A stretch of 36,527 nt of DNA. Origin: Seleniivibrio woodruffii (GTDB lineage Bacteria > Chrysiogenota > Deferribacteres > Deferribacterales > Geovibrionaceae). Position numbers and translations under genes: made by a program. The stretch lies in contig NZ_JAJUIS010000016.1 in assembly GCF_029267515.1 (NCBI RefSeq), positions 1-36,527 on the forward strand. The letters are read 5' to 3'. Position 1 is the first letter of the stretch. The number at the start of each line of letters is the position of its first letter. The notes beneath the pieces are model-generated. The model was given only the letters and a program-made list of their open reading frames with translations, had not been told where the DNA came from and did no database searches. Positions 1-36,527 of this stretch are shown piece after piece.

Positions 1-81
1 AAGAAGATGATCATGAGGGACAAGATCATCAATATTCAGGTAAAGTTCCGTTTCAAATTGGTCTTCTGTTTCTTTAAGCAT
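1..81 (-). CDS. IS1182-type transposase, N-terminal fragment (runs off the left edge)
   Basis: Minus-strand reading frame of 27 codons starting with ATG at 81-79 and open to the window edge. The peptide begins MLKETEDQFETELY and continues with NIDDLVPHDHLL. The segment 'DLVPxDHLL' close to the N-terminus is typical of IS1182-family DDE transposases (family knowledge). Only this N-terminus is visible, so whether the transposase is intact cannot be judged. The gene reads out of the window, and its upstream side carries a strong palindrome at 97-128 that could stop outside transcription from entering the element. Another IS family with a similar N-terminus is possible. Confidence 0.6.
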   Translation of the reverse strand, partial: MLKETEDQFETELYLNIDDLVPHDHLL

Positions 82-96
82 TATATACAATAACAA

Positions 97-128
97 AAAC
101 CCCATGTATTTGCAATTACATGGGGTTT
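97..128 (-). terminator. Perfect 12-bp inverted repeat, probable terminator upstream of the transposase
   Basis: AAACCCCATGTA (97-108) pairs perfectly with TACATGGGGTTT (117-128) around an 8-nt loop. On the minus strand the stem is followed by a run of five T, so it would stop transcripts heading toward the transposase. Palindromes just inside IS ends often shield the transposase from outside promoters. It could instead simply be part of the IS terminal structure. Confidence 0.5.
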
Positions 129-140
129 GTCAACAAGCTG

Positions 141-166
141 AGTGGGGCTGATGCCCCACTTTTTTT
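141..166 (+). terminator. Rho-independent terminator, plus strand
   Basis: AGTGGGGC (141-148), loop TGAT, GCCCCACT (153-160), then six T. This is a textbook forward terminator, but no plus-strand gene precedes it in the window because the gene on its left is the minus-strand transposase. It probably belonged to a gene now separated from it by the insertion element. Confidence 0.75.
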
Positions 167-200
167 AGGTATGGTATTAAAAAAAATTATTAGGTATAAT

Positions 201-542
201 ATGCGTAATACTACACTGTTTGTCGCGATGCTCACAATGTCCAACGTCTTTATGACTTTCGCATGGTACGGGCACCTTAAACATCAGGCGGACAGAAGCT
301 GGCTTTGGGCTGTTTTTATTAGCTGGGGAATAGCATTTTTCGAATATCTCATTCAGGTCCCTGCAAACCGGTTTGGATATCAGACGCTTTCTCTCGGTCA
401 GCTTAAAATAACCCAGGAGGTGATAACCCTCCTTGTGTTTATTCCGTTCTCCGTTGTTTTTATGAAAGAACCGCTGAAGCTGAACTATCTTTGGGCGGGT
501 CTCTGCATGACAGGAGCAGTGTATTTTATATTTAAGGGGTAA
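201..542 (+). CDS. DUF486-family small membrane protein (DMT-like)
   Basis: The 113-aa protein begins MRNTTLFVAMLTMSN and contains the family hallmark FMTFAWYGHLK, followed by further hydrophobic helices (about four TM segments in all). This matches DUF486, a small relative of the drug/metabolite transporter superfamily of unknown substrate. The frame is open from 120, but the upstream part runs through the terminator hairpins, so I place the start at 201, which has a weak AGG six bases ahead and gives the usual family length. It ends 3 bp before the ArsR regulator, whose ribosome-binding site lies in this gene's tail, so the two are probably co-transcribed. Confidence 0.8.
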   Translation: MRNTTLFVAMLTMSNVFMTFAWYGHLKHQADRSWLWAVFISWGIAFFEYLIQVPANRFGYQTLSLGQLKITQEVITLLVFIPFSVVFMKEPLKLNYLWAGLCMTGAVYFIFKG

Positions 543-545
543 AAA

Positions 546-890
546 ATGACAGAGTTGGACTCAGCAGTTGAAATCATCAAGTCAATTGCCGACAGAAACA
601 GGCTCCGCATGGCACTGATGCTTAACAGACGCCCTATGTGCGTTTGCGAGCTTGATTCCGTGCTCGGTATTGCACTATCAACAATTTCGGCACATCTGAA
701 ACAGATGCGCTCCGCAGGGGTTATAACCGCCGAAAAAGACGGAAGATGGGTTATTTACCGCATTTCAGATAATTCTTCAATCCGTATGATCGTAAATTCG
801 TTAGCGCTGCAACTAGCTGACGATAAACAGATTAATCAGGATTATGACGCTATAGCGGAACTTGTTCGTGAAGAATGTTCTAAAAAATAG
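546..890 (+). CDS. ArsR/SmtB-family transcriptional regulator
   Basis: 114-aa winged-helix protein. The helix-turn-helix segment LGIALSTISAHLKQMRSAGVI and the wing DGRWVIYRI are clear. Just ahead is MCVCEL (near residues 31-36), which sits where ArsR proteins carry the ELCVCDL cysteine pair that binds As(III)/Sb(III) or other thiophilic metals. A metal(loid)- or thiol-responsive repressor is therefore likely. AAGGGG lies about 8 bases before the ATG. It directly follows the DUF486 gene and may control it; no arsenic resistance gene is visible nearby, so the inducer is unknown. Confidence 0.85.
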   Translation: MTELDSAVEIIKSIADRNRLRMALMLNRRPMCVCELDSVLGIALSTISAHLKQMRSAGVITAEKDGRWVIYRISDNSSIRMIVNSLALQLADDKQINQDYDAIAELVREECSKK

Positions 891-911
891 TAATTTTGTC
901 TGATTTTCCGC

Positions 912-938
912 TTGATATTAAGATAAAACCAGTATACT
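912..938 (+). promoter_or_regulatory. Possible sigma70-type promoter for the MarR gene
   Basis: TTGATA at 912-917 and TATACT at 933-938 are separated by 15 bp, one or two short of the ideal spacing. The pair lies in the 84-bp gap between the ArsR gene and the MarR-family gene. Moderate match only. Confidence 0.3.
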
Positions 939-974
939 TTAACGTTGAGTATTTGACCATTCAGGCGGTGTTAT

Positions 975-1409
975 ATGAATAATAAGACAGTTGAGCAGTC
1001 GCTCGACACTATGGAAACCTTTTTAAAGCTGGTCCAGACAGCAGAGGAAGTATCAGGCTGCGCTTATACGCATCTGAAAGATTTCGGTCTTACTGTGAGC
1101 CAGTTCGGCGTCCTTGAAGCTCTTTATACCAAAGGTGCTATGTGCCAGAAGGACATAGCGGAGATTATCCGCAAAACAACCGGAAATATGACAACAGTCA
1201 TAGACAACCTTGAAAAAGGCGGTCTTGCGGAAAGAAGAAAAGACCAGAACGACAGACGTTTTTTTACAGTTTCAATCACCGAAAAAGGCATGGATCTCCT
1301 CAATATGGTGTATGACAGGTACAAAAACAATGTTGAACGCGTTATGAGCAGGCTCGGTTCCGAAGACAGACAGTCATTGGTGCTTATTCTTGACAAATTA
1401 GGCTGCTGA
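975..1409 (+). CDS. MarR-family transcriptional regulator
   Basis: 144-aa protein with the MarR winged helix: recognition region CQKDIAEIIRKTTGNMTTVID (about residues 57-77) and the wing ERRKDQNDRRFFTVSITEKG containing the family's DxRR motif. MarR proteins act as dimers and respond to small phenolics or oxidants. The ATG at 975 follows a GGCGGTG Shine-Dalgarno. It lies upstream of the bacterioferritin gene in the same direction, separated by 109 bp, so an oxidative or iron-related role is possible but only inferred. Confidence 0.85.
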   Translation: MNNKTVEQSLDTMETFLKLVQTAEEVSGCAYTHLKDFGLTVSQFGVLEALYTKGAMCQKDIAEIIRKTTGNMTTVIDNLEKGGLAERRKDQNDRRFFTVSITEKGMDLLNMVYDRYKNNVERVMSRLGSEDRQSLVLILDKLGC

Positions 1410-1518
1410 AAAATTTTTGCCTTTAGAGGAAAAGATTTATCTTGAGCTAATATATGTCTTGAATCGGTATTGTTTGTAGTTTATCTTTGTATTGTACAAA
1501 AAATACAAGGAGACTGTC

Positions 1519-2034
1519 ATGCACGAGAAAAGTATTGAGCTTCTGAACAAAGCTATCTCAGACGAGGTTGCTACGCTGCACCAGTACATGTATTTCCACT
1601 TTCACTGTGACGATCAGGGTTATGACCTTATGGCTGCTCTGTTTAAAAGAACCGCTATCGAGGAGATGATTCACGTTGAAAGACTTTCCGAAAGGATACT
1701 GTTTCTTAACGGAGAAGTTGAACTGAAAGCGGGATGGGACGTTGTTAAAGAGCGCGACGTTTCAAAAATGCTCGACATGGCGCGCGACATGGAAGAGAAA
1801 AGCGCCATGGATTATAACAGATGGGCAAACGAATGTGCGGCAAACGCGGATTCGGTTTCAAAAAAACTTTTCGAAGACCTTGTTACGGACGAAGAGCGCC
1901 ACTATGACCAGTTCGATGATGAAAAAGAGAATATGAACCGTTTCGGCGGGAACTATCTTGCCCTTCAGTCAATCGAAAGAAGCAAAGCCCGCTCAACCCA
2001 GCCTCCGGTGGGCAGCGGCGGCGCAGACGCATAA
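1519..2034 (+). CDS. bfr: Bacterioferritin-family iron-storage protein
   Basis: 171-aa ferritin-like four-helix protein. Helix A carries SDEVATLHQY, helix B carries EEMIHVERLSERILFL and helix D carries DEERHYDQF. These supply the ferroxidase E, ExxH and ExxH ligands. The Met in EEMIH aligns with Met52 of E. coli Bfr, the haem ligand, so haem binding at the dimer interface is plausible. The C-terminus NYLALQSIERSKA also resembles Bfr, then ends in a Gly/Ser/Pro-rich tail. The ATG at 1519 has AAGGAG seven bases ahead and is preferred over the upstream in-frame TTG at 1492. A strong terminator follows at 2060. A Dps-like or generic ferritin assignment is less likely. Confidence 0.85.
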   Translation: MHEKSIELLNKAISDEVATLHQYMYFHFHCDDQGYDLMAALFKRTAIEEMIHVERLSERILFLNGEVELKAGWDVVKERDVSKMLDMARDMEEKSAMDYNRWANECAANADSVSKKLFEDLVTDEERHYDQFDDEKENMNRFGGNYLALQSIERSKARSTQPPVGSGGADA

Positions 2035-2059
2035 GCTGAAACAGACTTTAAATCACAGA

Positions 2060-2089
2060 CCCGCATACTTTTGGGTATGCGGGTTTTTT
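2060..2089 (+). terminator. Rho-independent terminator after bacterioferritin
   Basis: CCCGCATAC (2060-2068) pairs with GTATGCGGG (2075-2083) around a 6-nt loop, followed by six T. Confidence 0.9.
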
Positions 2090-2147
2090 CTTGTCTTTTC
2101 TGTTTAAATTTTGTATTGTTCGGAAGTTTTGTACAGACAGGTTAAAT

Positions 2148-4142
2148 GTGAAATACAGACAAGACATAGACGGACTGCGCTCAATAGCGATACTGCCTGT
2201 TATCCTCTATCACGCCGGTATCTCCGTATTCTCCGGAGGGTTCACCGGTGTTGACGTCTTTTTCGTAATCTCAGGGTACCTTATCACGTCAATCATTTTT
2301 AAAGAGCTTAATTCCGGTACATTCACCATCTCAAATTTCTATGTGCGCCGTATAAAACGGATATTTCCGGCTCTGTTCGCCATGATACTGGCGACGGGAG
2401 CCGTTTCTTACTTTTTTCTTCTGCCGTCCCATTTCGAAAGATTCGGCTCAAGCGCCATTGCAGCGATATTTTTCTGCGCGAACATAGTTTTCTGGGGTGA
2501 CAGCGGATATTTTGAGACTGCTGCGGAGAGTAAACCTCTGCTGCACACATGGTCGCTTGGTGTCGAGGAGCAGTTTTACATTTTTTTCCCGCTTATACTG
2601 ATGTTTCTTGCACGTCGAGGGTTCAGACATTTAAAGGCAGTGATAATAGCTGTTTTTGCAGTGTCTTTTATGCTGAATATCGCACTGGTGACAAAATTTC
2701 CCGAAGCTGTTTTTTTTAACCTGCCTTTCCGCGCATGGGAACTGATGTTGGGGGCTATGCTTGCCCTCGGCTTTTTTCCTTCGGTTGGCGGAGCGAAACG
2801 CGAGATTTCCGGTGTACTTGGACTTCTGCTCATAGCCGCAGGTATGTTCTTTATAGACGAGAGCACCAGTTTTCCCGGTTATGCGGCGCTTCTTCCCTGT
2901 CTGGGGACTGCACTGATAATCTATTCCGAAGGTTCGGCTGTGAACAGGTTCCTGTCTTTTAAACCGTTTGTGTGGATAGGGCTTCTGTCATATTCGCTCT
3001 ATATATGGCACTGGCCTGTTTTCGCATTCCGAAACTATATCTCCGCAGTTGAGTTTCAGTCGGTGTTTCTCAGCAACACATTTCTTCTGCCCGCCGTTTT
3101 TGCTATGGCGATCTTTTCCTATTATGTAATAGAAAAACCCCTGCGCACCATGCGTGTGCACAACAAACGGCAGTTCTTCGCATATGCCGCCGCATGTATG
3201 CTGGCACTGACCCTTCCCGCCCTCTATGTGGAGCGTACCAGAGGAATGAGTGAAAGGTTTTCCAAAGATGTCATAGATTCGCTGACAGCCAGAATGGGCG
3301 GACTGGATCCCAAAAAATGCTTTGATCTGAAATATGAGGATATACGCAAAGAGAGGCTCTGCCGCATAGGCGGTAAGAAGGAGCCGGAGTTCGCACTGAT
3401 AGGTGACTCCCACGCCCTTGCCATGAGCGGCGGGATGGATGCGCTTTTCCGTGAAAACGATACCACCGGGCTGCTGTTCGCACGGTCAACCTGTGCACCG
3501 GCAGAAGGGATGGACGTTGTGAACGGCGCGAAGTATCAGGACTGCAGCAGATACTTTGACAGGGCTCTGGATGTTATAATAGCGTCGCCAGAGATAAAAA
3601 CAGTTTTCATGACAGCCAGATGGGGCATGTATGCCAACAACAGGCGATATCTGGGCACAACTAAACTGTATGTTGTTAAGGATGAGGAGACCAGAAAGGA
3701 TCCTTATGCCAGCGACGGATTTCTTTATCAGGGACTGAAAAGCACCATTGCAAGGCTTAACGCGGCGGGCATTAACGCCGTTATCATAAAGGATGTGCCC
3801 GATATAGGTTTTGATGTGCCCGTGGAAGCGGGAAAATATACCGTTATGAAGAGGATGTTCGGCGACAGGGTTGGCAGACTGGACTATGATTTCAAGTCGG
3901 ATGAACATTTCGGCTGGGTCAGGGATTTTGACAATATGATCGTCTCCCTTTCGAAAGAGGTCAATTTCTCTGTGATAGACCCTTCCGACTTCCTGTGCAA
4001 AAACGGAGAATGTGAGATATATGACGGCATGTCGCCCCTTTATTTCGACTCTAACCACCTGTCAAAACAGGGTTCTTTATATGTCGCAAAGATCATGGCT
4101 CCCAAGATAGAGGCCGCAATAAAAAAATCAGACAGATTTTGA
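2148..4142 (+). CDS. Membrane acyltransferase 3 with C-terminal SGNH domain (OafA/OatA type)
   Basis: 664-aa protein. It opens with YRQDIDGLRSIAILPVILYH, the hallmark of acyltransferase-3 proteins, and has about ten hydrophobic helices up to residue ~370 with the conserved pattern HTWSLGVEEQFYIFFP. The C-terminal extracytoplasmic part is an SGNH hydrolase-like domain with block I GDSHA and a late DSNHLS (Asp-x-x-His pair). Such fusions transfer acetyl or other acyl groups to O-antigen, peptidoglycan or exopolysaccharide. I place the start at GTG 2148 because the family begins right at this motif and the frame upstream collides with the preceding terminator. It stands alone; the acceptor glycan cannot be inferred from neighbours. 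Its stop codon overlaps a candidate regulator site for the next operon. Confidence 0.88.
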   Translation: MKYRQDIDGLRSIAILPVILYHAGISVFSGGFTGVDVFFVISGYLITSIIFKELNSGTFTISNFYVRRIKRIFPALFAMILATGAVSYFFLLPSHFERFGSSAIAAIFFCANIVFWGDSGYFETAAESKPLLHTWSLGVEEQFYIFFPLILMFLARRGFRHLKAVIIAVFAVSFMLNIALVTKFPEAVFFNLPFRAWELMLGAMLALGFFPSVGGAKREISGVLGLLLIAAGMFFIDESTSFPGYAALLPCLGTALIIYSEGSAVNRFLSFKPFVWIGLLSYSLYIWHWPVFAFRNYISAVEFQSVFLSNTFLLPAVFAMAIFSYYVIEKPLRTMRVHNKRQFFAYAAACMLALTLPALYVERTRGMSERFSKDVIDSLTARMGGLDPKKCFDLKYEDIRKERLCRIGGKKEPEFALIGDSHALAMSGGMDALFRENDTTGLLFARSTCAPAEGMDVVNGAKYQDCSRYFDRALDVIIASPEIKTVFMTARWGMYANNRRYLGTTKLYVVKDEETRKDPYASDGFLYQGLKSTIARLNAAGINAVIIKDVPDIGFDVPVEAGKYTVMKRMFGDRVGRLDYDFKSDEHFGWVRDFDNMIVSLSKEVNFSVIDPSDFLCKNGECEIYDGMSPLYFDSNHLSKQGSLYVAKIMAPKIEAAIKKSDRF

Positions 4143-4179
4143 CATCAATCAAGTTAATCCCGTACAATGAGTTTATATT
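4139..4179 (+). promoter_or_regulatory. Candidate Crp/Fnr-family (FNR/DNR/HcpR-like) operator with a class II promoter
   Basis: TTGAC-N4-ATCAA occupies 4139-4152, one base off the FNR palindrome TTGAT-N4-ATCAA and also close to the TTGAC half-sites of the NO-responsive relatives. TATATT at 4174-4179 is a good -10 box. If transcription starts near 4186, the operator centre lies at about -41, the classical class II activator position. A small hairpin (CTTTCA/TGAAAG, 4182-4198) and an AAGGAG ribosome-binding site (4202-4207) follow before the ATG at 4214. The motif and spacing are seen in the sequence; the regulator's identity is inference. Confidence 0.5.
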
Positions 4180-4213
4180 GGCTTTCAGAAGATGAAAGAC
4201 TAAGGAGAATATT

Positions 4214-5416
4214 ATGATCAACGCCAATATAACAGTTTATGAACTTTCCAAACAACACCCCGCGGCATTCAGCCTTTTTGTCAGCAAAGGTTTTGACAAT
4301 TTCAAAGACGACAAGGTGCTTTCAGCCGCCGGGAAATTCCTTAAACTTGAAACCGCCATCAAACAGAAAAATTACGACGTTCAGACTTTTCTGAACAGCC
4401 TTGCCGAGATAGAAAAAAATAACGACGCATCAGTGGATGTTACACTGAAAGAGCAGAAGAAAACCGGAGACATCACCCTTAAAGGTCTTTTGCCCTGTCC
4501 GGTGCGCCTGCCCCTGCTTGAAAAGATAGACGCTTTCGCAGAGAGCGTTAAAGAGCAGACAGGGCTGACCGTTGCATACGACCTCATCGCAGCGGCACAG
4601 GGGCAGGGATGGCTTGAGGAGAACGTTGTCGGCATAAAAGAGGAGAACGTTCCCGACCTTTTTGTTTCCGCTGGGTTTGATGTGTTCTTCGACGAACGTT
4701 CGTTCGGCAGACATGTGAAAAACGGCATGTTCGAGGATATGACAGGCGAGTGCCACGACTATCTGGCGCATATGAAAGACCCGAAAGGCAACTACGGCAT
4801 GGTGGGCGTTGTTCCCGCCGTGTTCATGGTGAACCTTGATGCGCTTGGCGCAAGGTCTGTTCCAAAAGGCTGGGCAGACCTGCTTTCTCCTGAATTTGAA
4901 AAGAGCGTATCGCTCCCGGTTGGCGACTTCGACCTGTTCAACTCCCTTCTGGTGCACATCCACCACATGTTCGGAGACGAAGGCGTGGAGAAGCTGGCAA
5001 ACAGCATGATACAGTCCATGCACCCCGCCCAGATGGTGAAAAACGCAGGTAAAAAGACTGCGGAGAAGCCAGCGGTAACTATAATGCCCTATTTCTTCAC
5101 GAAGATGCTGTTCGGAAGCAAATCAGTTGAAATAGTGTGGCCATCAGAGGGCAGCATAATAAGCCCCGTGTTCATGCTTACCAGAAAGGACAGAAAAGAC
5201 GTTATCAAGCCCGCAGCCGATTTCCTCTACGGAAAAGAGACAGGGGAGATAATGGCGCACAAGGGACTGTTCCCCGTGCTCAACAAAGAGGTGGACAACA
5301 GACTGCCCGAAGGTGCGAAATTCTACTGGGTGGGCTGGGACTACATATACAAAACCGATATGGGCAGCCTGCTCGACAGGCTGAACAGAATGTTCAATAA
5401 TAAACTGGAGGCATAA
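4214..5416 (+). CDS. Leaderless ABC-type solute-binding-like protein with N-terminal DUF1858-like domain
   Basis: 400-aa protein. Residues ~1-65 (ITVYELSKQHPAAFSLFVSKGF and the following helices) resemble the small helical DUF1858/ScdA_N-type module but lack its cysteines. The remainder, from LPCPVRLPLLEKIDAF onward, looks like a periplasmic-binding-protein fold (type 2 solute-binding protein, iron/spermidine-like, e.g. GVVPAVFMVNLDALG and KGWADLL). There is no signal peptide or lipobox, and no permease gene follows, so this binding-protein fold probably works in the cytoplasm. It is the first of four tightly packed genes; the GTPase starts 2 bp after its stop. The ligand is unknown; a metal, oxyanion or cofactor precursor would suit the neighbours. 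The domain assignment is by eye. Confidence 0.6.
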   Translation: MINANITVYELSKQHPAAFSLFVSKGFDNFKDDKVLSAAGKFLKLETAIKQKNYDVQTFLNSLAEIEKNNDASVDVTLKEQKKTGDITLKGLLPCPVRLPLLEKIDAFAESVKEQTGLTVAYDLIAAAQGQGWLEENVVGIKEENVPDLFVSAGFDVFFDERSFGRHVKNGMFEDMTGECHDYLAHMKDPKGNYGMVGVVPAVFMVNLDALGARSVPKGWADLLSPEFEKSVSLPVGDFDLFNSLLVHIHHMFGDEGVEKLANSMIQSMHPAQMVKNAGKKTAEKPAVTIMPYFFTKMLFGSKSVEIVWPSEGSIISPVFMLTRKDRKDVIKPAADFLYGKETGEIMAHKGLFPVLNKEVDNRLPEGAKFYWVGWDYIYKTDMGSLLDRLNRMFNNKLEA

Positions 5417-5418
5417 CA

Positions 5419-6114
5419 ATGAGATTTGTAACAGTAAGCGGTCCTCCGTCATCCGGAAAGACCGCGGTGATACTTAAAACAGTAGAAAGCCTCCGCCAGC
5501 GCGGACTGAAAGCGGGCGTTGTTAAATTCGACTGCCTCTACACAGACGACGATAAACTGTACGAACAGAAGGGAATACCCGTTAAAAAAGGTCTTTCCGG
5601 CGCGCTCTGTCCTGACCACTACTTCGTGAGCAACGTCTCTGAGAGTTTTGAATGGGGCAAAAAACAGGGTGTGGACATCCTCATAAGCGAGAGCGCCGGG
5701 CTTTGCAACAGATGCAGCCCGCACATAAAAGAGATACTTGCTGTTTGCGTAATTGATAACCTTTCGGGCATAAATACGCCCAAAAAAATAGGACCCATGC
5801 TGAAATCCGCCGACGTGGTGGTCATCACAAAAGGCGACATAGTTTCGCAGGCAGAGCGTGAGGTGTTCGCGTCAAGGGTTGCAACAGTCAACCCCACCGC
5901 AAGCATCATGCACGTTAACGGTATCACCGGACAGGGGGCTTTCGAGCTTTCAACGCTGTTTGCGGACGAAAAGACCGAGACCGATACTCTGGACGGAAAA
6001 AGCCTTCGCTTCTCAATGCCTTCGGCGCTCTGTTCATACTGCCTCGGTGAAAAACGGATAGGCTCGAAATATCAGATGGGCAACGTAAGAAAGATGGATG
6101 TGGACAATGGATAG
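5419..6114 (+). CDS. UreG/HypB-like (G3E, SIMIBI) GTPase with paired cysteines
   Basis: 231-aa P-loop protein. Walker A is GPPSSGKT near the N-terminus. A switch-region Asp lies in KFDCLYTDDD, and the G4-type motif is VVITKGDIV (TKxD-like). The segment ISESAGLCNRCSPHI occupies the place of UreG 'ESGG...SP' and HypB 'ENVGNLVCP'. G3E GTPases drive metal insertion or chaperone steps in urease, hydrogenase and cobalamin systems. Here no urease or hydrogenase gene is present. Cysteines in LCNRCSP and in a C-terminal CSYC pair could bind Ni, Zn or Fe. The gene overlaps the start of the ABC ATPase. The specific client is unknown. Confidence 0.7.
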   Translation: MRFVTVSGPPSSGKTAVILKTVESLRQRGLKAGVVKFDCLYTDDDKLYEQKGIPVKKGLSGALCPDHYFVSNVSESFEWGKKQGVDILISESAGLCNRCSPHIKEILAVCVIDNLSGINTPKKIGPMLKSADVVVITKGDIVSQAEREVFASRVATVNPTASIMHVNGITGQGAFELSTLFADEKTETDTLDGKSLRFSMPSALCSYCLGEKRIGSKYQMGNVRKMDVDNG

Positions 6115-7099
6115 ACAGCTTATTTTAAATAAACCTTTTGCGGAACTTCTGGCTGAAATGCCTTTTGCGGGAGACTTTTTCGAGTCTCAGGGGCTTGAGG
6201 CTCCGACGGCGTCAGTTAAAGACTTTATCGATAATCTGACAGACACTCAGCTTGAGGACATGGGCATCGAGCCTGCGGAGTTTCTCAATAACTTCTTTAC
6301 CTTCCTTGAAGCTGTCGGTTCCATGACTGAAAAAACGTCAGTGATCAGCAGCCTTACTATAACAGGCGGTATTAATAAAAAGGGCGAGGATGAGAACTTC
6401 GAACTTGAGATAAAGGCGGGGGAGATAATCTGTATTGTGGGTCCCACAGGCTCAGGTAAAAGCCGTCTGCTGGCTGATATAGAGTGGATGGCAATGGGTG
6501 ATACCCCCACGAAACGCCGTATAAAAATCAACGGCGCAGACCCCGACAAGAGCTGGAGATTTTCACCGGAGCACAAGCCCGTTGCACAGCTTTCCCAGAA
6601 CATGAACTTCGTAATGGATCTTACCGCCAGAGAGTTCGTTAAAATACACGCAGAGAGCCGCTTCGTGCAGAATCCCGATGAGAAGGTTGAGCTTATCATT
6701 GAGAAGGCGAACGAGCTTGCAGGTGAAAAGTTTGACGGCGACACGCCTGTAACGTCCCTTTCCGGCGGTCAGTCAAGAGCGCTTATGATTGCGGACACGG
6801 CGTTTCTCAGCAAATCACCCATCGTGCTGATAGATGAGATCGAGAACGCGGGGATAGACCGCAAAAAAGCGTTAGACCTTCTGGTGGGCGAAGAGAAAAT
6901 AGTGCTGATGTCCACCCATGACCCCATTCTGGCGCTGATGGGCGACAAAAGGCTCGTTATAAAGAACGGCGGCGTTGCGAAGATAATAGAGACCTCAGCG
7001 AAAGAGCGTGAAAACCTCGAACAGTTGCAGGAACTTGACAGAAAACTGCTTGAACTGCGCAACAGAGTGAGAACAGGCGACGTTCTGGAAGAAATATGA
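6107..7099 (+). CDS. Stand-alone ABC-type ATPase with N-terminal DUF1858-like domain
   Basis: About 330 aa. Residues 1-70 (LILNKPFAELLAEMPFAGDFF onward) look like the same helical DUF1858-like module found on the solute-binding-like protein two genes upstream. An ABC ATPase domain follows: Walker A GPTGSGKS, Q-loop AQLSQ, signature LSGGQSR, Walker B IVLIDEIE, and a switch His in MSTHD. The catalytic set is complete. No membrane-spanning partner is encoded nearby, so it may act on a soluble target like SufC or an energising subunit rather than as a transporter. The C-terminus (EQLQELDRKLLELRNRV) is a short coiled coil. The start is ATG 6107, overlapping the GTPase stop; the in-frame ATG at 6098 is equally possible. 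It overlaps the next gene by 4 bp. Confidence 0.65.
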   Translation: MDRQLILNKPFAELLAEMPFAGDFFESQGLEAPTASVKDFIDNLTDTQLEDMGIEPAEFLNNFFTFLEAVGSMTEKTSVISSLTITGGINKKGEDENFELEIKAGEIICIVGPTGSGKSRLLADIEWMAMGDTPTKRRIKINGADPDKSWRFSPEHKPVAQLSQNMNFVMDLTAREFVKIHAESRFVQNPDEKVELIIEKANELAGEKFDGDTPVTSLSGGQSRALMIADTAFLSKSPIVLIDEIENAGIDRKKALDLLVGEEKIVLMSTHDPILALMGDKRLVIKNGGVAKIIETSAKERENLEQLQELDRKLLELRNRVRTGDVLEEI

Positions 7100-7392
7100 A
7101 AAAAGAGAAAAGGGTGGTCAGAGACGCAAAGGTTATGACCGCCTTTATAGGCGTATACTGCCGCGAAAACCATAAGACAGAAGGGCTTTGCGAAGACTGC
7201 CAGGCTGTTCTGGAATATGCCCTGCGGCGAAATGATAAATGCCCCCTCGACCCTAAGCCGAAATGCAAGGACTGCAAAATCCACTGCTATAAGCCTGAAA
7301 TGCGCGAGAAAATTCGCAAAATAATGAAGTTCAGCGGCATTTATTACATCAAACGCGGCAGACTGGACTGGGTCTGGCACTACTTTATGTGA
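7096..7392 (+). CDS. YgbA_NO (nitrous oxide-stimulated promoter) family protein
   Basis: 98-aa Cys-rich protein. The order of motifs VYCRENH, LCEDCQAVLEYALRR, KCPLDPKPKCKDCKIHCYK and PEMREKIRKIMKFSG matches the YgbA_NO family, whose E. coli member ygbA is a NsrR-repressed, NO-induced gene. The cysteines form CxxC and CxxCxxxC patterns suited to an Fe-S cluster or Zn. It overlaps the ABC ATPase stop by 4 bp (ATGA), so it is the last gene of the four-gene operon. Its presence is the main reason to link that operon to nitrosative stress. Confidence 0.8.
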   Translation: MKKEKRVVRDAKVMTAFIGVYCRENHKTEGLCEDCQAVLEYALRRNDKCPLDPKPKCKDCKIHCYKPEMREKIRKIMKFSGIYYIKRGRLDWVWHYFM

Positions 7393-7466
7393 GATTGCTT
7401 AGCCCATGGCTCGCAATGACGAGTTAATTCTGTCTCTGCGAGGAGCCTAAGCGACGTGGCAGTCTG
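7391..7466. repeat. REP-like imperfect palindromic intergenic repeat
   Basis: The left arm GAGATTGCTTAGCC...CTCGCAATGACG and the right arm CTGCGAGGAGCCTAAGCGAC...GGCAGTCT are imperfect inverted copies. They belong to the widespread 'TCATTGCGAGGAGCGAAGCGAC' type of bacterial intergenic repeat (general knowledge). It begins at the stop codon of the YgbA-family gene and could fold into a long hairpin at the operon's 3' end. Confidence 0.6.
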
Positions 7467-7521
7467 AATCTATTAGTAAAAATACTTTGTAAACATTCTT
7501 TTGTGGGCGTATAGTTTTCCA

Positions 7522-8421
7522 ATGCCATCTAGCCAAAACCCGAAATATGATAACGAGACCATGGGCATCATAATGATGATAGGCGCTTCCGTGTGCTTTT
7601 CGTCCATGGGCTATTTCATAAAAAAACTGACAGAGGATTTCTCCACCATGGAGATAATCTTCATGCGGAACCTGATTACCATGCTTATCATATGGGTGGC
7701 GATGTTAATCGTCCGCCCCGTGAGCCGCGGCGGAAAGCCTATGCTGCTGGTAATGCGCGGGGTATACGGTGTTTCGGCTATGATAGCCTATTTCTATGCC
7801 ATAAGCGTTATGCACCTTGCCTCGGCAGCCACGTTTTCAAAAACCTCGCCGCTGTTCACTGCTCTGATAGCCGTTCTGGTGATGAAAGAGAAGGCGGACT
7901 GGCGGGTGTGGACGGCAATCGGCGTGGGATTTTTCGGAGTGCTTTTTATTCTGAAGCCGGGCGGAAACGTACCGCCGATGGGTTATGTTGCCGGTATCCT
8001 CTGCGGAGTGCTCGCGGCGTTCGCCTATACAACTGTGCGTAACCTCGCGGACTATTACGATGCGCGGGTGGTTGTATTCGTGTTTTCGCTGGTGGGAGTG
8101 CTCGGTTCGCTGGCTTATTTTATTGTTTTGTATTTTACGGGCGACCTTAGATACGCTTCGTGGGATTTTCTGCCGCGTGGGGTTCATCTGTGGTATTTCA
8201 TAATATCAGGAGCGCTTGCCTCCGCGGCGCAGTTTCTCATGTCAAAGTCATATTATTACGGCAGAGCGTCCCTTATGGGCGCAATAAGCTATTCCGAGCT
8301 TGTTTTCAGCGTCTTCGCTGGGTTTCTTGCCGGTGACGGACTGCCCGACGTTCTCTCCTTTGCGGGCATGTTTCTGGTGTTTCTCAGCGGACTGCTTATC
8401 GTTCGTGCAAGAAAGAGATAA
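7522..8421 (+). CDS. EamA/DMT-family transporter
   Basis: About 299 aa with ten hydrophobic helices arranged as two EamA repeats. The first repeat starts at MGIIMMIGASVCFSSMGYFIKKL and the second near PPMGYVAGILCGVLAAFAYTTVRNL. Characteristic segments include SAATFSKTSPLFTALIAVLVMKEK and SYYYGRASLMGAISYSELVFS. Members export metabolites or amino acids across the inner membrane; the substrate cannot be predicted. Possible starts are ATG 7522 and ATG 7561, the latter just before the first helix; the upstream TTG at 7501 is less likely. It follows the REP-like repeat and is not obviously linked to either neighbouring operon. Confidence 0.85.
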   Translation: MPSSQNPKYDNETMGIIMMIGASVCFSSMGYFIKKLTEDFSTMEIIFMRNLITMLIIWVAMLIVRPVSRGGKPMLLVMRGVYGVSAMIAYFYAISVMHLASAATFSKTSPLFTALIAVLVMKEKADWRVWTAIGVGFFGVLFILKPGGNVPPMGYVAGILCGVLAAFAYTTVRNLADYYDARVVVFVFSLVGVLGSLAYFIVLYFTGDLRYASWDFLPRGVHLWYFIISGALASAAQFLMSKSYYYGRASLMGAISYSELVFSVFAGFLAGDGLPDVLSFAGMFLVFLSGLLIVRARKR

Positions 8422-8457
8422 ACCGGACAAAATTAATATTCTTTACACCGTTCTTCC

Positions 8458-8485
8458 TTGACATTCAAATACATAGAGTTAAAAT
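8458..8485 (+). promoter_or_regulatory. Sigma70-type promoter of the nqr operon
   Basis: Perfect -35 TTGACA (8458-8463), 16-bp spacer, -10 TAAAAT (8480-8485, 5 of 6). It lies 42 bp ahead of the nqrA start, which has GGAG at 8517-8520. No operator was recognised. Confidence 0.5.
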
Positions 8486-8527
8486 TACAATATAAACATT
8501 CCTGTTTTATTTAATCGGAGTAAGCAT

Positions 8528-9847
8528 ATGCACCGAAGAATCAAAAAAGGGCTTAACCTGCCGATAAAGGGGTGTCCTTCGGGAGAGATAACCGATATGA
8601 CAACCGTCGGCAGGGTCGGTATTCTGGGGGATGATTATCCGGGTCTGCGACCTTCCGTAAAGGTGAGGGTCGGGGACAGGGTGAGAAAAGGGCAAATCCT
8701 TTTCACCGACAGGAAAAATCCGTCTCTGCTTTTTACATCGCCCGCATCGGGTACTGTTGCGGAGATAAACCGCGGGGAGAAAAGAAAATTTCTTTCGCTT
8801 GTCATTGAAAAAGACGGCAGCGAACCCGAAAGGTTCGATACGGACGTTTCAGACAAGGCAAAGGTTCTTGAGCTCTTAAAGGTATCCGGTCTGCTCACAA
8901 AGTTCAGAAAACGCCCGTTTGCCGTGTGCGTACACGCTGAGGAAGAGCCGGAAGCTGTGTTTGTCAACTGTATGGACACGCGCCCTCTCGCGCCGGATAT
9001 GTCTCTGGTGCTTTCAAACTATAAAGATTATTTCTACGAAGGTCTTAAAGCCGTTGCGAAACTTTCAGGCAAGACGTATGCCTGCTGCGGGAACGGACTA
9101 ACCATTGACGCTGTTGAGGGTGTTGAAACCGCAGTTTTCGACGGTGTGCATCCGGCCGGACTTACAGGCACCCACGTACACTTCCTGCGCCCCGTTGCGC
9201 AGGGCAGGGTTGTCTGGACGGTTGATATGCAGACGGTGATAGACTTCGGCTATCTCATTAAACATAAAGAACTTAATGAAGAGCGCATTATATCCGTAGG
9301 CGGAACTATGGTGGAGAACCCAAGCCACATCCGCACGGTGCACGGCGCATGTATATCATGGCTCACCAGAGGCAGGCTTAAAACAGGAGACGTACGGGTT
9401 ATCAACGGTTCCGTGCTTTACGGACTGCCTGTAACCCCGCAGACGGCTTATCTGTCGGAGAATTTCGCGCAGATATCAGCCGTTGCCGAGCAGACGGAGC
9501 GTCCGTTCATGGGCTGGCTTCTGCCGGGGTTCAGGATGCACTCGGTGGTCAACGTGTTCGCTTCAAAGGTATTCGGCGAAAAGGACATCCGGTTCGATAC
9601 GTCGCTGAACGGCAGTTTCAGGGCAATGGTGCCGGTGGGCACCTATGAAAAAGTGATGCCGCTGGACATTCTGCCCACTCACCTTCTGCGGGCTTTGCAG
9701 GTGAATGACTACGAAGGTGCTGAAAAACTCGGCGCGCTGGAACTTTCCGAAGAGGATCTGAGCCTCTGTACATACGTCTGTCCGGGCAAAACCGATTATG
9801 CGCCTCTTCTGCGCGACGCCCTCACAACCATTGAGAAGGAGGGCTGA
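8528..9847 (+). CDS. nqrA: Na+-translocating NADH:quinone reductase subunit A
   Basis: 439-aa protein. The N-terminus IKKGLNLPIKG is the NqrA signature. It also has the barrel-sandwich part (VGDRVRKGQILFTDRKNP...SPASGTVAEINRGEKR) and the typical C-terminus MPLDILPTHLLRALQVNDYE...CTYVCPGKTDY. NqrA is the peripheral subunit implicated in quinone binding. Length and domain order distinguish it from RnfC, which carries 4Fe-4S motifs that are absent here. It is the first gene of nqrABCDEF, 2 bp ahead of nqrB. Confidence 0.95.
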   Translation: MHRRIKKGLNLPIKGCPSGEITDMTTVGRVGILGDDYPGLRPSVKVRVGDRVRKGQILFTDRKNPSLLFTSPASGTVAEINRGEKRKFLSLVIEKDGSEPERFDTDVSDKAKVLELLKVSGLLTKFRKRPFAVCVHAEEEPEAVFVNCMDTRPLAPDMSLVLSNYKDYFYEGLKAVAKLSGKTYACCGNGLTIDAVEGVETAVFDGVHPAGLTGTHVHFLRPVAQGRVVWTVDMQTVIDFGYLIKHKELNEERIISVGGTMVENPSHIRTVHGACISWLTRGRLKTGDVRVINGSVLYGLPVTPQTAYLSENFAQISAVAEQTERPFMGWLLPGFRMHSVVNVFASKVFGEKDIRFDTSLNGSFRAMVPVGTYEKVMPLDILPTHLLRALQVNDYEGAEKLGALELSEEDLSLCTYVCPGKTDYAPLLRDALTTIEKEG

Positions 9848-9849
9848 CA

Positions 9850-11040
9850 GTGAAAAAATTCTTTGAAAAATATAAACATCTTTTTGAGAAGGGCGGAAAA
9901 TATGAAAGGTGGTATCCGGTTTTTGAGATGGCGGACACCTTTCTGTACAACCCGCTCCACAGAACCAAGGGGACGACCCACCTGCGGGACGGCATAGACC
10001 TTAAAAGGATAATGATAACGGTTGTTGTTGCGCTTATTCCATGTACGCTGATGGCTCTTTACAACACCGGATTGCAGGCGAATCTGGCTATCGCATCCAC
10101 GGGTGCCGAAAACCTTGAAGGCTGGCGGCACGCGCTGATACGCGCTATGGGTGTCGGTTACGACCCGCACAGCATAGGCGCAGACTTTTTCCACGGTGCG
10201 CTCTATTTTTTGCCGTTGTATATTGCAACGCTTGCGGTAGGCGGTTTCTGGGAGCTTCTGTTCTCTGTTATCCGTAAACATGAGATAGGGGAGGCGTTTC
10301 TTGTCACAAGCCTTCTCTACCCGCTGATACTTCCCCCAACCGTCCCCATATGGCAGGCGATGGTTGCTCTCTCAATAGGGCTTGTTCTGGGTAAAGAGGT
10401 GTTCGGCGGTACGGGGCGCAATTTCATAAACCCCGCTCTGTTTGCCCGCGCCATACTGTTTTTCTCGTACCCTGCGGGTATCACAGGCGACACGGCATGG
10501 GTTGCCGTTGACGGATACAGCTATGCAACCCCCCTTGCAACACAATCCCTTTCAGGGCAAATGAACGTCACATGGATGGACGCTTTTCTCGGCTTCATTC
10601 CGGGGTCAATGGGCGAGACGTCCGCTCTGGCATGTCTGTTCGGAGCTGCTGTGCTCATCTATACAGGAATAGGCTCGTGGCGGATAATGGTGTCCTCCGT
10701 TGCCGGACTGGTTATAATCACCGGACTGTTCAACGTGGCGGGTTCCGATACGAATTACATGTTTTCGCTGACACCGGACTGGCACCTTGTCATAGGCGGA
10801 TTTGCGTTCGCAACTGTGTTCATGGCGACCGATCCTGTTTCTGCGGCGTACACTGACAAAGGCAAGTATTACTACGGATTTCTCATCGGTTCAATGACCG
10901 CTCTGGTGCGGGTTGTAAACCCCGCATACCCTGAGGGTGCGATGCTGGCGGTGCTGTTTGCGAACATCTTTGCACCGCTGATAGACTATATTGTCATGAG
11001 AGCGAATATAGCAAGGAGGGCAAAGAGATATGCGGCGTGA
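9850..11040 (+). CDS. nqrB: Na+-translocating NADH:quinone reductase subunit B
   Basis: 396-aa integral membrane protein with an N-terminal amphipathic stretch followed by multiple TM helices. PGSMGETS carries the Thr that in this family is covalently linked to FMN by a phosphoester. Other family segments are GGTGRNFINPALFARAILFFSYP and FMATDPVSAAYTDKGKYYYGF. NqrB forms part of the Na+ channel and contains riboflavin/FMN cofactors. The start is GTG 9850 with GGAGGG upstream. It overlaps nqrC by 11 bp. Confidence 0.95.
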   Translation: MKKFFEKYKHLFEKGGKYERWYPVFEMADTFLYNPLHRTKGTTHLRDGIDLKRIMITVVVALIPCTLMALYNTGLQANLAIASTGAENLEGWRHALIRAMGVGYDPHSIGADFFHGALYFLPLYIATLAVGGFWELLFSVIRKHEIGEAFLVTSLLYPLILPPTVPIWQAMVALSIGLVLGKEVFGGTGRNFINPALFARAILFFSYPAGITGDTAWVAVDGYSYATPLATQSLSGQMNVTWMDAFLGFIPGSMGETSALACLFGAAVLIYTGIGSWRIMVSSVAGLVIITGLFNVAGSDTNYMFSLTPDWHLVIGGFAFATVFMATDPVSAAYTDKGKYYYGFLIGSMTALVRVVNPAYPEGAMLAVLFANIFAPLIDYIVMRANIARRAKRYAA

Positions 11041-11788
11041 AAGCGATCTCAGGACGTTCCTGACAGCCCTCGTTCTGGCTGTTGTCTGTTCGTTCTTTGT
11101 GGCGGGAGCAAACGTGCTTCTGAAGCCCAGACAGGACATGAACAGAGAGCTTGAAAGGAAAAAGAACATCCTGCTTGCGGCTGGTGTTCTGAAATCAGAC
11201 ACGGATATAAACAAAGCGTTCGATTCTGTTGAGACATACCTTGTGGATATGAAAACAGGAAAAGCCGAAAAGGGCGAAGCGGGCAAATATTTTGAAAGCA
11301 TCAGAAGACTTGCCGCTTCATCCGATGCGGTGCATCTGTCCAAACAGCAGGACGTTGCGGTCATAAAGAGTATTCCTGCGAAAATTCCCGTCTTCATCCT
11401 TCGCGGAGCGGACGGAAAGATAGCTAAAGTTGTTATGCCCATTTACGGTTCCGGGCTTTGGAGCACCATGTACGGCTTTATGGCGCTCAACAGCGATCTG
11501 AACTCTGTCAGCGGCATAACCTTCTATGACCACGGCGAGACCCCCGGACTTGGCGGAGAGATAGACAATCCGCTCTGGAAAGCCCAGTGGATAAATAAAA
11601 AGATATACGGAAACGACGGCTCGGTCGCGCTTTCGATAGTTAAGGGAGGGACGCACGGAGAGAGTCAGGTGGATTCTCTCAGCGGTGCGACAATGACCAG
11701 CCGCGGTGTTGAGAACACTGTCCGTTTCTGGATGGGTCAGGACGGGTTCGGAAAGTATCTGAACTCGCTGAAACAGGGGGGTGCTTAA
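11030..11788 (+). CDS. nqrC: Na+-translocating NADH:quinone reductase subunit C
   Basis: 252-aa protein with one N-terminal TM helix ([21 protein letters not shown]) and a periplasmic FMN-binding domain. [11 protein letters not shown] holds the Thr (in SGAT) that receives FMN covalently. [13 protein letters not shown] and [28 protein letters not shown] are family features. FMN attachment normally needs the ApbE flavin transferase, which is not encoded in the window. AAGGAGG precedes the ATG within the end of nqrB; the stop overlaps the ATG of nqrD (TAATG). Confidence 0.95.
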
Positions 11789-12399
11789 TGTCTGCAATGA
11801 AGGTCTTCACAGACCCCATCATAAAAAACAACCCTATCGCCGTGCAGGTGCTGGGTATCTGTTCAACACTTGCCGTTACAACCAAAATGGAGGTGACGCT
11901 GGTCATGGCGGTTTCCGTTATGACTGTCACGGCGCTTTCAAACCTGTTCCTCTCCATGATGCGCAAACTCATGCCGTCAAGCATAAGGCTCATCATTGAA
12001 ATGACAGTTGTGGCGACGCTGGTTATCATTGCCGATCAGATAATCAAGGCTTACATGTTTGAGATAAGCAAACAGCTTTCGGTGTTCATGGGGCTTATAA
12101 TAACAAACTGCATCATCATGGGGCGCGCGGAGGCATACGCCATAAGCAACCCGCCGTTCAGAAGTTTTCTGGACGGTCTTGGCAACGGCGCAGGCTATGG
12201 TCTGGTGCTCATCATAATAGCCTCCATAAGGGAGATAATCGGTTCCGGCAAACTGTTCGGAATCACTCTGCTGCCTGCTGTCAATTCCGGCGGGTGGTAT
12301 CAGCCCAACGGACTTTTTCTCCTCGCTCCCAGCGCGTTTTTCCTGATAGGCATCCTGATATGGATAGCCAGACTGACGGTTGTCAGGGCGGAGGACTGA
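11788..12399 (+). CDS. nqrD: Na+-translocating NADH:quinone reductase subunit D
   Basis: 203-aa membrane protein of six predicted TM helices. Family motifs are [37 protein letters not shown] and [16 protein letters not shown]. NqrD and NqrE are inverted paralogues that cradle an intramembrane Fe-S centre through Cys residues; one is visible in TNCIIMGR. The start ATG overlaps the nqrC stop, indicating translational coupling. Confidence 0.95.
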
Positions 12400-12400
12400 T

Positions 12401-13009
12401 ATGGAAGCATACATTTCTCTGTTCATAAAATCGATTTTCATTGAGAACATGGCACTGTCCTTCTTTCTTGGTATGTGTACGTTCATCGCGGTGTCGAAGA
12501 AGGTTGAGACTGCGTTCGGGCTTGGCGTTGCGGTGGTTGTGGTGCAGGCGATAACGGTTCCTGCGAACAATCTGCTTTACAGGTTCGTATTGAAAGAGGG
12601 CGCGCTGGCATGGGCGGGATTTCCCGACCTGGATCTCGGTTTCATAGGTCTGGTTACATACATAGGTCTCATCGCAGCCATAGTGCAGATACTTGAGATG
12701 GCTCTGGACAAATACGTTCCGTCGCTCTATTCCGCACTGGGCATCTTTCTGCCGCTGATAACGGTTAACTGCGCGATTCTCGGCGGTTCGCTGTTCATGG
12801 TGCAGAGGGATTATTCCTTCGGCGAATCGGTGGTTTTCGGACTTGGGTCGGGCATAGGCTGGGCGCTTGCAATCGTCACCATGGCGGGTATACGGGACAG
12901 ACTTAAATATGCCGACACGCCGAGAGGTCTCGGCGGAATGGGCATAACGTTTATTACGGCAGGTATTATGGCAATAGCCTTTATGCTGTTTTCGGGGATA
13001 AAATTATGA
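12401..13009 (+). CDS. nqrE: Na+-translocating NADH:quinone reductase subunit E
   Basis: 202-aa membrane protein with six predicted TM helices. The N-terminus [20 protein letters not shown], followed by [22 protein letters not shown], is nearly family-invariant. VNCAILGG holds the conserved Cys mirrored in NqrD. The ATG at 12401 with GGAGG at 12390-12394 fits the family N-terminus better than the upstream GTG at 12380. It overlaps nqrF by 4 bp. Confidence 0.95.
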
Positions 13010-14217
13010 CACTGCTGATAATGGGGGTCATAGTCTTCACAGCGGTCATTCTGCTTCTGGTGGGCGTTATCATAAACGCCAGAAGGATGCTGGTTTCCGC
13101 CGGAGTTGTGACGATAAACATCAACCATAAAAAAGATTTTCAGGTGCCGACAGGCGGAAAGCTGCTGAACGCTCTGGCTGATAACGGGATATTCGTTTCC
13201 TCAGCTTGCGGCGGCGGCGGTGCCTGCGGACAGTGCCGTGTTGCCATTGTTGAGGGTGCCGGAGATATACTCCCCACCGAAAAGACACATATCAACCGCA
13301 GGCAGGAGAAAGAGGGCATAAGGCTTTCATGTCAGACAGCGGTTAAGCAGAATATGACCATAGAGCTTCCACCGGAGGTTTTTGCGGCGAAAAGGCTTGA
13401 ATGTGAAGTGCTTTCAAACGATAACGTTGCGACTTTCATAAAGGAATTTGTACTGAAAGTTCCTGAAAAAGTGGATTTCAGAGCTGGCGGATATATTCAG
13501 GTGGTTGTTCCCCCGTATGAGGCTGATTTTGCGGATTTTGACATAGAGGAGCAGTACAGGGGCGACTGGGAAAAATTCGGTTTCTTTAAGCTGAAAGCCG
13601 GCACCAAAGAGGAGATCCAGAGGGCGTACAGTATGGCGAGCTATCCGGCGGAAGAGGGGATTGTTAAGCTGAACGTGCGCATTGCCACGCCTCCCTTCGG
13701 CAAGCAGGTGCCCCCCGGCATAGGTTCATCGTATGTCTGGAGCCGTAAACCCGGTGATATGGTTACGATTGCCGGACCTTTCGGCGAGTTTTACGGACGC
13801 GACACAGGAAAGGAGATGGTATTCCTTGGCGGTGGCGCGGGAATGGCACCTCTGCGGTCAATAATCTTTGATCAGCTCCTCACAAAGAATTCTACCCGCA
13901 GGATAAGCTACTGGTACGGAGGACGAAGCCTGCGTGAGCTTTTTTACACTGAGGATTTCAGGGAGCTTGAAGCGAAATTTTCAAACTTCAGCTATCACAT
14001 AGCCCTGTCAGACCCGCAGCCGGAGGACAACTGGACCGGTTATAAAGGGTTTATACACAATGTGGCACTTGAGAACTATCTCAAAAACCACGAGGCACCT
14101 GAAGAGATAGAATACTATCTATGCGGACCGCCGGTAATGATATCTTCCGTGCTTTCGATGCTGGACAGTCTCGGTGTTGAGCCTGAAAATATCTTCTTTG
14201 ACGACTTCGGAAGCTGA
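13006..14217 (+). CDS. nqrF: Na+-translocating NADH:quinone reductase subunit F (NADH dehydrogenase flavoprotein)
   Basis: 403-aa protein: N-terminal TM anchor ([21 protein letters not shown]), a 2Fe-2S ferredoxin domain ([10 protein letters not shown] plus Cys in LSCQT), then a ferredoxin-reductase-type module with FAD motif [13 protein letters not shown] motif [11 protein letters not shown] and C-terminal CGPPVM. It takes electrons from NADH to start Na+ pumping. All cofactor ligands are present. The last 11 residues end in FFDDFGS, as in the family. Confidence 0.95.
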
Positions 14218-14218
14218 T

Positions 14219-14371
14219 ATGAAACAGTTTATAGCGGTCTTTTCAGGCGTTTTTATCGCAGTTACTTTTTTTGCTCTGGTGCTTTTTGCACGCAGGAACA
14301 AAAGCTCGTGCAAGTGCGGACAGGGGCATTGCCAGACAGGACAGAAGTGCGAAACGGATAAGGATAATTAA
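14219..14371 (+). CDS. nqrM: Small membrane-anchored Cys protein in the NqrM position
   Basis: 50-aa protein: one N-terminal TM helix (FIAVFSGVFIAVTFFALVLF) followed by a short cytoplasmic-side tail with four cysteines (C31, C33, C38, C44). NqrM, a small one-helix four-Cys protein next to nqrF, is needed for Na+-NQR maturation and probably for delivering the NqrD/E iron. Position, size and architecture match, although the Cys spacing (CKCGQGHC...C) differs from the NqrM I remember, so the gene symbol is tentative. The start is 1 bp after the nqrF stop codon. An operon terminator follows immediately. Confidence 0.65.
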   Translation: MKQFIAVFSGVFIAVTFFALVLFARRNKSSCKCGQGHCQTGQKCETDKDN

Positions 14372-14392
14372 GGGGGCTGCGGCTCCCTTTTT
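14371..14392 (+). terminator. Terminator of the nqr operon
   Basis: AGGGGGC (14371-14377), loop TGCG, GCTCCCT (14382-14388, one G-T pair), then a T-run. It starts at the last base of the nqrM-like stop codon. Confidence 0.8.
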
Positions 14393-14463
14393 CTGTTTCC
14401 TTTAAAGGAATTATTCACAAATCAGTTAATATCTTAACTTGCGTTATTGCCGTAAACTAAGAT

Positions 14464-16317
14464 ATGATTAGGTATATGACGAAACATACAGATTCACTGA
14501 TTCTGCGGGTCACAGGAAGAGCGCCTTTCGATAAGGTTTTATGGGCGTCTGAAGGCGTACGCAGAATAATGTACTACAATCCTGTGGGCAAAACCGTTTC
14601 CGATATTTTCGGCGGATATGTTTTTGCCGAAAACGGGCTGAGCCGCCGCGGACAGCTTGTTCGCGTGGACAACAGCCACTATATCCTAACGTTTACTGAT
14701 ATCGGGCTTGATGACTGTATGCTCGCCTCACTTTTTCCAGTTACAGCTTCTCTTGAAACGGAGGATACCGCCGCCGACAATCAGCTTGACGAAGAGGTAC
14801 GGGCAAAGACCATCGCCCTTAATCAGGCTGTCAACGACCTTGAACTGCACCGTAAAAAACTCAGCCATTCAAACCGTATTGCCGGGGCAGGAAATTTCGA
14901 GTATCTCAGTGACCAGAGATGTCTGGTGCTTACTCCGGAAGCGTGCCGCGTTCTGGGGTTTGACAACGAAAAGACCGTCGTAAACATTGACGAGATATGC
15001 AGCCGGATAACGGAAAAAGGCTTTCACAAACTATGCGACACCCTGCCGGAGATATCGGAGCATACGAAAATTGAAACAGAGATAGCCATAAGAGACGATT
15101 CCGGTGATGAGAGACACATCAAAGTTGTGATGCACAAGCTCTCCCAGTCGGAATGTGTTCTGGACGGCGTTTTCTACGATATAACTTTTAAAAAGAATGC
15201 CGAAAAAGAACTGCGAAAGCAGGAGGCGTTTTACAGAACTCTTTACAACCGCGCGAATATAGGCATTTTCACCATGGACAGAGAGGGGTATATTCTCGAC
15301 TGTAACCAGTTCTGTCTTACTCTTACAGGGTATAGCCTTGAAGATGTGCGAAACAGAAAAGCGTCCGACATTTTTATTCTGCCTGATGACAGGGCAAGAG
15401 TTTCCGAGATTTTTCGTAATCTCGAAAAGACGGTTAATAACTGCGGTTCGATAGATTACAGGATACGCACCAAAGAGGGGCATATCATCCATGTACTCAC
15501 CAGCTTCGAACTGCTGGTCACAGACGACGAAACAAGGGTATTCTGCTTTCTCAACGATATCTCCGGTCTGAAATCGGCTCAGGAGAAGAATATAGAACAG
15601 GAGAGGATGCTCCTTCAGCAGTCGAAGATGGCGACAATGGGCGAGATGGTCGGTATTATAGCCCACCAGTGGGTGCAGCCGCTGAACTCCATCGCCATGA
15701 TATCACAGATGCTTGAGGAACTGCTGGAACTTGACGCCGAATCGCAGAAGCTGGTTCATAAGACTGTTGTAAGCATCAACGAGCAGATAGAGTTCATGAG
15801 CGCCACCATAAACGATTTCCGTAACTTCCTGAAACCAATGGGGTCCGCATGTGAGTTTAATGTGTTCAAAGCTGTCAGCGACGTTTTGCAGCTTTACAGA
15901 CCGCAGCTTAAATATTACGGAATAAAGTGCGGAATATATCCCGAAGGCGAAGAAGCGAAAAAGATAACCGTATTCGGCTATGAGAACGAGTTCAAGAACG
16001 TTGTTCTCAACCTTCTCACCAACGCAAGGGACGCTCTTGAGGCTAAGTGTGCCGAGGACGGTGAGATAGATATAACTGTTGGCAGGCGCGGGGATAAAGT
16101 GCTTATAGCTGTTTCAGACAACGGAGGCGGAATCAGTTGCGATATGCTCGGAAAGATATTTACCGCCTATTCGTCAACAAAAGGCGAAAAAGGTACGGGG
16201 CTGGGGCTTTATATGAGCAGGCTTATCATTTGCGAGCGGATGAACGGAACGATAAACGCCGAGAACACAGGTCTCGGCGCAAAGATGAGTATTCTTCTTA
16301 GTATCTGTCAGGCATAA
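14464..16317 (+). CDS. Soluble PAS-domain sensor histidine kinase (orphan)
   Basis: 617-aa protein with no TM segment. N-terminal region of unclear fold (residues 1-~100), a short coiled coil (VRAKTIALNQAVNDLELHRKKL), a degenerate PAS (~135-255), a clear PAS (~260-385: FYRTLYNRANIGIFTMDREGY, DCNQFCLTLTGYS), then a histidine kinase core. The H-box is GIIAHQWVQPLNS, the N-box NVVLNLLTNARDA, G1 DNGGGIS and G2 GTGLGLYMS. No response regulator gene adjoins it. ATG 14464 or the in-frame ATG 14476 could be the start. It ends convergently with, and overlaps by 10 bp, the minus-strand gene at 16308. The input signal is unknown. Confidence 0.85.
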   Translation: MIRYMTKHTDSLILRVTGRAPFDKVLWASEGVRRIMYYNPVGKTVSDIFGGYVFAENGLSRRGQLVRVDNSHYILTFTDIGLDDCMLASLFPVTASLETEDTAADNQLDEEVRAKTIALNQAVNDLELHRKKLSHSNRIAGAGNFEYLSDQRCLVLTPEACRVLGFDNEKTVVNIDEICSRITEKGFHKLCDTLPEISEHTKIETEIAIRDDSGDERHIKVVMHKLSQSECVLDGVFYDITFKKNAEKELRKQEAFYRTLYNRANIGIFTMDREGYILDCNQFCLTLTGYSLEDVRNRKASDIFILPDDRARVSEIFRNLEKTVNNCGSIDYRIRTKEGHIIHVLTSFELLVTDDETRVFCFLNDISGLKSAQEKNIEQERMLLQQSKMATMGEMVGIIAHQWVQPLNSIAMISQMLEELLELDAESQKLVHKTVVSINEQIEFMSATINDFRNFLKPMGSACEFNVFKAVSDVLQLYRPQLKYYGIKCGIYPEGEEAKKITVFGYENEFKNVVLNLLTNARDALEAKCAEDGEIDITVGRRGDKVLIAVSDNGGGISCDMLGKIFTAYSSTKGEKGTGLGLYMSRLIICERMNGTINAENTGLGAKMSILLSICQA

Positions 16318-16937
16318 GACTTTTCAGACTGTCTGTTCAGGTGGTCAATATAACCGTCCATTTTTTCCATGGTTTTGTCATATGTTTCATGAGTGATGTC
16401 AGGTGTACTTTCAGCGAAGAGACCAACCACAGACTCATAGCCTTTTGTGATGGCGTCTTTTGCCTCTTTCAGTTTTTCCGTATCATCTCCGGCAAGGGCT
16501 TTTGCCAGTTCGAAAAGTCTTTGCGATGTCTTTTCAACACCGAAATATCCGTCTTCGCCCAGCAGCGAGTTTGCGTTGTTCTCTGAATCACTGATTTCCG
16601 TGTGCACGCTTATTTCTATGGAAACACTCATTATTTTCACGTTTGCAAGAACGGTGTCCGACTGGGCGCGCAGTGTGTTCTGCGTGTGTCTGGATATTCT
16701 GTCCATTATACCGGAAACTGTTTTTTTGACATATTCCTCGATGCTTCCGGCTTCTCTTTCGCTCACATAGGCGTCGTTAGCCGTTTTAGAGTCTGCGCTG
16801 TCAAGCGCTCTGACATCCACGCTTTTGTAGTCGATACGAACGTCCACACTTCTGCTTTTTGTGGTGCCGCCGTCATGTTTCACCTCTGCGGCACGGTATT
16901 GAAGCTGTGCTGTTTTTGAGTTATAGTTCACATACAT
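16308..16937 (-). CDS. Hypothetical protein, possibly DUF5610-like
   Basis: 209-aa hydrophilic protein. Residues 1-60 are polar and beta-prone; the middle (SIEEYVKKTVSGIMDRISRH) is amphipathic helix. The C-terminal half (GYFGVEKTSQRLFELAKALAGDD...AITKGYESV) resembles the DUF5610 region I associate with uncharacterised secreted or flagella-linked proteins; this match is from memory. The start ATG at 16937 has CGGAG seven bases upstream on the minus strand. No signal peptide or TM helix is present. It is flanked by two signalling genes, but no functional link is evident. Confidence 0.55.
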   Translation of the reverse strand: MYVNYNSKTAQLQYRAAEVKHDGGTTKSRSVDVRIDYKSVDVRALDSADSKTANDAYVSEREAGSIEEYVKKTVSGIMDRISRHTQNTLRAQSDTVLANVKIMSVSIEISVHTEISDSENNANSLLGEDGYFGVEKTSQRLFELAKALAGDDTEKLKEAKDAITKGYESVVGLFAESTPDITHETYDKTMEKMDGYIDHLNRQSEKSYA

Positions 16938-17027
16938 GGCTGGCTCCGGTATTTCGATTATTTGATGCTAATCGTCATGATGCCGGTTAACTTAACATAA
17001 TTGTGTTTTTCGTATGGAGGTGATCCT

Positions 17028-17243
17028 GTGTTCAAAAAAGTCGACTATTCCGTGTTGATAATCTTTGCGGTGCTTTTGGGGCTTGCTCCTTTCAGTCCGG
17101 AGCCGCACATTGTAGAGAAACTGAGGATGCTTTCGGAAGGGACGCTCAGACGACCGATAGACATATTCGACCTTTTCTTCCATCTTGCGCCTGTGCTGGT
17201 TATAATATTGAAGTTTGTTACATCGAAGAAAGCGGAATCATAG
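17028..17243 (+). CDS. Small two-TM membrane protein
   Basis: 71-aa protein starting at GTG 17028, chosen because GGAGGTGAT (17016-17024), a near-perfect Shine-Dalgarno, lies just ahead. Two hydrophobic helices, VDYSVLIIFAVLLGLAPF and IFDLFFHLAPVLVIILKFV, flank a conserved-looking polar loop PEPHIVEKLRMLSEGTLRRP. Short proteins of this pattern are common in Gram-negatives, and I recall them sometimes being labelled 'RND transporter' without evidence. The role is unknown. Its 3' end overlaps the convergent phosphodiesterase gene by 6 bp. Confidence 0.65.
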   Translation: MFKKVDYSVLIIFAVLLGLAPFSPEPHIVEKLRMLSEGTLRRPIDIFDLFFHLAPVLVIILKFVTSKKAES

Positions 17244-19973
17244 GATATTTTCTGGTTTTTCCGCAGGAACAGGTTGGGGTTTTCCGAACCAGTAGCCCTG
17301 TGCGAAGTCAACGCCAAGCTCTCTGGCTTTTCTGGCTGTGGTTTCGTCCGCTATGAACTCCGCAATGGTCTGCATCTTCATCTTTTTTGCGTAGCTTGTG
17401 ATGGAGCGCACGATGTCTGATGCGCGTTCGTCTTTTGATATCAGCCTTATTATGCTTGCATCTATTTTAACGTAGTCTGCCTGCACTTTCAGCAGATAAT
17501 CGAAATTCGAATAGCCTGAACCGAAGTCGTCGATGGCAATTTTCGTTCCGCGCTGTTTAAATCCGCTTATTATGCCTATTATGTTGTCATCCGCCGTAAG
17601 CCGTTCCGTTTCAACAATCTCAATGACCATCCTGTTTAATACTCCGGCATTTTCGGCATATCTGAATATCTCGTTCATGCTGTCTTTGTTCAGGAGGTCT
17701 TCCACAGAGAAGTTCACAGAGAATTCCGCTTTTGTGTTTCTAAAAGTATCGATGGATTTTTTTGCCACCGCCATAGTCAGTTTTGGATAAAGCCGCGTCT
17801 GCTTGCTTATATCAAGAAACTCAGAAGGCGGAATCACCCCGCCGTTTTCATCTATGATGCGGATGAGACATTCATATTTCCATATCTCTTTTGAGCCGAA
17901 CGAGTATATGGGCTGGAAAAAGGGGACTATTCTGTCTTTGTCCACAGCGTCGTTGAGCATTTTAAGCACTTTTATGTTCTGTTCATATGTTGCAAAATTG
18001 TCTGTGAGGTTCGGGTCGAAAATCTGATATTCCTTGTTTTCAAACTTAGCCTGCTGGACGGCAATGTCGGCTTTGGACATGAGGTCGTTTCCGTCTGCAA
18101 AGCCTATACGGCAGCTCAAGATAACTTCTTTTTCCGCTACTCTGTAATATTCTTTTGTAACGTCTGCAGTACCTGAAACTACAGTTTCAAGGAAGGAGGA
18201 GATGTCCATATAAGGTGCAAACAGTGCGAAAACATCTGAGTGGAGGCGGTACAGCTCGAAATTTTTAAGATGTGCATTTTTAACCAGTCTGTCTGCGAAC
18301 ATGGAGAGCAGTTCGTCACCAAGTCTCATTCCGTAAAGTTCGTTTATCTCGTGAAATCTATCGATGTCTATAACCGCCAGACATGGTTTCTTTGCGGTTT
18401 CGATATCCTGCTCCAGCTTATATCTGTTGCCGAGTCCTGTGAGTTTGTCGGTGTTGAAAACGGTCTGTAGTTTTTCCCTGTTCTCTATAACCTCGGTGAC
18501 GTCCTGACTGCATGACGTGTACGCTACTATTTTACCGTTTTCGTCCTTAATTGGTATGATGACGACGTTGTGATAGTAGTGGCTGCCGTCCGGGCGGAGG
18601 TTTTTTATTATCCCTTTGAATATCCTGCCTTTGGCTATGGTTTTCCAGAGTTCCGCAAAGTATTCCGAAGGGGTGTCGGGGTGTCTCAGGATATTATGCT
18701 TATGCCCGATGAGCTGACCCCTCGAATAGCCGCTTATGTCGCAGAATTTATCGTTGACATAGGTCATTATTCCTGTGGGATCCGTCATACTTACGATGGA
18801 GCTTTCGTCCATGATAAATTTGTACTGTTTCAGATCGTTCAGGATTTTTGTCTGCCTGTCCTCAACCTCGCGCATCCTTCTGAAAATATATAGCGATACC
18901 GCCATAGACAGTATCAGTAGGATAATTATCAGGGCGATGTTTGAATAGAGTTCTTTTTGCGAAGTGCCCATGATAGCCTGTTTTTCCGAGGCTATCATTT
19001 CGTTCAGAGAAACATAGTAAAACCCTGTGCCTATAACCCATTTCCATTCGGGTACATAACCGACGTAAGTTGTTTTTTCAGTCAGTCCTTTTTTGTCCGG
19101 AATTTCCCATTGGTATGATATGTACCCCTCACCTCTGCTTTTCGCTATCTCTATAGCTTCCAGAAGGATCTTTCTGCCATCACCGGATTTAACTTCCTTA
19201 ATGTCTGCATTGCTGAATTTTTTATCTGGGTGAAAAATATTTTCGTAATCTGTTGTGATTATCCAGAAATATCCGGTGTTTTCAAATCCGAACCGGTCGC
19301 CTTTGATTCCGGTGAGGATGTCCTCTTTGGCAAGATCCTCTATCTCGTCCAGATACACCCCCGCAGCGATGAGAATCTGAGTGTCCGGATTGTATTTCGC
19401 ATAGGCTATTTTGGTGAATTTTTTCCCCGGTTTCCCCGGTTTTTCAAAGTCATACTCGCCGTATGCGCTGCCGTTTTTATATGCGTTCTTTATGAATGTG
19501 TTGAACTGTGAATTGCCAACAAGCTGAACGGCGTTGACCCCTTCATAGTTTCGGTTTCCGCCGTGGCTGATTATTACTCCGTTTTTGTCCAGAGCGTAGT
19601 AATATCCGGTTTTAAACTCCCATTTGAACGAATGGATGAGCGAATCTAGTGATGTTTTTATATTTTGTTCGGAACTGTTCGATGTTTTTAAGGTCTTGAT
19701 ATACTCGTCGGCGGAATCCACCCTGTCTCTGACAGCGTTTTTAGCGTTCTCGTAAACCTCTGCTTTTTCTAATTTTATTCTTGTTATAACCCGTTGGATC
19801 TCGTTTTTTATTATCTCTTTCTGACGGATTTCGTAGTTTCTTTTCAGTTCTTCTTCAGACTTTTTGATGTGTTTCGCAGAAAGAGACGTAAGGTTATATA
19901 TCAGAGCAGAAGAAAAAATTACCGCAACTGAAATTGCGGTAATGAGTGTAACAGTTGAAAGTCTGAATTTCAT
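17238..19973 (-). CDS. Cache-PAS-GGDEF-EAL c-di-GMP phosphodiesterase (GGDEF degenerate)
   Basis: 911-aa inner-membrane protein: TM helix ~9-29, periplasmic double Cache domain (~60-330, with TGYYYALDKNGVIISH and GYFWIITTDYENIFHP), second TM (~343-363), cytoplasmic PAS (~385-490), GGDEF (~505-655) and EAL (~665-900). The GGDEF signature reads HSDVF in YRLHSDVFALF, so cyclase activity is very unlikely. The EAL motif reads ECL, but the catalytic Glu remains, as do the Asn in SVNFS, EIVETE, DDFGSGYSN, VKID and DFAQGYWFGKP. I therefore expect c-di-GMP hydrolysis controlled by a small periplasmic ligand. It is divergent from the histidine kinase at 20084 across a 110-bp gap. Confidence 0.88.
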   Translation of the reverse strand: MKFRLSTVTLITAISVAVIFSSALIYNLTSLSAKHIKKSEEELKRNYEIRQKEIIKNEIQRVITRIKLEKAEVYENAKNAVRDRVDSADEYIKTLKTSNSSEQNIKTSLDSLIHSFKWEFKTGYYYALDKNGVIISHGGNRNYEGVNAVQLVGNSQFNTFIKNAYKNGSAYGEYDFEKPGKPGKKFTKIAYAKYNPDTQILIAAGVYLDEIEDLAKEDILTGIKGDRFGFENTGYFWIITTDYENIFHPDKKFSNADIKEVKSGDGRKILLEAIEIAKSRGEGYISYQWEIPDKKGLTEKTTYVGYVPEWKWVIGTGFYYVSLNEMIASEKQAIMGTSQKELYSNIALIIILLILSMAVSLYIFRRMREVEDRQTKILNDLKQYKFIMDESSIVSMTDPTGIMTYVNDKFCDISGYSRGQLIGHKHNILRHPDTPSEYFAELWKTIAKGRIFKGIIKNLRPDGSHYYHNVVIIPIKDENGKIVAYTSCSQDVTEVIENREKLQTVFNTDKLTGLGNRYKLEQDIETAKKPCLAVIDIDRFHEINELYGMRLGDELLSMFADRLVKNAHLKNFELYRLHSDVFALFAPYMDISSFLETVVSGTADVTKEYYRVAEKEVILSCRIGFADGNDLMSKADIAVQQAKFENKEYQIFDPNLTDNFATYEQNIKVLKMLNDAVDKDRIVPFFQPIYSFGSKEIWKYECLIRIIDENGGVIPPSEFLDISKQTRLYPKLTMAVAKKSIDTFRNTKAEFSVNFSVEDLLNKDSMNEIFRYAENAGVLNRMVIEIVETERLTADDNIIGIISGFKQRGTKIAIDDFGSGYSNFDYLLKVQADYVKIDASIIRLISKDERASDIVRSITSYAKKMKMQTIAEFIADETTARKARELGVDFAQGYWFGKPQPVPAEKPENIL

Positions 19974-20083
19974 TATTCACCATTGATAAATGACACTAAC
20001 ACATAATAATATAAACTTCAATAATTCCAATCGTCATTTAATTGTGCTAGATTACTAATATAGTTATTAAGACGGAACTGCAA

Positions 20084-21907
20084 ATGAAAACAAATCTCGA
20101 ACTGCTGCAAAAGCTGAGGATAGCCGCTGCATATACAGATATGAATCTTAATGTAGTATGTAAGAATCAGCTTTATGACGAATACTTTCCCGGTGCGGAT
20201 ATTCTTTTGCCCGCTCCGTTCTTTTTGGGTGAAGTTCCGGATTTTCATTCCGTAGCCACAGGCAACGGAGCCCTTGAGACACATGCCTCCATGATGGTTA
20301 ACGGACGAAAACAGATATTCTCGCTGAAGTTCATGTATGATTCAGGAGATAATTTTATCTTTTCCGCTCAAAATCTTACTAAAGAGGGTCGATCCCAGAT
20401 AGATTTTTACGGTTCCGATCATCCGTTTATTCCTGAATATCTTTCAAAGTCTGCCCCCATGCTGCTTATCGATGCCGGAAAGAACGGAAGGATACTTGAT
20501 GCGAACTCTGCCGCGTGCAGTTTTTTCGGGTATACAAAAGCGGAGATAGAATCACTTACAATAGACCAGATAAATATGCTATCGCCGGAAGCCATCAAAA
20601 AAGAGATGACTCAGGCGGCACTTTATAAACGTAATTATTTCAAATTCAAACACAGGCTGAAAAACGGTTCCATAAAAGACGTCGAGGTGTATTCCAGCCC
20701 CATTCCCGTGAAGGGAAAGACACTGCTCTTCTCCATTGTGATAGACGCTTCGGAGAAACGGATGTATGAACTGCTCCTTGCCGATCTGAATGCCAGAATA
20801 AACGAAAGGGTTGAAGCGGAAAAGATGGCTTGCGTTGTCACAACTTCTAAATATCAGAATCTTTTTGAAATGAGTCAGGACGCAGTGCTTATCATAGAGC
20901 TTGGAGAGAACAGAAAGATGATCTTTGCCGATGTGAACAAGTCCGCCTGTACTCTGTTCGGATACAGCAAAGAGGAACTTCTGACAAAGCGCTCCGCTGA
21001 CCTTATAAAAGATGCAAATGAATATGTAACGTATGTTAAACGGCTTCAGGTGGCTCTTGACAGTGTTGGCGTTTACGAAGGCAGGCTGCGGATAGTCCGC
21101 GCCGACGGAAAAGTGCGCACAGTGGAAACAACTGTGCGGCAGACACATATGCTTGACAAGCCAGTCATTATAGCTGTTGTAAGGGATATTACGGAGAAGC
21201 TGGCGCGCGAAAAAGAACTGATGGAAAAAGATATGGTCGTTATTCAGCAGAAGCGCATGGTTGAAATGGGCGGACTGCTCTCTGCCGCCGTGCACCAGAT
21301 GAAACAGCCCCTCAGTACAATTTCCCTTGTGGCGCAGATTATGAAAGACGAACCGGAAAACCTTGAGGAAAACAGTGAAATTCTTATGGCTCAGGTTCAG
21401 TATCTTAATGAGACCATAACAGAGTTCAGAAACTATTTCAGCCAGTCTGCGGACAAAACGAAATTCGGTGTTCTCGGCGTTACGCAGGATGTGGTGAACA
21501 TCGCCAAACCGCTCCTGACCGCAAGCGGCATAACAGTTTACGTCAGCGGTGATGAAACTGTTAAAAGCTACGGGCTGCCCGGTGACTATAAACAGATAAT
21601 GACGAACCTCATCATGAACTCTATGGACGTTATAAAAGAGCGTGGTATAAGCAAAGGAAGGCTCGATATCGACGTCCACAATGGCGGCAGCCACGTTATC
21701 GTTGTTTTTGCAGACAACGGCGGCGGCATTGACGAGGCACTTCTTCCGGATGAAATATTCAAACCCTTCTTCTCCACAAAAGGCGACAGAGGAACAGGCA
21801 TCGGTCTCTCCATTGTAAGAAGCATGGCGGAAAAGCTCGGCGGCTATGTTAAAGCTGAAAACAGCCCAGCCGGAGCGATTTTTACTGTCGCACTTAACAT
21901 TGTCTGA
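20084..21907 (+). CDS. Soluble PAS-PAS sensor histidine kinase (orphan)
   Basis: 607-aa protein without TM helices. The N-terminal ~120 residues are of unclear fold. PAS-1 is ~120-250 (MLLIDAGKNGRILDANSAACSFFGY) and PAS-2 ~260-375 (YQNLFEMSQDAVLIIELGEN, FGYSKEELL). The kinase core has H-box SAAVHQMKQPLST, N-box QIMTNLIMNSMD, G1 DNGGGID and G2 GTGIGLSIVRS. Its architecture parallels the kinase at 14464, so the two may be distant paralogues. No partner response regulator is adjacent. It is divergently transcribed from the Cache-EAL phosphodiesterase, and the two may share a regulatory region. Confidence 0.85.
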   Translation: MKTNLELLQKLRIAAAYTDMNLNVVCKNQLYDEYFPGADILLPAPFFLGEVPDFHSVATGNGALETHASMMVNGRKQIFSLKFMYDSGDNFIFSAQNLTKEGRSQIDFYGSDHPFIPEYLSKSAPMLLIDAGKNGRILDANSAACSFFGYTKAEIESLTIDQINMLSPEAIKKEMTQAALYKRNYFKFKHRLKNGSIKDVEVYSSPIPVKGKTLLFSIVIDASEKRMYELLLADLNARINERVEAEKMACVVTTSKYQNLFEMSQDAVLIIELGENRKMIFADVNKSACTLFGYSKEELLTKRSADLIKDANEYVTYVKRLQVALDSVGVYEGRLRIVRADGKVRTVETTVRQTHMLDKPVIIAVVRDITEKLAREKELMEKDMVVIQQKRMVEMGGLLSAAVHQMKQPLSTISLVAQIMKDEPENLEENSEILMAQVQYLNETITEFRNYFSQSADKTKFGVLGVTQDVVNIAKPLLTASGITVYVSGDETVKSYGLPGDYKQIMTNLIMNSMDVIKERGISKGRLDIDVHNGGSHVIVVFADNGGGIDEALLPDEIFKPFFSTKGDRGTGIGLSIVRSMAEKLGGYVKAENSPAGAIFTVALNIV

Positions 21908-22023
21908 TATAATTACATATTGAATAAAATGAGACTCAATATCGGATAAAAATTATCTAAAGAATATTATTGCAATATAAATTTCAGGTGCTATAATGCA
22001 AAATAAAACAAAGGAGGACAGAA

Positions 22024-22620
22024 ATGTCAAAGTCATTGAAAGGTACAGAAACTCTTGAAAACCTTATGAAAGCCTTCGCAGGCGAATCTCAGGCACGCAA
22101 CAGATACGGCTTCTATGCGTCTCAGGCACGCAAAGAGGGTTATCGTCAGATAGAAAACATATTCCTCGAAACTGCCGACAACGAAAGAATCCACGCTAAA
22201 CGCTTTTTTGATTATGCTAACGATCTTCTCGGCGACCAGATACCCCTTATGGTAAACGTTAACGCCGACTATCCCGTTGCATTTGCAAAAACAATCGACA
22301 ACCTGAAATTTGCTGCCGACGGCGAACACGAAGAATGGGAGATCCTTTACCCTAAATTCGCCAAAATAGCAAAAGAGGAAGGTTTCCCGCAGGTTGAGGC
22401 TCTTTTCACAAAGATTGCCGCCATCGAAGCTCACCACGAAGACAGATATCGTAAACTTGCCAAAAACATCGAAGACGGTCTCGTTTTCAAAAAAGGTGCC
22501 ACTGTTGCATGGAAATGCCTTGTGTGCGGCCACATTCATGAAGGTATTGAAGCTCCCGCAGTGTGCCCTGCCTGCGCACACAAGCAGGAGCATTTTGAAA
22601 TGCTCATGCTTAACTACTAA
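22024..22620 (+). CDS. rbr: Rubrerythrin
   Basis: 198-aa protein. The N-terminal four-helix di-iron domain has ESQARNRY, ETADNERIH, the paired Glu in GEHEEW, and EAHHEDRY. The C-terminal rubredoxin-like domain has CLVCGHIHEG and CPACAH (FeS4 ligands). Rubrerythrins reduce peroxide in anaerobes using electrons from rubredoxin or NADH-linked reductases. Full family length; AAGGAGG lies ahead of the ATG. It is a single-gene unit with a terminator directly after. Confidence 0.95.
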   Translation: MSKSLKGTETLENLMKAFAGESQARNRYGFYASQARKEGYRQIENIFLETADNERIHAKRFFDYANDLLGDQIPLMVNVNADYPVAFAKTIDNLKFAADGEHEEWEILYPKFAKIAKEEGFPQVEALFTKIAAIEAHHEDRYRKLAKNIEDGLVFKKGATVAWKCLVCGHIHEGIEAPAVCPACAHKQEHFEMLMLNY

Positions 22621-22635
22621 AAATTTTTTCAGGGC

Positions 22636-22664
22636 GGGCGGAAATGTCCGCCCTTTCTTTTTTA
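22636..22664 (+). terminator. Rho-independent terminator after rubrerythrin
   Basis: GGGCGGA (22636-22642) pairs with TCCGCCC (22647-22653) around AATG, followed by a T-rich run (TTTCTTTTTT). Confidence 0.85.
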
Positions 22665-22722
22665 TCCTGTTGTATTTTATGTTTCTTTTCTGTAATGTCT
22701 CATAAAAAATACGGCGGTTTCC

Positions 22723-23487
22723 ATGGATTTGTTTAACGTTATCGTTCTGAGTGTCGTCGAAGGTCTGACAGAATTTCTCCCCATTTCTTCAACAGGGCAC
22801 ATGATCATTGCCGCTGAATTTATGAAGCTGAATCAGACGGCGGCGGTGGAGGCGTTTGAGGTTATTATACAGCTTGGTGCCATTCTGGCTGTTGCGGTTG
22901 ATTATAAAAGCAAATTTACAAAAGAATATTTACCTCTCTGGTTTTATATTCTGGCATCTTTCATCCCTGTCGGTGTTGTAGGGCTGCTCTTTCACGAGCA
23001 GGTTAAGTCCATGTTTTCCGTAAAAGTTGTTGCGGTGATGCTTATTGCAGGAGGCGTACTCTTTATCATTGCTGAACTGCTTTATAAAAAAGTTAAAGTA
23101 AATGCTGTGTCCATGGATCAACTCAGTTTCAGAAACGTTATAACTGCGGGACTGGCACAGATTCTGGCTCTTATTCCGGGGACAAGCAGAGCCGGAGTTG
23201 TTATCCTTGGCGCGATGTTCTCCGGCGCAGGAAGACAGACGGCGACCGAGCTGTCTTTTCTCATGGCATTGCCTGTCATGACCGCGGCGGCGGGATTTGA
23301 CCTTATAAAAAATTATCACGACCTTAAAGCGGTGGGATTTTCATACCTTGCCGTTGGATTTGTGATAGCCTTCATCTCTGCATATGCAGCTATCAGAGTG
23401 TTCATCAAATTTGTGAAAAACCACACTTTTATAGGTTTCGGAATTTACAGGATACTTTTTGGTATTCTTCTGCTTTATCTTTTTTGA
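22723..23487 (+). CDS. uppP: Undecaprenyl-diphosphatase
   Basis: 254-aa polytopic membrane protein. The active-site motifs are EGLTEFLPISSTGHM near the N-terminus and LIPGTSRAGVVILGAMFSG (PGxSRSG-type) in the second half. It removes a phosphate from undecaprenyl diphosphate, recycling the lipid carrier for peptidoglycan and surface glycans. Length and helix count match UppP/BacA. It stands alone between rubrerythrin and the chemoreceptor. Confidence 0.95.
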   Translation: MDLFNVIVLSVVEGLTEFLPISSTGHMIIAAEFMKLNQTAAVEAFEVIIQLGAILAVAVDYKSKFTKEYLPLWFYILASFIPVGVVGLLFHEQVKSMFSVKVVAVMLIAGGVLFIIAELLYKKVKVNAVSMDQLSFRNVITAGLAQILALIPGTSRAGVVILGAMFSGAGRQTATELSFLMALPVMTAAAGFDLIKNYHDLKAVGFSYLAVGFVIAFISAYAAIRVFIKFVKNHTFIGFGIYRILFGILLLYLF

Positions 23488-23601
23488 TAATAACTTAACA
23501 AATGCTCTTTTATAAATTGAGAAATATTGACATATTTATATATTGCGATACTTCGTGTTGATTGTTAATATGTCCCGCTTTTAATTTGTCGGGTGATTAA
23601 C

Positions 23602-25065
23602 ATGACTTCAAAAAATGGTTTTATCGTTCAATGTATTGTCATTGCCGGACTGATTGTGTCTGCGTTATCGCTTGAAAGCGGTTCTGCTTTGAAAATTATA
23701 ATAATCTTATCTTCCTCAGCCATTGCTGCCGCAGGTTATTTCTCTTTTGCAAAGCAGAGGCAGACAGGGAAAGACGCTTTCGATGATTTCCTCACTTCCG
23801 GTGACTATTCCGCTTTGAAAGACACTTCTGTTAAAGAGAATCTGCGTGATTTCATAGGAAAACTGGACAGAGATATGAAAGACTCATACTCTTCCGTTTC
23901 AGCCGCAACGGATGCCGCTATCCCTCTGATAAATCAGATTGCTGAGATAAAAGAGATCGCCGGACACAGCGGTGTTATTTCTTCGCAGCTCGCCGCTTCC
24001 GGTCAGGAGCTTACATTCGCCATAAATGAAATATCCGGTATCGTCGGCGATACTGTTGAGCGTGCAGGCAGGTCTGTGGATCTGGCAAAAAAAGGTGCGC
24101 TCAGATTCCGTGATGTCGGTGAGAAGTCTGAAATAATGCGTGAAACTATGGAACTGCTCTCAACTGACATAAGACAGCTTGAATCTGAGGCGCACAAGAT
24201 AGATGATGTCCTGAAAGTTATCGGCGATCTTTCGGATCAGACCAATATGCTATCGCTCAATGCAGCCATTGAGGCGGCAAGAGCAGGAGAGGCAGGACGC
24301 GGATTTGCCGTTGTTGCGGACGAGGTGCGTAAACTTGCGGAACGGACTAAATCAGCCACTGAAGATATTGAAAAAGTTGTTAAAAGCATTACGTACAGCA
24401 TCCGCGATGCGGCGCAGATGTCAAAAACGGCATCAGAAGCAGTTGTGTCTCAGATCGCTATCAGCAGCGAAGCAGGGGAAAATTTCCTGGCTGTCGCCGG
24501 AGATATAGAGGAGATAAGCTCACATATTCTCGGTGTTTCAGCGGCTGTCGGTCAGCAGCATGAGGCGGCGGAGCTTATCATGCAGAATCTGGGACTGCTC
24601 GAAAATGACGCACTGGTTCTGAATTCTGAGGGCGATGTCTTGGCTAAATCAATAAACTCACTCATGGAATCCATAAACGGCATAGAGAGTTCTCTCTCTC
24701 ACTATAAAAAAGGTGACAGTGCGGCAATGTTCATCAGAGCGAAAATAGCGCACGCGAATGTTCTGAGGGCTATGCAGATGGCTGTTATCAGCAAAAAGAC
24801 AGATATGAAGATACCCGACCACGCAAACTGTATGTTCGGAAAGACTTATTACAGCAGGGAATATCAAGATAGATTCGGCAAAGATGCAGATTTCAGAGCA
24901 ATTGAAGAACCGCATAAAATGGCGCATAAATACGCTGATGCCGTTGTGGATTCCGTCAGAAGGGGCGATCCGGACACGCTGGACAAACTGCGCAGTTTCA
25001 GCGGCGCTGTGAACGATTTCGTTTATGCTATGAACAGAACCATAACAAAACTTCAACAGAAGTAG
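23602..25065 (+). CDS. Methyl-accepting chemotaxis protein with C-terminal CZB (zinc-binding) domain
   Basis: 487-aa protein. Two closely spaced N-terminal TM helices leave essentially no periplasmic sensor. The coiled-coil signalling domain has the hairpin tip [20 protein letters not shown] followed by [15 protein letters not shown]. The C-terminal ~120 residues form a CZB domain: His in AKIAHANVL, then [13 protein letters not shown], then PHKMAHKYA, giving the 3-His/1-Cys zinc set. CZB chemoreceptors sense zinc or oxidants such as hypochlorous acid inside the cell. ATG 23602 is preferred because GGGTGAT just ahead is the ribosome-binding site; GTG 23593 is the in-frame alternative. The stop codon sits inside the bidirectional terminator. 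Confidence 0.88.
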
Positions 25066-25089
25066 GGAGTTAACGCTCCCTACATTTTT
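25062..25089. terminator. Bidirectional terminator shared by the chemoreceptor and desulforedoxin genes
   Basis: GTAGGGAG (25062-25069) and CTCCCTAC (25076-25083) form a perfect 8-bp stem with a TTAACG loop; T-run at 25085-25089. The stem contains the stop codons of both convergent genes. Confidence 0.8.
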
Positions 25090-25196
25090 GTCATCTTTAC
25101 CATGCAGCACATCAGAGCACCGCTGCCGCCGTTTTCAACCTTAACAACAGCGTTGCACACTTTACAGATATAGGTTTCGCCTTTTTTTGTCGCCAT
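25080..25196 (-). CDS. dsr: Desulforedoxin-like FeS4 protein
   Basis: 38-aa minus-strand gene. It has the desulforedoxin pattern: YICKVC near the N-terminus, a Gly-rich turn (VENGGSGAL) and the adjacent pair MCCM, giving four Cys ligands for a rubredoxin-like FeS4 site (C11, C14, C30, C31). The same domain forms the N-terminus of desulfoferrodoxin (superoxide reductase), but here it stands alone as in Desulfovibrio desulforedoxin. GAGGTG lies seven bases ahead of the ATG. The Tn7-like element begins about 25 bp upstream, so the native promoter has probably been cut off. The gene symbol is tentative. Confidence 0.85.
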   Translation of the reverse strand: MATKKGETYICKVCNAVVKVENGGSGALMCCMVKMTKM

Positions 25197-25220
25197 TTAA
25201 CACCTCTTATGAAACACAGG

Positions 25221-25320
25221 ATGTATCTTTAAATTAAAGTTGAACACTTTTAAAATAAGTCAGACACTTTTTAAATAAGATGAACACTTTTAAAATAAGT
25301 TGGACACCATATTTATGCCT
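25221..25320. repeat. Transposon right end: TnsB-site-like 20-bp tandem repeat array
   Basis: Units start at 25241, 25261, 25281 and 25301, each exactly 20 bp apart; the consensus begins TGAACACTTTTAAAATAAG. Units 1 and 3 are identical, unit 2 differs at a few bases, and unit 4 keeps only the start (TGGACAC). The 20 bp at 25221-25240 look like a further diverged unit. Closely packed 22-bp TnsB sites are a feature of the Tn7 right end, and TGAACA also occurs in Tn7's sites. TGT at 25222 is my best guess for the element's terminus; the exact boundary is uncertain because the other end lies outside the window. Confidence 0.75.
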
Positions 25321-25328
25321 GTTATAAT
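25301..25328 (+). promoter_or_regulatory. tns operon promoter overlapping the last TnsB-like repeat
   Basis: TGGACA (25301-25306, 5 of 6) and TATAAT (25323-25328, perfect) are 16 bp apart. The -35 box is the first six bases of the fourth repeat unit, so TnsB bound at the end would block RNA polymerase, as known for TnsB autorepression at the Tn7 right end. Confidence 0.65.
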
Positions 25329-25350
25329 ATAAAGAAACATAGGTAAATAT

Positions 25351-26085
25351 ATGCCTGACTTGTCATTCGGTCAACCAAAGTTAAATGAATATACACCTGC
25401 TCTCACCGTAAGGGATGTGAAATCTCCCAACTCCAGATCTAAACGTGTGATGGGGTATAAAACAGGTCGGGTTCATCACTTCCTTTCAGACTATGAATCC
25501 GGATATTATTATCTGCTGGAATGGGCTGATAACGTTACTGATATCCGAGAACAGTTCCCTCTCGATATAAATGAAACCAAAGAGATAGCTGAACTTATCA
25601 ATGTCAGACATCCAGCTTACAAAGGCAGCGATATCGTAATGACGACTGACTTTGTTGTAACTATAAAATCAGGTCTCACCATTGCAAGAACTGTTAAATT
25701 CTCAAAAGACCTCGAAGACAAGCGTATTCTTGAGAAATTCAGTATTGAACAGGAATATTGGGTCAGAAGAGGTGTGGATTGGGGTATCGTGACCGAAAAA
25801 GAGCTGGATAAGGTTCTGATTCAAAATATCAAATTCTTTCTGCCCTATAAGACTCATGTCTGTGATGAGAAGATTGTCGAGACTATTTTGTCTGAAATAT
25901 CCTGCGGCAAAGGCAGGCTGAAAGAAGTGCTGGCATATTCGGATAACTATTTTGAGCTTGAAACAGGTTCTAGTCTTAATGTTTTTAAAGCGTTGGTCGC
26001 CGGAAAGAAGCTGGCTTTAGATATGGAAAAGAGATTCAGTGTGACAATGAATTGCGATGAAATAAGTATTGTTGGTGCTTCATGA
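25351..26085 (+). CDS. tnsA: Tn7-like transposase endonuclease subunit TnsA
   Basis: 244-aa protein with the restriction-endonuclease-like TnsA fold. Likely catalytic residues are E57 (LLEWAD), D100 (MTTDFVV) and K116 (VKFSKDL), matching the E63-D114-K132 order of Tn7 TnsA. The C-terminal part (EYWVRRGVDWGIVTEKEL) matches the TnsA C-terminal winged-helix domain. TnsA cuts the 5' ends of the element so that TnsAB performs cut-and-paste. Intact. ATG 25351 lies 22 bp after the -10 box. It overlaps tnsB by 4 bp (ATGA). Confidence 0.92.
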   Translation: MPDLSFGQPKLNEYTPALTVRDVKSPNSRSKRVMGYKTGRVHHFLSDYESGYYYLLEWADNVTDIREQFPLDINETKEIAELINVRHPAYKGSDIVMTTDFVVTIKSGLTIARTVKFSKDLEDKRILEKFSIEQEYWVRRGVDWGIVTEKELDKVLIQNIKFFLPYKTHVCDEKIVETILSEISCGKGRLKEVLAYSDNYFELETGSSLNVFKALVAGKKLALDMEKRFSVTMNCDEISIVGAS

Positions 26086-28121
26086 TTGTAAAAAATCAGG
26101 TTCTAAAGCTCGATGATGAGCGTCTCGTCAGGGTTTTGTGGATTGATCCGAACAACATATATGCATTTATCTATGATATAGACACATCTGGTCTGCCGGA
26201 AAGAGTTGATATCATAGATTTGTCTAAGTCAGCAGCAGATGCGGAAGATCCTTATGTAAATGTGGTTAGCGATGAGATCATTAGTGAAAATCATATTGAA
26301 AAGCGTAACGATCGCTGGCGTATCATTGAAAACTTGGTGACTCTTGAACCTGAAATATATATGCAAAAACAGAGAGGCAAACTAATTCAAAACACAGCAG
26401 AAATAACAGGTTCGCATAAAAAATTTATCTATGTGTTGTTAAAGCAGTTCTGGCAGAGAGGTATGACGAAGAATGCTCTCTTGCCGGATTACAACAACTG
26501 CGGTAGGGCTGTCCCAACTGCTGAAAGTCAAAAGGTCGGGCGTAAAAAGAAGTATAATGATGTAATAGGCAACGGAATTAAAATTACTGTTGATATAGAG
26601 AAAATTTTCAGTCACGTTTTCAAAAATTATCATAAAAATGCACAGAAGATGTCATTGATGGACGCTTACAGGGCAATGATCACCGAATATTTCAAAGAGG
26701 CTCTAGACAGCAAAGGCAACAATCTGGCTATTCCATCCTATCACCAGTTCAGAAGAAGATATTTGCAGCGGTATTCATCAGAAGAGATAGCCAAAGCGAA
26801 TAAAGGTGAAAAGGCATATTACAAGGATGTTCGTCCATTGCTTGGTAATTCAGGTGGTGAGGCTTATTGTCCCGGCGATAAGTACCAGATCGATGCGACT
26901 ATAGCCGATATTTACCTTGTCTCTTCCATGCACAGGGAATGGATAGTTGGAAGACCTGTAGTGTATTTTTGCATAGACGTTTTTACCCGTATGGTTGCAG
27001 GGTTTTATGTTGGTCTCACAGGTCCGAGTATGGAAGGGGCTATGATGGCCATTCTTAATTGTGCTGAAGATAAAGTCAGTTTTTGCAGGCAGTTTGGTAT
27101 TGAAATAAGTGCTGAAGACTGGCCTGTTCAGAATCTTCCGAAATGTTTCCTCGGTGATAACGGTGAAATGAGAGGCATCACGCCTGAGAATGCTATCAGG
27201 AGCTTCAATATTGAAATAGAGACCACAGGAAGCTACAGAGCTGATATGAAAGGCATTGTTGAGAGACATTTCAGAACAGTTCATGACAGAGTTAAACCCG
27301 TTGCTCCCGGTTTCGTTCTGCCGGATTATCAGGAACGTGGCGGCAGGGATTACAGACAGGATGCCGTCTTAACCATTGATGAGTTTACGAAAATCATTAT
27401 ACATTCAATCCTTGAGCATAATGATAAGATTATAAAAGATTATCCGTTCGATGCGGAGCTTGCGGGTGCTGATATAACATACACTCCGAAAGAACTCTGG
27501 AAATGGGGTGTTGAGCATCGTGCCGGAGCATTGAGAACCGTATCTTTGGAGCAACTTAAAGCGTCTTTGCTGCCACATAAAGATGCAACTGTAACTTCAA
27601 AAGGTATCAGACTGCACAACGACGTATTCTATACGCTACCTCTGGCAATGGAGCTTGGCTGGTTTGAGAGGAAATCAGGAGCAAAAAGCATGAAAGTCCA
27701 GCTTTCATATAATCCCAGAAACCTTACCGAAGCATATATCATTCATAACGGTGAGTATCTTCCTGTTTATCCGACTCCCGCATCAAACGCAGTCGGATAT
27801 AACCTTGAAGAGCTGGAATTTTATACAGAGCAGCTCAAATATAAACAGAGCCTTGCGGCGAAAAGTGAATTCCGCAAAAAGAGTATCTCTGACAAAGCTA
27901 TTAATGCAGTGATCAATAAAGCAAAAGTTGAGTCAGAACTGACAGCAACATCGAAAAAGAAATCCACTCAGGATGTCCGTTCAAACCGAAGGCTTGAGGA
28001 TATAAACCGCAGAAACGTTGTTCAGGATATCAGGAAAGAGCCTGAACCCGCCAAAACGAAAGACAGATTTCTGGCTATGCTGGAAGAAGTAAGGGATGAG
28101 GGGAACGAAAATGAATCATGA
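26082..28121 (+). CDS. tnsB: Tn7-like DDE transposase subunit TnsB
   Basis: 679-aa Mu/Rve-type transposase. The catalytic triad is D271 (YQIDAT), D359 (LGDNGE) and E394 (GIVERHF), almost the same spacing as D273-D361-E396 of Tn7 TnsB. N-terminal helix-turn-helix domains would bind the 20-bp end repeats. The basic C-terminal tail (KSTQDVRSNRRLEDINRRN...KDRFLAML) is the usual TnsC-contacting region. No disruption seen. It overlaps tnsC by 11 bp. Confidence 0.93.
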   Translation: MIVKNQVLKLDDERLVRVLWIDPNNIYAFIYDIDTSGLPERVDIIDLSKSAADAEDPYVNVVSDEIISENHIEKRNDRWRIIENLVTLEPEIYMQKQRGKLIQNTAEITGSHKKFIYVLLKQFWQRGMTKNALLPDYNNCGRAVPTAESQKVGRKKKYNDVIGNGIKITVDIEKIFSHVFKNYHKNAQKMSLMDAYRAMITEYFKEALDSKGNNLAIPSYHQFRRRYLQRYSSEEIAKANKGEKAYYKDVRPLLGNSGGEAYCPGDKYQIDATIADIYLVSSMHREWIVGRPVVYFCIDVFTRMVAGFYVGLTGPSMEGAMMAILNCAEDKVSFCRQFGIEISAEDWPVQNLPKCFLGDNGEMRGITPENAIRSFNIEIETTGSYRADMKGIVERHFRTVHDRVKPVAPGFVLPDYQERGGRDYRQDAVLTIDEFTKIIIHSILEHNDKIIKDYPFDAELAGADITYTPKELWKWGVEHRAGALRTVSLEQLKASLLPHKDATVTSKGIRLHNDVFYTLPLAMELGWFERKSGAKSMKVQLSYNPRNLTEAYIIHNGEYLPVYPTPASNAVGYNLEELEFYTEQLKYKQSLAAKSEFRKKSISDKAINAVINKAKVESELTATSKKKSTQDVRSNRRLEDINRRNVVQDIRKEPEPAKTKDRFLAMLEEVRDEGNENES

Positions 28122-29184
28122 TAAGCCTGAAGACCTGATGGCCGTTTATAAAAAGCAGCTTGTGAAGCAGTATGAGGGCAATATTCTGATTGAAGCGTTG
28201 CCGGAGATAATGGATTTTAAACAGATTGCCCGTGCATTGACCAGTAAACCTGTGTTCTCGGCAGATGAGAAACAGTTGCCGGAACATATCAGAGCGGCGA
28301 GTCTCAGCCGTATATTCTCATACTTTCAGCCGCTATCCATCCATGTCGAATATGCTGACAAGATCGGCAGGATGATACGTGACGGCTATATTTCCAGAAG
28401 ACCGAAACCTGTGAGAGAACAGCTTGCTCCGGAAGAGCTTGCTGAGTATATGAAATCAGTAGGTGAATCGGATGTTTTTGACTGCGTAGCAAGTGCCGGA
28501 GTTCTGGGCATGTCCGGTATGGGAAAGACCACTACCACGAATAAGATTCTGTCACTTTACCCACAGCAGATAATCCATGGGAGACCTTACAATCTGACTC
28601 AGGTTGTGTGGGTGAAAATAGATTGCCCCTCAAACGGGAGCATGAAAAAACTCTGTACCTCCTTCTTTCAGGCGATAGATGATATTCTTGAGACTGAATA
28701 CGCAAGATTATATAACAAACTCTCCATAGATGACCTTCTGGCAAAAATGGCTGACGTGGCCGCAAGACACTATGTTGGTCTGTTTGTGATTGATGAGATC
28801 CAGCACCTTGTCAAAGCCAAGGGAACGGGCGACAGAGCCATGCTTAATTTTCTGGTGACAATGAATAATGTCGTTAAAGTGCCTGTTCTGCTTATAGGTA
28901 CTCCCAACGCAAAGGCTTTGCTGCAAAGAGAATTCCGGCAGGCAAGACGCATGGACGGCATCGGCGGCATCTACTGGAAACGTCTCGGAAAAGGCGATTA
29001 CTGGGATTTCTTTATCAAAGGACTCTGGAAATATAACTGGCTGAAGAATGACGTGCCGCTCTCACAGGAGCTTTCCGATGTTTTGTATGAAGAGAGCCAG
29101 GGAATCATTGACGTTGTGCTGAAGATATTCCTTGCTGCTCAGTACAGAGCCATTCTTGATGAATCTGAAACCATTACGCCGTAG
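28111..29184 (+). CDS. tnsC: Tn7-like AAA+ regulator TnsC, cut short by an in-frame amber codon
   Basis: 357 residues to the TAG at 29182. The AAA+ core is complete: Walker A GMSGMGKT (133-140), Walker B LFVIDE (224-229), sensor LIGTPNA (261-267), then EESQGIIDVVLKIFLAAQ. The stop falls directly after ETITP, where TnsC proteins normally continue with LIR and a C-terminal domain; exactly such a continuation is encoded in frame after the TAG. Read through, the product would be 524 residues, close to Tn7 TnsC (555). The N-terminal TnsD-contacting part and ATPase remain, while the TnsA/TnsB-contacting tail would be lost. ATG 28111 has GAGGGG seven bases ahead; ATG 28096 is a poorer start. Confidence 0.85.
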   Translation: MNHDKPEDLMAVYKKQLVKQYEGNILIEALPEIMDFKQIARALTSKPVFSADEKQLPEHIRAASLSRIFSYFQPLSIHVEYADKIGRMIRDGYISRRPKPVREQLAPEELAEYMKSVGESDVFDCVASAGVLGMSGMGKTTTTNKILSLYPQQIIHGRPYNLTQVVWVKIDCPSNGSMKKLCTSFFQAIDDILETEYARLYNKLSIDDLLAKMADVAARHYVGLFVIDEIQHLVKAKGTGDRAMLNFLVTMNNVVKVPVLLIGTPNAKALLQREFRQARRMDGIGGIYWKRLGKGDYWDFFIKGLWKYNWLKNDVPLSQELSDVLYEESQGIIDVVLKIFLAAQYRAILDESETITP

Positions 29185-29685
29185 TTAATCAGGTTTGCCG
29201 CACAGCATGATATCCCGAACATGCGGGAGACTATTGATGCAATTAAAGCAAATCCTGACATGGCGGAGAAAGTCCACGGAGACGTTACAGCCGCCACCAT
29301 GGAGGACATTGTTTCCAATGTCCGGAGTTCTGTGCCCAGCAAGACACATTCTGACGATGAAAGCGGGCAGACTTCCGTTCTGGGTCGTGCAGTTAGTACA
29401 CTTATGTCTATGGATATTCCTGAAACCTATGCTGTCAGAGAAGTCTGTGATTTGCTGAAAAGATTTCCCGATATGGCTATGAAAAACATCGTTGGGAAGG
29501 TTATCGAATCTTATGACAAATTAATGAAGTCTCAGAATCAACCGAAGAGAAAGGAAGACAAACCTGAGCTTTTAAAAATCAGAGACACGGCAGAGGCAAA
29601 AGGACTGCCAGTTTACGATGCTTTAAAGGAACACGGTCTGATCAAGAACCCTTCGGAGGACTTTGAGTTGGGAGCAAAAGACTAA
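29185..29685 (+). pseudogene. tnsC: C-terminal remainder of tnsC after the amber codon
   Basis: In-frame continuation of tnsC: LIRFAAQHDIPNMRETIDAI follows the TAG without any shift and stays open for 166 codons to TAA 29683. The segment LIRxxA...IDAIK is what TnsC proteins carry after their AAA+ domain. It ends in a basic linker (NQPKRKEDKPELLK) and a helical tail. An internal ATG at 29221 exists, but no ribosome-binding site precedes it, so separate translation looks unlikely. Either a point nonsense mutation split the gene, or the amber is read through. Confidence 0.75.
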
Positions 29686-29726
29686 CCTGTTTTCCTGATC
29701 CTTACCCTCACGAGCTTCTTTGCAGT

Positions 29727-31247
29727 GTGGTTGCCAGATACCACAGGAATATGTCTTACACAAATTTAAGCCACAGTCTCAATGACCTTTTTGGAACTCC
29801 AAACATAAAAGCAGTTTATGACTTGCCTTGTCACATCGGTGAGCTGGCGGGGCGGCTCAATTATTCAGGATTTACATACACAGCTTCCGAACTCATAAGA
29901 AACCATACCCTGTTCAATCTTTACGAACCTTTTCTGCCAAATGAGCTGGCTGAGAAAACTTATGCCAGGATGCTAGGATGTGGCTCACTCGGTCTACATG
30001 CTTCATTAGGGTTGTGTTCTTCCACAGTCCCGATGCTGGAATATTATAAATTCTGTCCGGAATGCAATGCGGAATTTATGAAGTCTCATGGCGGAATATA
30101 TCTGCACAGGGTGCACCAGACCCCATGTATTGACGTATGTCCTTATCACAGGATACCGCTTTTCAATTCATCAGTGACGATAGAAAACTTTGATGGCAGA
30201 CACATAAGCTATAACAGGAGCCTTGTTGATTTATCGAAATATGATTATTCCATGTTGGTTCGTATTGCGGAGGCTTTTGAATATATTATTTCCGGTCAGC
30301 TCCGGTGTTCGTATGCAGATCTGAAGCTCAGATATAGAAGCCTTTTGAAAGAGCAAAATTATCTGTACGGAAACACAAGATTGGACACCCAAAAAGTAAT
30401 GAATGATTTTATTAATCATTACGGTGAAAAGCTGCTTATGAGGTTTGGGGCAACTGTTGAAGATGTATATTGTAACTGGTTATTATCTGCCTTTCGGAAC
30501 ACAGATCGCATCACCCACCCTGTCAGACATATCCTGATTATTCTGTTTTTCTGTGAGTCCGTTCATGATTTCAGTCAGCACAGCCCCTTGTCGGAATTGA
30601 AGCCAGAAAAACGAATAAATGCCCCCAAAAACGATTTTGCACACCATTACAAGTCAATACTCGCTTTGATTGATAAATTCCCAGAGAAGAGCCGTCAGGC
30701 ACTCAGGAGTATGGACAATGCCGCTTACCAATGGCTGAATATTCATGATAAAGATTGGTTTGAACGGCATATGCCGCCGAAGCGTATCCCAAAACCCGTT
30801 CCTAAGAGAATCAACTGGGCTGATAAGGATTCTGAGGTTCTGGCAAAAGTCAAAAAAAGCGTTTCCCAACTTTTGAGTGAGCGTAACCCGTTCGTGCGTG
30901 TTACTATTTATGCAGTATGCGGCAGAAGTGGCGAACAATACCGTATATTAAATAATCGCCATAAGCTGCCGAAGACTATGAAGTATTTAGAAGCTGTTGC
31001 TGAGACTTCATTACAGTTTCAATATCGCAAAATTCGTTGTGTCATAAGTGACACAAATGAAGAACTTACGAAGGAGCTGATTTACAAAAATGCCTGTATT
31101 GTTAAGTACAGGTTCAGGGAAGTGGATGATTACATAGAGTCATTGTTTAGCGGGGTTCAAATAAATGTCGGTAAAAATTCAGGCGTTCAAAGCAGTCGAA
31201 TATGCGACAATCTACTGGGTTGGCGGCTTCGTCAAAAGAAACAATGA
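29727..31247 (+). CDS. tnsD: TniQ-family target selector TnsD, with no canonical start for its true N-terminus
   Basis: 506 aa from GTG 29727. Family zinc motif FCPECNAEF...HRVHQTPCIDVCPYH is clear, and the length matches TnsD, which binds an attachment site and recruits TnsC. The hallmark TniQ opening FPDPYPHELLCSVVARYH is encoded from 29691, so translation should begin near 29685, giving about 520 aa. In that frame there is no ATG, GTG or TTG between the stop at 29664 and 29727; the expected start position holds ACC at 29685, right after a GGGAG. From GTG 29727 the protein would lack its first ~14 conserved residues. It overlaps tnsE by 83 bp. Confidence 0.75.
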   Translation: MVARYHRNMSYTNLSHSLNDLFGTPNIKAVYDLPCHIGELAGRLNYSGFTYTASELIRNHTLFNLYEPFLPNELAEKTYARMLGCGSLGLHASLGLCSSTVPMLEYYKFCPECNAEFMKSHGGIYLHRVHQTPCIDVCPYHRIPLFNSSVTIENFDGRHISYNRSLVDLSKYDYSMLVRIAEAFEYIISGQLRCSYADLKLRYRSLLKEQNYLYGNTRLDTQKVMNDFINHYGEKLLMRFGATVEDVYCNWLLSAFRNTDRITHPVRHILIILFFCESVHDFSQHSPLSELKPEKRINAPKNDFAHHYKSILALIDKFPEKSRQALRSMDNAAYQWLNIHDKDWFERHMPPKRIPKPVPKRINWADKDSEVLAKVKKSVSQLLSERNPFVRVTIYAVCGRSGEQYRILNNRHKLPKTMKYLEAVAETSLQFQYRKIRCVISDTNEELTKELIYKNACIVKYRFREVDDYIESLFSGVQINVGKNSGVQSSRICDNLLGWRLRQKKQ

Positions 31248-32691
31248 GCCTCCGAGATTGCGTGTTTATACATCTCAGAACGGTTTCGTATGGTACTATC
31301 TCGTTCCTCTCGGAATGCTCCCGTGGATGTTCATAGGATCGACATATGAGTACGGTAGACCAAGCGGTGTCGTCAAAAGCGGAACTTTCAATTTCAAACT
31401 GCCCAGAATGTCTGATATCCGGTTTGTTCCTTTCAGTGATATGTCTGTTTCCCTGAGAGAAAATCGTAGAAATCCGGAGATAACGAAGGAATATGTGTGC
31501 AAGTTTGTGTCGGGAGAGCGAACGTATTACATACCGCAAATGGAGATAATCAGGGCTTTTCTGGGCATGAATTCTTCCATGTCCAAATACATTTTGTCGC
31601 CATCAGGCTTTGAGGATTTATGCAGAATTGTGAGTGCTGATGATGAGAGAGTTGAGCTTGAATTCAGCAACAGGTTTGCACGGAACAGTCTTAACTATTC
31701 AACAGCTTCATGTGTTGCGACACAGCTGCTTGATCAGAACTTTCGTGACTTCCGTCACAGCGTTTACGAGTGCTTCAGATTGAATGACCAGAGCCAGCTT
31801 TTCAAACCTTCCGGACTTGATAACCTGACCTTTTACTGCAATGGACGCTGGTCTGGAAATGATTATCTTGTGTGGCAAATTTCGTCAGTGAAAAACATAA
31901 ATGTTCCGTTTGATAACCTGTTGTTTTCACATGTGAACGATTCATCTGCGGAGAGAAGTGGAGTGGATACAAAAGACAAAAAAGCATACATACCACGCCG
32001 TGGTGAAGACGGTTATGAGGTGACTGGTTCTGATTATTCCAGACGTGAGTCGAACCCGATTACCATGTGGAATGAAACGGCAAAAGTATCTTATGGTTTC
32101 AATAAAAAAGTGCATTGCAAACGGAAGGAAAGCAAGAAAGATAGACAATATAAAGCCACTATCAGAATAGATAAAGGCAAAGCACCTGATAGTAACCTAC
32201 TGAGTGCCGGAATCGGTGTTGGTGACGGTAAAATTAAGCCGCTGGAAATTGATAATGTATCACTGTATGAGACCTATAAAAAGGACATCAGAGGGCTTGA
32301 AGATTTCCTGAGAGCAGTTGAGTATCTGAAGACAATGATTCCGGTTGAACGTGTCCATATCGGCAGTTTATTCGGCGATAAAAAGTTCGTTATGCTGGAT
32401 GAAAGTACCCGCCGTTCTTATGCAATAGTGTATCTTCAAAACGCATTTATTATCGAGGTTGCAAGACCGGATGAACACTCAATTGCCACGCTTATTCTGA
32501 AGAACATTTCGGAGAAACAATTCAACTATTATCTGCGCTCTTTGCTCACAAGCATGATTGATAATGGCGGTCATTGGGACTTCGATGTGCTTAATGCTCT
32601 CTTTTCTGATAATTATTTTATTACCAAGCATATGATGTTTGACACTTATTTTGTATGGTCTAAACGACTAATTAAGCATGTCATAATATGA
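31165..32691 (+). CDS. tnsE: Tn7-like target selector TnsE
   Basis: 508 aa, close to Tn7 TnsE (538). Segments that align by eye with Tn7 TnsE are the N-terminal beta region (IYWVGGFVKRNNEPPRLRVY), RTYYIPQMEIIRAFLGMNSS, and the C-terminal DNA-binding domain FIIEVARPDEHSIATLILKN followed by HWDFDVLNALF. A low-complexity charged middle (residues ~270-330) separates the halves. TnsE directs insertion into replicating DNA, especially conjugal plasmids, through the sliding clamp and recessed 3' ends. It appears intact. The start lies inside the end of tnsD with GGGG upstream. Confidence 0.85.
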   Translation: MSVKIQAFKAVEYATIYWVGGFVKRNNEPPRLRVYTSQNGFVWYYLVPLGMLPWMFIGSTYEYGRPSGVVKSGTFNFKLPRMSDIRFVPFSDMSVSLRENRRNPEITKEYVCKFVSGERTYYIPQMEIIRAFLGMNSSMSKYILSPSGFEDLCRIVSADDERVELEFSNRFARNSLNYSTASCVATQLLDQNFRDFRHSVYECFRLNDQSQLFKPSGLDNLTFYCNGRWSGNDYLVWQISSVKNINVPFDNLLFSHVNDSSAERSGVDTKDKKAYIPRRGEDGYEVTGSDYSRRESNPITMWNETAKVSYGFNKKVHCKRKESKKDRQYKATIRIDKGKAPDSNLLSAGIGVGDGKIKPLEIDNVSLYETYKKDIRGLEDFLRAVEYLKTMIPVERVHIGSLFGDKKFVMLDESTRRSYAIVYLQNAFIIEVARPDEHSIATLILKNISEKQFNYYLRSLLTSMIDNGGHWDFDVLNALFSDNYFITKHMMFDTYFVWSKRLIKHVII

Positions 32692-32761
32692 TTTATGCTA
32701 TAGATTGAAGTTTGTTTTGATTTTGTGATGAATTTTGATAGTATGTTTATTAAGGTGATGA

Positions 32762-35008
32762 ATGGAGATGGATATGAGCGATAATTTCGTTAATATACAG
32801 ACGGGGAAATTTGAGGAAGTACTGGCTCTTGCATTTTCCCCGACAGTTGCGTTGTCTGAATTGATAAAGAATGCATCAGATGCTTGCTCAAAGAAAAATG
32901 ATACCATTATTATCAAAATTGATACTAAAAATAGGTCAATTTTGATTAAAGACAACGGTATCGGTTTGTCAAAATCTGATATAACCAAATTGAGAGATGT
33001 TGGATATTCAGATAAAATGCGGGATGGAAACAATTTGTCAGCAATTGGCGAGCCTTATGCTGGTAGTAAAGGTTTGGGTCTTTTAACGGCCTTTTATTTG
33101 TGCGAAGATCTTGAGATTCGTACATTCTCTGAGGTTGATAAATGTGCATATAAAATTACTTGGAGAAAGGGCACAAATATCATCAAAGATTTAAAAATAG
33201 ATGAAGATATTACTGGTACTGAATTATACTTGCATAATATAAGCATTGAAAATATTTCTTATATTACTTTAGAAGAAGAATTAAAAATTCTATATATGAC
33301 ATCAATTAATTATTATATAGAAAATCACTCTCTTCCTATAATTCAAATATATGTCGATGAAGTTTTAAAATCGGTATCTCCTATCAAGAAAATTGATCAA
33401 CTATATGAAAGCAATAAAAAGGGGCTTAAGAATAAAGGCTATTTTGTTGCCAAAGCTTCATTTAAATATTCTAAAGGAATTCTAACGCTTTCTTATGAGG
33501 ATAATATTGAAAATGTGTATTGTTTTTCAGATGAAAAAATACAAATAACTGATATAAACTCAATAATAAGTTTTTTGAAATCAAAACAAATCACACTTAA
33601 TCGATATCGTGATATGTTTATCAAACTAGAGGGCTTAAATTGCGATGTTGATGATTTTGAAGGTGTGTATTATATTTGGAGAGATAAAAAAAACGATGAA
33701 ATAGTTGATTACCCATATGGTATTAGAATTTATGTTAATAATTATGGGTTATATTCTTATCTTAATCAAGATTATGATTGGCTTGGACATTCTGAAATAT
33801 CACAAAATAAAAAGGCTTCAAACTTCAAACTTAAAAACACATATGGGTATGTTTGTTTCACAAACTATAATGAACCTAATGCGTGGATGAAAATTGCAAA
33901 AGAGAGAAACGATTTTGAAGGTACTTTAGCAAAAAGAAAATTTAGTTTAATTATGAGAGAATTTGTGTCCGGAATATTTAGTGATATAGATATTAAAATC
34001 AAAAATTATGTTAAAAATAATCATTATACCTTTCGCCTTAGACATAATAAAAGAAATATCGTGCTTGGAAATTTATTCAATTTGAAAGAATTACTGAATA
34101 CTGACCTTATATTTGATGAAATTGAGATTAAGTGTGAAAATACAGAATATGTTCTTGGTGAAGATGGCGATATAACATTTAACGATTGTGGACAGTACCA
34201 TTTTTCATTTCAATATGAAGAAAGAATTTTAGAAGCCATTGTTAATGTTTTAGATCCAGCGCCTAATTTTACAATCAAAAAGAAAGTTACTGTTGATGAA
34301 AATAATTCATACGATTTGCGCCTATTGATTAATAGGAGTAAATTGGAGAATATCGAACTGGCTCAAATTGAAATTTCAAGTGATGAAGTCGATATCAAGA
34401 ATGGTATGCTTTCGCCACATACTCCCCCGGGAACTTACACAATATACTACAAGTATACTGATGAAGAACTTGAAATATGCCACACGGCAGAAGTGACTGT
34501 GAAACAGATTAATTCTAATGAAGCAAAAAAAATTAAAAAGCTTTTTGGAGATTATTATAAGCTGGTTGGATATGATAAGACAAAAGAGATTATAGACGGA
34601 ATAGCTGCGTGCCATATCAATTATCCTACAATATGTATGTTTAGTTTAAGGGTTTTGACTGAGATTCTTTTGAAAGATTTCTTTGCTAAATATTGTTTGG
34701 ATTCGGATTATAACAATGATGGGAACTTGCCTGGCAAACTTGAAGCATTTTTAAATAGAGCTTTTATAAATTCAGAAAAGAATAATGTCATGAAAAAATT
34801 GGTTGACCAAAGTATTCAAAATAAATACTTCAACAAGCTTAATGATGGTAATATAAAAAAGAGAATCCTCAAATCATATAATAACCTCGAACTCAATTTG
34901 TTCGTACATAACCCAGAGTTCAAATGCACTACTGGTGAATTTAAACAAAGTTTAAATATAATGATTCCTGTGTATAATTTAATAATAGAGGCTCTACTAT
35001 TTGAGTAA
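32762..35008 (+). CDS. MORC/MutL-like GHKL ATPase (defence-type cargo)
   Basis: About 748 aa, AT-rich. The N-terminal GHKL ATPase domain has N-box SELIKNASDA (E33, N37), DNGIG (64-68) and GSKGLGLL (101-108), the pattern of Hsp90/MutL/MORC proteins rather than histidine kinases, since there is no H-box. The middle (~200-480) is an unrecognised S5/beta-rich region; ~500-580 looks like an Ig-like beta module (SPHTPPGTYTIYYKYTDEE). The C-terminus is helical (LRVLTEILLKDFFAKY). Bacterial MORC-like ATPases are known next to methylases in restriction-modification loci, which fits the methyltransferase that follows. Starts at 32762, 32768 or 32774 all have a usable ribosome-binding site. Confidence 0.7.
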   Translation: MEMDMSDNFVNIQTGKFEEVLALAFSPTVALSELIKNASDACSKKNDTIIIKIDTKNRSILIKDNGIGLSKSDITKLRDVGYSDKMRDGNNLSAIGEPYAGSKGLGLLTAFYLCEDLEIRTFSEVDKCAYKITWRKGTNIIKDLKIDEDITGTELYLHNISIENISYITLEEELKILYMTSINYYIENHSLPIIQIYVDEVLKSVSPIKKIDQLYESNKKGLKNKGYFVAKASFKYSKGILTLSYEDNIENVYCFSDEKIQITDINSIISFLKSKQITLNRYRDMFIKLEGLNCDVDDFEGVYYIWRDKKNDEIVDYPYGIRIYVNNYGLYSYLNQDYDWLGHSEISQNKKASNFKLKNTYGYVCFTNYNEPNAWMKIAKERNDFEGTLAKRKFSLIMREFVSGIFSDIDIKIKNYVKNNHYTFRLRHNKRNIVLGNLFNLKELLNTDLIFDEIEIKCENTEYVLGEDGDITFNDCGQYHFSFQYEERILEAIVNVLDPAPNFTIKKKVTVDENNSYDLRLLINRSKLENIELAQIEISSDEVDIKNGMLSPHTPPGTYTIYYKYTDEELEICHTAEVTVKQINSNEAKKIKKLFGDYYKLVGYDKTKEIIDGIAACHINYPTICMFSLRVLTEILLKDFFAKYCLDSDYNNDGNLPGKLEAFLNRAFINSEKNNVMKKLVDQSIQNKYFNKLNDGNIKKRILKSYNNLELNLFVHNPEFKCTTGEFKQSLNIMIPVYNLIIEALLFE

Positions 35009-35057
35009 AATAATATCTGACAATTTGAAATAAAGATGCTAAACTAAATACTTTTCC

Positions 35058-35086
35058 TGGACATTTCCTTGTTGCCTATATATACT
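35058..35086 (+). promoter_or_regulatory. Promoter of the methyltransferase gene
   Basis: TGGACA (35058-35063), 17-bp spacer, TATACT (35081-35086), each 5 of 6 to consensus, with GGAGG at 35102-35106 before the ATG at 35112. The methyltransferase can therefore be expressed independently of the ATPase gene, as is common in restriction-modification loci. Confidence 0.55.
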
Positions 35087-35111
35087 TCCTGTATGATGCA
35101 GGGAGGTTGAA

Positions 35112-36527
35112 ATGTCACAAGACGTTTGGGATATAAATCTTGATTATGAAAGCATAAATGCTGAAACAACCTGCTTCTCTTCAGGTTCATTAATCCATCC
35201 TTACCCTGCCAAGGCAATGCCAAATATGGTGAGCGATCTTCTCAAAATCATTAAATCAAATTATATCGTGCGTAATGTGCTAGACCCATTTTGTGGTAGC
35301 GGGACAGTTGGGCTTGAATCAAAATTGCTTGGTTTAGATTTCTTTGGGTCAGACTTGAACCCACTAGCCGTTCTGATTGCAAAAACAAAAACATTAACTA
35401 TTGATAATAAAGATTATGTATATGAGCAGATTGCATCTTTAATTGAAGATATTAAGAGAAAGAATACACTAATTTGTCCAATATTGGATTTTCCCAATAT
35501 TGATTACTGGTTTGTTCAAACAAATATAATACAAATATCTAATATTAAATTCTTGATTAATAAGTTCTTAAAAGACAAGAAAAAAGATAGGCAGACTTAT
35601 TCTCTGATTCTATTGACCGCTTTTAGTTCTACTATAAGGGAAGTTTGTTTATCAAGAAACGGAGAGTTTAAGCTTTATCGAATACCTGAAGCTGAAATTG
35701 AAAACTGGAAGATTGATGCCTATGATGTCTTTAAAAAGAAGATTGATAATCTTTTTAATTTGCTTAATGAGACAAGCTCCTATTCATATCGAAGCAAGGT
35801 AGATATTTACCAAGCAAATGCAAAAGAGATAGGCTATCTTTCTAATAATTCAATTAATGTTGTGTTGACCTCGCCGCCATATGGTGATTCTAAAACGACC
35901 GTAGCATATGGGCAGTTTTCACGTTTACCGTTACAATGTATTGGCGATTTGTTGGAAAAATACCTAAAGATAAACACTGAACATGTTAATTGCGATGAAT
36001 TGCTGCTTGGTGGAAAGAAGTCTATCATCAATAGCAGAAATGCTTTGATAAAGAAAATTACGGATGAATCAGCAACTTTAAGTCAGCTTTTTGAATCCAT
36101 TGATTGTTTGATTCTTCGAGAAACAATTGGTTTAGAACAAGTTGCACGGCACTTGAAAGGTATTTATGATGAAAGAAAATATGAGGGATCTGATAATACT
36201 GTCATTATTAATCGCTTGAAGTCTTACATTAAGAAAAGAATCGAAAAGCGTCGTGTTCGTAGTAAAGAATTCTATTTCATAGAAGCTAATAAATACTTGA
36301 ATTTTAATAATTTATCGAAAAGTAAGATATATCGTAGGACTCAGCACCTTAATAATCTTACAAATGGTCTTATCGAAAGTCACAAAAATAAAATATCAGG
36401 ATTACCCAACAGAAAAGAAGAAATCATCAACTTCTTTATAGATTTATATCAAGTGTTTAATGAAACTGACAGGGTATTAAAACAAGAAGGATTACAGGGA
36501 TGGATTATTGGTAACAGAACAGTCCTT
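35112..36527 (+). CDS. DNA methyltransferase (N4-cytosine/N6-adenine type), partial at the window edge
   Basis: 472 codons without a stop up to the last base. It opens with HPYPAKAMPNMV (motif X-like), then DPFCGSGT (residues 58-65, SAM-binding motif I) and SDLNPLA (motif II-like). The catalytic motif IV TSPPYGD lies far downstream at residues 253-259. SPPY suggests N4-cytosine methylation, but N6-adenine is possible. The ~190 residues between motifs I and IV and the long basic helical region after IV (INRLKSYIKKRIEKRRVR) are candidates for target recognition. GGAGG lies five bases before the ATG. It is the second cargo gene, after the GHKL ATPase; a nuclease may follow outside the window. 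Confidence 0.82.
   Translation, partial: MSQDVWDINLDYESINAETTCFSSGSLIHPYPAKAMPNMVSDLLKIIKSNYIVRNVLDPFCGSGTVGLESKLLGLDFFGSDLNPLAVLIAKTKTLTIDNKDYVYEQIASLIEDIKRKNTLICPILDFPNIDYWFVQTNIIQISNIKFLINKFLKDKKKDRQTYSLILLTAFSSTIREVCLSRNGEFKLYRIPEAEIENWKIDAYDVFKKKIDNLFNLLNETSSYSYRSKVDIYQANAKEIGYLSNNSINVVLTSPPYGDSKTTVAYGQFSRLPLQCIGDLLEKYLKINTEHVNCDELLLGGKKSIINSRNALIKKITDESATLSQLFESIDCLILRETIGLEQVARHLKGIYDERKYEGSDNTVIINRLKSYIKKRIEKRRVRSKEFYFIEANKYLNFNNLSKSKIYRRTQHLNNLTNGLIESHKNKISGLPNRKEEIINFFIDLYQVFNETDRVLKQEGLQGWIIGNRTVL

Follow-up and report, generated by a model that had tools for sequence, protein, structure and literature searches.

Does the in-frame amber codon in the tnsC gene of a Tn7-like element end translation, or is it read through, complemented by a second protein, or an error in the assembled sequence? 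The element is encoded in the window, i.e., the complete 36,527-bp contig that was analyzed, which belongs to a genome of 2.83 Mb (35 contigs, 99.97% complete, 0 contamination). Below, we argue that an ordinary nonsense mutation is the probable explanation. A second translational peculiarity, a tnsD gene devoid of a recognized start codon, is treated separately.

Position of the amber codon and comparison with homologs

The TAG at positions 29182–29184 of the forward strand is codon 363 of tnsC and directly follows the residues ESETITP. The subsequent codons encode LIRFAAQHDIPN, and the next stop in this frame is a TAA at 29683–29685, which leaves 166 codons open. An open run of this length is expected by chance with p ~4e-5, given the base composition of the window, and the tail proved homologous to TnsC tails upon sequence comparison. 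It is thus genuine coding sequence. The initial annotation had described exactly this, a TAG at 29182 following ETITP with the usual TnsC continuation in the open 166-codon frame, which is confirmed with respect to both frame and homology. The 362-residue product carries the Walker A (GMSGMGKTT) and Walker B (LFVIDEIQH) motifs. TnsC from the window matches Pfam AAA_22/TniB and is similar to the solved structures of TnsC from Escherichia coli Tn7 (7mbw/8glu; E 3e-76). The features of the element and of its surroundings are listed in Table 1.

Table 1. Coordinates of the Tn7-like element and of the adjacent host gene in the window
Feature	Position	Strand	Remarks
Host desulforedoxin-like gene	25080..25196	-	38 aa; named from the sequence by eye
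Transposon right end	25222..25308	+	TGT terminus at 25222; three 20-bp-phased TnsB-type repeats at 25237-25308
tnsA	25351..26085	+	Intact; E49, D100, and K116 invariant in 7 homologs
tnsB	26082..28121	+	Intact; D271, D359, and E394 aligned to the DDE triad
tnsC as found	28096..29184	+	362 aa; ends at the premature TAG
Open tnsC continuation	29185..29685	+	166 codons and TAA; TnsA-contact region at the far end
tnsD	29667..31247	+	TniQ and TnsD domains; frame open
tnsE-like	31165..32691	+	Length intact; weak TnsE_C match
Cargo	32762..36527	+	GHKL-ATPase/type II restriction-like ORF and methyltransferase ORF, the latter cut by the contig end

TnsC homologs from two related genomes, plasmids, one MAG, and Tn7 were compared at the stop column. 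All seven (L010, L011, L007, L008, L009, L003, and Tn7 on R721) have a sense codon in this column, so that the stop in tnsC is premature. The homologous proteins run for 130–170 residues beyond it, which excludes the possibility, raised in the initial annotation, that close homologs naturally end here. The residues found in the column are E, D, Q, L, G, and R (G in Tn7). A change from CAG, GAG, or AAG, as previously proposed, is arithmetically possible, but the residue which was replaced by TAG cannot be named because the column is not conserved. No relatives of TnsC or TnsD were found among viral contigs.

The stop column corresponds to residue 369 of Tn7 TnsC, the 362-residue product ending at the equivalent of residue 368 of 555. 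In Tn7, TnsC residues 1–293 are involved in TnsD binding and the last 50 residues in the contact to TnsA (PMC2918618; for the latter, see also PMC11406308). The TnsD-binding stretch precedes the stop, and the TnsA-contact region, which by alignment extends from window residue 484 (residue 504 in Tn7) onward, is located past it. The cut falls inside a stretch that can still be aligned to the solved TnsC structures. Because a short TnsC from Vibrio (about 330 aa) aligns across the stop column and continues, the truncated product appears to end within the AAA+ module and may thus represent an incomplete version of it.

The element and its insertion site

Elements are classified as Tn7-like when they encode TnsB (DDE) and the AAA+ protein TnsC together with TnsA and/or a TniQ family protein (PMC11406308). 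The element in the window has this gene set, in the order tnsA, tnsB, tnsC, tnsD, and a tnsE-like gene, followed by restriction-modification-type cargo. The TnsE_C match of the tnsE-like gene scores 22.9 bits, which is below the cut-off, and the comparison with the genes at the same position in two related elements gave E-values of 3e-53 (L011) and 1e-50 (L010). The first cargo gene has a low GC content (30%). Core genes that are all uninterrupted, as in an active Tn7-like element, were not found, owing to the TAG in tnsC.

Repeated TnsB sites and a TGT terminus were detected at the right end only, which resembles the end of the element from genome G017 (L011). A search for the TnsB-site pattern revealed no left end on this contig or elsewhere in the genome. 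A match on C9 was judged to be due to chance, as it comprises one site only, within an unrelated region.

Exactly 25 bp separate the end of the element from the start codon of the desulforedoxin-like gene, the element being on the 5′ side of the latter. An element remnant (L074) in the congener G022 has the identical spacing from the same gene with a different spacer sequence, so that insertion at a fixed distance is seen in two species. This remnant consists of the right end and 60 TnsA codons (95% protein identity to the window). In G022 (C1, about 166636 downward), the sequence is joined to an IS3-type transposase fragment from tnsA codon 61. The DNA identity between the window and G022 is 94% for the tnsA fragment versus 86% for the neighboring host gene. 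Eight of the 10 differences in the tnsA fragment are at third codon positions. A further congener, G023, has no insertion at the desulforedoxin-like site. The higher identity of tnsA, combined with the shared 25-bp spacing, points to separate site-directed insertions by a lineage with functional TnsABCD rather than to one old inherited insertion, even though the noncoding right ends are only moderately similar. As the same spacing occurs in a congener, the lineage is site-specific and required a working TnsC upon arrival. The 5′ side of the desulforedoxin-like gene is a possible new attachment site. The element from G017 is located 25 bp after glmS, as counted from the sequence.

Explanations for the stop codon

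We consider it likely that the TAG simply represents a premature stop, caused by a nonsense mutation after insertion of the element into the chromosome. This is favored because the stop is premature, the neighboring tns genes are intact, and no suppression machinery was detected (see below). Translation would terminate at codon 363, and the resulting 362-residue TnsC would retain the ATPase motifs and the TnsD-binding region. Loss of the tail would prevent recruitment of TnsA, and the element would thus be immobile in cis, leaving this copy stranded. The element would then represent an otherwise intact Tn7-like machinery that was disabled recently. Decay is ordinary among these elements, since tnsB from the sister element in G017 likewise contains a TAA in frame (L011:5572-5574).

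For the age of the mutation, we estimated how many nonsense changes each unit of neutral divergence should produce, namely, 15.5 in the tail and 293 in the tns frames taken together. At the 5% level, the intact frames limit neutral drift to ~0.19 substitutions/site for the tnsC tail alone and to ~0.01 substitutions/site over all tns genes, provided that all of these turned neutral after the TAG had arisen. The ratio of tail to core identity is 0.35–0.57 for the window, compared to 0.39–0.79 for pairs of the other homologs. This somewhat higher divergence of the tail could reflect relaxed constraint that is older than "very recent." Among the options of the initial annotation, a very recent nonsense mutation is the best supported one, the divergence of the tail counting against a very young age.

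The main alternative, which we consider unlikely, is that the TAG is a single-base sequencing or assembly error and that tnsC is intact in the organism. Such an error would be consistent with the intactness of the rest of the operon and with the need for functional TnsC at insertion, and the genome has no second tnsC copy that could corroborate the base. However, the site is outside any homopolymer and the assembly is of good quality, as specified above. Isolated substitution errors are rare in assemblies this good.

We regard it as highly improbable that TnsC is split, with the tail being made separately from ATG 29221 (154 aa) and complementing the N-terminal part, or that the truncated protein has a regulatory role. 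An ORF of 154 codons does exist, its ATG being 36 nt past the stop, and tail-less TnsC proteins occur in other Tn7-like elements (PMC11406308). However, no Shine-Dalgarno-like sequence precedes this ATG, no relative has a split tnsC, and the N-terminal product may be incomplete in its AAA+ module. The proposal that truncated TnsC serves as a dominant regulator or immunity factor is unsupported, as the cut is inside the structure-aligned stretch and the truncation is absent from every relative; it is thus not a conserved form.

Programmed or low-level amber readthrough, which would provide small amounts of full-length TnsC and throttle transposition, has a very low probability in our view. It would agree with a tail that is open and homologous and with the predicted RNA fold of the 101 nt from the TAG, which is somewhat better than that of shuffled sequences (z -2.1 to -2.2; 8 of 200 shuffles equally good). 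The fold is, however, unusual only nominally; among 30 other windows sampled through tnsC, one is also beyond z -2. The stop is not conserved among the seven homologs, and the base directly after the TAG is T, which is not a known leaky context. Release factor RF1 is present in the genome (515 bits) and PylS is absent, the best score (20.7 bits versus a cut-off of 178 bits) being a weak cross-match. A CUA anticodon was not found in any of the 37 assembled tRNAs, a list which tRNAs inside assembly gaps could escape. TAG also terminates other genes in the window, for example that for a chemoreceptor (25063-25065), the counterpart of which in a congener ends within a few codons of this position. 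Recoding by a suppressor tRNA or by pyrrolysine thus found no support in the assembled part of the genome.

A tnsD gene without a recognized start codon

In the window, none of the codons ATG, GTG, TTG, CTG, ATT, ATC, or ATA is found in tnsD ahead of the conserved motif FPDPYPHELL, the first start codon being GTG 29727. The same holds for L010 and L011, where no start codon of translation table 11 precedes FP(D/E)PY..ELL. The respective regions are 29655-29730 in the window, about 9200-9290 (reverse strand) in L010, and about 8640-8720 in L011. Between the motif and the first GTG, L010 and L011 differ by four changes, all of which are synonymous when read as tnsD, while in neither of the other two frames is any of them synonymous. 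Because only synonymous changes are found in the tnsD frame, the segment upstream of the GTG appears to be translated. GTG 29727 is an unlikely start codon, as its use would result in loss of the FPxPYxxELL motif and as its counterpart is GTG in L010 but GTA in L011. An extra T in tnsD from the window, i.e., a frameshift lesion, was also dismissed because both relatives show the same layout.

Tn7 tnsD starts with ATG AGA AAC TTT CCT. The codons matching this initial Met are TTA, TTA, and CTA in the three elements and overlap a TAA in the upstream frame. Inspection of all three sequences revealed a Shine-Dalgarno-like stretch before NTG GGA (TTG, TTG, and ATG), from which a -1 shift is needed to enter tnsD in each case. 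As a tentative explanation, to which we assign a rather low probability, TnsD may in this element family be made only by recoding at the tnsC/tnsD junction. This could be a -1 frameshift immediately after the Shine-Dalgarno-led NTG GGA start, which is located within tnsC or closely follows its end. Alternatively, translation could reinitiate at the UUA or CUA overlapping the upstream-frame stop (UUAA/CUAA). The amount of TnsD would then be limited by recoding and, in the window and L010, tied to translation of TnsC, so that the amber codon in tnsC could lower TnsC and TnsD together. About 300 bp of extra sequence are found between tnsC and tnsD in the element from G017 (L011:8338-8657).

A survey of 51 genomes from the phylum yielded no further relatives, and a search of the available literature returned nothing on start-less tnsD or such translational control in Tn7-like transposons. 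If real, this layout would mean that Tn7-like transposons regulate target selection at the level of translation, and it would matter more than the stop in tnsC.

Comparison with related elements

The element shares the gene order tnsA-B-C-D-E with Tn7 from E. coli (the copy on plasmid R721, L065), and TnsC is related over the whole protein, the part preceding the stop being about 41% identical. Both also have a right end with repeated TnsB sites, a TGT terminus, and a fixed distance from a host gene. In contrast to Tn7, the element has a premature stop in tnsC, a tnsD without recognized start, and a very divergent TnsE, and is inserted on the 5′ side of the desulforedoxin-like gene rather than at the 3′ end of glmS.

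The elements from G015 (L010) and G017 (L011) belong to the same family as that of the window and share with it the gene order and a start-less tnsD, with 41% sequence identity for TnsC and about 33% for TnsD. Their tnsC genes are uninterrupted, unlike that of the window, and it is tnsB that carries a stop in L011. Upstream of tnsA in L010, two similar right-end-like repeat blocks are located roughly 380 bp apart, which suggests that these are tandem element ends. The remnant in G022 shares its site, its spacing, and its closely similar TnsA start with the window element but differs from it by the loss of the remaining tns genes, by its junction to the IS3-type transposase fragment, and by the sequence of its TnsB sites.

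Follow-up and report, generated by a model that had tools for sequence, protein, structure and literature searches.

How is the target selector of a Tn7-like element translated when the conserved beginning of the protein is encoded upstream of the first standard start codon in its frame? The question is raised by a stretch of 36,527 nucleotides of Seleniivibrio woodruffii DNA (NZ_JAJUIS010000016.1, hereafter referred to as the window), which is one entire contig of a 2.83-Mb draft genome in 35 contigs.

The tnsC/tnsD junction of the window

The element lies on the forward strand. Its right end (25222..25310) begins TGTATC, contains three copies of a TnsB-site-like 31-mer stepping 20 nt, and resembles the TGTATCGG/TGTGTTGG ends of an element in Denitrovibrio acetiphilus described below; the left end lies beyond the contig. 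Next to the right end are tnsA (25351..26085; PF08722, 8.4e-18; PF08721, 1e-9), tnsB (26082..28121; PF09299, 9.7e-8, plus aligned homologues), the tnsC frame (28096..29685), the tnsD frame (29667..31247; 526 codons with TniQ and TnsD domains; PF15978, 1.4e-41; PF06527, 4.7e-14), and a tnsE-like gene (31165..32691) whose PF18623 match (8.4e-5, 22.9 bits) is below the family cut-off of 26.7. By Pfam matches and order, tnsA, tnsB, tnsC, and tnsD (tniQ) form the single operon that defines a Tn7-like element, and both the tnsA-B-C-D-E order and the TniQ plus TnsD domains of TnsD are alike in Tn7 (TnsABCDE) and in the clade considered here. The tnsD of this clade differs from that of Tn7 in having no start codon and in lying in the -1 frame of tnsC.

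A TGA at 29664..29666 (+) closes the TnsD frame, which is open from 29667 onward, with the codons GTT GGG AGC AAA AGA CTA ACC TGT TTT CCT GAT CCT TAC CCT CAC GAG CTT CTT TGC AGT preceding GTG 29727. The earlier note had reported that this interval holds no ATG, GTG, or TTG and that the conserved TniQ start, FPDPYPHELLCS, is encoded from 29691, upstream of the GTG; direct reading and translation confirmed both points. CTG, ATT, ATC, and ATA are likewise missing, and the Pfam TniQ match begins at open-frame residue 9 (F of FPDPY, profile position 3), also upstream of the GTG. About 20 codons without a start are not rare by chance; the unusual feature is a TnsD gene that is startless before its motif.

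The tnsC frame terminates with TTG GGA GCA AAA GAC TAA (29668-29685) and thus overlaps tnsD. Several possible signals are found here, all on the forward strand. A Shine-Dalgarno-like GGAGG (29655..29659) ends 8 nt before a TTG in the tnsC frame (29668..29670), which is a possible start, and 10 nt before the GGGA at 29670. A candidate -1 slip region (29670..29679) contains G_GGA (29670-29673) and A_AAA (29676-29679), following the motif classes of PMC4066793. At CTAA (29682..29685), the tnsC stop is overlapped by the TnsD-frame Leu codon CTA.

Conservation of the junction among relatives

A search of 99 genomes with the TnsD frame returned three matches, including the window's own. The other two (E about 1e-90) were in the D. 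acetiphilus type strain (G007) and in a metagenome-assembled genome of Denitrovibrio sp. BM704 (G011, PKTN01000005.1), both belonging to the family of the window genome, and window TnsD is 33% identical to either. The D. acetiphilus match is on a single contig of 3,222,077 bases; what its genome report states on sequencing describes a finished genome of 3,222,077 bases with an error rate of <1 in 100,000 (PMC3035293). A first scan of genome contigs with the single protein gave no match, and no further clade members were found in two added genome sets (0/3 and 0/291 genomes) or among the viral contigs and phages searched. In a further set, 9 of 386 genomes matched, all more weakly, with no startless case among the seven matches counted. 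Plasmid matches (191 records) were all below 60% identity, at 23-28% among the 20 listed.

Comparison of the homologous elements at this junction showed that tnsD is startless in both Denitrovibrio relatives. Aligned on the FP motif, the TnsD frame after the closing stop (TGA in the window and G011, TAA in G007, at the same aligned place) reads GTT GGG AGC AAA AGA CTA ACC TGT TTT CCT in the window, GTT GGG AAA AGA TGC TTA AAG TAC TTT CCT in G007, and AAT GGG AAG AAA TAC TTA AGA TAT TTC CCT in G011, with no start codon between that stop and the TniQ motif in any of the three. The upstream frame ends TTG GGA GCA AAA GAC TAA in the window, TTG GGA AAA GAT GCT TAA in G007, and ATG GGA AGA AAT ACT TAA in G011. 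All three thus share an upstream frame that ends xTG-GGA-three codons-TAA and overlaps tnsD in the -1 frame, with the distances between the -1-frame stop, G_GGA, TAA, and FP motif unchanged from member to member; the CTAA of the window is TTAA in both homologues.

In the window and G007, these upstream-frame codons are the last ones of tnsC. In G011, tnsC ends 325 nt earlier and an insert parts it from tnsD. The insert carries a hydrophobic ORF of 57 codons (L003:1315-1488) that has a ribosome-binding site of its own; the stop of this ORF is followed by AGGAG and then by the overlapping frame, which is only five codons long. Across four genomes searched, the insert was found as a single copy, in G011 alone, and there was no indication of a repeated mobile piece. 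Two weak Rfam matches, far under the cut-offs, both fell outside it.

A Shine-Dalgarno sequence precedes xTG in all three members (GGAG, 5-8 nt away), as GGAGG-8-TTG in the window, AGGAG-8-TTG in G007, and AGGAG-5-ATG in G011; its distance to the slip motif is 10 nt in both the window (to G_GGA) and G007 (AGGAG to G_GGA_AAA). The motifs themselves vary, with the heptamer G_GGA_AAA in G007, the tetramers G_GGA and A_AAA in the window, and G_GGA with A_AAT only in G011. In 15 tns frames, Shine-Dalgarno-preceded starts numbered 71 over roughly 22 kb, or 0.0032 per nt of coding sequence, and 16 of 7,464 codons gave an in-frame G_GGA; these frequencies were not multiplied into a probability because the three members are homologous and because Leu-Gly is also encoded at the TnsC C-terminus in many homologues. 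No downstream RNA stimulator was supported by shuffles (z -1.1 to 1.7) or synonymous shuffles (z -1.9 to 0.0, best 13 of 300), and downstream stems scored by the same rule were inside the range of 43 controls. Downstream hairpins or pseudoknots are common, not universal, in bacterial -1 frameshift genes, and these tests covered shuffles and stems.

The upstream stretch bears the marks of protein-level selection. Between G007 and G011, codons 9-20, all of which are upstream of the first standard start, differ by three synonymous and no nonsynonymous changes, compared with pN 0.28 and pS 0.69 over the remaining tnsD; between the window and G007, 8 of these 12 residues are identical, compared with 33% overall. 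Since it is conserved and changes synonymously, this stretch is translated or was until recently. The clade therefore has a downstream -1 frame that is open, lacks its own start, and is kept by selection, with tnsD staying open for 515-526 codons in all three members.

A wider scan of named genomes provided 47 loci, one of them the BM704 locus. For the control count this locus (L004, which is G011 itself) was removed, five others (L017, L034, L046, L047, and L049) had no row for the motif expression, and TnsDs were counted only if their frame continued for at least 300 codons after the motif. ATG, GTG, or TTG was present before the motif in 49 of 49 TnsDs outside the clade and missing in 3 of 3 inside it. 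The nearest control start was at codon -4 before FP in 28 TnsDs, at -3 in 11, at -6 in five, at -5 in two, and otherwise at -1, -9, or -15. None was at -2, the codon of ACC 29685, which the earlier note had proposed as the lost ATG. Given this distribution, CTA 29682-29684 (codon -3), which overlaps the tnsC stop as ATGA would, is likely a better candidate for the site of a lost start; the YTA codon would be accounted for by an ancestral ATGA overlap at this place that disappeared with a change of TGA to TAA.

The three startless TnsDs form one clade with support of 100/100 and long branches. Membership of a single clade indicates that the state arose once, as one evolutionary event and not three; the long branches (33% identity), set against starts in all 49 controls, indicate that it was kept over deep divergence.

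State and target sites of the elements

The D. acetiphilus element appears functional. Its tnsA, tnsB, tnsC, tnsD, and tnsE frames are all uninterrupted, and it extends from 258913 to 275768 (16,856 bp), with TGT...ACA ends flanked by the 5-bp duplications CAAAA/TTTTG. As in the glmS targeting of Tn7-like elements, the glmS-side end in the Denitrovibrio relatives is found 25 nt beyond the stop codon of the neighboring gene, which is the TnsD-type site of Tn7. The gene in G007 was identified as putative glmS from its near-identical C-terminal sequence, and that in G011 is a glucosamine synthase-like gene with Pfam SIS and GATase domains. Between glmS and the main G007 element is a 379-bp mini-element, TGTGTAGG...CCACAACA (L074, G007:C1 about 275774-276152), that has Tn7-like ends, TTTTG on both sides, and an end 25 nt past the glmS stop. 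It was probably moved in trans by the main element. Together, the two insertions suggest that glmS targeting worked at least twice in the G007 lineage, and TnsD-type targeting would then have worked in elements whose tnsD is startless, unless the TnsD came from some other element.

The window element, in contrast to Tn7, is not adjacent to glmS, which is not the target of every Tn7-like element. Its neighbor, 26 nt from the right end, is a 38-codon ORF with CxxC and CC motifs (25080-25196, minus strand), presumably desulforedoxin-like, which may mark a different target site. The genes beside tnsE also vary by element and perhaps represent defense cargo: a HATPase protein in the window (32762-35008), AAA plus subtilase in D. 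acetiphilus (L051:9007-12063), and FRG plus Beta_protein in G011 (L052:11775-13548).

The earlier note had counted two faults in the target-selection module of the window element. One of these is real: an in-frame TAG (29182-29184) breaks a tnsC frame that is otherwise open to 29685, at a codon that is GAA (E) in G007 and GAT (D) in G011 in the aligned read-through frames. For the other, the missing tnsD start, the label of fault is not supported, because the whole clade has this feature, and one of its members is a finished genome whose element has intact tns genes and target duplications at glmS. Judged by its sequence, the amber is a separate lesion of the window copy, distinct from the question of the tnsD start. 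Because of it, ribosomes from the tnsC start fail to reach the junction and the copy is probably impaired. A change of genetic code is not favored as an explanation, since 3 of the 26 window genes read end in TAG; the extra stop in G011 is a TAA. The latter lies in frame in tnsB (L052:5572), where relatives have K or E, and the G011 element may thus be dead.

Candidate routes to TnsD translation

The missing start gives the impression of a conserved device for expression and not of a gene that has broken down. In its simplest form, tnsD of the clade would be expressed through -1 recoding at the tnsC/tnsD overlap as a low-level TnsC-TnsD fusion, an account to which we assign slightly less than an even chance. 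Ribosomes finishing tnsC would cross the internal Shine-Dalgarno-like sequence and, 10 nt on, meet xTG-GGA followed by A-rich codons. A small share would slip back one base before the in-frame TAA, at G_GGA_AAA in D. acetiphilus and, in the window, at A_AAA or at G_GGA, the latter being the less likely site. The slipped ribosomes would read the TniQ frame and yield a little TnsC-TnsD fusion, joined at the natural end of TnsC, beside much TnsC. Such a fusion would tie the target selector to its ATPase and hold the selector scarce, as for the frameshifted transposases of insertion sequences.

In favor of recoding are the G007 heptamer with AGGAG ending 10 nt ahead of it, the startless overlap and its spacing in all three members, the protein-level selection upstream of the first start, and the intact G007 element at glmS. 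Slippage by -1 from the last codons of tnsC into the TniQ frame had been suggested earlier for the window alone, and it gains support, at the level of sequence, from the same startless arrangement in two 33%-identical homologues and a full G_GGA_AAA in one of them. The frameshift motif of phage lambda g-t, G_GGA_AAG, is one letter from that of D. acetiphilus, and the dnaX frameshift site resembles this overlap in having a Shine-Dalgarno sequence 10 nt upstream; dnaX and g-t are unrelated genes. A passage of PMC5009743 describes G_GGA_AAG as highly shift-prone in E. coli. For E. coli, passages of Sharma et al. (2014; PMC4066793) name G_GGA_AAA among the more efficient motifs of IS1/IS3 elements and treat A_AAA tetramers as weak yet used by elements of the IS1/IS3 type; six working tetramers gave 0.26-5.6% with a strong pseudoknot, A_AAA being the weakest and G_GGA lying outside the set. 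IS1/IS3 elements (OrfAB; IS911, IS3) share with the clade a -1 overlap without its own standard start, an upstream Shine-Dalgarno sequence, and, as a candidate in the clade, a Z_ZZN or X_XXZ_ZZN motif (PMC4066793, PMC5009743). The clade's element differs from them in that it is not an insertion sequence, its downstream protein would be a target selector instead of a catalytic transposase, and a hairpin or pseudoknot is unsupported.

Other observations weigh against this account. The members are one clade and represent one event, G_GGA is not shift-prone by E. coli rules and A_AAA is the weakest working tetramer, a downstream stimulator is unsupported, and an in-frame fusion to TnsC occurs in no control TnsD (0 of 49). 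In the window, the amber would block the fusion route unless translation restarts downstream of it, e.g., at ATG 29221. G011 has no efficient slip motif, and its 325-nt insert makes a fusion to TnsC impossible.

Because of the insert in G011, a second form of recoding is a serious rival, in which the Shine-Dalgarno-preceded TTG, TTG, or ATG in the tnsC frame would initiate translation and a -1 slip on the next codon (G_GGA) would give a free TnsD beginning M-G-[S/K]-K/R. One Shine-Dalgarno sequence would serve initiation and slipping alike. This sequence and a start codon are at the required spot in all three members, and in G011 they are well formed and head the five-codon frame. G_GGA, rare in frame, is the sole slip tetramer with cognate re-pairing common to the three, and the first residue of the product would be at codon -8 before FP, as in ordinary TnsDs. 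Against this, G_GGA is not shift-prone in E. coli, a programmed slip immediately after the start codon is not known to us, and TTG GGA may be protein-driven, given the Leu-Gly pair encoded at the TnsC C-terminus in many homologues. We regard initiation followed by a slip as possible but somewhat unlikely. The fusion is the best fit to G007, and of the two frameshift models only initiation followed by a slip can accommodate G011 as well; both models use the slip region and the Shine-Dalgarno sequence. Taking the two models jointly, some -1 recoding at the overlap appears probable from these sequences. That the clade uses -1 frameshifting to make either a fusion or a slip-started TnsD, with the recoding rate setting the choice of target, is in our view evenly balanced.

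In one open-access literature collection, we found no report of frameshifting at tnsC/tnsD, of a TnsC-TniQ fusion, or of a Denitrovibrio Tn7. Passages of a survey of Tn7-like elements list two Deferribacteres hosts and do not mention a frameshift (PMC8649781), and the fusions mentioned in passages of a survey of target selectors are TnsAB and TniQ-TnsF only (PMC10293859). Frameshifting is already known to limit transposase in insertion sequences; in a Tn7-like element it would act on the target selector instead and so provide a different point of control. Should a TnsC-TnsD fusion be made, the selector would be scarce and pre-tethered to the AAA+ regulator that is loaded at glmS, and the fusion would offer a ready tethered selector for studying how TnsD loads TnsC on DNA.

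The remaining explanations dispense with recoding. The start may have been lost in an ancestor and tnsD left unmade, with movement through TnsE or the help of other copies and with frames that decay slowly. Two of the three copies do have a further stop outside tnsD, in a different tns gene (the tnsC TAG of the window and the tnsB TAA of G011), and the window element is away from glmS. We nevertheless find such a relic doubtful, because tnsD is open over its full length in all three members despite 33% identity, the upstream codons of G007 and G011 differ only synonymously, and both of these elements are at a TnsD-type site beside glmS. A little less credible still is a non-canonical restart, in which ribosomes at the tnsC UAA would begin again on the overlapping CUA or UUA, a decayed ATGA, to make TnsD from codon -3. 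YTA is at codon -3 in all three members, directly overlapping the stop, with GGGA 7-8 nt upstream, and 39 of the 49 controls start at -3 or -4. CUA and UUA, however, mismatch the initiator tRNA at two positions, and the residues between GGG and YTA have a higher sum-of-pairs BLOSUM62 score when read in the TnsD frame (+7) than when read as tnsC (-3), a comparison of three codons only.

It is very improbable that TnsD begins at GTG 29727 and that the upstream motif is untranslated. The window and G007 both have a GTG at this codon, but it specifies Val within the conserved motif SVVARYH, the TniQ domain begins upstream of it, and the upstream residues are conserved. Nor do the homologues show a TnsD that truly begins there: G011 has GTA-ATA at this place and no start until 29 codons further, its first being TTG L003:1609. 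Automatic annotation would truncate tnsD of this clade at the internal GTG or label the gene as broken. A sequencing or assembly error, conceivable in a 35-contig draft, is the least credible explanation, since two further genomes, of which one is finished, have the startless junction as well. Transcriptional slippage is likewise not favored, the longest run of A in the overlap being four.
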